Positions 1-64,000 of a stretch of DNA of 64,000 bases are shown here, piece after piece (within the stretch, counting starts at the first letter, position 1; each line of letters starts with the position of its first letter). Below the pieces are notes generated by a model. It saw only the letters and a program-made list of their open reading frames with translations, made no database searches and was not told where the DNA came from. This stretch comes from Clostridium sp. DL-VIII. GTDB lineage: Bacteria > Bacillota > Clostridia > Clostridiales > Clostridiaceae. The position numbers were made by a program, and so were the translations under genes. The DNA lies in the NCBI RefSeq assembly GCF_000230835.1, contig NZ_CM001240.1:2488501-2552500 (forward strand), given 5' to 3'.

Positions 1-641
1 GATTCAAGACCATCAAAACCCATGGATAAGAACTCGTGTATGCTAGAATTTACTATTAATTTAGGATGAGCTAAGAATACATGTGCATTATATTTTTTTA
101 GTAATTTTAAACCATCAATAGTAGAAAGCTTTAAAGTTGGGACATAGGCTTTACAATTTTTGCCAATGAATTTATTGAAAATTTCATCATGAGTATAAGG
201 GTAGCCGCAATTAATTATCTCTCTGGCAATATGAGGTCTAGCAATAGTATCTTTAGCATCTTTTAAAATTTTTTCGAAATTTATTTCTATATTAAACTCC
301 TCTTTTAACTTATTAATCATTTTTTTTGCTCTAACAATTCTATGATTTTTTATATTATTAAGTTCTTTAATAAACTCTTGATTTTTAAAGTTATCATCTT
401 TAAAGAAGCCTAAAATATGTACACTTTCATTGTTGTGCTGAGTTGATAATTCAATTCCAGGAATTAAGGTGATATCATATTTATAACTTTCTTCAATAGC
501 TTCATTTAAGCCATCAATAGTATCATGGTCTGTTATGGCTAGATATTTAACATTATTCTCATAAGCTCTTTTAACAACTTCAGAAGGCGAGAATATTCCA
601 TCAGAAGAGGTAGTGTGAACGTGGAAATCTACTTTAAGCAT
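1..641 (-). CDS. PHP-domain metal-dependent phosphoesterase (3' end outside window)
   Basis: Reads from an ATG at 641 down to the window edge without a stop, so about 213 residues are present and the C-terminus is missing. The N-terminus begins MLKVDFHVHTTSSDG, the metal-binding HxH motif of the PHP family, followed by AITDHDT at about residue 35, PGIELS, and a later FLAHPK. This is the layout of the YciV/TrpH-type PHP proteins, which hydrolyse 3',5'-nucleoside bisphosphates or trim RNA 5' ends; which substrate applies here is not visible. A GGAGGAT ribosome site stands six bases upstream. The ORF is missed by simple callers because it has no stop inside the window. Confidence 0.85.
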   Translation of the reverse strand, partial: MLKVDFHVHTTSSDGIFSPSEVVKRAYENNVKYLAITDHDTIDGLNEAIEESYKYDITLIPGIELSTQHNNESVHILGFFKDDNFKNQEFIKELNNIKNHRIVRAKKMINKLKEEFNIEINFEKILKDAKDTIARPHIAREIINCGYPYTHDEIFNKFIGKNCKAYVPTLKLSTIDGLKLLKKYNAHVFLAHPKLIVNSSIHEFLSMGFDGLE

Positions 642-798
642 AAGTTATCCTCCAATTATCAGAGATTTTTATAATAATATAATAATCATATCATATGGAA
701 AAATATAAGTATAGGGACTCACAATAACAATAATATTTTTCATATATTTAATTACAAGATTTGAAATAAAATCACCTGATTTGGTTTATAGTTCACAA

Positions 799-2043
799 TT
801 AGTTATCGTTTGATTGTAGTTTGTTAACTTCATTTGCATACTTGCTTACAGACAAAGCATTTTTATATCGTAGCCAATAATTCGTAAAATACCCTATTGT
901 AACTAAAACGCATAGAAGCATATCAATGCAAATGAGTAGTTGGTAACTTTTACTGATATCAAAAGAAACACCTCCGATTAAGCTACCTATTATACCACCT
1001 GCTTGATGGAATAGAAGGAGACTTCCAATGAACTTTCCTTTTTCCTTAGTATTCTCATTGGCAATTAACATTCCTCCAGGTACAGCCCCTAGATAAGTAA
1101 ATCCGAAGAGCACTGCAAACACAATCGGCGACCAGGGCGAATGTACAAACAAAATTATAAACGCTAAGATGCGTATCCCGTACAACAGCGACATGGCTGT
1201 AAATTTATTGATACGATCAAAAAAATATCCGAAAATGAGCGAACCGATTATTTCCATAATTCCTAAGGTGCTCATGGATATAGCAATCAAGGCAGGCTTT
1301 ACGCTGGACCATTGATAAATAGCCACTAAATTCATCTCTACAGTCCCCATATTAAACCCACATGTAAATAATGCAAAACCAATGAATAGAAATAATAATA
1401 TATGAGAGTCTTTAAAAAGCATTTTCATTTTTGGTTGTTCAGATTTCTTTGATTGCTTCTGTCGATTTTCAGGATTCCGAATAAGAAACTGAATAACTGG
1501 CAATGCAACAAAAAGGCTGAGCAGGCAAGAGATTAGAAATGCATCCTTCCATGTTAACCAACTATTCGAGATAAAAATCGGAGTGCAAACGGCTAGACCA
1601 ATAGATGATGAGCTTGCCAGAAGTGCAGTAGCTTTGGCTCGATGATGTTGGAACCAGTCAAATATTAGAATATATGTGGCAGATGCTCCTATACCGTAAA
1701 AACCAGATATGACTCCATATCCGATAAAAAACAAAACCGGACTATGTCCTACAAAAACAATACTTGTCCCTAAGATACTAAAAATTGTACTTAGTTGCAT
1801 TAATTTCTTAGGTCCATAACGGTCAGCAATCCATCCTCCTATTGGGGTGCATAATGCTGCAATCAGTAAGTTGGTTGACCATGCCATGGAAATCAAGCTT
1901 CTGCTTATGTTCAAATCTTGAGAAATTTGAACTTGATAAGTAGCCATAATAAAACGCAACAATGCGCCAATAAAGCCGATAATCCACAAAGCAGTTAAGC
2001 CGATCCAAGCATACTTACGTTCTTTAAACCATGTGTCGTTCAT
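799..2043 (-). CDS. MFS transporter, 12 TM
   Basis: A 414-residue integral membrane protein of the major facilitator superfamily. It has about twelve hydrophobic segments in two halves separated by a charged loop (NPENRQKQSKKSEQPK). Motif A is visible as GGWIADRYGPKK between TM2 and TM3. An upstream in-frame GTG at 2052 is possible, but GAGGTG overlaps it and places the start at the ATG at 2043. The gene diverges from a TetR-type regulator at 2520, the usual arrangement of a drug or metabolite exporter and its repressor. The substrate cannot be read from the sequence; the fold resembles OFA/MCT-like carriers as well as drug exporters. Confidence 0.85.
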   Translation of the reverse strand: MNDTWFKERKYAWIGLTALWIIGFIGALLRFIMATYQVQISQDLNISRSLISMAWSTNLLIAALCTPIGGWIADRYGPKKLMQLSTIFSILGTSIVFVGHSPVLFFIGYGVISGFYGIGASATYILIFDWFQHHRAKATALLASSSSIGLAVCTPIFISNSWLTWKDAFLISCLLSLFVALPVIQFLIRNPENRQKQSKKSEQPKMKMLFKDSHILLFLFIGFALFTCGFNMGTVEMNLVAIYQWSSVKPALIAISMSTLGIMEIIGSLIFGYFFDRINKFTAMSLLYGIRILAFIILFVHSPWSPIVFAVLFGFTYLGAVPGGMLIANENTKEKGKFIGSLLLFHQAGGIIGSLIGGVSFDISKSYQLLICIDMLLCVLVTIGYFTNYWLRYKNALSVSKYANEVNKLQSNDN

Positions 2044-2068
2044 TTTCTTCACCTCATTTTAATATAAT

Positions 2069-2098
2069 AAAAAAAGATACTGAACGATATCTTTTTTT
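2069..2098. promoter_or_regulatory. Inverted repeat, candidate TetR operator
   Basis: Arms AAAAAAAGATA and TATCTTTTTTT flank an eight-base centre, about 25 bases upstream of the MFS start codon. The core GATAC...ATATC dyad lies where a divergent TetR repressor would block the transporter promoter. It could also act as a weak hairpin in the leader. Operator function is inferred from position and symmetry only. Confidence 0.4.
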
Positions 2099-2519
2099 AT
2101 CATGTTAACATAATAATGAATAAAGTGCAAATTTATATTCAAACTGCTTGTGTGAAAAATATTTTTTATTCTTTAGGAATTTATAATAAAGTAAAATCTA
2201 TGGATAACTTATGAAAAAGGCTATTTAATAGGTTCCGAGTAGAAAAGAATAAAAAATAAATCATATTCGCCTGCCAGATTTTTCTCACATTCGTTCGAAA
2301 AGGCAGATGCGTAAAAAAATCTTCGGCTCCACAGTCGCCTACGATTTTGTTCTTATGTCTAATTACAGAATTGGCTTCTTAAATTAAAAGATCAAGTTCG
2401 TTGAAGAAATAACCCCTGCCTTGTAATAACTATCTAAATTTTTGGAGGCATGCTATAATAATTAAAGAAAAAATAACATGTGCAGTGAGGATAAAATTAC
2501 ATTCCTTGGAGGAGATACT
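2099..2519. other. Divergent intergenic region with a GC-richer folded segment
   Basis: About 420 bases without a convincing gene. From roughly 2265 to 2350 the composition turns GC-richer and the DNA can fold: CTGCC near 2272 pairs with GGCAG near 2302, and AGATTTTT near 2276 pairs with AAAAATCT near 2316. This looks like a repeat remnant or a structured RNA rather than a promoter. The rest presumably holds the promoters of the MFS and TetR genes. Confidence 0.35.
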
Positions 2520-3119
2520 ATGAGTAAAGGAGAAAACACACGCAATTATATAATTAAGAAATCGGCTGAACTTTTTAATCAGCGAGGCTACGCAGGATCT
2601 TCGCTCTCTGATATTACTGAAGTAACTGGAATTAAGAGGGGGGGGATTTATCGTCACTTTGCATGTAAGGATGAGATTGCGCTTGAGGCCTATGATTATG
2701 CAGTAGGAATTGTTAATGAAAAATTTTTTGAAGCCGTAAGTGAACAACAATCAGCAATTGATAAAATTCTGGCCATATTCAAGGTCTATGAACAAGTTGT
2801 AGAAAATCCCCCTTTTATCGGAGGATGTCCTGTATTAAATACAGCTATTGAAAGTGATGATACTCACCCTGAATTACGAAAAAAAGCCCAGCAAAGCATT
2901 GAAAGGATGTTGAAATATATTAAGGGGATTCTTTATCAAGGAATACAGAACGGTGAGTTAAAGCCCAATATTGATACCGATACTCTTGCTACTTTCATTT
3001 TTTCCACTCTAGAAGGCGGTATAATGCTAAGTAAACTGGAGGGAAATAATCGGCATATGCGATTTAACATTGAAAGTATATCCAAGTATTTAGAACAATT
3101 TTCATCACAATTATCTTAG
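2520..3119 (+). CDS. TetR/AcrR family transcriptional regulator
   Basis: A 199-residue one-component repressor. The N-terminal helix-turn-helix is clear: KKSAELFNQRGYAGSSLSDITEVTGIKRG followed by GIYRHFACKDE, the TetR signature. The C-terminal ligand domain carries NPPFIGGCPVLNTAIESDD, as in TetR proteins that control efflux or reductase genes. An ATG at 2478 is in frame but has no ribosome site; GGAGGAG lies just upstream of the ATG at 2520, so that start is chosen. Divergence from the MFS gene suggests it represses that exporter and itself. The ligand is unknown. Confidence 0.88.
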   Translation: MSKGENTRNYIIKKSAELFNQRGYAGSSLSDITEVTGIKRGGIYRHFACKDEIALEAYDYAVGIVNEKFFEAVSEQQSAIDKILAIFKVYEQVVENPPFIGGCPVLNTAIESDDTHPELRKKAQQSIERMLKYIKGILYQGIQNGELKPNIDTDTLATFIFSTLEGGIMLSKLEGNNRHMRFNIESISKYLEQFSSQLS

Positions 3120-3428
3120 TTCGTTTCCTTTAAAACGCTATATTAGTGAGTATGAATCATAATCAGTGCTAAGCTGGTGAGAGCAGAAGGTATTCACACT
3201 TCGCTAGAATGCCCAGTCCAAGCTAAAATGTTCAAGGTTATAAATTTTTTTTATGGTCTTTTTGTGCTAGGAGAATTTATGAAAAAAACAAGGCTTATTA
3301 ATTTTTTATTGAGAGAAATATTAATTTATATAAAGGATGTCAATGATATGATTGAATATAATTCTAAGCAAACATTGAGTTTCATACGAATTGAATAAAT
3401 AATTTTAAAGGCATTAAACATTCTAAAA
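3120..3428. other. Intergenic region with a T-box-like fragment
   Basis: A 73-codon ORF at 3177-3398 has no ribosome site, biased composition and no recognisable domain, so it is not called as a gene. The stretch at about 3160-3235 contains GCTAAGCTGGTGAGAGCAGA followed by TTCACACTTCGCTAG, resembling the distal stem I of T-box leaders. No antiterminator sequence follows, and the IS element begins downstream, so at best this is a truncated leader. Confidence 0.25.
3407..3425 (+). repeat. Outer inverted-repeat arm left of the IS element
   Basis: This arm, starting AAAGGCATTAAACA, is repeated inverted at 5401-5419 with one mismatch in 19. The two arms bracket the whole IS. They would form one stem with a loop of about a dozen bases if the IS were removed, so they may be a former terminator hairpin used as insertion target. 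Confidence 0.6.
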
Positions 3429-3546
3429 TGGATCCTATAGAATGGACAGTTAGAAAAAAGGCTTATAAAACCAAATTTCTTACTGACTCTATTTTATAGG
3501 GTCTTTTTTTGTTACAATTAATTTCAGTATAATTGGAGGGGTGTTT

Positions 3547-4005
3547 ATGGGTGTTAATCATTTTACAGAAGAACAACAAGAAGAATTGCGAAAAAATCCG
3601 TATATCGAAAAAGTTAGTGATAAAGCAATAACTTATACAACTAAATTTAAAGAACTGTTTGCAAAAGAATACCGTGCAGGAAAAATACCATCTCAAATAT
3701 TGATTGAATGTGGAATTAATCATCAGCTCTTAGGTAAAAAACGTAAGGATGCTCTTGTTGCAATGGTGAAGAGATGTGAATTTCGCTCAGATGGCTTTGA
3801 AGATATAAGAAAATGTAACTTAGGCCGTCCAGTTGCAAAGGATTTAACTGATGCTGAGCGAATTGCCAGACTGGAACATCAAATTAAATATCTAAAACAA
3901 GAAAATGAATTTTTAAAAAAAATCGAATTTTTAGAAAGACAAGCCAAATGGAAGAACAAACAGAAGCAGCACCAGAAGAAAAATTCAAACTCATCCAAGA
4001 AATGA
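3547..4005 (+). CDS. IS3-family transposase OrfA (helix-turn-helix subunit)
   Basis: A 152-residue DNA-binding subunit. The HTH segment is YTTKFKELFAKEYRAGKIPS, and a C-terminal leucine-zipper-like coil (DAERIARLEHQIKYLKQENE) precedes the frameshift site. The ATG at 3547 is chosen because GGAGGG at 3535-3540 gives proper spacing; the GTG at 3541 abuts that ribosome site. Translation in frame ends at 4005, but slippage on the A8 tract at 3915-3922 would yield the OrfAB transposase. Confidence 0.88.
   Translation: MGVNHFTEEQQEELRKNPYIEKVSDKAITYTTKFKELFAKEYRAGKIPSQILIECGINHQLLGKKRKDALVAMVKRCEFRSDGFEDIRKCNLGRPVAKDLTDAERIARLEHQIKYLKQENEFLKKIEFLERQAKWKNKQKQHQKKNSNSSKK
3915..3921 (+). promoter_or_regulatory. 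Slippery heptamer for -1 programmed frameshift
   Basis: A AAA AAA in the orfA reading frame. The -1 frame is open from 3909, just after a TGA at 3906, straight through orfB. This is the standard position of the frameshift in IS3 elements. The slippage itself is inferred. Confidence 0.7.
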
Positions 4006-4904
4006 CTCAGCGTGATAATAATGAATTAAATATAAGTTGGTTATGTAAAATGGCTAGCGTATCGCGAAGCGGCTACTATAACTGGCTTCATTCATTTGGT
4101 CAACGATGTAATAAGGAAGAACTGGATAGAGCTGACTTTACTCTAATATTAGAAGCTTACAAGTATCGTGGATATGATAAAGGTAGACGTGGAATACATA
4201 TGCGGCTGCTACATATGGGTGTGCGAATGAATCAGAAAAAGATTAGCCGCCTGATGAAGAAATACAATCTCTTTTGTCCAATTAGGAAAGCCAATCCGTA
4301 CCGTAGAATGGCAAAAGCTCTTAAGACAGATGCCATATCTGATAACCTTGTAAAACGTGAATTTGCAGAACATGGTGCAGGAAAAATACTTCTTACCGAT
4401 ATCACATATTTATTTTATAACCATGGCTGTAAAGCGTATCTCTCTGTTATTAAAGATGCGTATACAAAACAGGTTCTGTCCTATGTAGTAAGCGAGTCTC
4501 TTGAAGTTGATTTTGTATTAGAAACTATTAATAACTTAATTGATAAACATGGAGACACTCTTCAAATAGATGCTATTCTTCATTCAGATCAAGGCTGTCA
4601 TTATACCAGCATGTCTTTCCGTCAGTTGCTGAAAGACAAAGAACTGAGGCAGTCTATGTCACGAAGGGGAAACTGCTGGGATAATGCACCACAAGAATCT
4701 TTCTTTGGGCATATGAAAGATGAAATACATCTGGACAGATGCAGTACTTACGATGAACTTTGCAATGAAATTGATAATTATATGGACTATTATAATAATG
4801 AACGATATCAGTGGAAACTGGCGAAGCTGGCACCAAATCAATATGCAGAATATATAATAACTGGAAAGCATCCGCTCAACGATGAACAGACAGGTCTTCC
4901 ATGA
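3948..4904 (+). CDS. IS3-family transposase OrfB (DDE integrase core)
   Basis: The 318-residue catalytic part. An HTH_21-type region (YKYRGYDKGRRGIHMRL) precedes the rve integrase core with the DDE triad: LLTDITYL, then LHSDQGCHYTS, then the glutamate in NAPQESFFGHMKDE. The C-terminal YNNERYQWKLAKLAPNQY is typical of IS150-like elements. The ATG at 3948 has no strong ribosome site, which fits production as an OrfAB fusion by -1 frameshifting at 3915-3921. No internal stop is seen, so the element may be active. Confidence 0.88.
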   Translation: MEEQTEAAPEEKFKLIQEMTQRDNNELNISWLCKMASVSRSGYYNWLHSFGQRCNKEELDRADFTLILEAYKYRGYDKGRRGIHMRLLHMGVRMNQKKISRLMKKYNLFCPIRKANPYRRMAKALKTDAISDNLVKREFAEHGAGKILLTDITYLFYNHGCKAYLSVIKDAYTKQVLSYVVSESLEVDFVLETINNLIDKHGDTLQIDAILHSDQGCHYTSMSFRQLLKDKELRQSMSRRGNCWDNAPQESFFGHMKDEIHLDRCSTYDELCNEIDNYMDYYNNERYQWKLAKLAPNQYAEYIITGKHPLNDEQTGLP

Positions 4905-5235
4905 ACTGGGTATGGTAACGTTGGCTATACATAGCCCGGTATTCATCCTTAATCAGTGATTCAGAACTACACTCTGGATTGATCATGTCATAGAAATACA
5001 TTTCATATGCGAGGTCATGGAAATCGGTTTTTAAAATCCATTTCAGCACATAAAACAGATAGTCAAGTTCTTCTGTAATTATCACAGCTTCCATCATTTG
5101 TACATAAAACCATGTCCACTTCACTTCATTAAGCTGTTCGCAATAACGAATAACATAAGAGGGAACATCATCACTTAACATAGATTCCTTGAAAGTATTT
5201 AAGGTTTCTATAAACTTTCTATTTATCATAATCAT
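4876..5235 (-). CDS. Antisense passenger ORF inside the IS element, unknown function
   Basis: A 119-codon ORF convergent with orfB and overlapping its last 29 bases. The protein is rich in aromatic and acidic residues (KWTWFYVQMMEAVIITEELD, FHDLAYEMYFYDM) and mostly helical, with no membrane segment and no domain I recognise. No clear ribosome site precedes its ATG, so expression is uncertain. It lies between orfB and the right IS end and would travel with the element. Confidence 0.4.
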   Translation of the reverse strand: MIMINRKFIETLNTFKESMLSDDVPSYVIRYCEQLNEVKWTWFYVQMMEAVIITEELDYLFYVLKWILKTDFHDLAYEMYFYDMINPECSSESLIKDEYRAMYSQRYHTQFMEDLSVHR

Positions 5236-5255
5236 ACAAGATACAGTTAGCTATT

Positions 5256-5304
5256 AAGATGAGCCAACATCAAATCCATAGGATTCAATGTTGGCTCATC
5301 TTTT
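5256..5304 (+). terminator. Intrinsic terminator after the IS genes
   Basis: A perfect 15-base-pair stem, AAGATGAGCCAACAT against ATGTTGGCTCATCTT, followed by TTTT. It would end orfAB transcription and protect the flank. Confidence 0.75.
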
Positions 5305-5449
5305 CTGCATCTCCTCCTTACGGATAAAATACATGATTTAGATTTAAAATTTAATGCCTTTTTTTATAAATGTCCTTGACAATGGGACCACTTTATTCAC
5401 TAGAGTGTTTAATGCCTTTTATATACTAATAAGTACTATTCTATAAGGG

Positions 5450-5481
5450 CAAAAAGAGGGCGAAAATAAAATATGCCCTCT
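5450..5481 (-). terminator. Intrinsic terminator of the lipoprotein gene
   Basis: On the minus strand AGAGGGC pairs with GCCCTCT and is followed by a short T run. It sits just downstream of the stop codon of the lipoprotein gene. Confidence 0.6.
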
Positions 5482-5500
5482 AATTAAATGTTTATATTAC

Positions 5501-5989
5501 TTAATTTTGTTTAGCTATAGGCTTATTTTCAATATGATTGCAAAAATCAAAAAGGTTATATCTTAGCGGTAAGTTTTTCATGGAAATAATATCTTCGTTA
5601 AAAATTCCATCCCATGGAGCAACAGATATAATAGAATCATTAAAAACTTTAACGAAGTATTGATCATTATCATTAAAATATAATCTGATTCTAAAAGGCT
5701 CTTTTACATTTACTCCCTCAGTTGAGTAGTTTTCGGTAGCTAATGAAGAGATGAAATCTTCAAAAATAGAATTTTCGTCTGCTGGAACTTCTATTTCCTT
5801 ATATAAATTAGTATCAAATACGTAAAGAGTAAATTTTTTATTATTTAAAATTTTATTTTTTATTTCATCAATATAATAATGATTATTTGGTTTTACAGAA
5901 AAATTTATATATTGATAATTTCGTAAATTGCAACCAATTAGATTAATGGATAATAGCAATATTATAAAAATGCAGCTAATTTTTTTCAA
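5501..5989 (-). CDS. Small secreted lipoprotein, DUF4883-like
   Basis: A 162-residue predicted lipoprotein. The N-terminus KKISCIFIILLLSINLIGC is a type II signal peptide with lipobox LIGC, cleaved before Cys20. The mature part is hydrophilic with an aromatic-rich core (FRIRLYFNDNDQYFVKVF) and no catalytic motif I recognise. It resembles small clostridial lipoproteins grouped as DUF4883, an assignment from memory. The start codon is TTG at 5989, with AGGAGGT eight bases upstream. It stands alone, divergent from the pyruvate-kinase-like gene. Confidence 0.7.
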   Translation of the reverse strand: MKKISCIFIILLLSINLIGCNLRNYQYINFSVKPNNHYYIDEIKNKILNNKKFTLYVFDTNLYKEIEVPADENSIFEDFISSLATENYSTEGVNVKEPFRIRLYFNDNDQYFVKVFNDSIISVAPWDGIFNEDIISMKNLPLRYNLFDFCNHIENKPIAKQN

Positions 5990-6132
5990 AATACATACCT
6001 CCTAAAATACCATGTTTACAATATAAATTTATTCGAACCTTTGAGTTTTAGAACTTCTACATTAATGGAATAAGTGATAATTAAGGGAATTTTATAATAT
6101 GAATAAACAGTAATAATGTTTTGGGGGATAAT

Positions 6133-7155
6133 ATGTATATAATAGGAACAGTAGGACCGACTGTAAAGGATAGGACAATACTTAAGGGGATAATAGACAG
6201 CGGTGTAAATGCATTGAGATTTAACTTTATACATGGAAGTGCAATAGAATTCTTAAGATTTTTAAAAATGGCAAAAGAAATAAAGAATGATATTGAAATA
6301 ATATTAGATCTTTCAGGAACTAAGGTAAGAGTATCAAACAAATTTGAATATGTTTATAAAGTGTATGATGGGGAAGAAATTTATTTTTGTGGTGAAGATA
6401 AATATGAAGAAATAAAGGATCGTGAAGGTAAAATCAAAATAATTCCATTAAATATTAAAAATGAAGTCTTGAATGGAAAAGAATATAAAGAAATAGGAAT
6501 AAAAGATAATACGATGATTTTTAATGTCATAGAGAGAGAAGATGGGCTTATTAAAGTTACTACTGTAAGAGGTGGGATTATTAGAAAGGGTAAAGGGTGC
6601 AATATAAAGAATCTAGAGAGAAATGCGATTGCATTAAGTGAAAAGGATAAAAACGCTATAATGTGGGGAATAAGAAACAGAGTAGATATAATATGCCAAT
6701 CGTTCGTTGAGAATAAAGAAGATATTAATGAAATAAAAATATTTTTGAATGATAACAGTAGTGCAAGTAAAGCTAAACCTAAAATTTGGGCAAAAATAGA
6801 AACCTTAAACGGAGTAAATAATTTGAAAAGTATATTAAATGAAGTGGATGGAATAGTAATAGGAAGAGGCGATTTAATACCAGAAACATCAATAGAAGAT
6901 ACGCCTATTTATGAAGAAAAAATTATAAAGGAAGTAACTAAGGATAAAAACAAAGATATAATAGTAGCAACTCATCTTTTTAATAGTATGAAAAGTGGGA
7001 AAATGCCATCAATTTCTGAAGTTGAAAGTATATATAATTTTATAAAAATCGGTGCGACAGGTTTTATGTTGGCAGGGGAAACATCTATAGGAAAAGCACC
7101 AGTTAAAACAGTAGAGTTTTTAAATAAGCTGATTGAAAAGTATAGGGATTCATGA
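6133..7155 (+). CDS. Pyruvate-kinase-like barrel protein, shortened and atypical
   Basis: A 340-residue protein matching only the TIM-barrel part of pyruvate kinase. Recognisable family segments are IGTVGPT, ALRFNFIHG (usually RxNFSHG), the KIE of IWAKIETL, VIGRGDLIPE (usually ARGDLGVE), and ATHLFNSMKSG through GATGFMLAGETSIGKAPVKTV. The C-terminal allosteric domain of true pyruvate kinase (about 470 residues or more) is absent and the B domain is reduced. The catalytic lysine and RGD are kept, but the substrate-loop serine is isoleucine. It is probably not the glycolytic enzyme; a phosphotransferase on another enolate-type substrate is possible. GGGGGAT precedes the ATG at 6133. Confidence 0.72.
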   Translation: MYIIGTVGPTVKDRTILKGIIDSGVNALRFNFIHGSAIEFLRFLKMAKEIKNDIEIILDLSGTKVRVSNKFEYVYKVYDGEEIYFCGEDKYEEIKDREGKIKIIPLNIKNEVLNGKEYKEIGIKDNTMIFNVIEREDGLIKVTTVRGGIIRKGKGCNIKNLERNAIALSEKDKNAIMWGIRNRVDIICQSFVENKEDINEIKIFLNDNSSASKAKPKIWAKIETLNGVNNLKSILNEVDGIVIGRGDLIPETSIEDTPIYEEKIIKEVTKDKNKDIIVATHLFNSMKSGKMPSISEVESIYNFIKIGATGFMLAGETSIGKAPVKTVEFLNKLIEKYRDS

Positions 7156-7191
7156 TAAGGAATTAAAGTAAAAACTAAATTTATAACTTGA

Positions 7192-7302
7192 GATGAAATT
7201 AAAAAGTATTCTCTAATAATGTATGCTTTATAAAATGATTATAGAGAAAATGGAATAAAACTAATAAAAAATGAATGATGAAATTAAAAAGTATTCTCTA
7301 AT
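7192..7302. repeat. Pair of 26-base direct repeats in an intergenic region
   Basis: GATGAAATTAAAAAGTATTC plus CTCTAAT occurs identically at 7192-7217 and 7277-7302. The second copy overlaps the left arm (AATGAATGATGAAA) of a perfect 14-base inverted repeat whose right arm is at 7333-7346. The spacing between copies is 85 bases, too few units for a CRISPR array. It may be a regulatory site, a duplicated leader or a weak bidirectional terminator between the convergent genes. Confidence 0.55.
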
Positions 7303-7406
7303 GAAGGTAAGCATTAGAAAAATATTAAAGGGTTTCATCATTCATTATTAGCTTGCATATGGATATTGCTTATTATATAAGGTATTTAAATATATAATAC
7401 AAATTT

Positions 7407-7901
7407 TTAACTAAGTTTATGTATTCTGCTTAAATAAAAGCTTATTATAAGTGTTAATGCATAATCATAAATTAGAAATACAACTTGCGCTATTATCCAT
7501 ACAATGTATATTGGGAATTTAGTATCTAAATTAATTAATAAGTTGGTTCCGATAAAATAAATTACTGAAAGTAACATATTAAAGGCAACTAATTTTAGTA
7601 CTAATTCTATAAGTATATTTCTGATTTTTTCTATGAAATATTTTATTATGCCATATATTCCAAAAAATAATATATAATATATGGCTATATTAATTGTTAC
7701 TAAAAAGAAACTTAAAATACTTGAAGCAATGTAAACCAATATTGTATTTTTTATTGAAGTTCTAATAATGGATATTGGTATTAAGCATGAAGCAACAGTT
7801 AATATAGATAAAGTACTTATTGGAATAATGGAAGCAGAGTAGAGTATTGCAAGGGTTAATGCTGTAATTATACCATTTTCGGCAATATACTTTGCTTTCA
7901 T
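7407..7901 (-). CDS. Small multipass membrane protein, ECF S-component or DUF2232-like
   Basis: A 164-residue protein made almost entirely of five hydrophobic helices joined by short loops. The N-terminal pattern AENGIITALTLAILYSASIIPISTL, where helices start directly after a short cytoplasmic end, resembles S-components of energy-coupling-factor transporters and YybS/DUF2232 proteins. No substrate can be inferred. GGAG lies nine bases before the ATG. The dnaJ-like gene ends about 70 bases upstream on the same strand, so co-transcription is possible. Confidence 0.55.
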   Translation of the reverse strand: MKAKYIAENGIITALTLAILYSASIIPISTLSILTVASCLIPISIIRTSIKNTILVYIASSILSFFLVTINIAIYYILFFGIYGIIKYFIEKIRNILIELVLKLVAFNMLLSVIYFIGTNLLINLDTKFPIYIVWIIAQVVFLIYDYALTLIISFYLSRIHKLS

Positions 7902-7970
7902 AAATTGCTCACTCCTTTATATTTAAGTACAAGTTCTGCAGTCTGAAATTTGGCGGATAAGATATTAAAA

Positions 7971-8591
7971 TTAACAACAGTTGATTAAATCTCCACCTGC
8001 ACATTCGCATAGGGAGTCTAAACACCAAAGATTTATACAGCAATTGCATAGATCAGAATTGTTTGTATTTGTAGTTCTATAATAAGGACTAGAATAGCTT
8101 GAGCCTCTTTGCCTTAAGGAATTTAAACCTTGTCTATATTCAAAATTATTAGGATCCATACTGACAGCTGCATTCATTTCGTTAAGGGCAGCATCAAACC
8201 AGCCTTTGTTAAGTAAAACAGCTCCATTTAAGTAATGCCACTCAGCAGTTCTGTTAGAAATAGAATTTAATTTATTTTCAGCCGCTAAATAATTTCTAGA
8301 TTGAATAAGTCTTCTTATTTCCTGAAAATCATAGGAATTACTAGAATTATTGGATGAATTATTATAATTTGATGAAGTACTAGTGTTACTAGAATTATAA
8401 TTATTATTAGGATTTTTAGTTAATGCTTCGTAAGCTTCATTGATTTCAATCATTTTTTCTTCAGCTAAATTTTTAAGTGGATTATCTCCAAATTGGTCTG
8501 GGTGATATTGTTTAATAAGTTTTCTGTATGCACTTTTTATTTCATCTTGACTTGCACCAGGTTTTATACCTAATACCTCATATGGATTCAT
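7971..8591 (-). CDS. DnaJ-domain protein with TPR-like region and cysteine-rich tail
   Basis: A 206-residue J-domain protein. Residues 1-62 form the J domain ([20 protein letters not shown], with the HPD motif in QYHPDQFGD). A serine/asparagine-rich linker follows at about 62-90, then helical repeats ([38 protein letters not shown]) like TPRs. The last 25 residues hold six cysteines. It presumably recruits Hsp70/DnaK to a client, perhaps with the DUF5685 protein: the start codon overlaps that gene's stop as TAATG, a sign of translational coupling. Confidence 0.82.
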
Positions 8592-9496
8592 TATAAATCT
8601 CTCCTTTTAGTTTCATTTGTACTTTCTGGATGTCTGATAATATTAACATATTTATCCATTAAGCCTAATTCAATTATGTTATATAGTATATCGCTATTTC
8701 TATTAAGATTCAATTTATCTAAATTTTCCTTACAACTATACCCGCAATTTAAAATAGTAAATTCTATTTTGGGTTTTACTATTTTAATAAATTCATCATA
8801 TGGTAAAGAATCCTCATTATATAGAAAATTTATAGGGTTGAATTTTCCTTTTTCCATATCGGACTTTAAATCATCTAAGGCATCAATCAAGTATATCCAT
8901 TTACCTATAGAATACCCTAAATTATATAAAATAGTTCTAAGTTCAGCAGAATCATTAAGTAATTCATAAGGATAATCACGTAGAATTATACCCACTAAAT
9001 CACTGAAAGGATCGGATATTTCATCTATATAAATAAAAGACTTATCATTTTCTAACGTAGAAAGTTTATTTAAGCATTGTTTTATCTTATTATTAATTTC
9101 AAGTATTTGAACTGAAAATTTTCTTATATAAGGTGATAAGAGAGTACTTAAGAATTTGCTTTTAAGATTCTTATCATCATATACATCGTCCAGTAACTTG
9201 TAATAGGATAATGAAATGTTCATTGCAGCTGCATAAGCTAGAGCTTTATTATTAGTTATAATAATTTTTTTCTCAGTAGGATGAAGTGAGCATCTATGAT
9301 GTCCAATTTCTAGTTCGTCAGAGTTTAATGCATCTAATAATAAGCCTAGAAAAGTCATATCATAATTTAAAGACAGTCTTGGTAGATTACCAAAGTCTTT
9401 TTTTATGTGGCAGCATAGTCCACAATAGTAGCATTTAAATCTAGCAAAGTCTTTGACTTTCATTTCTGCCTTTAAGGGAGTAACATATCCAAACAA
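8591..9496 (-). CDS. DUF5685 family protein
   Basis: A 301-residue soluble, mostly helical protein starting [20 protein letters not shown], then [15 protein letters not shown]. This four-cysteine N-terminus followed by a long helical domain is characteristic of DUF5685, often found beside J-domain genes in clostridia. The cysteines may bind zinc or an Fe-S cluster; this is inference. Translation starts at TTG 9496 behind AAGGAG. It forms a two-gene operon with the downstream DnaJ-like gene. Confidence 0.75.
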
Positions 9497-9704
9497 TAAA
9501 AAACACTCCTTATAAGAATAAGTATAAATACATTATACAGTAACTTTTAATATTTAAACATAAAGTTTATATAGATATAATAAAATATTTAGATATTATT
9601 AATATTTATTTACAAGTTTTATTCCAAAATCTAGTGTTTATGGGGCATTTATAATGTCATGGATATTAATAATAAAAAAATATAGAAAAATTTATAAAAA
9701 AGTA

Positions 9705-9733
9705 TTTACAACAAATAATAATTATTATATAAT
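9705..9733 (+). promoter_or_regulatory. Sigma-A promoter of reverse rubrerythrin, with a PerR-box-like palindrome
   Basis: TTTACA, a 17-base spacer and TATAAT form a near-consensus promoter about 75 bases before the start codon. The -10 lies in a perfect 16-base palindrome, ATTATTATATAATAAT. That resembles the AT-rich dyad bound by PerR, which is known to control reverse rubrerythrins in C. acetobutylicum. PerR binding here is inference. The preceding 9497-9700 stretch holds nothing else I recognise. Confidence 0.7.
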
Positions 9734-9808
9734 AATTTTTGTAGAGAGAAGTAATTAAAAAAAATTACAAAATAAATATTAAAGTTAAGATTTTAGGAGG
9801 AGAAGATT

Positions 9809-10351
9809 ATGAAAAAATTTGTTTGTACAGTATGTGGTTATATTTATGAAGGAGAAACAGCACCAGAAAAATGTCCAGTATGTGGTGTAGGATCAGAAAA
9901 ATTCGTTGAACAAAGCGGAGAATTAACTTTTGCTGATGAACATGTAATCGGAGTAGCTAAAGGGGTTGACCAAGAAGTAATCGATGGTTTACATGCAAAC
10001 TTCACTGGAGAATGTACAGAAGTTGGGATGTACTTAGCAATGTCAAGACAAGCTGATAGAGAAGGATATCCAGAAATTGCAGAAGCATATAAGAGAATTG
10101 CATTTGAAGAAGCAGAACATGCATCTAAATTTGCTGAATTACTAGGAGAAGTAGTTGTTGCAGATACAAAAGCAAATTTACAAGCTAGAGTTGATGCAGA
10201 ACATGGAGCATGTCAAGGTAAAAAAGATTTAGCAACACTTGCTAAGAAATTAAACTTAGATGCAATACATGATACAGTTCATGAAATGTGTAAAGATGAA
10301 GCAAGACACGGAAAAGCTTTCAAAGGATTATTAGATAGATATTTCGCATAA
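9809..10351 (+). CDS. rbr3A: Reverse rubrerythrin (NADH peroxidase component)
   Basis: A 180-residue oxidative-stress protein that reduces H2O2 (and, via the chain, O2) with electrons from NADH. A rubredoxin-type FeS4 domain with Cys6, Cys9, Cys22 and Cys25 (CTVCG and CPVCG) is at the N-terminus. The four-helix di-iron domain follows, with EECTEVG-type ligands in [20 protein letters not shown] and DEARHGKAF. This domain order is reversed relative to classical rubrerythrin and identifies the revRbr class (Rbr3A/Rbr3B of C. acetobutylicum). GGAGGAG precedes the ATG. It is monocistronic, with its own strong promoter and terminator. Confidence 0.93.
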
Positions 10352-10365
10352 GATTAGAAATATTG

Positions 10366-10405
10366 AAAGAGTAGATACTAAGTGTGAGTAGTATCTACTC
10401 TTTTA
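10366..10405. terminator. Bidirectional intrinsic terminator
   Basis: AAAGAGTAGATACTA pairs perfectly with TAGTATCTACTCTTT and is followed by TTTATT. It lies between the convergent rubrerythrin and macrodomain genes and can serve both. Confidence 0.85.
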
Positions 10406-10410
10406 TTATG

Positions 10411-11076
10411 TTACGATTTTTTAGCATATAAAGAATCATATAAGGAGGTATATATATCATATGTTTTTTTATCTAAACAGACCATAGCAACTTTGTCAAA
10501 AGTGCCAGGTGAATCTTCAATAAATGTTGAGATTTCATCTAAGGCTATTTTGCAGGCGTCTTCTAAAGGATAAGAATATGCTCCTGTGCTTATTGATGGA
10601 AAGGCAATAGTTTGAATTGGATGTTCTTTAATATAATCATTTGATTCTCTAATTAAGAATTCCTTTTGTTTTCCTCCGATAAATTTATTTGTGCTGAAAC
10701 GATAAAGATGTGTATTTAAAATTTCATTAAATTGCTTAGAGTAACACTCAGAATAATTAGCAGCTATTTTAAAAGCAGAACGGTACGCATTTCTTAAATA
10801 TTTTTCTTCAGAACCGTTATTTCTATAAATAGGCCCAACTGTGTGTATTATCCAATATACACCAGAGCTCGTTAGATTATATGATTTTGTTATTTTTGAT
10901 TTGCCAGTTAAACATCCATTTAATTGTCTGCATTCTTCTAATAATTTATCACCACAGGCTTTGTGAATTGCGCCATCAACTCCACCGCCCCCAAGCAGTG
11001 ATGCATTTGCAGCATTTACAATTGCGTCAAATTTAGTTTTTGTTATATCGCCAAAAAGAATTTCAAATTTAGTCAA
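10411..11076 (-). CDS. Macrodomain protein, ADP-ribose binding or hydrolysing
   Basis: A 221-residue macrodomain protein. The adenosine-binding loop AIVNAANASLLGGGGVDGAIH and the later SISTGAYSYPLEDA are the two signature loops of the MacroD/YmdB class, which remove ADP-ribose from proteins or deacetylate O-acetyl-ADP-ribose. The region between them (about residues 100-150, KQFNEILNTHLYRFSTNKF) is longer than in YmdB and may be a lineage-specific insertion. GAGGTG upstream favours the TTG at 11076 rather than the overlapping GTG at 11085. No linked ADP-ribosyltransferase is visible. Confidence 0.88.
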   Translation of the reverse strand: MTKFEILFGDITKTKFDAIVNAANASLLGGGGVDGAIHKACGDKLLEECRQLNGCLTGKSKITKSYNLTSSGVYWIIHTVGPIYRNNGSEEKYLRNAYRSAFKIAANYSECYSKQFNEILNTHLYRFSTNKFIGGKQKEFLIRESNDYIKEHPIQTIAFPSISTGAYSYPLEDACKIALDEISTFIEDSPGTFDKVAMVCLDKKTYDIYTSLYDSLYAKKS

Positions 11077-11388
11077 ATTAATCACCTCATATTAGTCATA
11101 CAAATTATCTAATTAATAGTTTACACCTAATTAATACAAATAAAAATACAAAGATTCAAAAAAAAGGAAATTAATAAATGTAAATATTCTTTTAACAGAT
11201 AGATAATATATAGAAGATATAAGGATGATAGACAGTATTCTTTATTTAATTGTGCCTAATATTGAAAAGAACTAACTTAGAATAAAGTTAAAGCCACAAT
11301 GCAAACTCATTCTTCATACATCGTGACTTTAAACTTTAAATATAACAAATTTAAATTATTATATTAATAATATTAAAGATAATTGTTA
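11077..11388. other. Intergenic region with one long imperfect hairpin
   Basis: No gene is seen. AAAGTTAAAGCCAC at 11284-11297 can pair with GTGACTTTAAACTTT at 11323-11337. Without a strong U-run it is a weak candidate terminator for the HNH gene on the minus strand. Confidence 0.35.
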
Positions 11389-12036
11389 CTAGATAGGTTG
11401 GTTCTCTAGATTTTTTCTTCTATTATCTAAAGGATTTAAATTTATGTGATGAACTTTCATTGTTTCATCAGGATTCATAATTAGTTCGTCTAAGCGAATT
11501 CTACCATCAGGTGTATTTGCTACAACTATTATTTCAGTTCCCTTTTTATAAGTAACCCAATTATATCCGTCTCTTACTACCTTGTTTACATCTTCAATTG
11601 AAATCAAAGCAGTATCTTTGTGATTACCGAACTTATCTCTTAAAATTATTCCCATAGTATCATGATCGATTTTTGTACAATCGTTTTTAAAGTTTCTATT
11701 ATATATTTCTAAATTTTCACGTCTATTATCTAATGTATTTCCGTTTAAATGCTTTATTGGAGCTTTAGGATTAACATCTAAAATTACAGATTGAATAGTT
11801 TTTTTATTTGAAACTGTCTTACCGTTAATTTTAGAAGTAGATAATGATTGAACTAAATAGTTATTAAAGTCTTTATGCCACTCAGCAAACCAAATACCTT
11901 CCTTTTTAACTTTTTCAGCATCTAAGGCATCTATTTTGCAGATTAGCTCACTTCCGTCCTTTTTTAAAATGGTGATTTCTGTGATATTGCCCTTATCAGT
12001 GTATTTATTTTCTTGAATTTTATAATTAGTATTTAT
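11389..12036 (-). CDS. Tandem HNH_3-type homing-endonuclease-like protein with apparent ATA start
   Basis: The visible reading frame runs without a stop from 12036 to 11389, 215 codons. An internal ATG at 11655 would give only the C-terminal 88 residues. The full frame holds two copies of one motif: IKHLNGNTLDNRRENLE near residue 105 and VHHINLNPLDNRRKNLE near the end. Both match the HxN...DNRxxNL core of HNH_3 nucleases found in homing endonucleases; only the second keeps the HH pair. Upstream, AAAGAGGTG stands seven bases from ATA, exactly where ATG is expected, and no ATG, GTG or TTG lies nearby in frame. Either AUA initiates or the start was recently lost. Confidence 0.6.
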   Translation of the reverse strand: MNTNYKIQENKYTDKGNITEITILKKDGSELICKIDALDAEKVKKEGIWFAEWHKDFNNYLVQSLSTSKINGKTVSNKKTIQSVILDVNPKAPIKHLNGNTLDNRRENLEIYNRNFKNDCTKIDHDTMGIILRDKFGNHKDTALISIEDVNKVVRDGYNWVTYKKGTEIIVVANTPDGRIRLDELIMNPDETMKVHHINLNPLDNRRKNLENQPI

Positions 12037-12424
12037 GGTTAAGCACCTCTTTCATGGTTTTAAGTAAAAAGATATATAAGGCACATAAAAATAAATAACA
12101 GATTAAATATACATTCTGTACTATTATATTATTTTTTGATTATGCCTAGTTAATTACTTCATTTGAAAAAATAACATAAAATATGTAATTTTTCAAGATA
12201 ATATTCTTTATTATGACTCAAATAGCTTAAGTCTAAACATCATATTATTATAACAGATTAAAAATGTAAAAGATATGCTTTAAAATAATTTAAATTTTAA
12301 AATAGAGTTAAATGCATAATAAAATCTAATAGAATCTAAAATATGTTATAGACATGATTAATTAAACTAAAGTAAAATAGTACTTGATATGAAGAAGAGA
12401 GGCATAAAAGAGGTACTAAATATT
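12037..12424. other. AT-rich intergenic region, no feature recognised
   Basis: Divergent region between the HNH gene and the MATE exporter. It contains an unrelated 9-codon frame starting at 12054 and no terminator, repeat or promoter that I can place with confidence. Confidence 0.4.
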
Positions 12425-13792
12425 ATGGTGATAGGAAAAACTTTGAAGGATATTTCACAGGATAAAAAATTTGTAAGAAAAGCTATAGCTATTACAATAC
12501 CAATAGCCTTACAAGCTTTATTAAATACTAGTTTAAACCTTGTAGATACTGTAATGATTGGAAGCTTGGGGCAAACGTCCATTGCAGCAGTTGGTCTTGC
12601 TAATAAAGTTTTCTTTGTGTTCACTTTATTATTATTTGGGATAGTAAGTGGATCATCCATTTTAACAGCTCAATATTTTGGTAAGAAAGATATACAAAAT
12701 ATAAGAAGAGTTTTGGGAATGTCTTTAACTATCGCGCTCATTGGAGCTTTTATTTTTGTAATTCCAAGTTTAATTTGTCCTAAAATTGTAATGAGTATCT
12801 TCACTCCAAGTAAAAATACTATAGAAATAGGAGCCGGATATTTAGCAATTGCTGCAATAAGCTATCCATTGACTGCAATAACTAATGTTTATGTGGCGCT
12901 TTTAAGAGGAGTAAACCAGGTAAAAGCACCTGTTATAATAACTATCATTTCAATAGTTATAAAAGTACTATTAAACTACGCATTGATTTTTGGACATTTT
13001 GGAGCACCAGCGCTTGGTGTTAAAGGAGAGGCAATTGCAGTTATAATTGCGAGAACCATAGAATGCAGCTGTATATTATTTATAGCATACTATAGCAAGG
13101 GACCAGCAGCAGCAAAAATTAAGGAATTAATAGCATTTAATAAAAGGTTTGTTAAATTATTTTTTTCAACTGTATCTCCTGTTATTCTCAATGAATTTAT
13201 GTGGGGATTAGGAGTTACAATGTATTCATTAGTATATGGAAGAATGGGTGATGGAGCTGTAGCAGCTATTACTATAACTCAAACGGTTGAACAGATAATT
13301 ACTGTTATTTTTCAAGGAATAAGTGCGGCAACTGCAGTCATCTTAGGAAATGAATTAGGAGCGAATAAATTAAAAGAAGCGGAAAGTCATTCGAAATACT
13401 TTATAGTATTACAATTTATTTCTGCCTTAATAATGTGCGCTACATGCTTTGCTATTAAAAACCCATTAATTACATTATTCAATGTAACAGATAATGTAGG
13501 TACTGATGTAAGTAAATGCTTAATAGTTTTTATAATGTACTTGCCATTTAAAGTATTTAATTGGGTAAACATTGTTGGTATTCTTAGAAGCGGAGGAGAT
13601 ACTAAGGCAGCATTAATGTTAGATATTAGCGGGGTATGGATGGTTGGAATTCCATTTGCCTTTTTAGGAGGAATGGTGTTAGGCTTTCCGATATATTTCG
13701 TATATGCAATGGTTACATTTGAAGAAATATACAAGTTTATTTTAGGTTTTAGACGATATAAACAAAAGAAGTGGCTTAGAAATTTAGTTTAA
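12425..13792 (+). CDS. MATE family efflux transporter
   Basis: A multidrug and toxic compound extrusion protein of about 455 residues with twelve transmembrane helices. Typical segments are IAITIPIALQALLNTSLNLVDT in TM1, VYVALLRGVNQVKAP between the halves, and GILRSGGDTKAALMLD near TM11, the motif of NorM/DinF-type exporters driven by Na+ or H+. A first in-frame ATG at 12389 has no ribosome site; AAGAGGT precedes the ATG at 12425, which is preferred. It stands alone with no adjacent regulator. Substrates are unknown; cationic drugs or metabolites are usual. Confidence 0.88.
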   Translation: MVIGKTLKDISQDKKFVRKAIAITIPIALQALLNTSLNLVDTVMIGSLGQTSIAAVGLANKVFFVFTLLLFGIVSGSSILTAQYFGKKDIQNIRRVLGMSLTIALIGAFIFVIPSLICPKIVMSIFTPSKNTIEIGAGYLAIAAISYPLTAITNVYVALLRGVNQVKAPVIITIISIVIKVLLNYALIFGHFGAPALGVKGEAIAVIIARTIECSCILFIAYYSKGPAAAKIKELIAFNKRFVKLFFSTVSPVILNEFMWGLGVTMYSLVYGRMGDGAVAAITITQTVEQIITVIFQGISAATAVILGNELGANKLKEAESHSKYFIVLQFISALIMCATCFAIKNPLITLFNVTDNVGTDVSKCLIVFIMYLPFKVFNWVNIVGILRSGGDTKAALMLDISGVWMVGIPFAFLGGMVLGFPIYFVYAMVTFEEIYKFILGFRRYKQKKWLRNLV

Positions 13793-13935
13793 GTAGAAGA
13801 ATCATTGAATATAAAATCCTAATAATGGATTAAGCGTAAAATATTTCTTAATTATTTTGTAAGAACTAAATAGTTTATTTACTATATAATAGGAAATAAT
13901 GAAGATGTTGATTTATATGCATATTGGAGGGATAT

Positions 13936-14967
13936 ATGGTTACAAAGAATGATAACAGACGAAGAAAGATAAAAAAGAAGAAGAAAAAAATGCGTAATTC
14001 AAAAGTTCTTTTACGAGGTATCCGTGATATGCTTCTTTTTTTAGTGATAACTACACCCATTGTATTTTTCTTAGGTCCATATGATAACATGAGAAAAACT
14101 TTGATTTCAACTATTTTAGCAACAAGGCATGCATATTTAATAAATGATATAATACCACAAACGATGTTAGATAAGATGCTTGGAATAGATGGAAGTGATA
14201 GCAGCACAGAAGCTTTTCAAGATATGAAAAAGATAGATGTTAAATATAAAGTCGGAAATGAAATAACAGAATATCATATACCTAATAAAAAATATGATGC
14301 GTATGTTTTAGAAATAAAGAACCCATTAAAAGTTAAGGTTGCAATGACCAAGTTTTTGGGGAAAATGGGGGAAAAGACAAGCGAAATGGCAGATGAACAC
14401 GATGCGGTTGCAGCCATCAATGGTGGTTCCTTTGTTGATAAATCTTCAGATGGAACTCAATATGCAGGAACTGGAGCTGAACCTGGGGGCTTTGTTATAT
14501 CAGAAGGAAAGGTTATTTATCCTACTGGAAATGTAAATGAAAATGATGTTGAAAATGTTATTGCTTTTACAAAAGGAGGAGAGCTGATAGTTGGAGATCA
14601 TACAATAGCTGAACTAAAAAAACTAAATGTACAGGAAGCAATGTGCTTTAGAAAGCCAAATATAATTATTAATGGAGTTAGACAGATAAAAAATACAGCA
14701 GAAGAAGGACTTAACCCCAGAACTGCAGTTGGTCAAAAAGCAGATGGAACAATAATATTTTTAGTTATAGATGGTAGAAAAATAACAACACCTGGAGCAA
14801 GTTTATATGATGTTCAAGAGATAATGATGGAAAGAGGAGCTGTTAATGCAGGAGCTCTTGATGGAGGATATTCATCAACAATGTATTATAAAGGCAACGT
14901 CATAAATTCTCCTAATGCCTGGGATGGCGAAAGATCTGTTGCAACAGCATTTTACGTAGAGCAGTAA
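13936..14967 (+). CDS. Membrane-anchored phosphodiester glycosidase (NAGPA domain)
   Basis: A 343-residue extracellular protein. A very basic cytoplasmic N-terminus (RRRKIKKKKKK) precedes a single membrane anchor (MLLFLVITTPIVFFLG). The C-terminal domain carries AAINGGSF, GGFVISEGKVI, NPRTAVGQKADGTIIFLVIDGR and AGALDGGYSSTMYY, typical of the NAGPA/DUF2233 family that cleaves GlcNAc-1-phosphodiesters in polysaccharides. GGAGGG favours the ATG at 13936. The next gene starts 15 bases after the stop, indicating an operon for an envelope function. Confidence 0.85.
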   Translation: MVTKNDNRRRKIKKKKKKMRNSKVLLRGIRDMLLFLVITTPIVFFLGPYDNMRKTLISTILATRHAYLINDIIPQTMLDKMLGIDGSDSSTEAFQDMKKIDVKYKVGNEITEYHIPNKKYDAYVLEIKNPLKVKVAMTKFLGKMGEKTSEMADEHDAVAAINGGSFVDKSSDGTQYAGTGAEPGGFVISEGKVIYPTGNVNENDVENVIAFTKGGELIVGDHTIAELKKLNVQEAMCFRKPNIIINGVRQIKNTAEEGLNPRTAVGQKADGTIIFLVIDGRKITTPGASLYDVQEIMMERGAVNAGALDGGYSSTMYYKGNVINSPNAWDGERSVATAFYVEQ

Positions 14968-14982
14968 AGGAGGAAGTAGTAA

Positions 14983-16023
14983 ATGAAGAATTTAAAAAGA
15001 AGATTAACTTGGTTTGCACTTGCTTTTATATTGCAGCAAAGTATATTTTTATTTATTGATAAGGTATATCTAGCTTCAGATTTTGATATTAAAGCTGAAA
15101 AAGTTGAAGAACAAGACAACCAAGCAGATAAGAAAACAGAAATAGATATAAAAAGTGGGATAAATGAAGTGAAGTTATCTTCAGATGCACGGTATGTTTC
15201 TTATATAGATAGTGGAAAACTTAAGATTTTAGATAGCAATGATAATACAGAAAAAGAATGTGAGACTGATAGCGGCTCTGAAATTGCATTTTATAAATGG
15301 CTTAATGGGGAAGATAATATGCTTGTGATACAGAAAGTAAAAGATAAAGGGGTATATTATTTAGAACCAGTATCTTTTGATGCTAAAAAGGGAGAAACTA
15401 GAGATCTTGCAGATTTTGATTTGCATAAAGTTCAAATTAAGCTCAATAGTTCAAAAGATGAAGTGAATAATGTAGTGTTTTCAACATTAACCCATAGCTT
15501 GTATATCGAAGTTAAAAAGAGTACTGGAAAATGTGATTTATATTATGCAAATGTAATGAATCAATTAAAAAAGGTTAAAAGTGATAGGCCAATAACCAAT
15601 GTAGTGGTTCCGACAACAAGCACGAATGCAGTACTAGAGGAAGGAACGAGCATAACAATATTAAATACAAAAGGAACACTATCAATACCGAATGTTAGAA
15701 ATCCTAAGGTGCTAGGTGCAGATGTTAATGATAATGTATATTTTGGAGAAGAGGTAAATAATAAAATTCAAAAGATATATTACACTGTTTTATCAGATAA
15801 AACTAGGAAATGGAATGAATTAAAAATTGCTGATCCAGTTGATAAAGACGATATACTAATTGATTATTCTGGAAAAGTATATATTGATAATAAATCCAAA
15901 AAAACAGTATTAGAGCTTACAGGAAATAAATCGATAAGTTATAAAGGTGATTTAGTTCAAACATATTCTAAGGGAGTTATCTCCAAGGACGGTAACAAGT
16001 TGATGAAAAATAAATTAGAATAA
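14983..16023 (+). CDS. Membrane-anchored extracellular protein, beta-propeller-like, unknown function
   Basis: 346 residues. An N-terminal signal anchor (WFALAFILQQSIFLFIDKVYLAS) is followed by an acidic/lysine-rich linker and a mostly beta domain with repeated WD/PQQ-like units (SSDARYVSYIDSGKLKILDS, AFYKWLNGEDNMLVIQ). I do not recognise a named family. GGAGG precedes the ATG, and it follows the NAGPA-domain gene by 15 bases. The two products probably act together outside the membrane, for example on a surface polysaccharide. Confidence 0.7.
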   Translation: MKNLKRRLTWFALAFILQQSIFLFIDKVYLASDFDIKAEKVEEQDNQADKKTEIDIKSGINEVKLSSDARYVSYIDSGKLKILDSNDNTEKECETDSGSEIAFYKWLNGEDNMLVIQKVKDKGVYYLEPVSFDAKKGETRDLADFDLHKVQIKLNSSKDEVNNVVFSTLTHSLYIEVKKSTGKCDLYYANVMNQLKKVKSDRPITNVVVPTTSTNAVLEEGTSITILNTKGTLSIPNVRNPKVLGADVNDNVYFGEEVNNKIQKIYYTVLSDKTRKWNELKIADPVDKDDILIDYSGKVYIDNKSKKTVLELTGNKSISYKGDLVQTYSKGVISKDGNKLMKNKLE

Positions 16024-16175
16024 AGTTATATAAAGGCGTACTCTCTAAAATTCGATAAAGTAATTAATAAAAAGTATTTTTCTTTTATTTCCATATATAA
16101 ACATAGATTGTAGTTATATATAAGAATGAATAATAAATAAGAAATAGGGGAAAATATATAAATAGATTACTTAAG

Positions 16176-16215
16176 AAAAACAAGATCTTCCAATCATAAG
16201 GAGATCTTGTTTTTT
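16176..16215 (+). terminator. Terminator or attenuator just upstream of the TM1266-like gene
   Basis: ACAAGATCT pairs with AGATCTTGT and is followed by TTTTTT. It ends only about ten bases before the ribosome site of the next gene and about 155 bases after the previous stop. It may end the upstream operon, or attenuate the downstream gene if transcription starts before it. Confidence 0.7.
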
Positions 16216-16236
16216 ATAGAAGGTGGAGGAATGACA

Positions 16237-16485
16237 ATGTCTAAAATAGGAGTAATAAGTGCAATATTAGAGCACCCAAAAGAAGTGCAAGATGAATTTA
16301 ATGATGTGGTAGCATCCTTTAGGGGAAGTATAAAAGGACGAATGGGTATACCTTTTGCAGATGAACTATCGGTAATTTCCATAACTCTTATAGGAGAAAC
16401 TGAAGATATACACGAGTTCACAGATGAACTTAAAAGTATTGATGGGGTGACTGTAAATACATCAATCGCAAAAGTTGAAGTTTAA
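16237..16485 (+). CDS. TM1266-family iron-only hydrogenase system regulator
   Basis: An 82-residue NikR/CopG-like ACT-fold protein: SKIGVISAILEHPKEVQDEFN, VVASFRGSIKGRMGIPF, and ELSVISITLIGETEDIHEFT. These match the family named after Thermotoga TM1266, found near [FeFe]-hydrogenase maturation genes and thought to sense or regulate that system. No hyd genes are adjacent here. ATGs at 16231 and 16237 are possible; GGTGGAGGA ends at 16230 and fits the second. It shares a bidirectional terminator with the convergent ferritin-like gene. Confidence 0.85.
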   Translation: MSKIGVISAILEHPKEVQDEFNDVVASFRGSIKGRMGIPFADELSVISITLIGETEDIHEFTDELKSIDGVTVNTSIAKVEV

Positions 16486-16540
16486 ATATTTATTATAATA
16501 TGAAATAAATCCGTCATAAATGTAATCAACAAATAAAAAT

Positions 16541-16586
16541 AAAATATGGCTATTTCAAGCAATAAATTGAAATAGCCATATTTTTT
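16541..16586. terminator. Bidirectional terminator
   Basis: An 18-base-pair perfect stem, with AAAATATGGCTATTTCAA on the left and its complement at 16567-16584, then TTAATT. It separates two convergent genes and overlaps the stop codon of the ferritin-like gene. Confidence 0.88.
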
Positions 16587-17124
16587 AATTTGTGAATTTA
16601 TCTATGAGAGAAGAAGGTAAATCTTCTGCTATATAAGAACCTGAATCTATTAAATTTAATAATCTGGTTAATTTTTCAATATGTTCTTTTTTATTTATGC
16701 TTATTACTTTTATAACTTTAAATAATTCGTTACTTTTAACGTTTTCTAAGAAGTTAGTATACAGTATAATTGCTTCAAGTTCATCCTTTATAGCATTTCT
16801 AATACTAGTAAGTAATAGCTTATTTTCCTTTCCGCCTAAATATTCGTTATAAGAAATTTTTGAAGTGTTTTTAAGTTGCTTATCGGCATGCTCATAAGCA
16901 GAAAAGAACTCTTTGTCTGTTTTTTGTAAGGCTTTCAAAAATGAACCATAATGTTTCTTTTCCTCTTTCATAATATGATATAACATATCTTTTATTTCTT
17001 TATTTTCGGTGAGGCTTAAAGAATAGCTATAATCATTTACAGCAGTTATTTCAGAAATCATTCCTTCCATAAGAAAGGTTATATCGTTATTATTTTGACA
17101 TTGTAAAATTGTTGTATAGCTCAT
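16585..17124 (-). CDS. Ferritin-like (rubrerythrin-type) four-helix protein
   Basis: A 179-residue helical protein. Metal-ligand motifs of the ferritin-like fold are present: EGMISEITAVNDY, EEKKHYG (ExxH), DELEAIILYTNF and NKKEHIEKL. No rubredoxin domain is attached. It probably binds a di-iron centre and may act in iron handling or peroxide or spore-related stress, as do DUF2202/rubrerythrin-like relatives. AGGAG lies eight bases before the ATG. It is a single gene bounded by a strong terminator. Confidence 0.75.
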   Translation of the reverse strand: MSYTTILQCQNNNDITFLMEGMISEITAVNDYSYSLSLTENKEIKDMLYHIMKEEKKHYGSFLKALQKTDKEFFSAYEHADKQLKNTSKISYNEYLGGKENKLLLTSIRNAIKDELEAIILYTNFLENVKSNELFKVIKVISINKKEHIEKLTRLLNLIDSGSYIAEDLPSSLIDKFTN

Positions 17125-17310
17125 ATACGCTCCTAAAATTTTGATTTATATTATTACAGTATATATAAGCAGAGCAAAAAGTATGTCATTCTCAGTTTTA
17201 ATTATAGCTGTGAGTTTGAATAGTATGTGTAAGATCTATGGAAATATATAGCATTGAGTCTTAGCACATACTATATCAGGAACTCTTATGATCTATCGTT
17301 GTTATAGTTT

Positions 17311-17898
17311 TTAACAGGCATACATATTAATTTTAATTGTTTTTTTCGATGTATATTTATAATAACTGTGTGCATTAATCCAGTATTTTATAAGTTGTGG
17401 TTTATAATCTAAAAGATACTTTAGAAATTCATCAAAAACATTTAGCTTTACTAGAATCTTAACAATTTCTTTGGGGTAAGGAGTATTTTTTTCAAAGACT
17501 TTTCTTGGATCTATTACCTGTATCTTTTCGTGTTCATTTACAAATATATGGGCTCCTCTTATATCGAGTCGTGTAAATTTCAATTGTTTAAATTCTTCAA
17601 TGAGATTTATAATTTCAGCGGATAAATTATAGGATAATCCATTTTTTTTAATATAGTCAGATAATATATCTCCTTCAACATAATCTCTCAAGATCATATT
17701 GTTTGCTATAAACATAACTTTAGGAAAAAATCTGCTATTGTTGACTTCTTCTAAAAGGCAGGCCTCCTTCTCAGCCTTCTTTCGTTTAGAAAATATTTTT
17801 AAGGCATATCCTTCAGGGGTTAAATAAACAGAACCTTCCTTGCCTTTACCTAAGAATTCACATTCTTTTATATCTAAAACGTATCTCATATTGTTCAC
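17311..17898 (-). CDS. Small protein-kinase-like protein (RIO/Kae1-like fold)
   Basis: A 195-residue protein with a minimal kinase layout: the glycine loop FLGKGKEGSVYL, the ATP lysine in ALKIFSK, a hinge ILRDYVEGDILSDYI, and the catalytic loop FTRLDIRGAHIFV. The metal loop reads IDPRKVF in place of DFG. It lacks the large C-lobe. Such proteins occur in clostridia near sporulation or tRNA-modification genes, but nothing here ties it to a pathway. The start is weakly supported: a GTG at 17898 or an ATG three codons later, with no strong ribosome site. Confidence 0.65.
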   Translation of the reverse strand: MNNMRYVLDIKECEFLGKGKEGSVYLTPEGYALKIFSKRKKAEKEACLLEEVNNSRFFPKVMFIANNMILRDYVEGDILSDYIKKNGLSYNLSAEIINLIEEFKQLKFTRLDIRGAHIFVNEHEKIQVIDPRKVFEKNTPYPKEIVKILVKLNVFDEFLKYLLDYKPQLIKYWINAHSYYKYTSKKTIKINMYAC

Positions 17899-18632
17899 TA
17901 TTATTAATTGTTTTATATATTATATGAAATCATTTATACAATTCTACAAAATGAGATGAATATGTATAAATTATTCTATTAAACAAATGATTTAGTGGGT
18001 GACTTTTTTATTATATTTATAAAAAGAAGTAATGATGAGATAGCATATAAATGGTCAGTTATATTAGATTATAACATTAAATTCGGATATATTATAATTT
18101 TTAATTCAAAATATTATAATTCTAATAAGTTTTAAGTGTTATGAAATTGAATTGAAAATAAATGAATTATAATATTATAAACAAAAAATTAAATATTTAG
18201 ATGATATTTTATTAATTTATGGAAGTTTTATTAAGATAACAAGCATTATATTCAAGAAGTTAATTGAACTTATGATTAAAATATGTAATAAAAGTCAATA
18301 GCAAAAATAAAGTTAGGTCTAATGAACTGAGATATGCACAAATGAGTCTATTGCTTGTATTCGGAGTATGAAAATTATAATATCACATATCATATTTAAT
18401 GTGTTAGATTGCAATTAGGAAATAAAAATCATTTAATGAAAAGGTTTGTGAAAAATTTTTTTCATTATTAAACTGTTAATATCTTGCCGAGTATTATCAT
18501 AATATGATAAAATACTAATTGGTTTGTTGTATTTTTTGGATTTTTGGGGAGAATATTTATAGGTTAAAGTTAAAATTTAGCCTATTTCAAAGATGATTTT
18601 GGGGCGAATATAAATTAAATGGGAGGACCCGT
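17899..18632. other. Long AT-rich leader region upstream of the amino acid permease
   Basis: No ORF is supported. Near the permease there is a 15-base dyad TATCATAATATGATA at 18495-18509 beside a likely promoter. Two related direct segments, GATTTTTGGGGAGAATATTT near 18539 and GATTTTGGGGCGAATATAAA near 18594, flank a hairpin whose arms are ATAGGTTAAA and TTTAGCCTAT. This suggests cis-regulation of the permease, by an operator and perhaps a structured leader. It matches no riboswitch I know. Confidence 0.4.
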
Positions 18633-20039
18633 ATGAATATTTTCAAGAAAAAGTCAGTAGACAAAATGCTGGAAGGAGTGGAGAGGACAGCCTTAAAGAA
18701 GAACCTTAAAGCTAAAGACATAGCTGCATTTGGTATAGGAGCAGTAGTAGGAGTAGGTATCTTTGTGGCAACAGGAACAGGTGCGCATCTAGCGGGACCA
18801 GCTGTAATAATTTCATTTATTTTAGCAGGTATAGTTGCTTGTCTTTGTGCATTGTGTTATTGCGAGCTTTCAACTATGTTCCCAGTTGCAGGAAGTACGT
18901 ATTCGTATTCGTATATAGTATTCGGTGAAATAATAGCAATGATAATTGGGTGGTGTCTTACTGCGGAATATTTAGTTGCTTGTAGTGCAGTAGCATCTGG
19001 ATGGTCAGGTACCTTTGTAGGGATACTAAAATCATTTGGAGTAACATTACCAGCAGCTCTTACTTCATCACCAAGCAAAGGTGGAATAGTGGATTTACCA
19101 GCTATATTAATAATTGCAATAATAACTTACATACTATATTATGGAATGAAAGAAAGTGCTAGAGTTAATAATATCATTGTTGGAATAAAGATTGTTATAA
19201 TTCTTGTGTTTGTAGTACTTGGAGTAGGACATATAGATACGGCTAACTATCATCCTTTTGCTCCATTTGGATTTGGGGGAATCTTTGCGGCAACAGCGAC
19301 TATATTCTTTTCATTCATTGGATTTGATGCAATATCAACTGCGGCAGAGGAAGCAGAAAATCCAAAACGAGATATTCCTCTTGGACTTATAATTTGTTTA
19401 ATAGCTGTTACAGTACTTTATGTTTTAGTTGCTGTTGTACTTACAGGAATGGTTCCTTATAACGAAATAATTTCTGAAAATGCGGTGCCAGGGGCTTTAG
19501 CAAGAGTAGGTATAAATTGGGGAGCAGCACTAGTTGGGACGGGAGCTATACTTGGAATGATTTCTACTATTATGGTAGTTCTTTATGGCCAAGTTAGAGT
19601 ATTTATGGTTATGTCAAGAGATGGACTTTTACCAAAGATATTCTCAAAGGTACATCCGATTCATAAGACACCACATATTTCAACTATCATAACTGGAACT
19701 ATAGCAGCAATAATTGCTGGGTTTATACCATTAGATATTATCGTAGAATTTTTAAGTACTGGAACTTTATTTGGATTCATTGCTGTATCTCTTGCAGTAA
19801 TAGTACTTAGAAAAACTATGCCAAACTTTAAAAGAATTTTTAAAGTTCCAGGAGCTCCATTTACTCCGATAGTAGCTATAATATGTTGTATAGTTTTATT
19901 GTGTGGATTAAAATTAATAACTTGGATAGGCTTTGTAGTATGGCTCATTATAGGACTTGTAGTGTATTTTGTTTATGGAAGAAAACATAGTATAGTTCAA
20001 AATGAAGGTGATTTAGAAAACACCGATAAAGCAGTATAG
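18633..20039 (+). CDS. APC-family cationic amino acid permease
   Basis: A 468-residue amino acid transporter with twelve or more membrane helices. The N-terminal KNLKAKDIAAFGIGAVVGVGIFV and FSFIGFDAISTAAEEAENPKRDIP are signatures of the CAT subfamily (YfnA-like), which take up basic or broad-range amino acids by proton symport. The motif VRVFMVMSRDGLLPKIFSKVH in the later loop is also characteristic. GGGAGG precedes the ATG. A 700-base leader with a dyad suggests regulated expression. It is followed by a strong terminator, so monocistronic. Confidence 0.88.
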   Translation: MNIFKKKSVDKMLEGVERTALKKNLKAKDIAAFGIGAVVGVGIFVATGTGAHLAGPAVIISFILAGIVACLCALCYCELSTMFPVAGSTYSYSYIVFGEIIAMIIGWCLTAEYLVACSAVASGWSGTFVGILKSFGVTLPAALTSSPSKGGIVDLPAILIIAIITYILYYGMKESARVNNIIVGIKIVIILVFVVLGVGHIDTANYHPFAPFGFGGIFAATATIFFSFIGFDAISTAAEEAENPKRDIPLGLIICLIAVTVLYVLVAVVLTGMVPYNEIISENAVPGALARVGINWGAALVGTGAILGMISTIMVVLYGQVRVFMVMSRDGLLPKIFSKVHPIHKTPHISTIITGTIAAIIAGFIPLDIIVEFLSTGTLFGFIAVSLAVIVLRKTMPNFKRIFKVPGAPFTPIVAIICCIVLLCGLKLITWIGFVVWLIIGLVVYFVYGRKHSIVQNEGDLENTDKAV

Positions 20040-20102
20040 ATTAAGATGGAATTGTGAATAAGGATTACTTTACCACGATTGATTTTATGATATAAATTAT
20101 AG

Positions 20103-20162
20103 AAAGAATCATTGTTGTAGTGATAGCGGATATGCTAAAAATATTACAACAGTGATTCTTTT
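20103..20162 (+). terminator. Intrinsic terminator of the permease gene
   Basis: AGAATCATTGTTGTA pairs with TACAACAGTGATTCT around an AT-rich loop, followed by TTTTG. Confidence 0.75.
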
Positions 20163-20579
20163 GTTTTATTTAAAATTTAAATAAAATATTAGAACTAATA
20201 AAGTATATTTAAAAATATAATATATAGAGGAAAAGTTGTTATTAACGAGTCAATAATTGTAAAAATTATAGTTAAAATAATATCAATATAAAAGAACGTA
20301 TTATGTATGTATTTCATAATATATAGAAAATAAGCGATAATTAATAATATGGTGAGATTTTTGAAAATGAGATTTTTAATTAATATATTGGGTGTATAAG
20401 TAGACTATAAGCCGAAAGGAGTATTAAGTAAATAATAAAATAGAATCTTATAATTCATGTACAAAAATTCAGAATTGTCAAAAAATTTATTGACAAAAAT
20501 TAAACAAGCAAATAAAATAAAGGTAGGAACATTTGATAAAAAAATAACAAAGACTATAAAAGTTATGGAGATGGTATTT
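20163..20579. other. Intergenic region before the CoA-transferase gene
   Basis: AT-rich, with no gene recognised. The CoA-transferase frame is open upstream to an ATG at 20457, but that start has no ribosome site, so 20457-20579 is treated as leader. No riboswitch pattern was recognised. Confidence 0.4.
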
Positions 20580-22139
20580 ATGGTGAAGGTAATAAGTACA
20601 AGAGAGGCAGCAAATTTAATAAAGGATAACGATGTTTTGGCAACTTCCGGTTTTGCATCATTAGGAGTTCCAGAAGCATTATTAAAAGGTTTGGAAGAAA
20701 AATTTTTAGAAGAAAAAAGTCCTAAAAATTTAGCACTAATGTTTGCAGCAGCACAAGGTGATGGGAAAAGTAAAGGATTAAATCATTTAGCACATGAAGG
20801 GCTGGTAGGTAAAATCATAGGAGGACATTTTAACTTAGCACCAATGTTAGGAGAATTAATTAGAGACAATAAAGTATATGCATATAATTTACCACAAGGA
20901 ATTATGTGTAATGTGTTTAGAGATATAGCAAGTAAAAAAACTGCAACCATAAGTAAAGTAGGGTTAAATACGTTTGTAGATCCAAGAGTAGAGGGAGGAA
21001 AGGCGAATTCAATTACTAAGGAAAATGAAAAAGATATAGTTGAAGTGATTAAGATATTGGGTGAAGAAAATTTATTATACAAGTGTCCAAGCATTAACGT
21101 GGCATTTATTCGTGGAACATATGCTGATGAAAAAGGAAACGTTTCGATGAATCATGAGGCTACCTTTTCAGAAGCAACATGTATAGCTCAAGCAGTTAAG
21201 AATTGTGGTGGAATAGTTATAGTACAAGTTGATAAAGTAGTTAAAGCCGGAATGTTAGATCCAAGACTTGTAAAAATACCTGGAATTTACGTTAATTATA
21301 TAGTCGAAGCTAAGAACAAAGAAGATCAGGCTCAGGTACTAGGATATGATGATGATCTATCTTTGACTGGAGATATTAAAGTAATAGCGGATAGTTTAGA
21401 ACCGTTAGAACTTAATGCTAGGAAAATTATTGGAAGAAGAGCAGCTATGGAATTAGAAGAAGGAAGCATTGTTAATATTGGAATAGGAATACCGGAAGCA
21501 ATTTCAAATGTTGCTAATGAAGAAGGAATAGCAGATTCCATTGTATTAACAGTTGAACCAGGACCTATAGGAGGAATCCCTCAAGGAGGAAAAAAATTTG
21601 GTTCTTCAGTGAATCCAGAATGCATATTTGATCAACCGACACAATTTGATTTTTACGATGGAGGAGGCTTAGATATAGCATTTTTAGGACTTGCACAGGT
21701 AGACAAGCATGGGAATTTAAATGTTAGCAAATTTGGAACAAGAGTTGCAGGCTGTGGAGGATTTATCAATATTACTCAAAATGCTAAAAAGGTCTTCTTT
21801 TGTGGAACATTTACAGCTAAGGGTTTAGAGGTAAAAGTAGAAAATGGAGAATTGAAAATCATAAATGAAGGAAATAAGAAGAAATTTGTAGATTCTGTAG
21901 AGCAGATCACTTTTAGTAGTGAATATGCATTGAAAGTTAAACAGCCAGTTATGTATATAACTGAAAGAGCTGTCTTTGAATTAAAGGAAGATGGATTGCA
22001 TCTAATTGAAATAGCACCAGGAATAGATATTAAAAAAGATATATTAGATTTGATGGAATTTGCTCCAGTTGTAGATAAAGATCTTAAATTAATGGATAAG
22101 AGAATATTTATAGATGAACTAATGGATTTAAAAAAATAA
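20580..22139 (+). CDS. Family I acyl-CoA:carboxylate CoA-transferase (propionate CoA-transferase/YdiF type)
   Basis: A 519-residue fused alpha-beta CoA-transferase. The first half has ATSGFASLGVPEALL and PQGIMCNVFRDIA. The second half has NIGIGIPEAISNVA and EPGPIGGIPQGG, whose glutamate is the expected catalytic residue forming the glutamyl-CoA thioester, then DFYDGGGLDIAFLG. Length and layout match propionate/acetate CoA-transferases such as Pct and YdiF. The ATG at 20580 follows GGAG at a nine-base gap. A class II aldolase gene follows 28 bases after the stop, so the pair may handle a small hydroxy-acid or aldehyde-derived acyl-CoA; this is inference. Confidence 0.85.
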   Translation: MVKVISTREAANLIKDNDVLATSGFASLGVPEALLKGLEEKFLEEKSPKNLALMFAAAQGDGKSKGLNHLAHEGLVGKIIGGHFNLAPMLGELIRDNKVYAYNLPQGIMCNVFRDIASKKTATISKVGLNTFVDPRVEGGKANSITKENEKDIVEVIKILGEENLLYKCPSINVAFIRGTYADEKGNVSMNHEATFSEATCIAQAVKNCGGIVIVQVDKVVKAGMLDPRLVKIPGIYVNYIVEAKNKEDQAQVLGYDDDLSLTGDIKVIADSLEPLELNARKIIGRRAAMELEEGSIVNIGIGIPEAISNVANEEGIADSIVLTVEPGPIGGIPQGGKKFGSSVNPECIFDQPTQFDFYDGGGLDIAFLGLAQVDKHGNLNVSKFGTRVAGCGGFINITQNAKKVFFCGTFTAKGLEVKVENGELKIINEGNKKKFVDSVEQITFSSEYALKVKQPVMYITERAVFELKEDGLHLIEIAPGIDIKKDILDLMEFAPVVDKDLKLMDKRIFIDELMDLKK

Positions 22140-22167
22140 TTTATAATTCTAGAGGGGGATAAAGATT

Positions 22168-22803
22168 ATGTTAGAAAATTTAAAGATTAAAGTTGTTAAA
22201 ATGGCAAAAGACGCAGAAAGGTATAATCTATGTAAAGGAAATATAGGAAGCTTTAGTATTAGAGATGAAAGTTCAGGATATGTGGTTATAACACCTTCAA
22301 AAATAGCAGTGGAAAACTTGAATGTTGAACATGTTTGTATAGTAGATTTGAAAGGGAATAGGATTAATGTTGTCGATGGAATTGAACCAACTAGTGATAT
22401 ATTAATGCACCTTGAGGTTTATAGAGCAAGAAAAGATATAAAAACTATAATGCATATTCATTCAGTTCATGTAAGTACTTTTGCTGTAATAAATAAAGTA
22501 ATTCCACCAATAGCGTATGATTCTGCAAATTACGGAGGATATATTTATGTTGCAAATGGTGGAAATGCAGAATCTTCCGAAACTGCAAAAGATTTGATAG
22601 AAAAATTAAATATGAGTGATGCCTGTCTTTTAGAGAGTAATGGAGCTATTGTTGTGAGTGGGAATATAGAAAATATAGTATTTAAAGCAAGAACTGTTGA
22701 GAGAGTAGCTGAAATTTATTATAAAGCATTAGTTTTAAATAAATCTAACGAACCAAAAAGATTTTCGAGAGAAGAATTAGCTTTATACAGTGGAAATAGA
22801 TAA
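22168..22803 (+). CDS. Class II aldolase/adducin-family protein with altered active site
   Basis: A 211-residue protein of the L-fuculose-phosphate aldolase/adducin fold: KGNIGSFSIRD at the N-terminus, VVITPSK, MHIHSVHVSTFAV and CLLESNGAIVV. The two zinc histidines of HIH are present at about residues 96 and 98. The third, normally in a NHG motif, is replaced (SNG), and the catalytic glutamate of SSE is aspartate (TSD). Metal binding and the aldol reaction may therefore be changed. It is the second gene of the CoA-transferase operon, behind AGAGGGGG. Confidence 0.78.
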   Translation: MLENLKIKVVKMAKDAERYNLCKGNIGSFSIRDESSGYVVITPSKIAVENLNVEHVCIVDLKGNRINVVDGIEPTSDILMHLEVYRARKDIKTIMHIHSVHVSTFAVINKVIPPIAYDSANYGGYIYVANGGNAESSETAKDLIEKLNMSDACLLESNGAIVVSGNIENIVFKARTVERVAEIYYKALVLNKSNEPKRFSREELALYSGNR

Positions 22804-22856
22804 GATTTGAAGTGCTGTAAAAGCTAGTGATATTAAATAAATTCAAGATATGAATT

Positions 22857-22894
22857 AAAAAAGCATTAATCCATTAGGAGCAATGCTTTTTTAT
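22857..22894. terminator. Intrinsic terminator of the CoA-transferase operon
   Basis: AAAAAAGCATT pairs with AATGCTTTTTT around ATCCATTAGGAGC. A-rich and T-rich flanks on both sides let it serve the convergent HNH gene too. Confidence 0.8.
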
Positions 22895-22920
22895 TTATAT
22901 AAAAATAAACAAATATTTCA

Positions 22921-23211
22921 TTAAATACTTTTTCTAACATGCTTTGATTTTTTTACTATAAAATGAGAATCACCAGGGAAATTTTCAATAAATTTAAGAT
23001 ATTTAAGGATTTTTACATCACTTTTTAAGGATTCAAGAGTATGATAGTATGTTGCTAATTCACGATTTGTAAAAAGAGCATGAATTTGCTGATGACAAGT
23101 TGGACATAAAGAGAGGGTTTCAAATTTCCTTCCGCCTTTTTGCAGGGGAATCAAGTGATGTTTAGTTATGATAGATACATTTCTATTACATAATTCACAT
23201 ATATGCTCCAT
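22921..23211 (-). CDS. Small HNH endonuclease-type protein
   Basis: A 96-residue protein. CELCNR (CxxC), KHHLIPLQKGG and LCPTCHQQIHALF (CxxC, H) form a zinc-binding HNH fold with the HH pair at about residues 18-19. Such stand-alone small HNH proteins are widespread in clostridia and of uncertain role. GGAGGA precedes the ATG. No partner gene is adjacent. Confidence 0.8.
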   Translation of the reverse strand: MEHICELCNRNVSIITKHHLIPLQKGGRKFETLSLCPTCHQQIHALFTNRELATYYHTLESLKSDVKILKYLKFIENFPGDSHFIVKKSKHVRKSI

Positions 23212-23319
23212 AAAATCCTCCTCTTATACGCTATTCATATTTTATGATTAAATTATATCAAAATAAAAAATAAAGTCAAAGTGATTTTAATGGTAAATAA
23301 AAGTCAATTATTTTTATGA

Positions 23320-23436
23320 TATGATGTAACTAACCAATTAAAAAATAAGTTAAATACTCAAGAAGCTAAAGGCTTATTGGGAGAGATAGGAGACTTATTT
23401 TCTTCTTTAGGGAATTTAATAAAAAGTCTATTATAA
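23320..23436 (+). pseudogene. Short open fragment without start codon
   Basis: 39 codons open to a TAA, with no ATG/GTG/TTG behind a ribosome site. It encodes KLNTQEAKGLLGEIGDLFSS and a following amphipathic tail, a plausible helix pair. It may be the end of a lost small gene. It lies in the leader of the MocR gene. Weak evidence. Confidence 0.22.
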
Positions 23437-23462
23437 AATAAATATTAGACTTAGGAGGCCAT

Positions 23463-24914
23463 ATGTTAATAGTTAGTTGGAAACCAGATAAAAGTTCTTC
23501 TATTCCAGTATATCAGCAGATAGTTGATTATTTTAAGAGGATGATATCAACAGGTGAATGGGACTTAGGAAGTAAATTGCCACCACAAAGAGAGCTGGCA
23601 AGGATATTTGAAGTGAACAGAAGTACTGTTGTAGAGGCTTTGGACGAATTGAAGGCAGAAGGATTAATTGAAGGAAAAAGCAGCAAAGGAACAATTATAG
23701 TCAATAATACTTGGTCTTTGATGGCATCTGTTTCACCATTAAAGTGGAAAAATTATATTGCAAGAGGTATACATAAACCTAATTTACCTATAATTCAAAA
23801 AATAAATAAATTAGAATTTGAAAATAGGATAATAAGACTAGGTACAGGGGAACTTGCTAGTGAGTTATATCCTCATGATATGATGAAAGAAGTTTTAAAT
23901 AATGTATCAAAGAAAGTGTCATCTTTAGGCTATGAGGAACCAAAAGGATCATTATTTTTAAGAGAGACAATAAGTAAATATTTAAAAAAGCATAGTATAA
24001 ATGTTTCCCCATCTAAAATATTAATTGTTTCTGGCTCATTGCAGGCCTTGCAGCTGATTTCTATAGGAGTTCTGGAGCAGGGATCTACAATACTTGTTGA
24101 AAAGCCTTCGTATTTGAGTTCTCTAAACTTATTTCAGTCATCTGGAATGAAGTTAAAAGGCATTAGAATGGATGCTTTGGGAATTGATCCAATTCAAATT
24201 AAAAAAAGTAACAATAATAAAAATTCAACTTTATTATATACTATACCGACCTTCCAAAATCCAACTGGAATTTTAATGTCAGAAGAAAGAAGAGAGACAG
24301 TTTTAAAAATATGTTCAAAAGAAAGAATACCAATTATTGAAGATGATGCATATAGAGAATTATGGATAGATGAAGAACCACCAGTTCCCCTAAAAGCTAG
24401 AGATAAGAATGGTAATGTAATGTACTTAGGCACGGCTTCAAAATCTTTAGCAGCAGGTCTTAGGGTTGGTTGGCTAATTGGGCCAGAAAATGTTGTTGAA
24501 CATTTAGGTGACATTAAGATGCAGAGTGATTATGGAACAAGCTCACTGTCCCAAGAAGTTGTAGCTGAATGGATTACAAGCGGTTTGTATGAAAAATATT
24601 TGCTTCAGCTAAGGAACAATTTAAAGACTAGAAGGGACTACACACTTAATATCTTAGAAAAGTATTTTAAGGATATAGCTACATGGAATAAACCAGTTGG
24701 AGGATTTTATATTTGGTTGAAACTTAATGTACCTATATCATTAAACAAGCTGTTTGAAATTGCATATAGAGAAGGAATACTAATTAATCCAGGTAATGTT
24801 TATGATCTTTCAAATAATCAAAATCTAAGAATCTCATATTCATACGCATCATTAACAGATTTAGAAAGAGGCTTGAAAATATTATCTAAGGTAATTAGAG
24901 AAAAGTTATTTTAA
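23463..24914 (+). CDS. MocR/PdxR-type regulator (GntR HTH fused to aminotransferase domain)
   Basis: 483 residues. Residues 12-80 form the GntR winged helix (SIPVYQQIVDYFKRMISTGE, LPPQRELARIFEVNRSTV). Residues about 110-480 form a fold type I aminotransferase with EPKGSLFLRETI, YTIPTFQNPTG, PIIEDDAYRELW and the PLP lysine in GTASKSLAAGLRVGW. MocR proteins use PLP adducts of amines or amino acids as effectors. AGGAGG precedes the ATG. The LysE-type exporter downstream on the same strand, behind its own terminator and promoter gap, is the likely target. Confidence 0.9.
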   Translation: MLIVSWKPDKSSSIPVYQQIVDYFKRMISTGEWDLGSKLPPQRELARIFEVNRSTVVEALDELKAEGLIEGKSSKGTIIVNNTWSLMASVSPLKWKNYIARGIHKPNLPIIQKINKLEFENRIIRLGTGELASELYPHDMMKEVLNNVSKKVSSLGYEEPKGSLFLRETISKYLKKHSINVSPSKILIVSGSLQALQLISIGVLEQGSTILVEKPSYLSSLNLFQSSGMKLKGIRMDALGIDPIQIKKSNNNKNSTLLYTIPTFQNPTGILMSEERRETVLKICSKERIPIIEDDAYRELWIDEEPPVPLKARDKNGNVMYLGTASKSLAAGLRVGWLIGPENVVEHLGDIKMQSDYGTSSLSQEVVAEWITSGLYEKYLLQLRNNLKTRRDYTLNILEKYFKDIATWNKPVGGFYIWLKLNVPISLNKLFEIAYREGILINPGNVYDLSNNQNLRISYSYASLTDLERGLKILSKVIREKLF

Positions 24915-24926
24915 TTATAAAGATGA

Positions 24927-24959
24927 ACAGCTATTGAAGAAAATCAATAGCTGTTTTGG
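24927..24959 (+). terminator. Intrinsic terminator between mocR-like and lysE-like genes
   Basis: AACAGCTATTGA pairs with TCAATAGCTGTT, followed by TTGG. It separates the regulator from the exporter. Confidence 0.75.
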
Positions 24960-25047
24960 TTGGTGAATAATTCATTTTCTTGGTTGGAGATTTCAGTGAT
25001 TTTATCATGTATAATGACAAAGAAGAAATTACATAAGGTGGTGAATT

Positions 25048-25656
25048 ATGATTAAATATCTATTGCAGGGACTGCTATTTGGACTTGCTTATGTAGCCCC
25101 TATTGGAACACAGAATTTATATGTAATAAACACTGCGCTTAAGAAAAGCAGGTTAGATACATATAAAGTTGCACTTATAACTATTTTTTTTGATATTTCA
25201 TTAGCGATCTCATGCTTTTTTGGAATAGGATTCTTAATTCAAAAATACTTTGAATTAAGGCTTGTGGTGCTTTTACTTGGATGTATTATTGTAACTCATA
25301 TAGGCATAGGATTGATAAAATCAGCATCACAAGTATCGGATAATAAAAATATAGACAATTCATTGATTAGGATTATTATCTCTTGTTTTGCTGTTACATG
25401 GCTTAATCCGCAGGCAATAATTGATGGTTCATTATTATTAGGCGGCTTTAATGCTTCACTTCCACTAGATATGTCTAGATATTTTATATTAGGAGTTTGT
25501 CTAGCATCATTTTTATGGTTTAATTCTCTGTCAATGCTTATAGTAAAATTTCGTAATAAGCTTAATAAAATAATAAAATGGATAAATATAATATGCGGAG
25601 CAATATTAATATTTTATGGCTTGAAATTAGGATATTCTTTTATTGAATTGATATAA
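25048..25656 (+). CDS. LysE/ArgO-family amino acid exporter
   Basis: A 202-residue membrane protein with six hydrophobic helices. GLAYVAPIGTQNLYVINTAL at the N-terminus and AVTWLNPQAIIDG in the middle are signature segments of LysE/ArgO exporters of basic amino acids. AAGGTGGTG precedes the ATG. A MocR-type regulator immediately upstream fits control by an amino acid or its PLP adduct. Confidence 0.88.
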   Translation: MIKYLLQGLLFGLAYVAPIGTQNLYVINTALKKSRLDTYKVALITIFFDISLAISCFFGIGFLIQKYFELRLVVLLLGCIIVTHIGIGLIKSASQVSDNKNIDNSLIRIIISCFAVTWLNPQAIIDGSLLLGGFNASLPLDMSRYFILGVCLASFLWFNSLSMLIVKFRNKLNKIIKWINIICGAILIFYGLKLGYSFIELI

Positions 25657-25740
25657 TAATTCTAATTTAATAGAAGAACAAAGAAAAATAAAATGTAGTA
25701 AATAGTAAGATAGAAAAATTATTTCCCCTTACTATTAAAA

Positions 25741-26784
25741 TTATTTAACATATTTAGAATATGGAAGTTTAACAGTGTTTCCGGTTTGGTCAAATTTATA
25801 ATTTGTACCATTGAGGGGATAATTTCCAGAAGCAAGATTCATTCCTATGGTATAGATTGCATCTGCATGAACACTAGGATCTTGAACAACAGTACCAGTC
25901 ATAATCCCTTGATTAATTAATTCTTTAGCTTCAGGTAAAGCATCGACGCCAACGACTGGAATATATTTTTTTGAATTATCTCCTTTGTTGTAGCCATATT
26001 CTTGGAGTGCTTTAATAGCACCGATTGCCATAGCATCATTGTTAGATATTATTGCTTCAATTCTGCCATCAAGTGTTAATAGATTAGATCTAATTGCGCT
26101 TTTGGCACACTCCTCATCCCAATTACAAACTATTGATGATAACTCTTGGGTTTTTACTCCTGCTTCATTGAGTGCTTGAACAGAATATTTAGTTCTTGCA
26201 ATGGTTTCAGCATTATTAGCAGGACCCTTTAACATAATATACTGCATTATATCATCTTTGTTCTTATCTAAAGTCTCTTTGCTGGCATTCCAAGTATCAG
26301 CAAGAATCTCACCTTGCAGAATGCCAGATTGATCAATATCAGTATCAATTATAACTGCATTACGGTAAGGTTTAAGAAAATTTACTATTTGCGGTGTTTG
26401 CGCATAATAGAGAATTAGAGGTATATCTTTTCCAACTATTTCATTAAGAGCACTTTGAATTTTATCTATATCAGTGGTGACTGGATTTAATACAACAAGG
26501 TTAAAATCATTATTAAGGGCTCTATTTATCAATTCATTTTGAATTACTTGATTTCCTTTCCCATCGAAAAAAGTAAATTGAACTTTATTTTCATTATTGC
26601 TTTGTATAGTCTCGAGATTTTTTTTAACAGTAGAAATAAATTGATCATTAAAATCATTTAAAAATACAGCTATTTTAACTGGAGTCTCAGGATTAACAGC
26701 TAAAAGAGCTGCGGTGCTTTGGGTATTATTAAATAATAATATTGAGATAATGGTAAGGGACAATATCTTCTTTAAAATATTCAT
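25741..26784 (-). CDS. Galactose-type periplasmic sugar-binding protein (MglB-like)
   Basis: A 347-residue secreted solute-binding protein of the periplasmic binding protein 1 fold. A signal peptide (KKILSLTIISILLFNNTQSTAA) lacks a lipobox cysteine, so anchoring is unclear. The domain shows KIAVFLNDFNDQFISTVKKN, FNLVVLNPVTTDIDKIQ, IISNNDAMAIGAIKALQEYG and VVGVDALPEAKELI, as in galactose/glucose-binding proteins. No ABC transporter subunits are adjacent. Similar orphan proteins in clostridia act as sugar sensors for two-component systems or feed distant transporters. A related protein is encoded at 63191-64000. GGAGGG precedes the ATG. Confidence 0.82.
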   Translation of the reverse strand: MNILKKILSLTIISILLFNNTQSTAALLAVNPETPVKIAVFLNDFNDQFISTVKKNLETIQSNNENKVQFTFFDGKGNQVIQNELINRALNNDFNLVVLNPVTTDIDKIQSALNEIVGKDIPLILYYAQTPQIVNFLKPYRNAVIIDTDIDQSGILQGEILADTWNASKETLDKNKDDIMQYIMLKGPANNAETIARTKYSVQALNEAGVKTQELSSIVCNWDEECAKSAIRSNLLTLDGRIEAIISNNDAMAIGAIKALQEYGYNKGDNSKKYIPVVGVDALPEAKELINQGIMTGTVVQDPSVHADAIYTIGMNLASGNYPLNGTNYKFDQTGNTVKLPYSKYVK

Positions 26785-27067
26785 TTTGATCTTCCCTCCG
26801 ACTGTACTTGATTGAATTATCTATTATTAGGTTATCTTTCAGCTTAAATTTTATTCGTATTTCTGTGTAACGTATCTGTTTTTTTATTTAAATATATACA
26901 TTGCAAATAATTTTTATAATTTGAAAGAGTTTTAACTAATAATTAAAGATATATGTAAATTTAAGAAAATTACAGGAAAATCAAGAAAACAGGCTAAATT
27001 TTTAGTTATGAGGGCATAATATACATAATATAAAGGTTAAAATTTAACATTAATTATATGTGTATAG

Positions 27068-27096
27068 TTGACAATTAAGAATATGTAATTTATAAT
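27068..27096 (+). promoter_or_regulatory. Consensus sigma-A promoter of the tRNA operon
   Basis: TTGACA, a 17-base spacer and TATAAT, both hexamers perfect. Predicted transcription start is near 27103, about 85 bases before the first tRNA. The surrounding gap 26785-27067 is AT-rich with no other feature recognised. Confidence 0.85.
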
Positions 27097-27188
27097 AGAC
27101 AAGCGAATTAAATTTTTAGAAGTTAAATTAATAGCATATTTTTATTGATAATTAGCACTATGAATTTAATTGTTTAAAGCTAAATTGT

Positions 27189-27265
27189 GGTGAACGTAGT
27201 TCAGTTGGTAGAGCGCCAGTTTGTGGCACTGGTTGTCGTGGGTTCGAGTCCCATCGTTCACCCCA
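27189..27265 (+). tRNA. tRNA-His (anticodon GTG)
   Basis: Acceptor GTGAACG pairs with CGTTCAC, with an extra G at -1 facing C73 as required for tRNA-His. The anticodon loop reads TTGTGGC and the T loop GGTTCGAGTCC. CCA is encoded. Confidence 0.95.
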
Positions 27266-27268
27266 CAA

Positions 27269-27343
27269 TGGGATGTCGCCAAGCGGTAAGGCAATGGATT
27301 CTGACTCCATCATTCGCAGGTTCGAATCCTGTCATCCTAGCCA
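27269..27343 (+). tRNA. tRNA-Gln (anticodon CTG)
   Basis: Acceptor TGGGATG pairs with CATCCTA. The anticodon stem ATGGA/TCCAT surrounds the loop TTCTGAC with anticodon CTG. The T arm is CAGGTTCGAATCCTG and CCA is encoded. It starts three bases after tRNA-His. Confidence 0.93.
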
Positions 27344-27347
27344 GTGA

Positions 27348-27423
27348 GGTTCACTAGCTCAGTCGGTAGAGCACATGACTTTTAATCATGGTGTCCCGGG
27401 TTCGATTCCCGGGTGAGCCACCA
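27348..27423 (+). tRNA. tRNA-Lys (anticodon TTT)
   Basis: Acceptor GGTTCAC pairs with GTGAGCC. The anticodon loop is CTTTTAA with anticodon TTT, the T arm is CCGGGTTCGATTCCCGG and CCA is encoded. It is the third gene of the operon. Confidence 0.95.
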
Positions 27424-27478
27424 AATTGATTGAAATATATAATAATTATGAGTTTTAATATTATTATATGAGTATATG

Positions 27479-27522
27479 AAAAACCTTCAAATGCATTATT
27501 AACTGCATTTGAAGGTTTTTCT
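27479..27522 (+). terminator. Intrinsic terminator of the tRNA operon
   Basis: A 17-base-pair stem (AAAAACCTTCAAATGCA on the left, complement at 27504-27520) around TTATTAAC, ending in TTTTT. Confidence 0.85.
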
Positions 27523-27536
27523 GTATGCTGAAATAT

Positions 27537-27700
27537 TAAGGCATATCAAATAAATAACAAGTCCACTTACAAGGCTATTTCTCATCATGCTGCGTCAACA
27601 AAATACCCTAATAGGCCTGGACATGAGGTCATTTTGTTTCCTGCCCTGATGAAAAATATCCATCGCAATTTTTGACTTGTTATTTATTTTAATGTGCCTA
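27537..27700. repeat. MITE-like element, copy 1
   Basis: 164 bases bounded by imperfect terminal inverted repeats of 27 bases: the left arm ends in AAATAAATAACAAGTC and the right arm is its complement. The outermost bases are TAAGGC... and ...GTGCCTA. The interior is non-coding and GC-richer. It matches the element at 58716-58904 in both termini and interior, for example ATGAAAAATAT and CATGAGG against ATGAGGG. No transposase is inside, as expected of a non-autonomous element. Confidence 0.7.
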
Positions 27701-27727
27701 AATTGAAGAATGATATTTATAATAATA

Positions 27728-29026
27728 TTAAACACTCCCTGTAAATGTTAGGTATATTAGTATTGCATTTAATGATATTATTATAGCTGCTATTAGAATG
27801 CCCAAAATTCTCACAAAACCCTTATTAGCTAAAATGCCCATTAAATCTTTACGTTTAGCTATTATCAGCATTTGAATTATAGGAAACGGCAAGATGAAGC
27901 TTAGTGCCACCTGGCTTAAGACAAGTGCATTCATTGGATTTATTCCTAGTGCAATTATAATTAATGCTGGCATCATTGTTATAAGTCTTCTGATATTTAC
28001 TGGAATACTTAAATTAACAAATCCTTTCATAATTGTCTGCCCAGCTATTGTTCCGACCGCTGAAGAAGATAAGCCTGAGGCAAGAAGAGCTATTCCAAAT
28101 GCACTACTTGATAGAGAGCCCAATAATGGCTGCAAAGAAGTATGAGCTTGTTCCATTGTGTCAACAGTTAATCCATTTCTATTAAATACAGCAGCAGAAA
28201 CTATAACCATTGCAGCATTTACTATAAAGGCAAGATTCATTGCAATGGTGACATCAATCTTTTCCATTTTCAAATGTTTTAATTTTCCCTTATCAGAACA
28301 ATCGATGCATCTATGCTGAACTAATTGTGAATGCAAATATATTACATGAGGCATAACAGTTGCACCAAGCATTCCTACAGCTATTAATACAGCTTCATTA
28401 TTTGGAAGTGATGGTATCAATGTGTGCATGCCAACCTGAAACCAATCTGGCTTAGCAAGAAATAATTCTATTGTATATGCAGCACATATTATTGCAACGA
28501 GTGCTGAAATTATTACTTCGATAGCTTTTTGACCATACTTTTCCATATAACAAATCATATATGTTATTAATCCCGTTATAAGTCCTGAATATATCATGGG
28601 AATGTGGAATAACAAATATAATCCTAATGTTCCACCAAGAAATTCTGCTAAATCTGTTGCCATAGCACCTATCTCTGCAATTATCCAAAACAACCAGTTC
28701 ATGCTTTTGGGAAAAACTTTAGAACACATTTCTGGAAGATTATGGCCAGTTGCTATTCCAAGTTTGGCAGACATTATTTGAAGAAATATAGCCATTAGAT
28801 TACTAAATAAAATAACCCAAATTAGAGCATAACCAAACTTTGATCCGCCGCTGATATTAGTTGCAAAGTTTCCAGGATCTACATATGCCACGCTTACAAT
28901 AAAAGCAGGACCAATAAATTTTGCTAACTGTTTTAATTTATTTGTATCAGTATCTATAGCCTTTTGTAATGCAGGAAAGCTAGAGATTTGAGTATCCGTA
29001 TCTGTTAAAGTTCTTTCGTTTATCAA
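27728..29026 (-). CDS. mntH: Nramp-family Mn(II)/metal transporter MntH
   Basis: A 432-residue, eleven-helix divalent-metal:proton symporter. TM1 carries the metal-binding VDPGNFATNISGG motif and TM6 carries GATVMPHVIYLHS, the two Nramp signatures; GAMATDLAEFLGG in TM3 is also typical. Translation begins at TTG 29026 behind AAAGGTG. The gene is divergent from a DtxR/MntR-type regulator whose start lies 252 bases away, with three similar dyads in between, so repression by Mn(II)-bound MntR is likely. It supplies manganese to the cytoplasm. Confidence 0.9.
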   Translation of the reverse strand: MINERTLTDTDTQISSFPALQKAIDTDTNKLKQLAKFIGPAFIVSVAYVDPGNFATNISGGSKFGYALIWVILFSNLMAIFLQIMSAKLGIATGHNLPEMCSKVFPKSMNWLFWIIAEIGAMATDLAEFLGGTLGLYLLFHIPMIYSGLITGLITYMICYMEKYGQKAIEVIISALVAIICAAYTIELFLAKPDWFQVGMHTLIPSLPNNEAVLIAVGMLGATVMPHVIYLHSQLVQHRCIDCSDKGKLKHLKMEKIDVTIAMNLAFIVNAAMVIVSAAVFNRNGLTVDTMEQAHTSLQPLLGSLSSSAFGIALLASGLSSSAVGTIAGQTIMKGFVNLSIPVNIRRLITMMPALIIIALGINPMNALVLSQVALSFILPFPIIQMLIIAKRKDLMGILANKGFVRILGILIAAIIISLNAILIYLTFTGSV

Positions 29027-29066
29027 CTTAATACATCACCTTTCTTATTTTGTTCTTATATGTGAT

Positions 29067-29152
29067 TAACATAGTTACTACAATTTAACATTGTTAGCTT
29101 CGACTAAATTTATGTTTATACTACAAACTATGCGCTAACATGATAAATGTTA
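29067..29152. promoter_or_regulatory. Three related dyads, candidate MntR operators
   Basis: TAACATAGTTA at 29067-29077, TAACATTGTTA at 29086-29096 and TAACATGATAAATGTTA at 29136-29152 are all perfect inverted repeats sharing TAAC/GTTA arms. They lie between divergent mntH and the MntR-like gene. The motif differs from the Bacillus MntR box. Operator function is inferred from repetition, symmetry and position. Confidence 0.55.
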
Positions 29153-29277
29153 CGATTAAGTAATTTTTTGAGCTAATATACATATAATGAATTAAATAAG
29201 TTCTGAGTAAGGTTATTAGAAAATAATAATATTTTAAATTTGTTATTTTTTTAATATACCTAAAGGTGGGTGATAAC

Positions 29278-29748
29278 ATGATAAAAAATGATTTTTATAC
29301 CTTTAATGAATATATGAAGAAAGAAGATAAATCACTTACTGCATCTATGGAAGATTACCTTGAAATGATATATAGATTATCAATGAAAAATGGTTTTACA
29401 AGAATACATGAATTATCTAATGCGCTTAATGTTCAGCCTCCTTCTGCTACGAAAATGGTGCAGAAATTAGCAGAATTGAAACTCTTGAAATACGAAAGAT
29501 ATGGAATCTTAGTACTTGAACAAGATGGAAAAAATCTTGGAGAAGTATTGCTTAACAGGCATAATACAATTGAAAACTTTCTAAGAATCCTTGATGTTCC
29601 AGATTCTGAAATATTGGATGAAACAGAAAAAATTGAACATACCATAAGTAAGGAAACAGCAAAATGTTTTAAAGATTTTGTGAACTTTATTAATGACAAT
29701 CCTAATATAATTGATAAATTTAAAGTTTATAGACGAACTTTAAAATGA
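29278..29748 (+). CDS. mntR: DtxR/MntR-family metal-dependent regulator
   Basis: A 156-residue metalloregulator. The winged helix is LTASMEDYLEMIYRLSMKNG, ELSNALNVQPPSATKMVQKL. The dimerisation and metal domain has EVLLNRHNTIENFLRIL and DETEKIEHTISKET, with the H/E/H ligand pattern of the MntR/IdeR group. No SH3 C-terminal domain is present, as in MntR. A GTG at 29266 is in frame, but AAGGTGG favours the ATG at 29278. Its likely target is the divergent mntH. Confidence 0.87.
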   Translation: MIKNDFYTFNEYMKKEDKSLTASMEDYLEMIYRLSMKNGFTRIHELSNALNVQPPSATKMVQKLAELKLLKYERYGILVLEQDGKNLGEVLLNRHNTIENFLRILDVPDSEILDETEKIEHTISKETAKCFKDFVNFINDNPNIIDKFKVYRRTLK

Positions 29749-29817
29749 CACAAGTAAGTTTATTATTTTTTCTGTTTAGAGCTTTCTAATAATAGTAAGG
29801 AAAATAGTATGAAAGAA

Positions 29818-29852
29818 AAAAGACTTCGTATAAGTTTGTACGAAGTCTTATG
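29818..29852 (+). terminator. Intrinsic terminator of mntR
   Basis: AAGACTTCGTA pairs with TACGAAGTCTT, preceded by an A-run; the trailing T-run is short. Confidence 0.6.
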
Positions 29853-30048
29853 CATTTTGGAATAATTAGGTAAAGCTAGCATATCTTAAAAAATGTTTTA
29901 GAAATTTAACTAATTTAATCTTATTATATAGAATTTGGAAAGAAAATAGAAGTGCATGGAATTAATACCTGGTATATAAATGATTTTCTTACCTTATACT
30001 AATTCCAAGCAAAGAATGCTTTTATTTTATACGAAAGAAGGAATTTGT

Positions 30049-32511
30049 TTGGACAAAAAATTTAAAATATCTGTTGTATTAACAATGCTCATAGCTATCT
30101 TTTGTTCTTTTATAGTTAATGAAAATGTTTATGCTGAAGCTAGTGAAGATAATAATGTCCATCTCATTTTAGAGGCATCAACTTCAGAAAAAACTATTCC
30201 TAAAAATTTTCGAAAGACCAGTGATTTAACTACTATTAAGGATAATAAAAATTTAAACTTAAATGGTTTAGACAAATTAAATATTTCTGGAAGCCAGCAA
30301 TTTTCTGAGTTCAATCTTCCGCTATTAGTAAAGGCTATAGGGACTTCAATTCCAATAACTGTAATTGACTTGAGACAGGAATCTCACGGATTTATTAATG
30401 GCAACGCAGTAAGCTGGGCAAACCAAAAGAATAATGCTAATGAAGGATTAAGCAGAGAACAGGTTTTAGCAAATGAAGCAAGTAAGCTAAAAAGTATTAA
30501 ACTAAATGAACCTATGAGTTTTTATAACAAACCTAATCAGACTATTGTTACAACAAAAGTTAAGGATGAAAATGAACTTACTAAATCAAATTCTTTATCT
30601 TATAGTAGGATAACTGTTCGAGATGGGGGAATACCTTCTGATGAAATGGTCGACTATTTTGTGGGATTAGTAAAGTCTGCATATCAAAACTCCTGGCTGC
30701 ATTTTCACTGCAAGGCTGGAGTTGGAAGAACTACTGAATTTATGATTATGTATGATATGATTAAAAACTATAAAGCAGCCAGTGCTGATGAGATTATAAA
30801 CAGGCAGCTGGCATTAGCAAAATTTAATGATTCTAATATAAATTCTTTTAAGAATAAAGAAAGAATGGACTTTTTAAATAAATTTTATGAGTATTCCAAA
30901 TCAAATGGAGACTCTTTTAATACAAAATGGAGTGAATGGAAGAAAACATCTGCTGATAAAAAAACAGCGTCTTTTCCGGGATATTCCATACTTAATGCAA
31001 ATTCTAGTTATATAAAAAATTCAGTGACTCCTAAGTCCTTTTATGTAATCTCTTTAGATTTATTGACACCTAGTGAAAGAACAATGGTTGCCAGCCTTCA
31101 GGGGCTGGTTAATAACCATTGTTCTTTTCAAATATACACAATTAATTCTTCTCAGTCAGATTATAAGATATGGCTTGAAGACTTAAAAGAAAATTATAAA
31201 ATTTCATATAAAATAATATCAGACCCATGGAAATTATTAAGTATTTATAAAAAGTATATTGATGGGTATGTACTTTATAGTAATAAAACTTCTAAGGACC
31301 CATCTATCAATAATGCATGCTCTTTTGCAGCTTTAAATAAAGCGATAGTAGTCGATGAAGTTATTGAGCCAAAAGTTAGAGATATGGGGATAAGATTTAA
31401 AGGGGATTGCAGGGGGACAGATGAAAGCTGGGCATATGAAAAGTTGTGGAATAAAGGATTGAATAATTCAACGGTTATCGAGCTTTCGCCCGATAAAGAT
31501 GCAGCGTTAAGAGATTATGCAATAATGACTAAATCATTAGTATTTTATGAAAATAGTATAGATAAGGCAAACCTAAGAGATAAGGTATTTTCTAGTATGG
31601 GGAATAATTCAATTTGTTTAGGATGGGGACCAGATGAATTCAATAATGTAAGTACTGCTTCAAAATATGGTGTGAGTGTGGTTGCAGCAGATTGGGCATA
31701 TAATTTGAGTACACTAAGCGCTTTTCGTTCAATATCTGTAGCTAAAAGATGGAAGCTGGAAATTCCAAAAGAAGATAATGTTCATTATGTGACTTTCATA
31801 ATGTCCGATGGAGATAATCTCCAATGGAATCTTGGAAATAACTATACTTCTGATAAATGGTTTGGGTTTCCTGATAGAAATAAACTTCCCCTAGGATGGT
31901 CTATGACACCCGCTTTATATTATTTAGCTCCAACTGTGTTTAATTTATATTATAAAAATGTAATTAGCGATAATGTTAATAATAATTTCATAGTATCACC
32001 TTCTGGGAATGGGTACATGTATCCTAGTAAATTTGATAGAAGTAAATTAGGACCATATATTAATGAATTGAATGAGTATATGAGAAAAGTGAATCAAAAA
32101 TATGTGGCAATAATAGATGATTCGGCTTTTGAAAATATTGAACTTTGGAATAAGTTTACTGAAAAGCCTGATATCCAAGGAATGTTTTATCTAGATTATA
32201 AAAGACATGATGAATATAAGGGAAGAATTCTATGGTCAAATAATAAACCAGTAGTATCATGCAGAGACTTACTGTGGGAATCGCTTGAAAATGAAGATGA
32301 ATTAGTGGAAAGGATAAAAAGCAGGGTTGATGCAGGTCAAATTAATGTATCTAGTCCTGATGCATATACTTTTGTTTATGTTCATGCTTGGAGCAAAGAT
32401 GTAATTAATGTTAAAGCTGTTATAGATGAGTTAGAGAAAAATCAAAATGTAAGAATAGTTACTCCAGAAATTTTTATGAAATTAATAAAAAATAATGTTA
32501 CGCACCAATAA
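30049..32511 (+). CDS. Secreted phytase-like phosphatase fused to a GxGYxYP domain
   Basis: 820 residues. An upstream ATG at 29980 is in frame, but GAAGGA six bases before TTG 30049 gives a clean signal peptide (KKFKISVVLTMLIAIFCSF, ending VYAEA). The first third is a PTP-like inositol polyphosphatase: VIDLRQESHGFING, then the P-loop HFHCKAGVGRT with Cx5R. The rest is the GxGYxYP family: WRSISVAKRW-like segment, MSDGDNLQWNLG, and SPSGNGYMYP near the end, found in predicted extracellular carbohydrate-active proteins. Joining both in one chain suggests a secreted enzyme acting on phosphorylated polyols or glycans. Monocistronic. Confidence 0.75.
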   Translation: MDKKFKISVVLTMLIAIFCSFIVNENVYAEASEDNNVHLILEASTSEKTIPKNFRKTSDLTTIKDNKNLNLNGLDKLNISGSQQFSEFNLPLLVKAIGTSIPITVIDLRQESHGFINGNAVSWANQKNNANEGLSREQVLANEASKLKSIKLNEPMSFYNKPNQTIVTTKVKDENELTKSNSLSYSRITVRDGGIPSDEMVDYFVGLVKSAYQNSWLHFHCKAGVGRTTEFMIMYDMIKNYKAASADEIINRQLALAKFNDSNINSFKNKERMDFLNKFYEYSKSNGDSFNTKWSEWKKTSADKKTASFPGYSILNANSSYIKNSVTPKSFYVISLDLLTPSERTMVASLQGLVNNHCSFQIYTINSSQSDYKIWLEDLKENYKISYKIISDPWKLLSIYKKYIDGYVLYSNKTSKDPSINNACSFAALNKAIVVDEVIEPKVRDMGIRFKGDCRGTDESWAYEKLWNKGLNNSTVIELSPDKDAALRDYAIMTKSLVFYENSIDKANLRDKVFSSMGNNSICLGWGPDEFNNVSTASKYGVSVVAADWAYNLSTLSAFRSISVAKRWKLEIPKEDNVHYVTFIMSDGDNLQWNLGNNYTSDKWFGFPDRNKLPLGWSMTPALYYLAPTVFNLYYKNVISDNVNNNFIVSPSGNGYMYPSKFDRSKLGPYINELNEYMRKVNQKYVAIIDDSAFENIELWNKFTEKPDIQGMFYLDYKRHDEYKGRILWSNNKPVVSCRDLLWESLENEDELVERIKSRVDAGQINVSSPDAYTFVYVHAWSKDVINVKAVIDELEKNQNVRIVTPEIFMKLIKNNVTHQ

Positions 32512-32615
32512 TTAGCTATATTTGAGTTCTGTTTTAAGCAGATAAAGCTAATACTAGTGATAAAATATGAATTTGATGAATATAATATTCTGATAAAAAT
32601 ATAAAGAGGGAAAAT

Positions 32616-33980
32616 ATGGAGAATACAAACAATACAAATCTTGCAGATAGAACAGGTGGATTAAAAATTCAATGTTTTAGAGGTGATGATTACATTCCGA
32701 TTGATGGTGCTAAGATAACTGTAAGAGGAACAGCAGATTCTGAAAACGCTAATAATGTAGAACTTACCACAGATTCAGCAGGATTAACTGAGGTAATAGA
32801 TCTAACAGCACCGCCATTAGAATACTCTTTAAATGAAAATAGCAATCAAATACCTTATAGTGTATATGATATAACGGTTGAAAGAAGCGGTTTTAATCCT
32901 ATAATAATACGAGGATGTCAAGTATTTCCCACAAGGATTGCATATCAAATATGTAATTTAGAGATAAGTTCAGCACGTGGATATATGAGACAGGAAATAA
33001 TAAATATACAGCCAAATACTTTAAATGGAAATTTTCCGCCTAAGATACCGGAAGACCCTGAGAAACCATTACCGGAGCCAACTTCAGGAGTTGTACTGCC
33101 TCAGCCGGTAGTTCCTGAATATGTCACTGTCCATCAAGGTGGACCGGATGACCCATCTGCACCAAATTATAGAGTGCCATTTAAAGACTATATTAAAAAT
33201 GTAGCATCCTGTGAAATATATTCAACTTGGACTGAATCAGCCTTAAGAGCAAATATCTTTTGCATTGTATCATTTACCTTAAATAGAATTTTTACTGAAT
33301 GGTATAGAGGAAAAGGTAAAAATTTTGATATTACAAGCTCTACGGCTTATGATCAAGCCTTTAATTATGGTAGAAACTTTTATGATAACATAAGTCAGAT
33401 TGTAGATGAAATTTTCTCGACATATGTAAGAAGAATCGGAAGAAAGCAGCCACTTTTCACACAATACTGTGATGGAAAAAGCGTTACATGCCCACAGTGG
33501 TTAAGTCAATGGGGAAGTCAGGAATTAGGACGTCAAGGCCTTGGACCATATGACATATTAACTCGTTATTATGGAACAGATATTGAATTAGTAACAGCAG
33601 AAAAAGTTGCTGGAAGCCCAATGTCCTATCCGGGAGAAGAACTTACTATAGGATCAAGAGGTCCAGCAGTAAGGGCAATTCAAGGTCAATTAAATAGAAT
33701 AGCAAGGAATTACCCATTGATTCCACGACTTGCTGAGGATGGAATATATGGACCAAAGACTGCACAGTCAGTAAAAACCTTTCAACAGATATTTTCGCTG
33801 CCACAAACAGGAATAGTTGACTATGCAACCTGGTATAAGATATCAGATGTTTATGTCGGTGTAACAAGAATTGCAGAACTTACTACTACTGAATCAAGCA
33901 GGGCATGGAAAAATGAATTCATACCACCAACAATATTAGGAATGGATGATAAAAGATTTGTTCCAAGGTTCTATTACTAG
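32616..33980 (+). CDS. Peptidoglycan-binding-domain protein, spore or cell-wall associated
   Basis: A 454-residue protein without signal peptide or membrane segment. Residues about 12-115 look like a Cna-B/transthyretin-like beta domain (GGLKIQCFRGDDYIPIDGAK). A proline-rich linker (PEDPEKPLPEP) and a central aromatic domain (CEIYSTWTESALRANIFCIV) follow. A C-terminal PG_binding_1 domain is present (LTIGSRGPAVRAIQGQLNRI, DGIYGPKTAQSVKTFQ). The central part resembles clostridial proteins annotated as spore cortex-lytic or SpoIID-like, but I cannot confirm a catalytic site. Confidence 0.7.
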   Translation: MENTNNTNLADRTGGLKIQCFRGDDYIPIDGAKITVRGTADSENANNVELTTDSAGLTEVIDLTAPPLEYSLNENSNQIPYSVYDITVERSGFNPIIIRGCQVFPTRIAYQICNLEISSARGYMRQEIINIQPNTLNGNFPPKIPEDPEKPLPEPTSGVVLPQPVVPEYVTVHQGGPDDPSAPNYRVPFKDYIKNVASCEIYSTWTESALRANIFCIVSFTLNRIFTEWYRGKGKNFDITSSTAYDQAFNYGRNFYDNISQIVDEIFSTYVRRIGRKQPLFTQYCDGKSVTCPQWLSQWGSQELGRQGLGPYDILTRYYGTDIELVTAEKVAGSPMSYPGEELTIGSRGPAVRAIQGQLNRIARNYPLIPRLAEDGIYGPKTAQSVKTFQQIFSLPQTGIVDYATWYKISDVYVGVTRIAELTTTESSRAWKNEFIPPTILGMDDKRFVPRFYY

Positions 33981-34058
33981 ATAAATCAACTTAATAAACA
34001 GCCTGAATTAGAAAAATACAGTAGATCTTTATGAGATAATAATATTTAAGAGGTATTT

Positions 34059-34628
34059 ATGCATATGACTTTTAAGTTTAAACCTATTAATGAACTTATA
34101 GATAATATTTATTGTAATAGACAAAAACAATTTACCTTGGAGGAATTAGCACAATATGATGGAAGTGATGGAAAACCAACTTATGTGGCAGTAGATGGTA
34201 TAGTTTATGACTTGAGTAATGTATCGTCTTGGTCTGGAGGCAGTCACTTTGGGGTTAAGGCTGGAAAAGATTTAACTGATGAATTCAATTCTCATCATGG
34301 GATGAAGGAAATTCTTAGTAACATACCTAAGGTTGGTGTACTCAGTGAAAGGAAAGAGAGTCGCATTGTATCTATAACCAGGCAGCCTTTGGTAGATACA
34401 TATGATTTTAGCCCTGATGATTGGATACAATATATAACTCCACTAGTAGATGATGCATTAGAGGAAGCTGACGGTGGTGTAAGGCTTGAACATTTATTTC
34501 AAAAATATATTATGATAGGTATACTTGTTGGGCAGGGAAGAACTTTTCAAGAAGCGATTGATGAGATAGAAGAGTGGGAAAATACAGGCATAGCCAATCT
34601 GCTAGATGAGAGCAGGGAGAACGTATAA
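34059..34628 (+). CDS. Cytochrome-b5-like heme/steroid-binding domain protein
   Basis: 189 residues. The domain at about 25-95 reads FTLEELAQYDGSDGKPTYVA, VDGIVYDLSNVSSW and GGSHFGVKAGKDLTDEFNSHHG, the bacterial cytochrome-b5-like fold. The two histidines (in GSHFG and SHHG) may bind heme. The helical C-terminus (LVDDALEEADGGVRLEHLFQ) is unassigned. AAGAGG precedes the ATG. It follows the peptidoglycan-binding protein by 78 bases and may share its transcript. Confidence 0.78.
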   Translation: MHMTFKFKPINELIDNIYCNRQKQFTLEELAQYDGSDGKPTYVAVDGIVYDLSNVSSWSGGSHFGVKAGKDLTDEFNSHHGMKEILSNIPKVGVLSERKESRIVSITRQPLVDTYDFSPDDWIQYITPLVDDALEEADGGVRLEHLFQKYIMIGILVGQGRTFQEAIDEIEEWENTGIANLLDESRENV

Positions 34629-34629
34629 A

Positions 34630-34767
34630 ATAGAATTCATTACAAAGGATGATGAATTGAAAAATTTGCATGGACTTTTGCTTACTAAAAATGCACATGG
34701 ATTGTATGAGAAATATGGATTTGAAAGAAATACTGAAAAATTTATGCATAAAATTAGTGTCATATAG
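34630..34767 (+). pseudogene. GNAT acetyltransferase remnant
   Basis: An open frame without a usable start encodes GLLLTKNAHGLYEKYGFERN and then the tail TEKFMHKISVI. This is the C-terminal acetyl-CoA-binding and YEKxGF segment of GNAT N-acetyltransferases. The preceding residues (IEFITKDDELKNLH) suggest an internal deletion joined the N- and C-terminal pieces. It is the first of five broken genes in a row. Confidence 0.6.
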
Positions 34768-34821
34768 TTATAATTAAAAGTTATTTAAAACTAGCGTACT
34801 TTTTAAGCTATGTAATTGATG

Positions 34822-34860
34822 AAATAATCCTAAAGAGAGCACTTTTAGGATTATTTTTTC
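34822..34860 (+). terminator. Intrinsic terminator
   Basis: AAATAATCCTAAA pairs with TTTAGGATTATTT around GAGAGCAC-type loop bases and is followed by TTTC. It lies after the GNAT remnant. Confidence 0.75.
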
Positions 34861-35080
34861 AGTTCAAACGGTACTGGCTTTGAATCAAGCCAATGTTATA
34901 TTTCATGTTACTGTATTTATGAGGATTTTAATACAAAACAAACTCTGTAATATATATCAAATAGTAGTATATATTGTTATAATCTATATATATAATAAAA
35001 GTTATTTGTATAACATACTTATAAACGATAATTTATTAAGCAGTTTAAACTACTAACTTTAAATACAAAGAGGTGTAATT

Positions 35081-35254
35081 ATGAGAATACATGACAAATG
35101 CTTGCCGTGTGTGGTTAATCAAGCTATCAAAGTGGCCAATATTACAGGTGTTAATAATAAAGAAGAGCTATTGAGGAAGGTTTTTGCTTATCTTAGTAAA
35201 ATGGATTTTGAAGCTACCGCACCAGAAATAAAAAGATGTAATTCTAATTTATAG
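35081..35254 (+). pseudogene. Truncated DUF89/ARMT1-like protein
   Basis: 57 codons starting from ATG behind AAAGAGGTG. The residues KCLPCVVNQAIKVANITGVN match the N-terminal cysteine-containing helix of DUF89 damage-control phosphatases, whose full length is near 290 residues. A stop ends it at 35254 and no continuation is seen, so it is the stump of a deleted gene. It could still be translated. Confidence 0.55.
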
Positions 35255-35265
35255 AGGAGATTTTG

Positions 35266-35777
35266 ATGAGAACTAAATATGTAGTAGTAGAAGATTATAA
35301 TCCAGAATGGAAAAATGAATTTGAACATATAAAGAATGAATTATTAACAGTTTTATCTGGAAAAATAAATTCGATTGAACATGTAGGAAGTACATCTGTT
35401 GAAGGATTAGCAGCAAAACCAATTATCGATATAGATGTTGTAATCGACAGAAATTTTCAAGAGGTAAAAAAGCATTAGAGTCTATTGGATATATATATGA
35501 AGGAGATTTGGGGATATCGGGTAGAGAAGCATTTTGCTATGATAATAAGCCTCATTTAATGATACATCATTTGTATGTATGTAATAGATATAATGAAGAA
35601 TTACATAAGCATATAACATTTAGAAATTATTTAAGACAACATGAAGAAGATAGACGTAGATATACTTTAATAAAAAAAGAGATGGCTTTGAAATATCCAG
35701 AAGATATAGATTCATATATTGAAGGAAAGCAGTCTGTAATATTAGATATCTATAAGAAATGTGGGTTATGCGAATAA
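35266..35777 (+). pseudogene. GrpB/UPF0157 family gene with a frameshift
   Basis: Frame 1 from the ATG at 35266 gives [20 protein letters not shown] and [20 protein letters not shown], the GrpB nucleotidyltransferase-like signature. It ends at 35478. The second half continues in another frame from about 35470 ([20 protein letters not shown], then FRNYLRQHEEDRRRYTLIKK) to 35777. Adding one A to the A6 tract at 35466-35471 would restore about 170 residues of continuous GrpB protein. This is either a real single-base loss or a sequencing error in a homopolymer. GAGGAG precedes the ATG. Confidence 0.8.
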
Positions 35778-35795
35778 ACTTTAATTTAAGGTTGA

Positions 35796-35924
35796 ATGAA
35801 TAGTAATGGTGGAGAATGGATTAAGTGTCCAGAAGATGTTGTGGACTTAGCCATTTTTCTTGTAGGACAACCTGATATAGGGCCTACGGCGCAAAGTTTT
35901 AGCTTAATGAGAAGAGATATATGA
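35796..35924 (+). pseudogene. Short-chain dehydrogenase C-terminal remnant
   Basis: 42 codons encoding KCPEDVVDLAIFLVGQPDIG and PTAQSFSLMRRDI, the C-terminal end of an SDR-family oxidoreductase of the ketoacyl reductase type. The Rossmann fold and catalytic YxxxK are gone. Its stop overlaps the ATG of the next remnant. Confidence 0.6.
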
Positions 35925-36379
35925 ATATATCTATTGTATCTTTATATGAAAATCCTAATTTAAAAGAGAGTGTTATTGATTATTGTATAGATAATTGGCC
36001 AAAAGTCCAGAACACCTTTACTAAAAATCTTGAGGAATCATTAAACAAAGAAGATAAATTACCATTGACGTATCTTTTAATGAAAGATTTAAAAATAATT
36101 GAATTTTATCAAATTGTTAAAGAAGAACGGATTAAGAATATGAATTATTTATCTCCATGGTTAGACTGTTTATTTATTGATAAAAACGAGAGAGGAAAGG
36201 CTTTATGAGCTATGTTGCTTGAACACGGAAGAAGAATTGTAGGGTCTCTAGGGTATAATAAGGTTTATTTAACAACTGATCACATTCAATTTTATGAGAA
36301 ATATGGATTTAGTGAGATAGGTTTAGATATTACTTTATCTGGTAGGCCAACCAAGGTATATGAAAAGTCTGTATTATAA
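35921..36379 (+). pseudogene. GNAT acetyltransferase interrupted by an in-frame TGA
   Basis: A single frame of 153 codons broken by TGA at 36206-36208. The part before ends LFIDKNERGKAL and the part after begins AMLLEHGRRIVGSLGYNKVY, continuing FYEKYGFSEIG. The family motif is RGKGLGxxLL, so the stop probably replaced a GGA glycine codon in the acetyl-CoA loop. The rest of the GNAT fold is intact, so the inactivation looks recent. Confidence 0.8.
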
Positions 36380-36788
36380 CAACTAAACTTAATTTCAGAT
36401 AGGACCTGCAACAAACGAAAGTGTTTTAAATTTAATTATCTGGTCTAAATAAAAATTAGTAGTATTTATAATCAATATTAAAATGTATAAAATAGTAATT
36501 TAATAATTTTTATTGGTATTTGAGAATTATCTTCTCAAACTATTGAGTTAAGGGATAAAGTAATATATAATATAACAAAACATGGTAATGCACAGCGAAG
36601 TGAAAATAAAAAGTTGTGTTTTTCCATGTTTTATTTTTATAAACAAAAATAAGAATGGAAAAGTATGGTATTGATGTTCAATTTACATATGCAAATTCTA
36701 CTGAACTAATAAGCCAGATGGAAATTATTTAGGTTTTATAAAAATAGAGATAAACTAAGATGAATGAAAATATGGGAGGAAATGCTTT
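36380..36788. other. Intergenic region with a terminator-like hairpin
   Basis: AAAACATGG at 36577-36585 pairs with CCATGTTTT at 36624-36632, followed by ATTTTT, a candidate terminator. A 25-codon frame at 36655-36732 (KYGIDVQFTYANSTELISQM) looks like a fragment of an enzyme gene I cannot name. Nothing else is supported. Confidence 0.4.
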
Positions 36789-37592
36789 ATGAAAGTATAT
36801 GTCTTGGACACGGGATATTTAGAAACTGATAAAAATAATGTAGTAGGTGGAGCTACTATGGGAACCTATAGCAAGCCATACGTAGAGAATAAGTGGATTA
36901 AGCTGCCTGTAATGTCTATTTTAATAGATCATCCCGATGGAAAAATTTTATATGATGTAGGAAGTAATCCAGAAGCAATGAATGGCTATTGGCCAAAAAA
37001 TTTGCAAGAAGTTTATCCATTATATCAAACAAAGGAACAAAGATTAGAAAATCAATTAGCTTTATGTGGAACAAAACCAGAAGAAATAAAGAAAGTGATA
37101 ATTTCTCATATGCATTTAGATCATGCAGGAAACTTAAATATGTTTAAAGATGCTGATGTATATGTACCAAAGGCAGATTTTATGCAAGCTCAAACTCAAG
37201 TAAGGTTAAACGAAAATCCGCTTACCCATGGAGGATATATTAAAGCTGATATGGATGTTTCAGTAAAACAATATCATTTGGTGGAAGAAGATTTTGAATT
37301 TGCAAAAGGTGTAGAAATAATAAATTTACCAGGACATACACCAGGATTACTTGGAATAGTAGTTCATTTGGAAGATGAAGGCACATTAATCTTCCCACAA
37401 GATTGTGTATATAGCTCAGAAATCTACGGACCACCAGCTAAAGCATCAGGATTACTTTATGATAGTCTTTCCTTCTTTAAATCAATTGAAAAGGTAAGAG
37501 CTCTAGAGAAAAAATATGATGCCAAAGTATTTTTTGCTCATGATGAAGAATTCTTTAAAACAATAAAACTTGCTCCAGAATTCTATAAATAA
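36789..37592 (+). CDS. Metallo-beta-lactamase-fold lactonase (AHL-lactonase-like)
   Basis: A 267-residue MBL-fold hydrolase. The zinc motif is SHMHLDHAG (HxHxDH), with a second histidine in LPGHTPGLLG, an aspartate in FPQDCVYS and a final histidine in FFAHDEEFF. The N-terminus (LDTGYLETDKNNVVGGATMG) and length match the N-acyl homoserine lactonase family. In a Clostridium the natural substrate may be another lactone or ester. GGGAGG precedes the ATG. Monocistronic by position. Confidence 0.82.
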   Translation: MKVYVLDTGYLETDKNNVVGGATMGTYSKPYVENKWIKLPVMSILIDHPDGKILYDVGSNPEAMNGYWPKNLQEVYPLYQTKEQRLENQLALCGTKPEEIKKVIISHMHLDHAGNLNMFKDADVYVPKADFMQAQTQVRLNENPLTHGGYIKADMDVSVKQYHLVEEDFEFAKGVEIINLPGHTPGLLGIVVHLEDEGTLIFPQDCVYSSEIYGPPAKASGLLYDSLSFFKSIEKVRALEKKYDAKVFFAHDEEFFKTIKLAPEFYK

Positions 37593-37616
37593 AAAGTAAT
37601 AAACGTCTGGGCCTGG

Positions 37617-37874
37617 GTGTTCTTCTTTACTAATATTTTTACTTATAAAATATCTCATATTCTAATATGGTTTACCATAAGTATTCTTTACCATATATAT
37701 TCTGAAGAATATAAGAATATATATTCCGAACAATATTACCATAAATATTCTTCAGAATATGCTTGGAGAATGAGGCTTGAGAAGGTATTTGAGCTTAAAT
37801 ATAATGTTTATGGATGCAGTATTGTCAATGACATGCTAGTTAGAGAAAATTTGAGAATGTATAATAGAAATTAA
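37617..37874 (+). other. AT-rich repeat array inside a doubtful 85-codon ORF
   Basis: The frame has no ribosome site. Within it TTACCATA-n-TATTC occurs three times, at 37672-37686, 37688-37702 and 37736-37750. The 16-base palindromes ATATTCTGAAGAATAT (37697-37712) and ATATTCTTCAGAATAT (37745-37760) accompany them. The second half of the frame (WRMRLEKVFELKYNVYGCSI) has a normal protein look and may be a gene tail. I regard this as a possible regulatory array or decayed gene end. Confidence 0.35.
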
Positions 37875-37901
37875 ATACTATGATTTCTATGAATAGACAA
37901 T

Positions 37902-37940
37902 AAAAAATCCTAAATTCATATATTGAATTCAGGATTTTTT
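37902..37940. terminator. Bidirectional intrinsic terminator
   Basis: AAAAAATCCTGAATTC-type stem: AAAAAATCCTAAATTC faces GAATTCAGGATTTTTT, with runs of A and T on the two sides. Confidence 0.8.
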
Positions 37941-38070
37941 GCTACGTTCAACGGTTATGGAGTTGTAGTTTTACCGACGTGTCCATATGAAACGATAGAC
38001 TCATCTTGATGTTTTGAGTGCGTTTTTATTTTTCTTGTTTACCAGTATAAGAAATTATCTGAGTTTAATG

Positions 38071-38856
38071 TCAACTATTCTTATTACCTTCTATTAACTC
38101 TTTCAAGCTAATACTAGGATTAGTATAGCGTTTTCTGTTTTGTGTTATATTCTTATAGTTAATAGCCTGCTTGGGGCACCATTGCACACACGCCATACAT
38201 TGTTCACAATTGTGATTAAAACTAGGTTTTTTGTTTTTCATTACTATGTTCGAAACAGGGCAGACTGCCTCACAGGTTCCACAACCTATACAAGCATCGG
38301 AAACATTAAAACCTTTGTCTTTTCTGGCGTATATTAATTTTTGTCCAATAGCAGTTGATATATTAAGAGGCTCGTTCACTTTACCTATTGGCTGCTGTGT
38401 TTTAGCAGCTATCTTTTGTGCTAATGCAGGTATATTATCGGTAGCAAGTTGATATTTCTCTTGGGCTCTCTCGTTCAATTCATACATGGCAACATAATTT
38501 CCAACCATAATAATTTTCTCTGCAAAATTAAGTGTCACACCTTTTTTGGCTAAAATTTTGGCGGGAACAGTTAACGCAACACCACTTATATTCCCACATC
38601 CAGTCACAGCAAAAAAATATGCGTCTTTACTTTTTTCAAGCGACATTTCGCTTATAAATTGTTTTACTCTTCGCGGCAAATTTAAGGCGTATGTCGGATA
38701 CACAAAACCGATATAATCATACACTTCATTGCTGTCATGTTTCCCTTTACTCATTGATACCAGAGTGCAATCTGGCAATGCCTCAGCTATCTTTTTTGCT
38801 AACTGTAAGTTGTTTCCTGTTCCTGTAAAATAATAAATAACACTTTTCACTTTCAA
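38071..38856 (-). CDS. EFR1-family flavodoxin-ferredoxin electron-transfer protein
   Basis: 261 residues. The N-terminal flavodoxin-like domain starts YYFTGTGNNLQLAKKIAEAL with the FMN phosphate loop. The C-terminus holds two 4Fe-4S motifs, CIGCGTCEAVCP and CEQCMACVQWCP. This is the EFR1 layout, common in anaerobes and presumed to shuttle electrons between ferredoxin and unknown partners. AAGGAGG lies upstream; the start is TTG 38856 or GTG 38850. An Rrf2-type regulator is encoded 120 bases upstream on the same strand and probably controls it. Confidence 0.88.
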   Translation of the reverse strand: MKVKSVIYYFTGTGNNLQLAKKIAEALPDCTLVSMSKGKHDSNEVYDYIGFVYPTYALNLPRRVKQFISEMSLEKSKDAYFFAVTGCGNISGVALTVPAKILAKKGVTLNFAEKIIMVGNYVAMYELNERAQEKYQLATDNIPALAQKIAAKTQQPIGKVNEPLNISTAIGQKLIYARKDKGFNVSDACIGCGTCEAVCPVSNIVMKNKKPSFNHNCEQCMACVQWCPKQAINYKNITQNRKRYTNPSISLKELIEGNKNS

Positions 38857-38976
38857 TTACCTCCTTATTTGTTACAATCAATATCAACTATATAACTATT
38901 TTATATAGTTATAGCTAAAAATCACAACTGCCAGCCTAGCAGGCAGTTGAGAAGAGCGTTAAAAAATCATTCCTTA

Positions 38977-39396
38977 TTATAGTGACTTAGAAATATCCGC
39001 CAGAGTTGTTTTTTTGAGAGATTCCTTCATGGCGATTTCAGCATCCTGCATACGATTTTTTATGAGCGATTTTAAATTATCAATTCTTGGATCTTCAATT
39101 AGAAAATCAATGTCCATCTTAAATAAAGAGCCGTGTTCAACTGCTGAAAATATGTCTAATAGGGTTATCTCTGCAATTGGTTTTCCTAAAATAACTCCGC
39201 CTTTAGCTCCTTCTTTTGTCGTTGTGAGTCCAGCAGCATTGAGACTTCTCAATATTCTAACCACTGTTGGAGCAGGTATTTTAAGAAATTCGGCAATAGT
39301 CTTTGCCGATACAAACTCAAATCCATATTCCTCCATTTTCTGATTAATTAAAAGACTAATGGAAATCGCTCTTGAAAATTCTGTTGAATATGCCAC
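38977..39396 (-). CDS. Rrf2-family regulator (YwnA-like, without cluster cysteines)
   Basis: A 139-residue winged-helix regulator: FVSAKTIAEFLKIPAPTVVR for recognition, GLTTTKEGAKGGVILGKPIA for the wing, and the dimer helix ITLLDIFSAVEHG. The Fe-S cysteines of IscR/NsrR are absent, as in YwnA-type members that sense by other means. It starts at GTG 39396 behind GGGAGGT. The EFR1 gene follows on the same strand, its likely target. Confidence 0.85.
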   Translation of the reverse strand: MAYSTEFSRAISISLLINQKMEEYGFEFVSAKTIAEFLKIPAPTVVRILRSLNAAGLTTTKEGAKGGVILGKPIAEITLLDIFSAVEHGSLFKMDIDFLIEDPRIDNLKSLIKNRMQDAEIAMKESLKKTTLADISKSL

Positions 39397-39525
39397 AATT
39401 CTTACCTCCCTTTGAATTAACTAAATCAACTATACATTTATTTGATCTAGTTGTCAAGAGAAAATAAATCTTGTAACATTGAAAGCTAAAATCAATCCAA
39501 TATTGATAGGCAAGGTAATTTAATT

Positions 39526-39770
39526 ATGGAATTAGCATGTAAAGGTAGAATTACACCTAATGAATTAGAAACATTATATGATGGCATATAGGACATGATT
39601 CCATACTTTGTACTGATAGTCATAAGAGCTATATGCAATTTGTAAATGATTTATCATTAGAATACAAACCTATAAAAAGCGGTAAACATAAAGAGGGATT
39701 ATATCATATTCAAATAACATATGTGATATTTTGTAAATCATGTTATAATAAGCATTATGCAAAACTGTAA
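39526..39770 (+). pseudogene. IS1595-family (ISXO2-like) transposase remnant
   Basis: The first frame gives ELACKGRITPNELETLYDG before a stop. After a frameshift, LCTDSHKSYMQFVNDLSLEY and KPIKSGKHKEGLYHIQIT follow, the ISXO2 DDE-region pattern with the conserved TD. Both ends are missing and no inverted repeats are seen. A dead scrap of an insertion sequence. Confidence 0.65.
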
Positions 39771-39821
39771 TTTAATGAACAATAGTACATTATTGAATTT
39801 TATAAATATGGAGGTTTATAG

Positions 39822-40352
39822 ATGTACAACAATAGAAAATTAGTTCTATATATTGCGACAAGTTTAGATGGTTACATAGCTACAGAGGATGATTCCTTGG
39901 AATGGTTGTTTAAAACTGAAGGTGAAGGAGATAATGGATATTCTGAATTCTACAATACAGTTGATACTATTCTAATTGGTAGAAGAACTTATGATTGGAT
40001 TATTGAAAAAGAAAAAGGTAACTTTCCTTATAAGAATAAAAAGTGTTATGTATTTTCTGAATCAGAAACAGGTAAGAATGAAAATGTAGAATTTATTAAT
40101 CAAGATGTAGTGGAATTTACAAATAAAATCAAAAGGCTGGATGGAGGAAACATATGGCTTGTTGGCGGTGGCGTTCTTCTAAATTCTTTTATTAAAGAAA
40201 GGTTAGTTGACGAATTTATTATTACTATATCACCTACACTAATAGGTCATGGAATACCTTTATTTAAAAAAAATGATTTTGAGTTAGAACTAAAGTTAAA
40301 GGGGATAAGGAGGTTCAATCAATTTGTTGAACTCCATTACAAGATGAAATAA
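39822..40352 (+). CDS. Dihydrofolate-reductase-like (RibD C-terminal) protein
   Basis: 176 residues with LVLYIATSLDGYIATEDDSL, ILIGRRTYDWI, NIWLVGGGVLLNSFI and SPTLIGHGIPLF, the pattern of the RibD-C/DHFR-like reductase family (YyaP/YwjB type). It binds NADPH and its substrate is unknown. GGAGG precedes the ATG. It stands alone between a transposase remnant and a terminator. Confidence 0.87.
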   Translation: MYNNRKLVLYIATSLDGYIATEDDSLEWLFKTEGEGDNGYSEFYNTVDTILIGRRTYDWIIEKEKGNFPYKNKKCYVFSESETGKNENVEFINQDVVEFTNKIKRLDGGNIWLVGGGVLLNSFIKERLVDEFIITISPTLIGHGIPLFKKNDFELELKLKGIRRFNQFVELHYKMK

Positions 40353-40495
40353 AACAATTGATATTTAGTTCACAGTTTTCTTATATTGAGTATTATAGAT
40401 GGACAATCCTACCTATAATTTTTTAGGCTATATTTCAACATAATATTAAAACATAGCCAAATAAATAAACTGAGACTCATAGTTAAATGAAGTAA

Positions 40496-40530
40496 GAACC
40501 ACGCAGTTGAACGTGGCTTTTTTTTATTAT
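40496..40530 (+). terminator. Intrinsic terminator
   Basis: AACCACG pairs with CGTGGCT-type arm around CAGTTGAA and is followed by a run of nine T. It separates the reductase from the convergent membrane protein. Confidence 0.75.
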
Positions 40531-40540
40531 ACAATAGTAG

Positions 40541-41056
40541 TTAAGCTAGTGTTTTTAATTGTGAAGAAGCAGTATATGCTTGAAGAATACCTCCAATAAA
40601 TAATCCAACAGAAAAGCCACACAATAATGAATATAAAGTACTAAAGTAAAGTGTGCTATATAATGATGGATTAATGCTTAGAGCAACACCTAATAAATAT
40701 TTCACAAAGAAATTAACAATGACAAAAATTAATGGCAAATAAGTGCCTGTTTTATATAGTGAATTATCTTTTATATATAGCTTTCTGTATCGCGAATATA
40801 GAAAATAAGATATTAGTAAACCAAAACACATAAAGATGATATAAAAAATCATAGCAATATTTAAATAGCTAAAACCTGTAAATAATTTTTCTAAGCCCCA
40901 AACCATAAAAATCAATGGCACAATAAACATTTTAGGGAAAGATACTTCACCATCTTTTGCTGAATTAAGTCCTCGTTTTAATAGAAAAATAAGTAAAATC
41001 CAAACATAAAAAGGGGTTCCGCTTATAACTTCAGCAATAATATTAATAACATTCAT
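40541..41056 (-). CDS. Membrane protein, DUF6622-like
   Basis: A 171-residue protein with five hydrophobic helices and the conserved-looking LLKRGLNSAKDGEVSFPKMF between helices 1 and 2. It resembles the DUF6622/CcdC-like group of unknown function, assigned from memory. A first in-frame ATG at 41074 is possible, but AAGAAGG lies between it and the ATG at 41056, which is the better start. Confidence 0.6.
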   Translation of the reverse strand: MNVINIIAEVISGTPFYVWILLIFLLKRGLNSAKDGEVSFPKMFIVPLIFMVWGLEKLFTGFSYLNIAMIFYIIFMCFGLLISYFLYSRYRKLYIKDNSLYKTGTYLPLIFVIVNFFVKYLLGVALSINPSLYSTLYFSTLYSLLCGFSVGLFIGGILQAYTASSQLKTLA

Positions 41057-41217
41057 ATAAATACCTTCTTTCAATTCATATCATGGAGTAAGATTACAAC
41101 AAAAGATAGATAGGGGCAATACGAATTGGCATAAGAGGTATATTTATATACATAAGAGGTATAAAAGATAATATGAAATATAACTAAGCATAGAAAAAAT
41201 CAACAACAGCTTTTAAA

Positions 41218-41625
41218 TTACTGTTGTTGATTTTTTCTATTTCTATCTAAGATTTCGTTCATTTTCTTAACTTCGATTTTATCATGTTGATAGTTAATAA
41301 TTCTTACCAAAATATAAATTACTACAATTTGTATGGAGGTTAAGAATATTGTGTTAATGGACATATTCCAACTAAAAACGTAATTTGAGCCTATAACCAT
41401 TGCCCAAGCTATGAGTATAAATAATAAGGAGTTAAATATTGAATCTCTAGGAATAATATATTTATTAATGAGTACTTTTATTAATGTCAAAATTAAAGAT
41501 AAACATAAAAGATCATGTAATATTTGATTATTTAAATTTTGTCCGCTTATAAGTTGAAATAATACAATTACAGTAAAAACTATGGAGGTTAATTTTAATA
41601 TTTTTTTTAAATATTCAAAGGTCAC
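41218..41625 (-). CDS. DUF3021-family membrane protein
   Basis: A 135-residue protein with four membrane helices (VFTVIVLFQLIS, LLCLSLILTLIKVLI, LLFILIAWAMVIG, TSIQIVVIYILVRI) and a charged C-terminal tail. DUF3021 proteins are typically encoded directly after a LytTR regulator, as here. Its ATG overlaps the stop of that gene (ATGA). Probable role: membrane partner or sensor for the LytTR protein. Confidence 0.8.
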   Translation of the reverse strand: MTFEYLKKILKLTSIVFTVIVLFQLISGQNLNNQILHDLLCLSLILTLIKVLINKYIIPRDSIFNSLLFILIAWAMVIGSNYVFSWNMSINTIFLTSIQIVVIYILVRIINYQHDKIEVKKMNEILDRNRKNQQQ

Positions 41626-42080
41626 TCAGTATCCCTCATTCCTAATTTGCTTTTTAAGTTTGAAACATATCTTCTTGAAATAATAACTTTCTCTTTGTTT
41701 GTCAAAAGTGCTTCTAAGTTCCCACTTAGTTTAGGATAAAAAGAGTAAATTTTATTGATATTCAGAAGCATAGACTTGGATATTCTTAGGAAGTTATTGC
41801 TAGATAATTGTTCTTCAAGTATATATAATTTTTCGGAAATTTCATAGGTTTCTGCTTTTGTATATATAAATATTTTTCTATCTATGGATTCTATATAAAA
41901 AACTTCATCTATATTTACTTTATAATGCTTATCTTCTTTTTTTACAAGCAAGTATTTAATAATTTTTTTTGAAGAGGTAAGTAATTCTATAGCTTCATTA
42001 ATTTTTTCATTAACATTGTGAATATTAAAATTAACTTCTTCTTCTAATTCAGAAGAGATAATATTTATATTAACTTTCAT
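41622..42080 (-). CDS. LytTR-domain DNA-binding regulator
   Basis: 152 residues. A short N-terminal helical part is followed by the LytTR domain, with HYKVNIDEVFYIESIDRKIF, LYILEEQLSSNNFLRISKSM and LNINKIYSF, then the end VIISRRYVSNLKSKLG. No receiver domain is present, so it belongs to the LytTR/DUF3021 pairs (LytTR regulatory systems) controlled by the membrane partner rather than by a kinase. AGGAG precedes the ATG. Confidence 0.87.
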   Translation of the reverse strand: MKVNINIISSELEEEVNFNIHNVNEKINEAIELLTSSKKIIKYLLVKKEDKHYKVNIDEVFYIESIDRKIFIYTKAETYEISEKLYILEEQLSSNNFLRISKSMLLNINKIYSFYPKLSGNLEALLTNKEKVIISRRYVSNLKSKLGMRDTE

Positions 42081-42224
42081 TTTTGTACTCCTATAATTAG
42101 AAAATTATTCTCTTTATTTATATATTGTAAAGTGTTAATTTTTAAATGTCTATAAATTTAATACTTTTAAGTTCTATTCTTATATATAATTAAAGAGTAA
42201 ATTTATTATCAGCAAATATAATAA

Positions 42225-42262
42225 AAACTGCAGAAATATATAAGTTCTCTGCAGTTTCTTTG
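42225..42262. terminator. Intrinsic terminator
   Basis: AAACTGCAGA pairs with TCTGCAGTTT around an AT-rich loop, then CTTTG. It lies between the LytTR gene's 5' side and the MFS remnant and can end transcription of the remnant on the minus strand. Confidence 0.6.
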
Positions 42263-42280
42263 TTTATATGAAAAATAATA

Positions 42281-42535
42281 TTAAATTCCTTTAGATTTCC
42301 TTCTATTGAATAGTCTTAAGAATGTTAAAGTAGTGACAATTAAGATTATTACTGCTGCAGCTATGTATACAATTTTCATACCATATATGAAAATATCATT
42401 TTTTCCTGGTACAAAATCTGTAACATGATAGCCTATTCTATAACTCATCATACTATATAAAAGTGTTGTAGCCATAGCTATTCCGAATACTAGTCCTAAG
42501 TTTTTTACAAGTGCATTTACACTTCCTGAACAGTT
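42281..42535 (-). pseudogene. MFS transporter C-terminal remnant
   Basis: The open frame continues upstream of the ATG at 42475 to about 42535. It reads GSVNALVKNLGLVFGIAMAT, then two further membrane segments and a basic tail (FNRRKSKGI). This matches the last three helices of a 14-helix DHA2-type exporter. The N-terminal three quarters are missing, replaced by the methyltransferase gene. Confidence 0.6.
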
Positions 42536-42567
42536 ATTATAAAAGATATAATCAAAATTAAAAAATG

Positions 42568-43095
42568 CTAGTTAATTATTGGAATACATTTTAAGCAATT
42601 GTCTATTTCACATTGAATTTCCCACAATTTGGAGTCTAGTATTATTCTTTGTACCTCCTCAGATGTCATATGATGTATGCCAATAAATAAAGTACCATCC
42701 TTATTAATAAGTCGATGTAATTCTTTTAGAAACTTATTTTTTTCTTGAACCATATGAAACATGTCTATAGCAATTATTATATTTGCAACATTATCTTTTA
42801 TTTCATTAATATTTTTTGCGAGGACTGTTTCTACATTTGTAAGTTGATATTTGTTAATTTTCTTTTTTACAGATTCTATTGCTAATTCATAAATGTCAAC
42901 AGCGTAGACTTTGCCACTTTCACCTAGAATTTCCGATATTTTTTTAGTGTACCCACCTGAGCCGCAACCATAGTCAATTACGATATCTCCATTTTTAATA
43001 TTAAATTTATTGCACTCTTCGTTGATTGGAGCAATTCTATCTCGCTCTTCTAGCATAGAAATCATATGTTCGACTGTGAAATTATTATGATGCAT
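42568..43095 (-). CDS. Class I SAM-dependent methyltransferase
   Basis: A 175-residue Methyltransf_11/25-type protein. Motif I is VIDYGCGSGGYTKKI, motif II YAVDIYELAIE, then NIIIAIDMFHMVQEKNKFLK and the post-motif GTLFIGIHHM. AAGGAGG precedes the ATG. The substrate is unknown. It sits between two unrelated MFS gene ends, so it appears to have been inserted or left behind by deletions. Confidence 0.83.
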   Translation of the reverse strand: MHHNNFTVEHMISMLEERDRIAPINEECNKFNIKNGDIVIDYGCGSGGYTKKISEILGESGKVYAVDIYELAIESVKKKINKYQLTNVETVLAKNINEIKDNVANIIIAIDMFHMVQEKNKFLKELHRLINKDGTLFIGIHHMTSEEVQRIILDSKLWEIQCEIDNCLKCIPIIN

Positions 43096-43192
43096 AAAGT
43101 TAATCCTCCTTATTTAATTGAAATTTTTATATTATAAATATTTGACAACATAAATTTAATTTATAGGCAATAAGCTTATAATTAATTTTTAT

Positions 43193-43315
43193 TTAAACTT
43201 TTGAGCTTTCTGCCTCTGTCTTAGTATTTTTTATAGTAAGACTAAAGATAATCCCCACAATTGCTATAGCTGCACAAAGCAAAAATGCTTCATTAGGATT
43301 TAATTTTTTCGAGTT
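43193..43315 (-). pseudogene. Second MFS transporter C-terminal remnant
   Basis: The frame gives KKLNPNEAFLLCAAIAIVGI and IFSLTIKNTKTEAESSKV before a stop, the last helix and tail of an MFS exporter. An in-frame stop bounds it upstream. It is distinct in sequence from the remnant at 42281. Confidence 0.5.
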
Positions 43316-43416
43316 TTAGATAGTGATTATTTTATTTTTTATAAATATATTAAAGATGTCTTATATCTGTAATTGAAGTGATAAGTCCTATTAGGACTTA
43401 ATTAAAGTAATAATGA

Positions 43417-43824
43417 CTAGTCTTTATTAACTTCAAAATTTTCTTCATTAGCGATTTCATATATTTTTTTATCTTGCAGATAACTTTCCATTAGGTTCTC
43501 AGCTTCAGTCATTACCTTATGAATCGCACATTTGCTTTCTCCAAATTCACATCTAAATAAAGCACAATTTCCTTCAACTGCATTTATGACATCCATAAAA
43601 GAAATTTCTTCTGCCTTTTTGCTAAAAAAATATCCGCCATTCGCTCCTGAAGTCGAATCAATTAGCCCAGCCTTTACTAATTGTGTTAATATTTTAGAAA
43701 GATATGTGACAGATACATTAAAGTGTTTTGCCAGCGTAATTACACTGATTTTTTCACCTTTAGCATGTTCAATCATATATACAATAGTATGTAGAGCATA
43801 ATTTGTTGCTTTTGTATATTTCAA
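43417..43824 (-). CDS. Rrf2-family regulator with three cysteines (IscR/NsrR-like)
   Basis: 135 residues. The DNA-binding part is NYALHTIVYMIEHAKGEKIS, LAKHFNVSVTYLSKILTQLV with the wing GANGGYFFSKKAEEI. Three cysteines in NCALFRCEFGESKCAI match the Fe-S cluster loop of IscR/NsrR, so it may sense cluster status, NO or redox. It starts at TTG 43824 behind GGTGGTG. The target is unclear; upstream on the other side lies the orphan leader region. Confidence 0.83.
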   Translation of the reverse strand: MKYTKATNYALHTIVYMIEHAKGEKISVITLAKHFNVSVTYLSKILTQLVKAGLIDSTSGANGGYFFSKKAEEISFMDVINAVEGNCALFRCEFGESKCAIHKVMTEAENLMESYLQDKKIYEIANEENFEVNKD

Positions 43825-44003
43825 ATAATCACCACCAAAAAGATATTAAAGAGTCTTTATGTCTTTAATAATATTATTAACTATGAATCTTGTCAATATT
43901 TAAATTCATTTATATATAATAGTTTACTTTTAATGGTTAGGAGATAAGAAAGTGTTTGCTATTTAATAATATTCTATTAGTTATAAGCTGTTAAACAAAA
44001 GCA

Positions 44004-44032
44004 TTGACAGTAAAAATGCTGTATGATACCAT
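44004..44032 (+). promoter_or_regulatory. Candidate promoter of the leader-peptide region
   Basis: TTGACA at 44004-44009 is followed after 17 bases by TACCAT, a weak -10. The alternative TATGAT at 44022 is too close. Transcription would begin about 30 bases before the ribosome site of the leader peptide. Confidence 0.4.
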
Positions 44033-44070
44033 CTAAAGTGATTGTTTTATAAAAAAGGAGACTTGAAGAG

Positions 44071-44094
44071 ATGATTTTAGTTGTTCTTAACTAA
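44071..44094 (+). CDS. Seven-codon leader peptide rich in Ile/Leu/Val
   Basis: ATG ATT TTA GTT GTT CTT AAC TAA encodes MILVVLN behind AAAGGAG. Five of seven residues are branched-chain amino acids, as in attenuation peptides of ilv/leu operons. A hairpin follows at once (AAACTATT with AATAGTTT), and the transcript would end at the terminator at 44313-44350. No branched-chain gene follows; only a transferase remnant and an unrelated ATPase do. The peptide is short enough to arise by chance, so expression is uncertain. Confidence 0.45.
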   Translation: MILVVLN

Positions 44095-44312
44095 ACTATT
44101 AAAATTAAATAGTTTTAGATGCTTTAAAGTTCTAGTATGGAACTTAATTAAGTGTGCATTTTAAGAGCAATATCTTCTATTAAACTCTTTTATAAAAAAT
44201 AAAGTAACTTTAGCTACACATACATTATATATGCTTATTTTTGTTAAGCTAAAATATATGTTCATTATTAAGTTTAATTTAAATATGATAAAAGATTTTT
44301 AAATAAATTAAC

Positions 44313-44350
44313 TCCCCATAGATGATATTGTTTGTCTATGGGGAATTTTA
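44313..44350 (+). terminator. Terminator closing the leader region
   Basis: TCCCCATAGA pairs perfectly with TCTATGGGGA, followed by ATTTTATTG. It lies about 220 bases after the leader peptide, where an attenuator would be. Confidence 0.75.
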
Positions 44351-44394
44351 TTGTTTAAAGATTAGGCATTTAAGAAATCATAACAATCTTTTAG

Positions 44395-44526
44395 ATTAAT
44401 GCTAATTCTGTAGTAACAAAAGATATTCCGCTATATTATATTGCAGGGGGAGACCCTTGCAGAATTATAAGAAAAAAGCAATCACTTTTGGGATTAAATA
44501 GTGTGATATTTCAAAATATGCTATAA
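44395..44526 (+). pseudogene. Hexapeptide sugar O-acetyltransferase remnant
   Basis: A frame without a start encodes NSVVTKDIPLYYIAGGDPCR and then IIRKKQSLLGLNSV. This is the C-terminal end of maltose/galactoside O-acetyltransferases (SVVTKDIPPxxIAxGNPCKVIR). The left-handed helix domain is missing. Confidence 0.65.
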
Positions 44527-44585
44527 TTCAGTAAATGGTTATAATTTGAAAATAAATACAAAGGTAATAAAGAGGTGATACATGA

Positions 44586-45332
44586 TTGATATATGATAGT
44601 GTATACATAAAAGAAATTCGTCTCAGGAAAGAAATTTATAAAGAAGATAGCTATATTAATAAGTTACCTGTAGTTAATAATTTAGAGAGATTAGCTTTAT
44701 CAAGTAATGTAAGCTTTTTTGTTGGGGAAAATGGTAGTGGAAAATCAACATTATTAGAAGCTATTGCAGTTAACAGTGGATTTAATGCAGAAGGAGGAAC
44801 TAGAAATTTTTGCTTTTCATCAAGAGAAACGCATTCTGATTTATATAAGTACATTACAGTAGTGAAAAGTGTGAAGCGACCTAATGATGGATTTTTCCTA
44901 AGAGCAGAAAGTTTTTATAATGTGGCTACGGAAATAGAAAGGCTTGATGTAGGAAGTTCTAGAGGAAATCCTGTCATAAACAGTTATGGGGGGACATCGT
45001 TACATAAGATGTCCCATGGTGAAAGTTTTATTACACTCATGACTAATCGTTTTAGTGGAAATGGGTTATATATTTTAGATGAACCAGAAGCGGCATTATC
45101 ACCATTAAAGCAAATGGCTATGCTTAGTATAATTAATGAACTTGTAAAGAAAAAATCCCAGTTTATTATTGCAACTCATTCACCTATATTAATGGCATAC
45201 CCAGATGCAGATATATTTGTGATAGATGATGATGGAATTAGAAAAACTCCTTATAAAAAGACAGATAATTATATGATAACAAGAAGATTTTTAGAGAATC
45301 CTGAAAAAATGATAGATTATTTGTTTGAATAG
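44586..45332 (+). CDS. AAA/ABC-type predicted ATPase (COG3910-like)
   Basis: 248 residues. Walker A is FVGENGSGKSTLLEAIA at about 45-55, the signature-like MSHGESF near 142, Walker B LYILDEPEAALSP, and the H-loop IIATHSP. The whole protein is a compact ABC-type nucleotidase without membrane parts, as in COG3910 single-gene ATPases of unknown role. The start is TTG 44586 with AAGAGGTG at good spacing; the ATG four bases earlier is out of frame and stops after four codons. Confidence 0.8.
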   Translation: MIYDSVYIKEIRLRKEIYKEDSYINKLPVVNNLERLALSSNVSFFVGENGSGKSTLLEAIAVNSGFNAEGGTRNFCFSSRETHSDLYKYITVVKSVKRPNDGFFLRAESFYNVATEIERLDVGSSRGNPVINSYGGTSLHKMSHGESFITLMTNRFSGNGLYILDEPEAALSPLKQMAMLSIINELVKKKSQFIIATHSPILMAYPDADIFVIDDDGIRKTPYKKTDNYMITRRFLENPEKMIDYLFE

Positions 45333-45342
45333 ATTATTAAAG

Positions 45343-46122
45343 TTATTGTACAGTTGATTTTAAATAGCTTATTATTTCTCTTACAGATTCATCATACTTT
45401 AAAAAGCTATGGCCTTCTAAATTTAAGGAGACATGCTTAATATTATTGTTATTTTTGCTATTTTTAACTAGAGTATTGCACATATTTTTGCTTGGCCAGT
45501 ATGAATCATTTTCAGATGAAATGAGCAGTATCTTGCCTTTATAAGAATCTATAGTTATTACAGCATCTGGATTAAAATTATTTTCTATGGAAGTTTCATA
45601 ACATCTGCAAAAATTATTATTTTTTGCATTATTCATAGCCTCCTCATCAATATTAAATTTGATATATGGTAATTCCTTATTACTAAAGGACCATGAAGCT
45701 TTTGGCTGTGCTTTTAAGATACTGAAAAGATCTTCTGGCAAGCCTTGAAAAACATATGAACTAGGAACACAGGCGATAGTGATTACTGATTTCATATAAT
45801 TTGTTAACACTAAAGCAGCTTCTCCTCCTTTAGATTGACCTATAATAATTACTTCATTGTCAGGGATATTGTATTTTTCTTTAATAAAGTTTATGGAATT
45901 CGTAAAATACTCAATTGGAACCATTTCTAAAGACTTTGTAAGTTCTCCGACTCCATAGTATGCTAAGAGTAAAATATTGAAATTCTGTTTTAAGTAATTG
46001 GATAAATCATTACTTATATTAGATGGAAGCCCAGGTACGCTTCCACCCATAATAACTGCTAATCGTTTTCCTTTATTTTCGTAAAAATCTGCATAAATTT
46101 CTTTTGACCTGTATTGCTCCAT
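45343..46122 (-). CDS. Alpha/beta hydrolase (BAAT/dienelactone-hydrolase-like)
   Basis: A 259-residue hydrolase. The nucleophile elbow is IIGQSKGGEAAL, with an aspartate in ISSENDSYWPS and a histidine in NLEGHSFL, a complete triad in the usual order. The fold of acyl-CoA thioesterase/BAAT C-terminal domains is likely; the substrate is unknown. GGAGGT favours the ATG at 46122 over the ATG at 46137. It lies 27 bases downstream of the TetR gene on the same strand, an operon probably repressed by that regulator. Confidence 0.78.
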   Translation of the reverse strand: MEQYRSKEIYADFYENKGKRLAVIMGGSVPGLPSNISNDLSNYLKQNFNILLLAYYGVGELTKSLEMVPIEYFTNSINFIKEKYNIPDNEVIIIGQSKGGEAALVLTNYMKSVITIACVPSSYVFQGLPEDLFSILKAQPKASWSFSNKELPYIKFNIDEEAMNNAKNNNFCRCYETSIENNFNPDAVITIDSYKGKILLISSENDSYWPSKNMCNTLVKNSKNNNNIKHVSLNLEGHSFLKYDESVREIISYLKSTVQ

Positions 46123-46149
46123 TTTAAATACCTCCATAATTTGAATTAT

Positions 46150-46830
46150 TTAGTTAAGAAGTTCTCTGTAATCTGATTCAAGAACGTCATCTATATATTT
46201 ATTAATATTTTCTGCTGTGTAATCTATATTTAGAGCTTTGAGATGATAAGTGCATAAGGTGAAAATTATATCTTTTATTCTACAATCAAGTCTTTCGTTA
46301 AGCCAATTGGTTATTACACCAAATATGCTATGTGTAAGAAGAACTGAAGTTATCTCTATATTATCTATACCACATAAGTGTTTTGTGTTTAAATGCTCTA
46401 ACAGCATTTTTAAATATACAGTTGTTCTATCTAGGATTTCTGTACGTTTATTTTCAAATAATTCATTAATGCCCATGGATTTTACAAACAATATTTTGGC
46501 AAACTCTTTATTTTTTGCGTATATACAGATTGCATTTGTCATTGAGACTGTAAATTGTTCGATTACATTATCTTTTAAAGCATTTGAACTTTCTAAAGCA
46601 GCATTCATACTCATATTTGAAATTTCATCAAAGATTTGTAGCAATATTTCTTCTTTGTTATTAAAGTAAGAATAAAACGAACCTACAGAAATAGAAGCTT
46701 CATTAGTTATATCTTTTATAGAAGTTTCTATATAGCCCTTTTTGGAAAAAACATCAGCAGCAGCTTTTAAAATTACTTTTCGTTTTAATTCTTTTTTATC
46801 TTCTGTTTTTCTTGTAAGAATATTATCCAT
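46150..46830 (-). CDS. TetR/AcrR family regulator
   Basis: 226 residues. The HTH is ILKAAADVFSKKGYIETSIK and DITNEASISVGSFYSYFNNK. The C-terminal ligand domain is helical with no named match. AAGGAG precedes the ATG. A perfect 28-base palindrome lies only 19 bases upstream of the start codon, so autoregulation of this gene and the downstream hydrolase is likely. Confidence 0.87.
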   Translation of the reverse strand: MDNILTRKTEDKKELKRKVILKAAADVFSKKGYIETSIKDITNEASISVGSFYSYFNNKEEILLQIFDEISNMSMNAALESSNALKDNVIEQFTVSMTNAICIYAKNKEFAKILFVKSMGINELFENKRTEILDRTTVYLKMLLEHLNTKHLCGIDNIEITSVLLTHSIFGVITNWLNERLDCRIKDIIFTLCTYHLKALNIDYTAENINKYIDDVLESDYRELLN

Positions 46831-46848
46831 AAAAATTCACTCCTTAAT

Positions 46849-46876
46849 AAAATGAATTTGAATTCAAATTCATTTT
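46849..46876. promoter_or_regulatory. Perfect 28-bp palindrome, TetR operator
   Basis: The left half AAAATGAATTTGAA is followed by its exact complement. It lies between the TetR start and its promoter region. Such a long perfect dyad is very unlikely by chance and is typical of TetR-family autoregulatory sites. Confidence 0.75.
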
Positions 46877-47118
46877 TATTGTAAATCTAAAGATATAGGT
46901 TGTCAATAAAAAAACCAAGGGGGAGTTCTATTCTTTCAATTTTTTAAAGCTCCTGAGACGAGGAGAGCTTGCGCAGATATTTATTTATAAGTCTGATATT
47001 TATAGTAGCACAGGTTTTGTTGGATTTGAAACTTCAGGATTATATTTCAGAAGAATATATATGGTGAACATTATAAATTTATGAACATACTTTAGATGTA
47101 TAGAGTAATATTAAATAA

Positions 47119-48333
47119 GTGACAGAGATAAAAATGTTTAATGATAAACAATTACTTTTAATAGAGAATAAATTGAAAATAAATTTTGAGGGGAAACCAT
47201 TAAAGTTTGTTAATCATATATATCGAAACATCAATCGTTACTTTATACCTATATCGGAATTTATTAACCAATTGGAATGTGAATTTAATAGCCCAAAAAG
47301 TAAAGAAAATATACTATTTAAAGAGAAATATTCAACATGTATAAATTATAAGATTAATAATTATAAGTTTATTATAGTTAATAATGTATTATACTTATCA
47401 TTATTTGATATATGCAGAATGTTAAATGCTAAATCTAGATGGGATTACAATAGTAGTTCCATATCACTTTATTGGGATAGGGATAAGCATGAGAGTTGTA
47501 TGAGACCTCGTGGAAGAGTTGCTTTAATTAGATTTGAAGACGTAACTGCAGGTGATGAGTATTTAGATTCTGACAATCTAGAGAAATTTAGAGTAGTAGC
47601 AGACTATATGTTTTCAGCTGGTGTTCCATTTCATATAGCATGGATACCAAGGTTTATTGATCCTCCAAACGGTATTGACAATGATATATCTAAAGATTAT
47701 AGCATGTCTAATGCAAACTTTCTTTTCACAATTGAGTACTTACTGAACAGAAATGGGATAATTGGCTTGCATGGCTATACTCATCAGTATGGTAATGAGG
47801 TAAGTGCAGATGGTACTGAGTTTAATGAAGAACGGAATAATGATGAAGAGAGTGTAAGAAAAAGAGTTGAAGCAGCTATTAATACGGCAAAAAAATTAGA
47901 ATTGTCTGTGAAGTTTTTTGAGAGCCCTCATTATGCAGCTACTGAATTTCAACAGAGTATATTTGAGCAGTATTTTGAGATAATTTATGAATGTTGCGTA
48001 GGCATCTGGGGATCGCAAATAGTTCTAAGTCCCCGGAATCATAGAACCTTATATATTCCTACACCTTTAGATTATGTAGAAGGGAAAGGTGATACGGAAA
48101 AAATGCTTGATGGAATAAATAATTTAGGTGAAGCCACATTAGCTAGCTTATTTTATCACCCATATATTGATTTTGAATATATAACACTTAAAAGTGATAC
48201 TAATGGATATCCACTAAGTAATTATTCGGAAAATTCTCCACTTCATCGAATAGTAAAAGCTTTATATGATAAAAAGTGTAACTTTGCAAAAATCACAGAC
48301 ATAGGCTGCAATAATAAACCATATCATAAGTGA
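47119..48333 (+). CDS. DUF2334 polysaccharide-deacetylase-like protein, apparently lacking its signal peptide
   Basis: 404 residues. Residues 1-125 resemble a copper-amine-oxidase N-terminal-like domain (YKINNYKFIIVNNVLYLSLF). The rest is DUF2334, with VALIRFEDVTAGDEYLDSDN, FHIAWIPRFIDPPNG and LHGYTHQYG, whose histidines and acidic residues match a deacetylase metal site. Relatives are secreted, but this frame has no signal peptide and starts at a GTG (or an ATG at 47134) without a strong ribosome site. The 5' end may therefore be lost. The GC-richer scrap near 46950 upstream supports rearrangement. Confidence 0.68.
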   Translation: MTEIKMFNDKQLLLIENKLKINFEGKPLKFVNHIYRNINRYFIPISEFINQLECEFNSPKSKENILFKEKYSTCINYKINNYKFIIVNNVLYLSLFDICRMLNAKSRWDYNSSSISLYWDRDKHESCMRPRGRVALIRFEDVTAGDEYLDSDNLEKFRVVADYMFSAGVPFHIAWIPRFIDPPNGIDNDISKDYSMSNANFLFTIEYLLNRNGIIGLHGYTHQYGNEVSADGTEFNEERNNDEESVRKRVEAAINTAKKLELSVKFFESPHYAATEFQQSIFEQYFEIIYECCVGIWGSQIVLSPRNHRTLYIPTPLDYVEGKGDTEKMLDGINNLGEATLASLFYHPYIDFEYITLKSDTNGYPLSNYSENSPLHRIVKALYDKKCNFAKITDIGCNNKPYHK

Positions 48334-48348
48334 ATGCTGAATTTACTA

Positions 48349-48475
48349 AAATTCGATAGTGAAATAGGAGAGAGGCAAGGGACGCTTCGCCTCCACCATA
48401 AAATCCAGGACCATTTGTATGTGGCTTAAATAGCTGCTTACAGGTGGTCGTGTTTTTTTATTGCCACGGGGTAGC
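48349..48475 (+). repeat. Structured intergenic repeat, copy R1
   Basis: Begins just after the DUF2334 stop. It contains GCTTCGCCTCCACCATAAAA, then GGACCATTTGTATGTGGCTT, then ACAGGTGGTCGTG and TTTTTTT. The second part folds into a long imperfect hairpin ending in a U-run, a terminator. A further tail (TTGCCACGGGGTAGC) is shared with copy R3. The first hairpin arm is more diverged here than in other copies. Confidence 0.8.
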
Positions 48476-48649
48476 GTAACAATTAAACCCTCGAAAAGCT
48501 AAAAATCTACAATTTGAATTTAATTTGGGTACTTATTATCTGAAAATATTATTATCTTTCTTTGTGATATTTTATTTTTTATGATCTGGATAACATGTCG
48601 AATATAAATTTGCTAAGTTATTTTCCTTACAAACTAATTCAGTAAATAC

Positions 48650-48706
48650 ACTCCACAATGAAACCTATGAAAATAATCTGGATTTTTTCATGGTTTTCAT
48701 TTACTT
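48650..48706 (+). repeat. Degenerate copy of the structured repeat, R1b
   Basis: CTCCACAATGAAACCTATGA, a short loop, then TTTTTTCATGGTTTTCATT. It matches the 3' half of copy R4 (CTCCACCATGAAACCCACGA) and keeps a hairpin although bases on both arms differ. The rest of 48476-48987 is AT-rich, with no gene recognised, and presumably contains the promoter of the defence operon. Confidence 0.5.
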
Positions 48707-48987
48707 TAGCAATAGATCAATCATGCTATATTATTAGTTCTAAAATAGATTAAGAGATATAAAGAATGGCAATGATATTTATATATCTATATTTTTATAA
48801 ATATAGGATAATTGTACTAAAAATGGAAAGTATTTTGGCGCAGTAATAATTTTAGAATATTGCGATTAATTATAGCAATATATACCTAATTGAAAATTCT
48901 ATAATTGTGAATATATGAATAATGAATTGACAGGTAATCTTATGATATACTGTATATAGATATTTGTTAATAGGATGGTGGAGTAAA

Positions 48988-50127
48988 TTGAAAGAAGATG
49001 AATTTAATAGTTATATATATGGATATGCAAATGTTCAGCAGTATAAAACAGATGTTGCTTTTAAGACATTAGTTGAAGGTGTTAAAGATAATTTGTATAT
49101 TATACCGGATTTTCAAAGGGTTTACAAGTGGACGGATGGTCAGGTTGAAAATTTAGCAGTATCACTTATAAGAGGAATGCCAATTCCGCCAATATATGTT
49201 TATAGAAATGAAATGAATCAGCTTGAAATACTAGATGGACAGCAGCGTATTATAAGCATGGTTTTATATTATATGGGAAAATATACAGAAAAAATACGTA
49301 ATAATTATATTGATTTAAAAATAGATAATACTCCTAATGCATCTTTATTTGATTGTTTAAAGAAAATAAACTTAATAGATAAAAAATATGAGATGAAATA
49401 CTATGAAATTATAAATGGAGAAGAAATGGAAAAAAATGTTGATATTACGTATGAAACACTGCCTATAAATATAAGAAGAAAACTAGATTACACAAATATT
49501 ACTGTTATAGAAATTATTATTGAGAATAAGGAATTGCGTAATCGATATTTATACAAAATATTTGCAAATTTAAATTCGGGAGGTATACCATTAACACCAC
49601 AAGAATTAAGAAATGGTATCTATGGATGTGAATTTTATAAAATGCTTTCAGAAGTTAATGAATCTAATGAAAGATGGAAGGAACTGTTTGGCAATGAAAC
49701 TGACAGTAGTAGAAATATGGAACGTTTATTAACCTTCTGTGCTTATAAATATTATATAAAATTTGAAGATGATAAATTTACTATTGATAATTATAAGAAT
49801 ATGAATAAATTATTAAACGATTTTTCAGAAGAAGCAGTTAAATTTGATGATGCGAAGATTGATGAATATAAAAAAGATATTGAAAATTTTATTAGTTTAC
49901 TAAAAGGAAAGATTCCAAAACAATTGCTAAAAACAGCTTTATTAGAAATTTTATTTACAGTAACAAACAAAACAAATTGCCAAGTAAGTATCACTAAAGA
50001 GTTTTATGATAATATATCAAAGATTAATGAATATAGTAAAACAATTAAAACAGGAAATAGAACAAAATCAGCTATAGAAAGCAAATTAGAGGCGGTATAC
50101 AATGAAATACGCAAGTTTATTGAATAA
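48988..50127 (+). CDS. DUF262 protein (GmrSD/ParB-Srx-like) of a three-gene defence operon
   Basis: 379 residues. The DUF262 core is clear: IIPDFQRVYKW at residues 38-48, GMPIPPIYVY, and LDGQQRIISM at 82-91 (the DGQQR NTP-binding or nuclease motif of GmrS), then FANLNSGGIPLTPQELRNG. The C-terminal part is helical and lacks the DUF1524 HNH domain that GmrSD proteins carry in the same chain or partner. Start: TTG 48988 behind GGTGGAG. It overlaps the ATPase gene by 26 bases. DUF262 domains read or cut modified DNA; with the ATPase and HNH proteins downstream this is a likely anti-phage system. Confidence 0.85.
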   Translation: MKEDEFNSYIYGYANVQQYKTDVAFKTLVEGVKDNLYIIPDFQRVYKWTDGQVENLAVSLIRGMPIPPIYVYRNEMNQLEILDGQQRIISMVLYYMGKYTEKIRNNYIDLKIDNTPNASLFDCLKKINLIDKKYEMKYYEIINGEEMEKNVDITYETLPINIRRKLDYTNITVIEIIIENKELRNRYLYKIFANLNSGGIPLTPQELRNGIYGCEFYKMLSEVNESNERWKELFGNETDSSRNMERLLTFCAYKYYIKFEDDKFTIDNYKNMNKLLNDFSEEAVKFDDAKIDEYKKDIENFISLLKGKIPKQLLKTALLEILFTVTNKTNCQVSITKEFYDNISKINEYSKTIKTGNRTKSAIESKLEAVYNEIRKFIE

Positions 50128-51034
50128 AGTTATAAAAATAATGGAGGACTCTGGTAATAAGAATTGGATTATTATTGGAGACAATTCTATTGGAAAGTCT
50201 GAAGTGCTTAGAGGATATGTGACAAAAAATAAAGAGGCTTATTATATAGACTCTGTAAATCGTGGATTTGACATAAGAAAAGTGATTTTACAGGATATTG
50301 AATCTTTCAGTATTACCAGTAGGCAAATTATAGATACAAGAATAAAAGATGAATTTTATAACTTGACTGATAGCTTTGGAGGAAATGATCATATAGAAAG
50401 ATTGTATCCCTTGTATAAAGATAAATTAAAAAGTTTATTTAAAAATTATCTTGATGTAGATTTTAGCATTGAAAGAGAAGGATATGAGGAAGGATATGGA
50501 GAAGGTCCACTAATATGTAAAATAGATAATATTAAAGCTGAATTATCTAGTGGTTATCAGGCACTTGCTCGTATATTTTCAGAACTTATATTTTACAAGG
50601 ACATTATTAAAGAAAAAGGAATTATTGTTATTGATGAAATTGATGAGTTTTTGTCACCTAAAAATTCAGCGAATATATTAAATTTCTTAATTAGTGAATT
50701 TCCAGGTAATAACTTTATTGTAAGTACACATTCAGGAGATTTAATTGCTAATACTAATGCTGCAAGTATCATTGCGTTGGAAAAAGAAAATTTTAGTATT
50801 TTAGATAGCAATGACTTTACTACATTGACAGAAGTAAATACTCTATTTCATAAGCTGTTTAATAACCAAGAAAGAGAGAAAGATCATTTAGTAGATGATA
50901 AATTACAAAGATTATTTGATTTAAAGATAATTGGAAAATGGACAGAGGAAGAGGAGATTGAATTTAGCAATATAGACTTTAATAACCTTACATCTGTACA
51001 AAAGTTGATTCATAAGCAGATTGAGGAGTGGTAA
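50102..51034 (+). CDS. ABC/AAA-type ATPase of the DUF262 defence operon (PtuA-like)
   Basis: 310 residues. Walker A is IIIGDNSIGKSEV at 23-35. A signature-like LSSGYQAL at 148-155, Walker B GIIVIDEIDEFLSP at 173-186 and the H-loop FIVSTHSGDLI complete an SMC/OLD-type nucleotidase. A helical insertion lies between Walker A and the signature. An ATPase next to an HNH nuclease is the Septu (PtuA-PtuB) plan, though this ATPase is shorter than PtuA. The stop is five bases before the HNH start. Role inferred: nucleotide-dependent gating of the nuclease. Confidence 0.82.
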   Translation: MKYASLLNKVIKIMEDSGNKNWIIIGDNSIGKSEVLRGYVTKNKEAYYIDSVNRGFDIRKVILQDIESFSITSRQIIDTRIKDEFYNLTDSFGGNDHIERLYPLYKDKLKSLFKNYLDVDFSIEREGYEEGYGEGPLICKIDNIKAELSSGYQALARIFSELIFYKDIIKEKGIIVIDEIDEFLSPKNSANILNFLISEFPGNNFIVSTHSGDLIANTNAASIIALEKENFSILDSNDFTTLTEVNTLFHKLFNNQEREKDHLVDDKLQRLFDLKIIGKWTEEEEIEFSNIDFNNLTSVQKLIHKQIEEW

Positions 51035-51039
51035 TTGGT

Positions 51040-51837
51040 ATGAGCAGTGTTACAATAATTGATATACCATCATTTACACCTCAATATGAATCTGATAAGA
51101 GTTACGGTTATAAAGATGCAAATGGAAAGAGGTTGCTGGAACTTCTATATAAAACTACTAATGGGTATTGTATGTATTGCTATTGTAAAATCGATATAGA
51201 TAATAAGAAATTTGGTCAGTTAGAACATGCAATTGAAAAAGATTTTTGTAAAAAAAAATTATCTGAATGCGTTCCTAATATAGGGCTTGCTTGTCCTAAA
51301 TGCAATCAGTCTTTTAAGAATTCGGGTTTGACCAAAAAGGACAAAAATAATAAGATAAAGGGTATATTTACTCATAAGCAAATAGAAAATTTTGAAAAAA
51401 CAGTTTGTAGCAATTCTGTGAAATGCACAAAAGAATGCAGGGAATATAAAATAATTAAAAGGGTTTATTTGCAAAAAAGAAATATTATATTACAGCCTAT
51501 GGGAGTAACTGTAAAAGGACATTCTTATAATATTCAATATAATTTGCTTACATTAACATTTGAACCTAGTGATACGGTAGCGTATACTGATGCTGAGAAA
51601 GAATTTATAAGAGAACATATTTCAAAGTTTAATTTAAATGATTCTATATATAGGACTCGTGAAATACTTAAATTTTGTGAAGATATAATAAATGGAGATA
51701 GATATTTAAGAAAAGGAAAATATAATAATTATATTGTAGATTTGTTTGTAGATAAGCTTGAAAATTTGGATGAAGAAGCAAGGATAAAATTATGTAGTAC
51801 TATTTATATGATAGGAAAGAGTAAGAGAATTATATAG
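51040..51837 (+). CDS. HNH nuclease of the DUF262 defence operon (PtuB/TIGR02646-like)
   Basis: 265 residues. The HNH fold is GYCMYCYCK (Cys44, Cys47), QLEHAIEKDF (catalytic His63), NIGLACPKCNQSFKN (Asn80, Cys85, Cys88, Asn89), followed by a helical C-terminus. The EH...NxxLxCxxCN pattern is that of PtuB and retron-type HNH proteins. A GTG at 51028 is in frame, but the GAGGAG ribosome site overlaps it; the ATG at 51040 is chosen. It is the last gene of the operon; repeat R2 follows within 25 bases. It is probably the effector that cuts DNA or tRNA. Confidence 0.85.
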   Translation: MSSVTIIDIPSFTPQYESDKSYGYKDANGKRLLELLYKTTNGYCMYCYCKIDIDNKKFGQLEHAIEKDFCKKKLSECVPNIGLACPKCNQSFKNSGLTKKDKNNKIKGIFTHKQIENFEKTVCSNSVKCTKECREYKIIKRVYLQKRNIILQPMGVTVKGHSYNIQYNLLTLTFEPSDTVAYTDAEKEFIREHISKFNLNDSIYRTREILKFCEDIINGDRYLRKGKYNNYIVDLFVDKLENLDEEARIKLCSTIYMIGKSKRII

Positions 51838-51860
51838 TAGTATAATTATTTAAGGTCATT

Positions 51861-51953
51861 AAGTGGTGGATTTCATGCCTCCACCATGAAACCTACGACC
51901 ATTTGTATGTGACTTAAATAGTTGCTTACAGGTGGGCGTGGGTTTTTATTATT
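51861..51953 (+). repeat. Structured intergenic repeat, copy R2
   Basis: GTGGTGGA and TCCACCA-type arms form the first short hairpin (AAGTGGTGGATTTC, GCCTCCACCAT). The second hairpin is CCTACGACCATTTGTATGTG to GGTGGGCGTGGG, then TTTTTATT. Relative to R3, both outer arms differ at paired positions (CCTACG with CGTGGG), and the inner pair is GACT/AGTT instead of GGCT/AGCT. Confidence 0.85.
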
Positions 51954-52053
51954 ACAGTATCTTAAACAATCGTGAAATTTAATTAGAATAGAAACATTTT
52001 AAAATAATACTAGGTCATGATATTAAGATATTATTGGTTAAGAGGTTGATTGG

Positions 52054-55014
52054 ATGCAATATGAAGAACTGTATCAAATGTATATTACTTTAAAAAAAGA
52101 AAATGAATTTTTGAAAAATGAAAATAAGAAAATGCGGGAGTTGCTTGAAAGTCATGGCGGAATAGTTAATACCGAAGATGAGATTATAATTAATGAGGAA
52201 ATGGAGAGTTATGGAGATAAAAGACCGATTATAACCGAAGATAATCAAATAGGTAAAGTGAGTAATATGAGTACACCAAAAGAAAAAATACATTTATTTA
52301 TGTCATTGTTTAAAGGGCGGGAAGATGTTTATGCAAAACGCTTTGAAAAGAAAGATGGAAAAGGTGGATATTCTCCAGTATGTATGAATGAATGGAAAAA
52401 GTGGATTTGTAATAAACCTAAAATTAAATGTTCACAATGTGAAAATAGAAAATATTCGGTGTTGGGCTTTGATGAGATAAATAGACATTTGCGGGGAATA
52501 GAAGTTTTAGGAATATATCCGATGTTAGAAGACGAAAAATGCTTTTTTCTTGCCATTGATTTTGATGATGATGGATGGGAAAAGGATGTTACTATTATAA
52601 GAGAAGTATGTAAGGGAAAAAGCATTCCTTTTGCGGTAGAACGGTCAAGATCAGGAAATGGAGCTCATGTATGGTTTTTCTTTAATGAAAGTATAAGCGC
52701 AGTAATAGCTAGGAAATTTGGAACAGCTATTTTGACTTATGCAATGGATAAAAGGCATGAGATAAAATTTAAATCTTATGATAGATTATTTCCAAATCAG
52801 GATACCATGCCCAATGGTGGACTAGGTAATCTAATTGCATTACCTTTGCAAAAAAATTCCAGGGGAAATAATAACAGTGTATTTATTGATGAAAATTTTG
52901 AGCCGTATAGTGACCAATGGCTTTTTTTATCTACAATTAATAAGATATCTAAAGAAGATTTAGATTTATATATCATAAAATTGGCAGTGACAAATGAATT
53001 AGGCGAATTAATGATGATTAAAAATGAAACTGTTAAGCCATGGGATGAAGTAAAGGAAGAACCTAAATTAATTTCATCGGATTTTCCAGATACGGTCAAT
53101 ATAGTAATAGCTAATATGCTTTATATTCATAAAAAAGGATTTTCCAATAAAGTTTTAAATAAAATTAAAAGATTAGCTGCATTTAAGAATCAGGAATTCT
53201 ACAAGTTTCAAGCAATGAGGATGAATACATTTAATAAACCACGTATTATTTCATTGTCAGATGAAACAGAGGATTATTTATGTATTCCAAGAGGATGTGA
53301 AGATGAACTTCTGAGTTTATTAAGTGAAAATAATGCATATATAAGTTTAGATAATAAAACACATCCAGGTAAAGAAATAAAGGTCCAATTTAATGGAGAA
53401 CTTAGAAATGAACAGGTGCAAGCAGTAGAAGAAATGTTGAAATATAATAATGGAGTTTTATCAGCTACTACAGCTTTTGGTAAAACTGTTATTGGAGCCA
53501 ATTTGATTTCAGAGAAGAAAGTTAATACGTTAATAATAGTACATACAAAACAATTATTAGAACAATGGATCAAGAGATTGAATGAATTTTTAATTATTGA
53601 TGAAGTTGTAATTGTTGAGGATAATAAGAAAAGAGGAAGAAATAAAATTATTAATGTTATTGGCCAATTAGGCGGTGGAAAGAATAGATTAAGTGGAATA
53701 ATTGATATCGCTACAATGCAATCACTAGTTAGAGAAGGTGAAGTTAAAGATTTAGTTAAAGATTATGGAATGGTTATAGTTGATGAATGTCATCATGTTT
53801 CAGCTTTTAGTCTAGAACAAATTTTAAAGAATGTTTATGCTAAATATGTATATGGGCTAACTGCAACGCCAACACGAAAGGATGGGCATGATCCTATTAT
53901 TTTTATGCAATGTGGTCCAATTAGATATAAAGTTGATCCGATAAAGCAAGCTCTAAAGCGACCATTTGAGCATTATGTCATTCCTAGGTTTACACGATTT
54001 AACATAAAAAATAATATAGAAAAAAATCAGTTAACAATAACAGATATTTATTCACAAATAGTTGAAAGTCATATTAGAAATAAAATGATTGTTGAGGATG
54101 TAATTGAATGTGTAAAAAATGGGCGGAATCCTATCGTTTTAACAGAAAGAACTGCTCATGTTAAAATGCTTTCTGAAGAATTAGAAAAACAACTGTTAGA
54201 TGTGATAACGCTAACTGGGGCAATGGCAGATAGAGAGAAGAAAAAGGAAATGGAAAGACTTCAAGCGATACCAAGAGAAAGAAATTTTGTAATAGTTGCA
54301 ACTGGTAAGTTTATAGGGGAAGGTTTTGATGAGTCAAGACTTGATAGTCTTTTTTTAGCTATGCCAATATCATGGAAAGGTACATTGCAACAATATGTAG
54401 GAAGACTGCATAGGTTATATGAAAATAAATATGAAGTTCAAGTATATGATTATGTAGATATGCATGTTGGGGTTTTAGAGAAAATGTATCAAAAAAGATT
54501 AAAAGGGTATTCAGCTATAGGATATTGGATTAAAAGTGATACTAAATTGTCGGAGAGCATTAACTCAATTTATAATAGTAAAAATTTCTTAACGATATAT
54601 AACAATGATGTTTTATCTGCTAAAAAAGAATTAGTTATATCGAGTCCTTTTATTAGCAAGATAAGTTTAACAAGATTATTGGAGAATTTTAAAGCGTTAT
54701 TAAATACAAGTGTAAAAATTAAGATAATCACTAGACCAGAAGAAGATTTTAATGGTGCTTCTAGAGAAAATATGAAAGCTATATTTGAAGTTTTATCAAA
54801 GGTTGGAATTGATTTAGTATTTAAAACTAATTTGTATAAAAAGTTTGCTGTGATTGATAATAAGGTAGTTTGGTATGGTGGTATAAATTTATTAAGTTAT
54901 AGCAATTCAGAAGATAGTATAATGAGGTTAGACAATGTTGAGATAGCAAATGAAATACTAAAAGATGATGATGATGAAGAAAATGAGATACCTATTCAGG
55001 AAAGATTTATATGA
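52054..55014 (+). CDS. TOTE-type primase-helicase-PLD fusion protein
   Basis: 986 residues. A coiled coil at 13-31 (LKKENEFLKNENKKMRELLE) comes first. Residues about 75-310 form an archaeo-eukaryotic primase domain of the TOTE conflict-system type, with IKCSQC, FLAIDFDDDGW (DxD at 169-171), GNGAHVWFFF and GGLGNLIALPLQKNSRG. Residues about 445-840 form a superfamily 2 helicase: SATTAFGKTVIG, VIVDECHHVS, GLTATPTRKDG, YVGRLHRLY. The end resembles a phospholipase-D nuclease (KKFAVIDNKVVWYGGINLL), but the usual histidine is lysine or tyrosine. AAGAGG precedes the ATG. Known relatives are predicted to act against invading DNA. It lies between repeats R2 and R3. Confidence 0.85.
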   Translation: MQYEELYQMYITLKKENEFLKNENKKMRELLESHGGIVNTEDEIIINEEMESYGDKRPIITEDNQIGKVSNMSTPKEKIHLFMSLFKGREDVYAKRFEKKDGKGGYSPVCMNEWKKWICNKPKIKCSQCENRKYSVLGFDEINRHLRGIEVLGIYPMLEDEKCFFLAIDFDDDGWEKDVTIIREVCKGKSIPFAVERSRSGNGAHVWFFFNESISAVIARKFGTAILTYAMDKRHEIKFKSYDRLFPNQDTMPNGGLGNLIALPLQKNSRGNNNSVFIDENFEPYSDQWLFLSTINKISKEDLDLYIIKLAVTNELGELMMIKNETVKPWDEVKEEPKLISSDFPDTVNIVIANMLYIHKKGFSNKVLNKIKRLAAFKNQEFYKFQAMRMNTFNKPRIISLSDETEDYLCIPRGCEDELLSLLSENNAYISLDNKTHPGKEIKVQFNGELRNEQVQAVEEMLKYNNGVLSATTAFGKTVIGANLISEKKVNTLIIVHTKQLLEQWIKRLNEFLIIDEVVIVEDNKKRGRNKIINVIGQLGGGKNRLSGIIDIATMQSLVREGEVKDLVKDYGMVIVDECHHVSAFSLEQILKNVYAKYVYGLTATPTRKDGHDPIIFMQCGPIRYKVDPIKQALKRPFEHYVIPRFTRFNIKNNIEKNQLTITDIYSQIVESHIRNKMIVEDVIECVKNGRNPIVLTERTAHVKMLSEELEKQLLDVITLTGAMADREKKKEMERLQAIPRERNFVIVATGKFIGEGFDESRLDSLFLAMPISWKGTLQQYVGRLHRLYENKYEVQVYDYVDMHVGVLEKMYQKRLKGYSAIGYWIKSDTKLSESINSIYNSKNFLTIYNNDVLSAKKELVISSPFISKISLTRLLENFKALLNTSVKIKIITRPEEDFNGASRENMKAIFEVLSKVGIDLVFKTNLYKKFAVIDNKVVWYGGINLLSYSNSEDSIMRLDNVEIANEILKDDDDEENEIPIQERFI

Positions 55015-55052
55015 TTTAAATGAAAATAATTTAGTAATATTATATAAAGTGA

Positions 55053-55154
55053 AGTAGAAAAGGATTGCCATTTAACACGGTGGAATGGGAGAACGAGGCA
55101 GATATAGAGACTGAAATACTATATGAAGATAGTGTTCCTTATAATATTGGTTAG
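55053..55154 (+). pseudogene. DUF2442 C-terminal remnant
   Basis: A startless frame encodes GLPFNTVEWENEADIETEIL and YEDSVPYNIG. DUF2442 proteins end in xVxWPNxADIxPExLYE, a close match. These genes usually follow a DUF4160 gene as small toxin-antitoxin-like pairs. The rest of the pair is deleted, directly after the helicase gene and before repeat R3. Confidence 0.6.
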
Positions 55155-55268
55155 TGGTGGATTTTAAAGGTCATGCTTCGCCTCCACCATAAAATCCACG
55201 ACCAATTTGTATGTGGCTTGAATAGCTACTTACAGGTGGTCGTGTTTTTTGTTGTCACGGGTAGCTCC
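55152..55268. repeat. Structured intergenic repeat, copy R3
   Basis: The clearest copy. GTGGTGGA and TCCACCAT form hairpin 1, with GGTCATGCTTCGCC in its loop. CCACGACCA...GGTGGTCGTG forms hairpin 2, with an inner stem TGTATGTGGCT/AGCTACTTACA, then TTTTTT. AAAAT on the 5' side gives a U-run on the other strand, so it can terminate the convergent helicase and NUDIX/ispG transcripts in both directions. Confidence 0.88.
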
Positions 55269-55310
55269 ACCAGTTATATAAAACTAGTAAGATTATTTTA
55301 GCTTAGCATG

Positions 55311-55808
55311 TCAAACATTAAATATATTTGAATACTTTTTTAATGCAGCTATATGCATAGGATAAAATCTACTTTCATTACTTTGTAATAAGTTAGATAA
55401 TTCTTCTAAAGAAATCCATCTCTGATTTTTAGCTTCATCTGTACACGTTAATAGAGTACCACTTGCTTCGCAAATAAAGGTTTCAGTCATTATTGGATAG
55501 TATCCTTTAATATTTTGGTCACAAGTGAAAGGGGTGTAGTTTAAGACTTTATATTCATTATAATCAATTATAGTTGAGTTATTTTCACCTTGAATTTTAA
55601 TTACATCAAGGCCAGTTTCTTCTTTAACTTCTCTTCTTAAACAATCATATATGTTTTCAAATTCTCTTATTTTGCCTCCGGGGATTTCTAACAATCCATT
55701 TTCTAGAGCTGAGTTTTCTTTAAATCTTTCTTGAATTAAGATATATTTTTTAGAATTTACATTTTTTGTAATTATTGCACTTGCGGATGGTTTTGAAAAT
55801 AGTTCCAT
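55311..55808 (-). CDS. NUDIX hydrolase
   Basis: 165 residues. The Nudix box is GGKIREFENIYDCLRREVKE with ETGL following, slightly off consensus because a residue pattern before the REVxEE is extended. The flanks show KYILIQERFKENS and GLLEIPGG. It likely hydrolyses an ADP-ribose-type or nucleoside diphosphate substrate. The in-frame ATG at 55856 overlaps ispG; AAGGAG eight bases before the ATG at 55808 fixes the start. It follows ispG by 16 bases, so they share a transcript. Confidence 0.87.
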   Translation of the reverse strand: MELFSKPSASAIITKNVNSKKYILIQERFKENSALENGLLEIPGGKIREFENIYDCLRREVKEETGLDVIKIQGENNSTIIDYNEYKVLNYTPFTCDQNIKGYYPIMTETFICEASGTLLTCTDEAKNQRWISLEELSNLLQSNESRFYPMHIAALKKYSNIFNV

Positions 55809-55824
55809 AAAAGCTCTCCTTATA

Positions 55825-56874
55825 CTAAAGTTTGTTAATTTCATTGATGAATTCATCTATTAACTTGTCTTCTTTAATTTTTTTTATGATCTTTCCCTTT
55901 TTAAAGATTATCCCTTCGCCCTTTCCACCAGCAATACCAATATCCGCTTCTCTAGCTTCACCGGGTCCATTTACTAAACACCCCATTATTGCTACTTTTA
56001 TATTTTTTTCACAGTATGCTAATCTTCGTTCCACTTCTTTGGCTATTTTTATAAGATCTATTTGGGTTCTACCACAAGTAGGGCAGGAGATAAAGTCAAT
56101 ACCTGTGTTTATATATCCTAAAGATTTAAGGATATCTCGTCCTACTTTAACTTCATCTAGTACATTACTAGTAAGTGAAACTCTTATGGTATCGCCGATT
56201 CCATCAGATAAAAGTGTACCTATGCCTATGCTTGATTTTATAGTTCCATTCCATAAGGTGCCTGGTTCTGTAATTCCCAAATGAATAGGATAGTTAACCT
56301 TTCGTGAAAGGATTCTGTTACATTTTATTGTGTCGTTCACATCAGACGATTTTATAGATATACATATATCATAAAAATTTAAATCTTCTAATATTTTTAC
56401 ATGTCTTAAAGCACTTTCAACTAATGCTTCAGGGCAAACTTCATTATATTTTTCTAGAAGATCGTTTTCCAATGATCCTGAATTAACTCCGATTCTAATG
56501 GGGATAGCTTTACTATTTGCAGCATCAGCTACTTTTTTTATCCTGTCTATGCCTCCAATGTTACCTGGATTTATCCTCAATGCGGCAACCCCGTTATTTA
56601 TAGCTTCAAGTGCTAATTTGTAATCAAAATGTATATCTGCTATTAAAGGAATATTTATCTGATTAACAATAGTCTTTAAAGCTTCTGCTGCTTCAATGTC
56701 AGGGACAGCACATCTTACAATATCACAACCTGCTTTTTCTAAACTAAGAATTTGCTTTACCGTTGCGTTTATATTTCTAGTATCTGTATTTGTCATAGAT
56801 TGAACAGATATTTTTGAATCACCTCCTATAGAAATGTTTCCTACCTTAATTTTTCTTGTAATATTTCTCTTCAT
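55825..56874 (-). CDS. ispG: 4-hydroxy-3-methylbut-2-enyl diphosphate synthase IspG
   Basis: A 349-residue Fe-S enzyme of the MEP isoprenoid pathway that converts MEcPP to HMBPP with ferredoxin or flavodoxin electrons. The TIM barrel begins RKIKVGNISIGGDSKISVQS with MTNTDT. The cluster ligands are in FISCPTCGRTQID and IMGCLVNGPGEA, followed by a final glutamate. GGAGG precedes the ATG. In many clostridia ispG follows dxr and rseP; here it stands with a NUDIX gene instead, divergent from a LysR regulator. Confidence 0.95.
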   Translation of the reverse strand: MKRNITRKIKVGNISIGGDSKISVQSMTNTDTRNINATVKQILSLEKAGCDIVRCAVPDIEAAEALKTIVNQINIPLIADIHFDYKLALEAINNGVAALRINPGNIGGIDRIKKVADAANSKAIPIRIGVNSGSLENDLLEKYNEVCPEALVESALRHVKILEDLNFYDICISIKSSDVNDTIKCNRILSRKVNYPIHLGITEPGTLWNGTIKSSIGIGTLLSDGIGDTIRVSLTSNVLDEVKVGRDILKSLGYINTGIDFISCPTCGRTQIDLIKIAKEVERRLAYCEKNIKVAIMGCLVNGPGEAREADIGIAGGKGEGIIFKKGKIIKKIKEDKLIDEFINEINKL

Positions 56875-56994
56875 AAATTTATTCCTCCAAAATGTTATAA
56901 TTTATATTCCTAGTATAATAAAGGAATTTCAATGTTAAAAACGAATTATATTAATTGAAATAATCGAAATATTTCATGGTGATGGGAGGTACTT

Positions 56995-57867
56995 ATGAAT
57001 ATTGACTCATTAGAGACCTTTGTAGTTCTTGCAGAGAATGGTAATTTTACTAAAACTGCGGAACAACAATATTTAGTTCAATCAACGATTTCAAAAAGGA
57101 TAAGTGAACTTGAGAGATTTGTTGGAAAGGAGCTATTTTTAAGAGATAATAAAAATGTGAAGCTCACAAAGTCTGGAGAGGCTTTTCTACCATATGCAAA
57201 GAGAATGATTATGTTAAAAAAAGACGGTATAATAAAAGCTAGAGCAGTAGGAATATACGAGGATAGATTAGCAGTTGGCCTTACAGATTCTATTTATAAA
57301 GGGGGAATTTCGAATGTTTTGAAAAAATACTATATAATGTTCCCTAATATTGCTATAAAACTTAAGGTAAATCATTCAGAAGAAATTATAAGGTTATTAA
57401 GTGATGGTATACTAGACATTGGATTCGTTTATACAAAATCTAAATCAAATAAATTTGAAATTATTGATTTTTTTGAAGATGAAATAATATTAGTGACAAG
57501 CAATAAAAATGAGATAGGATTAAAAATAGATATTTCATACTCAGAGTTGATAGATTTACCATTATTATATACAGATTTAGGAGAAGATTTTTTTACTTGG
57601 CTTAGTAAAGTATATGGGGACAGCCCTTTACTAAAATTTTCAACAGATGAAAATATATATGTGACTGATTTTGTTAAAGAAGGTTTTGGATATGCATTTG
57701 TTACTAAATCATCAGTTATAGAGGAATTAAAAAATGGAGAGTTAATTCATGTGAAAATAAAAGATGCAACTCCACCATTGCGGAAAATATATATGATAAT
57801 AAATAAAAATAAAAGTGATTCAATTTCGGTAAAAAGCTGGTTAGGAATGATTAATCAAAAAAACTAG
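56995..57867 (+). CDS. LysR-family transcriptional regulator
   Basis: 290 residues. The winged HTH is SLETFVVLAENGNFTKTAEQ, with STISKRISELERFVGKELF. The effector domain (residues about 90-290) has LSDGILDIGFVYTKSKS and FVKEGFGYAFVTKSS. GGGAGG precedes the ATG. It is divergent from ispG across 120 bases, but a LysR controlling ispG would be unusual, so the target is unknown. Confidence 0.88.
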   Translation: MNIDSLETFVVLAENGNFTKTAEQQYLVQSTISKRISELERFVGKELFLRDNKNVKLTKSGEAFLPYAKRMIMLKKDGIIKARAVGIYEDRLAVGLTDSIYKGGISNVLKKYYIMFPNIAIKLKVNHSEEIIRLLSDGILDIGFVYTKSKSNKFEIIDFFEDEIILVTSNKNEIGLKIDISYSELIDLPLLYTDLGEDFFTWLSKVYGDSPLLKFSTDENIYVTDFVKEGFGYAFVTKSSVIEELKNGELIHVKIKDATPPLRKIYMIINKNKSDSISVKSWLGMINQKN

Positions 57868-58006
57868 TGATTATCAATTTATAATACAACTTATTATGAA
57901 GAAAATAAATATGAAAAAAGAATAAACTAATTGGTAAAAATTAAAAGAGTTTTAGGCTTAATTTATCCTAAAATTGTGTATAATATAATTAAAAGGAGGT
58001 GTTTGT

Positions 58007-58249
58007 ATGCAAGTAAATATTAATAATTTAGTTTCTATATCTGAAGCTAATCAAAATTTTTCTAAAGTTGCAAGAATGGTAGATGAAAATGGCGCAGCAA
58101 TTATACTTAAAAATAATGCACCAAGATATGTTTTGATAGATTATAGTAAGTTTCAGCAAGACACTATTGCAGATGATGCAACAGTAGAAGAAGCAGCAAA
58201 TAATATTTTAAGTAAACATCTAAGAGCATTTGAGGAGTTAGCTAAATGA
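58007..58249 (+). CDS. Phd/YefM-family antitoxin, orphan
   Basis: 80 residues. SISEANQNFSKVARMVDENG then AAIILKNNAPRYVLIDYSKF is the Phd/YefM fold, which binds operator DNA and neutralises a Doc or RelE toxin with its C-terminal helix. AAAGGAGG precedes the ATG. Its stop overlaps the start of a doc-type gene (ATGA), but that toxin is destroyed. The antitoxin itself looks intact. Confidence 0.88.
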   Translation: MQVNINNLVSISEANQNFSKVARMVDENGAAIILKNNAPRYVLIDYSKFQQDTIADDATVEEAANNILSKHLRAFEELAK

Positions 58250-58421
58250 GACACCTAAGCAAGGAATAAATGATGTATTTGCATTCTATGGCAATTACAA
58301 AGACTGGTGGTTTAGATGGGATTGAGATGAAGATATCATAGATCTTGGATTAGGAGTTGCATCGGGGAAATATGATGCTGAATATGTAAAAGAATGGATT
58401 ATCAATTGTAGTAATAGATAG
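58246..58421 (+). pseudogene. Decayed Doc (death-on-curing) toxin gene
   Basis: The ATG overlapping the antitoxin stop gives MRHLSKE and then TAA. In another frame LHSMAITKTGGLDGI follows, and after a deletion DIIDLGLGVASGKYDAEY and VKEWI. These are the N-terminal, early and C-terminal segments of Doc proteins (LSKE, LHxxxIxKTGGxxGIRDE, DLGxGxASGKY). The central Fic-type HxFxDGNKR active site is gone. The toxin is therefore inactive through a frameshift and an internal deletion. Confidence 0.8.
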
Positions 58422-58431
58422 AGATAAATTT

Positions 58432-58516
58432 TAGTGGTGGATTTTAAAGGTCACGCTTCGCCTCCACCATGAAACCCACGAAAATCTAATTTTTGGATTT
58501 TCGTGGGTCTTTCTTG
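58432..58516 (+). repeat. Structured intergenic repeat, copy R4 (short second hairpin)
   Basis: Hairpin 1 is the same as in R3 (GTGGTGGATTTTAAAGGTCA, CGCTTCGCCTCCACCATGAA). Hairpin 2 is different and cleaner: ACCCACGAAAATC against GATTTTCGTGGGT, then CTTTCTT. The two-hairpin plan is kept while the second hairpin's sequence is replaced. Confidence 0.85.
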
Positions 58517-58715
58517 TATCTTGAGAATAATAACAATATACAAGCATGGATAAATAACATACAAGTAGAATAAAAAATAAAAACTAATATTTTTAAGGAT
58601 AAGAATGAGTTTATTAATAAATATAAAGGTATTGCAATGCAATTTGTAATGCCTTTATATTTTGTATAAAAGCAATTTAAGTTAAATATACGTTATTTTG
58701 ATGATATAATAGCTT

Positions 58716-58904
58716 TAGGCACAATCAAGAAAATAACAAGTAGTTATTTGCTAGTCTATTTTCCATCAAGGGGAAACTCGACTTGCGTACACTTACGTCG
58801 GCAAATTGGCCTAAAAGGTCCGCTATGAGGGCGATTTGCTTCCTTGCTTAATGAAAAAATATACATGGCAGCTTTGGCCTTGATATTTTCTTTCATGTGC
58901 CGTA
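58716..58904. repeat. MITE-like element, copy 2
   Basis: 189 bases with imperfect terminal inverted repeats: TAGGCACAATCAAGAAAATA on the left and, on the other strand, TACGGCACATGAAAGAAAAT on the right. The interior matches copy 1 at 27537-27700 in order: a CGTC segment, CCTAAAAGG against CCTAATAGG, ATGAGGG, TTGCTTCCTTGC, ATGAAAAAATAT, CATGGCA. Non-coding. It sits about 30 bases before the FliB-type gene and may supply its leader. Confidence 0.7.
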
Positions 58905-58935
58905 GATAAAATATTAAAAGGTAAGGAAGATAAAA

Positions 58936-60147
58936 ATGCAAAAGAATGTTAAGATGATATATCCAGCCTATATAGATAAGTTTCAGTGTATTGGAGGAAA
59001 ATGTGAAGATAGTTGTTGCATTGGATGGGATATAGATATTGATAAAGAAACATTTAAAAAATATCACAAAGTTACAGATGAAGCAATGAAAAAGATGTTC
59101 CAAAAAAATGTTCATAACAATGAATATTGTACTAATAAAGATTTAGATTATGGAAGAGTTAAATTAAGCAAAACAAAAAGATGTCCGTTTCTAGATGATG
59201 AGAATTACTGTTTGATTCAAGGGAAATTTGGTGAAGATTATCTTTCTAGTGTTTGTAGCCAATTTCCTAGAGTACTAAATAAAGTAGATAATCATTACGA
59301 AATATCCTTAGATGCAGCATGTCCAGAGGCAGCAAGAATTATTCTTGGAAGTAAAGAGAAAATAGAATTTAAGGAAAGTGAGAAAAGTTTAGGTAAGTAT
59401 ATTATGTCAGGTGTACTTGATACTAGAGCATCTGAATTCAAAGATACACCTATAAAGTATTTTAAAGAGATAAGAGACTTTTCAATAAAAATAATACAAA
59501 ATAGAAATTTGAAGTTCAGTTCTAGATTATATGTCTTGGGGAATTTTTTAAATGAACTAGAAGATATAGAAAGTGATGAAATAAAAGAATTTATAAGTGA
59601 ATATGATATAGAAAATGAAGCTGAGTCTTATAAAAGAGAACGTATGAATTATGCACTTCAAGTTTCATTTTTGAAGAATATAATTGATTCTTTAGATATA
59701 TTAAATGAAAATGATAGCTATAAATTTAAAATGTATACTAAAGAACTTATGCAGGGATATAATATTAAAGATAATGAAGAGGCAATTGAAAATAAGGAGA
59801 AATATATAAATGCATTTGAAAAATATACAGAAGAATATATAGAAAGCAATAGCTACATATTTGAAAGTTATATGGTTAATTTTATATATAATAATCTATT
59901 TCCTTTTTCAGAAAGCGATTGTATGTTTGATGGATATATTCTACTTTTATTTAGATATTCATTAATGAGATTTTATCTAGTTGGAAAATACATATATAAT
60001 GGAAAAGATTCCGTAGAAGATATGGTAGAGTTTATTCAAGTATTTGCAAAAGCAGTAGAGCATGATAAGAACTATAGAAGCCAGATCTTAGAATATATTA
60101 AAGAAAATAGCTATGATAATATGGAATTCGCAAAAATGCTTTTGTAG
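58936..60147 (+). CDS. fliB: FliB-family flagellin lysine-N-methylase
   Basis: 403 residues. The N-terminus has the cysteine cluster IGGKCEDSCCIGWDIDIDKE, then KRCPFLDDENYCLIQGKFGE and SVCSQFPRVLN, typical of FliB, which methylates lysines of flagellin and probably binds a metal or Fe-S cluster through these cysteines. The C-terminal half is helical. AAGGAAG precedes the ATG. No flagellin gene is in the window, so the target is inferred from the family. Confidence 0.85.
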   Translation: MQKNVKMIYPAYIDKFQCIGGKCEDSCCIGWDIDIDKETFKKYHKVTDEAMKKMFQKNVHNNEYCTNKDLDYGRVKLSKTKRCPFLDDENYCLIQGKFGEDYLSSVCSQFPRVLNKVDNHYEISLDAACPEAARIILGSKEKIEFKESEKSLGKYIMSGVLDTRASEFKDTPIKYFKEIRDFSIKIIQNRNLKFSSRLYVLGNFLNELEDIESDEIKEFISEYDIENEAESYKRERMNYALQVSFLKNIIDSLDILNENDSYKFKMYTKELMQGYNIKDNEEAIENKEKYINAFEKYTEEYIESNSYIFESYMVNFIYNNLFPFSESDCMFDGYILLLFRYSLMRFYLVGKYIYNGKDSVEDMVEFIQVFAKAVEHDKNYRSQILEYIKENSYDNMEFAKMLL

Positions 60148-60148
60148 T

Positions 60149-60190
60149 AAGGGGCTGTCGCACTAAATGATTAGTGCACAGCTCCTTTTA
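60149..60190. terminator. Intrinsic terminator
   Basis: AAGGGGCTGTCGCACTAA faces TTAGTGCACAGCTCCTTTT around ATGA. It starts at the fliB stop and abuts the 3' end of the broken hxlR gene. Confidence 0.85.
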
Positions 60191-60339
60191 GACGACGTAT
60201 CAACTCACCGAAGCGTTGAACTTTATAAAAAGCTATATACCATTAATATTTTCCATTTACCGTTTAATACAGATTGCAGCATACTCATTGGTACACAATG
60301 AGACATCAAATTCTTGTCACGAAATTTATTATCTGCCAT
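60186..60339 (-). pseudogene. Truncated, frameshifted HxlR-family regulator
   Basis: From the ATG at 60339, behind GGAGGG, the frame reads SMLQSVLNGKWKILMVYSFL and stops. In another frame KVQRFGELIRRLKG follows, the next part of the HxlR winged helix. The gene then ends in the fliB terminator. So the HTH is frameshifted and the wing and C-terminus are deleted. Confidence 0.7.
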
Positions 60340-60390
60340 ATTATCCCTCCGATTCATGAACAGTATACCTCATGAAAAAAGAAAAATCAA

Positions 60391-60431
60391 TGTACTACTT
60401 TTTCTTGTACATAGTATTAAAAATAGTACTA
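60391..60431. promoter_or_regulatory. Candidate HxlR operator and promoter region
   Basis: TAGTATTAAAAATAGTACTA at 60412-60431 is a near-perfect dyad of TAGTAYTA arms. A related TGTACTACTTTTTCTTGTAC lies just upstream. The pattern recalls YodB/HypR-type sites and lies between the broken hxlR gene and the radical SAM gene. A doubtful 92-codon ORF that spans this region is not called. Confidence 0.5.
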
Positions 60432-60554
60432 CAACCATAAAAAGACCGTACTTGAATAAAAAAATATCTACTGTAACATATAAATCAGAAACGGGAGGCC
60501 ATTATCTTAAGACTCGCTTCATAGAGAAAAATTACTCTAAAAGGAGAGATAAAT

Positions 60555-61454
60555 ATGCATTATACTGGAACCATTTGGAGACCTCCATATGAGGCTTCAT
60601 CATTATTAATTGAAGTTACCGCAGGCTGTACGCATCATAAGTGCAAATTTTGCACTCTCTATGATGATCTTCCTTTCAAATTTAGAATGTCACCTTTAGA
60701 TGATATAGAAGAAGATCTGTTAGAAGTACAGGCAGAACTTAGTAGCTGGAATAGTCAGAAAATTGATCGCGTTTACCTAACTGGAGCTAATCCTTTTGTT
60801 TTGAAATTTCAAAGGCTAAAAGAAATTGCTGAACTGATTCATAAATATCTACCTGATTACAAGACAATAGGCTGTTTTTCTCGTGTTACTGATATTGATC
60901 TTAAGACAGATGAAGAGTTAAAGGCTTTGCAGGATCTTGGCTATGATGGTATTACCATAGGCGTGGAAACTGGGGATCAGAGAATGCTTGAATTTATGAA
61001 TAAGGGATATGCTCCTGAGGAAATTATAACACAGAGCCACCGTCTGGATGTTGCAAATATCAAGTATAATTATTTTTATCTTGCAGGTATCTCGGGTTCA
61101 GGGCGGGGAAAAATAGGTGCATTAGAAACAGCTAAAATATTTAATCAAACAAATCCACATATTATCGGTTCATCCATGCTTACTGTCTATCCAGAATCTG
61201 AGCTGTATGTTGAGATTCAGTCAGGTAATTGGTCAGAAGAAACAGAAATAGAGAAACTAGATGAATTAAAAACACTCATTGAAAATTTGGATATTCCTGT
61301 ATATTTCGCGACTCTAGGTGCATCAAACGCAATTTTTGTTCAAGGGCAGCTTCCAAAGGACAAAGATGTAATGGTTAAACACCTTGAGAAGGTATGCAAA
61401 ACTCGAAGTGAATCTGAATTGAGACATTATCGCGTACAACTAAAACACCTTTGA
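60555..61454 (+). CDS. Radical SAM protein (Elp3/coproporphyrinogen-like B12-independent type)
   Basis: 299 residues. The cluster motif is VTAGCTHHKCKFC (Cx4CxxC spacing C-THHK-C-KF-C, a one-residue variant of CxxxCxxC). GANPFVL, GITIGVETGDQRMLEFMNKG and FYLAGISGSGRG are the later SAM-barrel motifs. A short C-terminal helical tail lacks extra cysteines. The substrate is unknown. AAAGGAG precedes the ATG. The divergent HxlR gene would normally control it but is broken here. Confidence 0.87.
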   Translation: MHYTGTIWRPPYEASSLLIEVTAGCTHHKCKFCTLYDDLPFKFRMSPLDDIEEDLLEVQAELSSWNSQKIDRVYLTGANPFVLKFQRLKEIAELIHKYLPDYKTIGCFSRVTDIDLKTDEELKALQDLGYDGITIGVETGDQRMLEFMNKGYAPEEIITQSHRLDVANIKYNYFYLAGISGSGRGKIGALETAKIFNQTNPHIIGSSMLTVYPESELYVEIQSGNWSEETEIEKLDELKTLIENLDIPVYFATLGASNAIFVQGQLPKDKDVMVKHLEKVCKTRSESELRHYRVQLKHL

Positions 61455-61469
61455 TTTTTATCTTATAGT

Positions 61470-61526
61470 TAATAGCTGCAACACTCCAACTTATACAAGT
61501 TGGAGATAATGGTTGCATGCTTTTTA
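61470..61526 (+). terminator. Intrinsic terminator of the radical SAM gene
   Basis: An inner stem CTCCAACTT/AAGTTGGAG and an outer GCTGCAAC/GGTTGCATGC, followed by TTTTT. Confidence 0.7.
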
Positions 61527-61546
61527 GAAAACTAAAATAATAAAAT

Positions 61547-62803
61547 TTAGTTTTCTAAATTCCAATTTTCTTCTGTTGCATATATTGAAACTCCATCTTT
61601 TTCGCTAGTTTCATATATGGTAACGCCCGTTGAAATCAAATTATTGTAAGCAGACTTAGAGGTATCTGAATTTATGTTTTCCGCAGATCTGCTTATAACT
61701 CCAAATTCTGGCTTAACATATCTAAGAAAACTTATTGTTGATGATGTATCATATCCATGATGGGGAACTTTTATTACATTAACTTCTGATCCATTTAATA
61801 ATTTATTTGCGACAAAATCTTTTTCGGCCCTCCATTGCATATCCCCAGTATATAACACATGTAAATTTCCGTAATTTAAATATATAATTGCAGATTTATC
61901 ATTCCAGTAATCTATTAAGTGTTCACCTTTTATTGGTCTAGGTTCAAAATCTTTATCGGATTGTATAAATTGTAAGATATTATTTGCATCTATGAATAGA
62001 AGTTTTGCTATAGTAGTAGTTTCAATTCCATTTTCACTGATATAATCTACTATATCTTTATACATATCATAATCTTGTTTTAGTGAGTCAATAATATAAG
62101 GAGTTTCTTTAGTTAAATCCATATCAGCATACCAATCGGTTACTTTTGAAATCTTAGGAAGATATACTTTATTGACTTGAAAATTATTAAATATTGGAAT
62201 TAACCCACCCATATGGTCACCATGAGGATGTGTAAGTACAATATAATCAATTAGTGGCTTTCCATTCTTAATTTTTAAATCTTGCTCTTTTAAGAAACTT
62301 ATAACTTTCTCCGAATGGTTAAAATCACCAGTATCAATCAATATTGTTTCTCCATTTGGAAGTTTAATGAATGAGCAATCTGCATTTCCTACACTTAAAA
62401 ATTTTATGAATAAGTAGTCTGTCATTTTTCCAGGGCCTTTATATTCACCCGAATCAGAAAAACTCTCCATTTTACCATTGATAATTATATTTCCGACTGC
62501 AAGTGAATGATCTGCCTTAACATAATATTTTTTACTGTCAATGGTAATCCATTCATTAGATACCATTATACCTTCGTTTGTTGAATAATATTTTTTGTTG
62601 TTATAGTCATAAATTCCAGTTTGTAGCTTTCCTGACATATCAAAGGAATACCAATTATTATTTATGAATTTTTTACTAAATGTTACTCTTCCTTCATTGT
62701 TTAAATGATCTTTTGTTACATACGAATTGATTCCAATAAATGAAAAACATAAAGCAAATATAATAGGAATTAGTATTAGTGTTTTTATTATATTTTTTTG
62801 CAT
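61547..62803 (-). CDS. ComEC-like metallo-beta-lactamase with choline-binding-type repeats
   Basis: 418 residues. The signal anchor IIKTLILIPIIFALCFSFIG comes first. Residues about 45-120 hold cell-wall-binding-like repeats (NNWYSFDMSGKLQTGIYDYN, KKYYSTNEGIMVSNEWITID). From about 130 the ComEC/Rec2-type MBL domain has DCSFIKLPNGETILIDTGD, VLTHPHGDHMGG (HxHxDH), LHVLYTGDMQWRAE and VIKVPHHGYDTSS. It is a secreted, wall-bound hydrolase; by family it may cleave nucleic acids or other phosphoesters. AGAGG precedes the ATG. It is encoded downstream of the galactose-binding protein, across repeat R5. Confidence 0.82.
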   Translation of the reverse strand: MQKNIIKTLILIPIIFALCFSFIGINSYVTKDHLNNEGRVTFSKKFINNNWYSFDMSGKLQTGIYDYNNKKYYSTNEGIMVSNEWITIDSKKYYVKADHSLAVGNIIINGKMESFSDSGEYKGPGKMTDYLFIKFLSVGNADCSFIKLPNGETILIDTGDFNHSEKVISFLKEQDLKIKNGKPLIDYIVLTHPHGDHMGGLIPIFNNFQVNKVYLPKISKVTDWYADMDLTKETPYIIDSLKQDYDMYKDIVDYISENGIETTTIAKLLFIDANNILQFIQSDKDFEPRPIKGEHLIDYWNDKSAIIYLNYGNLHVLYTGDMQWRAEKDFVANKLLNGSEVNVIKVPHHGYDTSSTISFLRYVKPEFGVISRSAENINSDTSKSAYNNLISTGVTIYETSEKDGVSIYATEENWNLEN

Positions 62804-63061
62804 CTTTACTGTTGCCTCTTTAATATTTGTAATTCATTAGTAATATTATTCTTTGAATTTTTAATCTATAATGCAACAAATAAGGAATTAACTACAAACT
62901 AACAAAATCTTAACTCAATCATAAAATTCAATCTCATTTTTTATAATAAGATAATGTTAATTATCCTTTTCAAAAATTAACTGAAACTGGACCCACATAA
63001 TACAAAGTTAAGTAAAAAATAGATATGCTGGAGCAGGAAGATAGAGGAAAGCAGTAAAGTT

Positions 63062-63160
63062 TATAGTGGATTTCAAAGGTCACACTTCGTCTCCACCATA
63101 AAAAGCACGACCATTTGCATGTAGCTTGAATAGCTGCGTGCAGGTGGTCGTGCTTTGTAC
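63062..63160 (-). repeat. Structured intergenic repeat, copy R5
   Basis: GTGGATTTCAAAGGTCACAC and CTTCGTCTCCACCAT make hairpin 1. AGCACGACCA...TGGTCGTGCT makes hairpin 2, with an inner stem TGCATGTAGCT/AGCTGCGTGCA paired throughout if G-U is allowed. The outer pair GC/GC replaces CC/GT of R3, a compensatory change. On the minus strand TTTTTATGG follows the stem, so here it can terminate the sugar-binding protein gene. Confidence 0.85.
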
Positions 63161-63190
63161 TAAAATAATTAACTTAACTTAACATTATTA

Positions 63191-64000
63191 TCAACCTAAA
63201 TTAACGGATACACCTTCAAGAGGAAAAGTTATTAATTTTCCAGTATAGTCAATTGTGCAGTTCGTTCCATCAATAATATTTTTGTCATTAAATAAGTTTA
63301 ATTCAAATTTGTAGAAATCATTAGCTAAATTATATGTATTTATAGGAACAGTTCCAGTCATTGCACCAATTTTTATTAAATCAAGGGCTTCAGGTATGCC
63401 GCCAAATCCAACGACATCTATCTTTTTTTCTTTATCATCTAAGTTATAGCCATTTTCTTGTAGTGTTTTTACAGTATTTACAGCAGCACTATCTTCATCA
63501 GTAATTATTAAATCTATATTATTGCCAAATCTTAAGAAAAATTGATAAACATCTTCTTTAATTTGAGATGGGAGATAGTAATAAAATTTTTCTGCAATTC
63601 TTTTACTTTTAATATTATTATTGTTTATTTGCAAAACGGAATATTTTATTCTAGTCGTAGATATTATATTATCAGGTGATCCTATAAAAACAATATAGTC
63701 GAGTATATTGTCTTTGTTTTTGTCCATATTTTCTCTATTTTTATTCCATGCATCCACAATAATATTCCCCTGTAAAGTTCCTTCATCAGCCGGATTTGTT
63801 CTTGCTAGAAAAGCTTTTTCATAGGATTGAACAGCTTTTTCATCTCCGTTATACATTATAATTACTGGGATATTAAATGCTTTAATCATATCTATAGCAT
63901 ATTTAGTATGAGCTACATCAACCATATCTATTGCTATAATATCAGCTTTTTTGTTATTAACAATATCTATAAGTTGGGTGTCTTGAAGATTTTGACTTCC
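63191..64000 (-). CDS. Galactose-type sugar-binding protein (5' end outside window)
   Basis: The frame is open from the stop at 63191 to the window edge, 269 codons; the internal ATG at 63925 is not the true start because the frame continues upstream (DTQLIDIVNNKKADIIAIDM). IPVIIMYNGDEKAVQSYEKA, GNIIVDAWNKNRENMDKNKD, ITDEDSAAVNTVKTLQENGY and IDVVGFGGIPEALDLI are typical of MglB-like proteins, and the protein is clearly related to that at 25741-26784. The signal sequence lies beyond the window. Transporter subunits are not visible. Confidence 0.82.
   Translation of the reverse strand, partial: GSQNLQDTQLIDIVNNKKADIIAIDMVDVAHTKYAIDMIKAFNIPVIIMYNGDEKAVQSYEKAFLARTNPADEGTLQGNIIVDAWNKNRENMDKNKDNILDYIVFIGSPDNIISTTRIKYSVLQINNNNIKSKRIAEKFYYYLPSQIKEDVYQFFLRFGNNIDLIITDEDSAAVNTVKTLQENGYNLDDKEKKIDVVGFGGIPEALDLIKIGAMTGTVPINTYNLANDFYKFELNLFNDKNIIDGTNCTIDYTGKLITFPLEGVSVNLG

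Follow-up and report, generated by a model that had tools for sequence, protein, structure and literature searches.

A chromosomal DUF262, ATPase and HNH nuclease operon of Clostridium sp. DL-VIII that very probably encodes the Menshen anti-phage system

Three forward-strand open reading frames (ORFs) are packed tightly into one operon at positions 48988–51837 of a 64,000-nucleotide stretch of Clostridium sp. DL-VIII (hereafter the window), which belongs to a genome of 6.48 Mb on a single contig. A sequence-only reading had described them as a DUF262 protein, a small ABC-type ATPase and a PtuB-like HNH nuclease, and it left the combination unnamed. The locus therefore raises the question of whether the operon is a new defence system or belongs to a known one, and of how its products would act together. 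The operon is real, intact-looking and chromosomal. Very probably it represents Menshen (NsnABC), an anti-phage system of an already known type.

The operon and its three products

The first gene, nsnA (48988..50127, + strand), encodes a DUF262/GmrSD_N (ParB/Srx-fold) protein of 379 aa with PDFQRVYKW and DGQQR motifs. Its longest ORF spans 48964–50127 (387 aa), and we set the start at the TTG at 48988 because the homologue P0242 begins there; a Shine-Dalgarno-like GGTGGAG, read from the sequence, lies 5' of this TTG at 48977..48983 (+). The second gene, nsnB (50102..51034, +), encodes a small ABC-type ATPase of 310 aa and overlaps nsnA by 26 bases. After a gap of 5 bases behind its stop codon follows the ATG of nsnC (51040..51837, +), which encodes a predicted PtuB-type HNH nuclease of 265 aa; the longest ORF is 51028–51837 (269 aa), and homologues such as P0001 start at ATG 51040. 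The tight three-gene packing described from the sequence is thus borne out, and Pfam and PADLOC searches gave the expected DUF262, ABC-type ATPase and PtuB-type HNH components.

NsnA matches the DUF262 model PF03235 above the Pfam cut-off (E 5e-31), and Pfam listed no DUF1524 model at E 1 or better for NsnA, NsnB or NsnC, in agreement with the earlier claim of a DUF262 protein lacking that partner. DGQQR is invariant in the aligned NsnA homologues, and the C-terminal half of the protein is helical in the predicted structure. The NsnA model aligns with residues 1–422 of BrxU, its non-nuclease part, at an rmsd of 13.3; as modelled, the domains of the two proteins are alike and their arrangement is not. 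It also aligns with residues 5–431 of one chain of a DndBCDE-DndI entry, a chain taken as DndI. Further resemblances are to phrog_2598, a phage protein family without assigned function (E 6.5e-43), and, among PADLOC models, to PD-T4-2_A, while a sequence search of the PDB at E 0.1 returned no match for NsnA and none for NsnC alone. NsnA is probably a GmrS-like, NTP-binding protein.

NsnB is an ABC/SMC-type P-loop protein, as had been proposed. Its match to PF13304 (E 1.5e-5) falls slightly under the Pfam cut-off, PADLOC PtuA models recognize it with E values down to 6.5e-16, and its motifs are intact: Walker A G26DNSxGKS33, signature L148SxG151, Walker B D178E179 and H-loop H210, all invariant in 27 aligned rows.

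The HNH domain of NsnC is seen by Pfam under its cut-off (E 0.53), and the claim of a PtuB-like HNH nuclease finds its support in conserved residues and predicted fold. In an alignment of 26 rows picked among 188 matches, C48-x2-C51, E66-H67, N84 and C89-x2-C92-N93 are invariant (residue numbering from 51028). From this pattern C48, C51, C89 and C92 are likely to form a zinc site, and H67, N84 and N93 are the likely active site of an HNH enzyme. The predicted fold is PtuB-like over residues 13–252 at most, with PtuAB-complex chains as the ten best second-look matches; Foldseek alone gave NsnC no match at E 0.001 or better, its best being a PtuAB entry at 2.5e-3.

A match to Menshen, weighed against Septu and a new system

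All three proteins match the PADLOC models that bear the names NsnA, NsnB and NsnC, as judged by E value rather than by PADLOC's own cut-offs. NsnA does so at E 2.3e-43 over 19–386, NsnC at E 6.1e-101 and 335 bits over its full length, and NsnB partially, at E 2.6e-13 with only 145–258 matched. We take NsnA, NsnB and NsnC to be the gene names of Menshen, names that we did not meet for Menshen in the literature searched; its primary papers are reportedly those of Millman et al. 2022 and Li et al. 2025 (NAR). The operon agrees with Menshen in these three matches and in possessing a DUF262 gene without DUF1524, as described in a review according to which Menshen no longer defends once this gene is mutated or deleted (PMC10952713). 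It differs in two respects: the NsnB match is partial and weaker than that to PtuA models, here as in the other loci, and the review names an 'OLD nuclease' as the partner and no HNH protein (PMC10952713), whereas the partner here is of HNH type.

These matches decide against the view of the sequence-only reading that the three genes form a system without a name. The likeness to Menshen is one to PADLOC profile models, which leaves that view some ground; yet each of the three proteins finds its counterpart among the models of a single described system, the HNH component over its full length at 335 bits. PADLOC thus gives a confident match to a described type, and we dropped the reading of a new three-gene system as scarcely credible.

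The ATPase and HNH pair does follow the Septu plan, as had been noted, on the evidence of the PtuA-model matches and the PtuB-like predicted fold. With Septu and the PtuAB of type I-A retrons the operon shares the PtuB-like fold of NsnC, the adjacency of the ATPase and HNH genes, and the likeness of NsnB to the C-terminal half of PtuA only (about residues 166–290); a profile of NsnB picks up PtuA-type chains of Septu and retrons with E values to 5.8e-13. Unlike Septu, the operon has an extra DUF262 gene that overlaps nsnB and co-occurs with it, and its Walker A and Walker B motifs lie 146 residues apart in NsnB (K32–D178), as compared with 273 in PtuA of EcB88 (K43–D316). Solved PtuA chains have 456–552 residues compared with the 310 aa of NsnB, but because PADLOC PtuA profiles span 239 to 726 positions, some as short as NsnB, size alone does not separate NsnB from PtuA. 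Unlike in retrons, no reverse transcriptase was found in the 16 ORFs scanned with Pfam. With the GmrSD/BrxU/SspE/DndI family the operon shares DUF262 with an invariant DGQQR and the alignment of the NsnA model with BrxU and the presumed DndI; it departs from that family in lacking a DUF1524 match and in that its nuclease is a PtuB-like protein encoded by a gene of its own and paired with an ATPase.

It might be argued, then, that the operon is a diverged Septu (PtuAB) with the DUF262 gene as an accidental neighbour outside the system, since several PtuA models outscore PADLOC NsnB slightly for our NsnB, some of those profiles are as short, and NsnC is predicted to fold like PtuB. NsnC is, however, far nearer to PADLOC NsnC than to the best PtuB model, which it matches weakly (E 1.4e-5). 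The DUF262 gene is moreover tied to the other two: nsnA and nsnB overlap here and by 44 bases in G023 and G028, the three proteins co-diverge, and among 195 related genomes no component is strong without the other two. We consider a diverged Septu very improbable.

In that sample NsnA, NsnB and NsnC are strong in the same three genomes (G000, G023 and G028) and in no others, NsnB and NsnA having been scored on the best 11 or 9 candidates per genome. NsnC reached E <=1e-3 in 10 genomes, 7 of them with matches that are partial and no better than E 6e-8 and were not counted, and a partial NsnA match in a fourth genome (G114, E 1e-22) was likewise not counted. The gene order A-B-C is kept in all four loci read (the window, G023, G028 and G710). 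In G023 and G028 the neighbouring genes differ from those of the window, and G710 has complete nsnB and nsnC genes, while nsnA, seen there by its C-terminal part, runs into the contig end. Pairwise distances in 16 NsnABC sets are correlated with Mantel r of 0.94 (A-B), 0.91 (A-C) and 0.92 (B-C), none of 5000 permutations being as high; 3 of these sets are loci that were read and 13 were matched by a same-contig proxy, that is, by equal size of the longest contig across the three protein lists, and one NsnC is partial. Shared descent by itself could also produce such co-divergence. Because the order is the same in three further loci and divergence is correlated, the trio is more than a chance association, and its co-occurrence holds in the loci covered.

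The protein lists comprised the best 120 of 188 (NsnC), 177 and 686 (NsnA and NsnB) matches, and the nearest matches bearing a species name are from Clostridium in all three. Among the best 34 NsnC matches, 18 share the same-contig proxy with a listed NsnA or NsnB and 13 with both. There are also at least six proxy contigs (sizes 564526, 10803, 127170, 24677, 5753 and 7198) with NsnA and NsnB and no NsnC among the matches listed, the NsnB/NsnA pairs being P0139/P0259, P0144/P0256, P0154/P0262, P0142/P0267, P0200/P0313 and P0226/P0321; possibly a different protein takes the third place in these forms of Menshen, or their NsnC ranks below the best 120 listed. NsnC is rare in wider surveys, with 1 in 398 genomes for the phylum, 3 in 391 for the class, 3 in 68 for the genus and 1 in 22 in a further sample; these samples overlap, and in the phylum and class surveys the best few first-look candidates per genome were scored. 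A genome-contig collection held one locus, the G710 contig itself. Phage and plasmid collections gave no match for NsnC or for its relative P0055 and viral contigs no confirmed NsnC relative, and spread on phages or plasmids was rejected on the lack of any NsnC match in these collections.

How the three proteins may work together

The domain matches, the intact motifs, the likeness of the predicted folds to PtuB and GmrS, the conserved gene order and co-divergence are the computed basis for a model in which each protein would have its own task. NsnA, GmrS-like with a ParB/Srx fold and probably NTP-binding, would sense a sign of infection or some property of foreign DNA, and its change of state would license NsnB. 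NsnB, as a short PtuA-like ABC ATPase, would dimerize on ATP, couple ATP to assembly, and hold and gate NsnC. NsnC, as a PtuB-type HNH nuclease, would then cut nucleic acid so that phage growth stops. We somewhat favour this division of labour, with NsnA sensing and switching, NsnB gating and NsnC cutting, and a Menshen copy operating through such an NsnA-NsnB-NsnC control chain is the best explanation overall and a reasonably likely one. What we infer is that the three proteins form a complex, which way control runs, what triggers it, what is cut and that this particular copy acts against phage. The sequence-only reading had suggested that the HNH protein replaces DUF1524 under ATP control. 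The replacement is reasonable because the NsnC fold resembles PtuB and NsnA resembles the non-nuclease part of BrxU; ATP control, for its part, is putative.

What NsnC cuts can be approached through its relatives. The same Menshen operon could act by abortive infection, with NsnC as a toxin that cuts host tRNA and NsnA as its gate instead of its guide to DNA. The nearest solved folds of NsnC include PtuAB complexes of retron-Eco7/Ec78, and PtuAB of retron-Eco7 depletes tRNA-Tyr (PMC11555353) and Septu of EcB88 cuts the variable loop of tRNA-Tyr with a requirement for PtuA K43/D316 and PtuB H75/N91 (PMC13096335). For retron-Eco4, on the other hand, tRNA is likely not the target, and Septu of ATCC 25922 reportedly acts on nicked DNA (PMC11555353). 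We regard cutting of host tRNA as unlikely, and DNA rather than RNA as the somewhat more probable substrate of NsnC. More doubtful still is the general proposal of HNH-type Menshen as a Septu-like machine whose sensing has passed to a GmrS-like NTP switch, a separate protein that works alongside a short PtuA-like ATPase, and which kills infected cells by tRNA cutting and not by restriction of phage DNA. The form of Menshen seen here, with a PtuB-type nuclease, a short PtuA-like ATPase and a GmrS-like switch, links two studied enzyme families. This structural reading of the Menshen parts makes the trigger and the DNA-or-tRNA target directly testable; it is useful and may already be in print.

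A dispersed hairpin repeat and the neighbouring genes

A hairpin repeat of 75–100 nt (family D1), seen as a direct repeat of 74 nt, stands on either side of the operon, ahead of nsnA and behind nsnC, and once more behind the next gene. The first copy (48377–48479, +) lies between nsnA and a DUF2334 gene, 3' of the latter, and is not part of the system; upstream neighbours by Pfam are this DUF2334 gene, a TetR gene and a BAAT_C hydrolase gene. The second (51875–51957, +) is terminator-like, with a long hairpin and a T-run at 51877..51954 (fold of 51865–51950: -40.4 kcal/mol, z -6.6), and is probably the 3' end of the operon. Further copies are at 55153–55269 (+) and, likewise as a dispersed repeat, at 63062–63160 (+). 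The genome has 12 matches, one of them short, and the repeat is found in 21 of 68 genomes of the genus, this one included. An alignment of 25 chosen copies preserves the hairpin in 96.6% of its cells; 7 of the 20 pairs in the hairpin are changed on both sides, each in one copy, a count reached in none of 500 shuffles. No Rfam family matched the copies at 44–57 kb, and the repeat was not found in phage and plasmid collections.

Both nsnABC and the gene behind it lie between copies of the repeat (at 48.4, 51.9 and 55.2 kb), which had suggested an integron-like, repeat-delimited defence cassette, and two more copies bound an McrBC region in a manner resembling cassette boundaries. The fetched stretches contained 67 full copies, 65 with an ORF of >=90 aa on both sides. 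The gene 5' of the repeat is codirectional in 63 of these 65, and the next gene runs in the same direction in 31, as in a coin-flip, on which ground the cassette reading was rejected. Because of the codirectional gene preceding 63 of 65 copies, we read the repeat as a dispersed terminator-like 3' element and not as a cassette boundary. Some copies also keep their place within a run of ORFs of similar size from one genome to another; in G000, G034 and G065, for instance, a copy follows a 414-aa ORF. The McrBC region (L047:7177-12005, -), which lies elsewhere in this genome, has a copy of the repeat on either side and comprises McrBC genes, a DUF6119 gene and an unknown of 242 aa. The initial portion of the repeat, around model positions 3–57, is found by itself as well, at 58433–58486 (+) and as partial copies in L079-L118; among 26 countable non-full copies, 22 are 3' of a codirectional gene, 20 of which are then followed by another codirectional gene.

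The gene behind nsnC (52054–55014, +) encodes a TOTE protein of 986 aa with an AEP-TOTE primase (PF22548, E 9e-103), an SF2 helicase and a PLD domain, and is a candidate conflict-system gene adjoining Menshen. A link between it and nsnABC was not kept, since the terminator-like hairpin lies between them and no such ORF stands beside nsnABC in the three other loci (G023, G028 and G710), as judged by ORF size and sequence. At 44586–45332 (+) there is a lone 248-aa ABC-type ATPase (AAA_21/AAA_15), beside which no nuclease partner was noticed. At G000:C1:1106216-1107847 an open frame of 777 aa matches DUF262 at two separate places, an unusual double arrangement.
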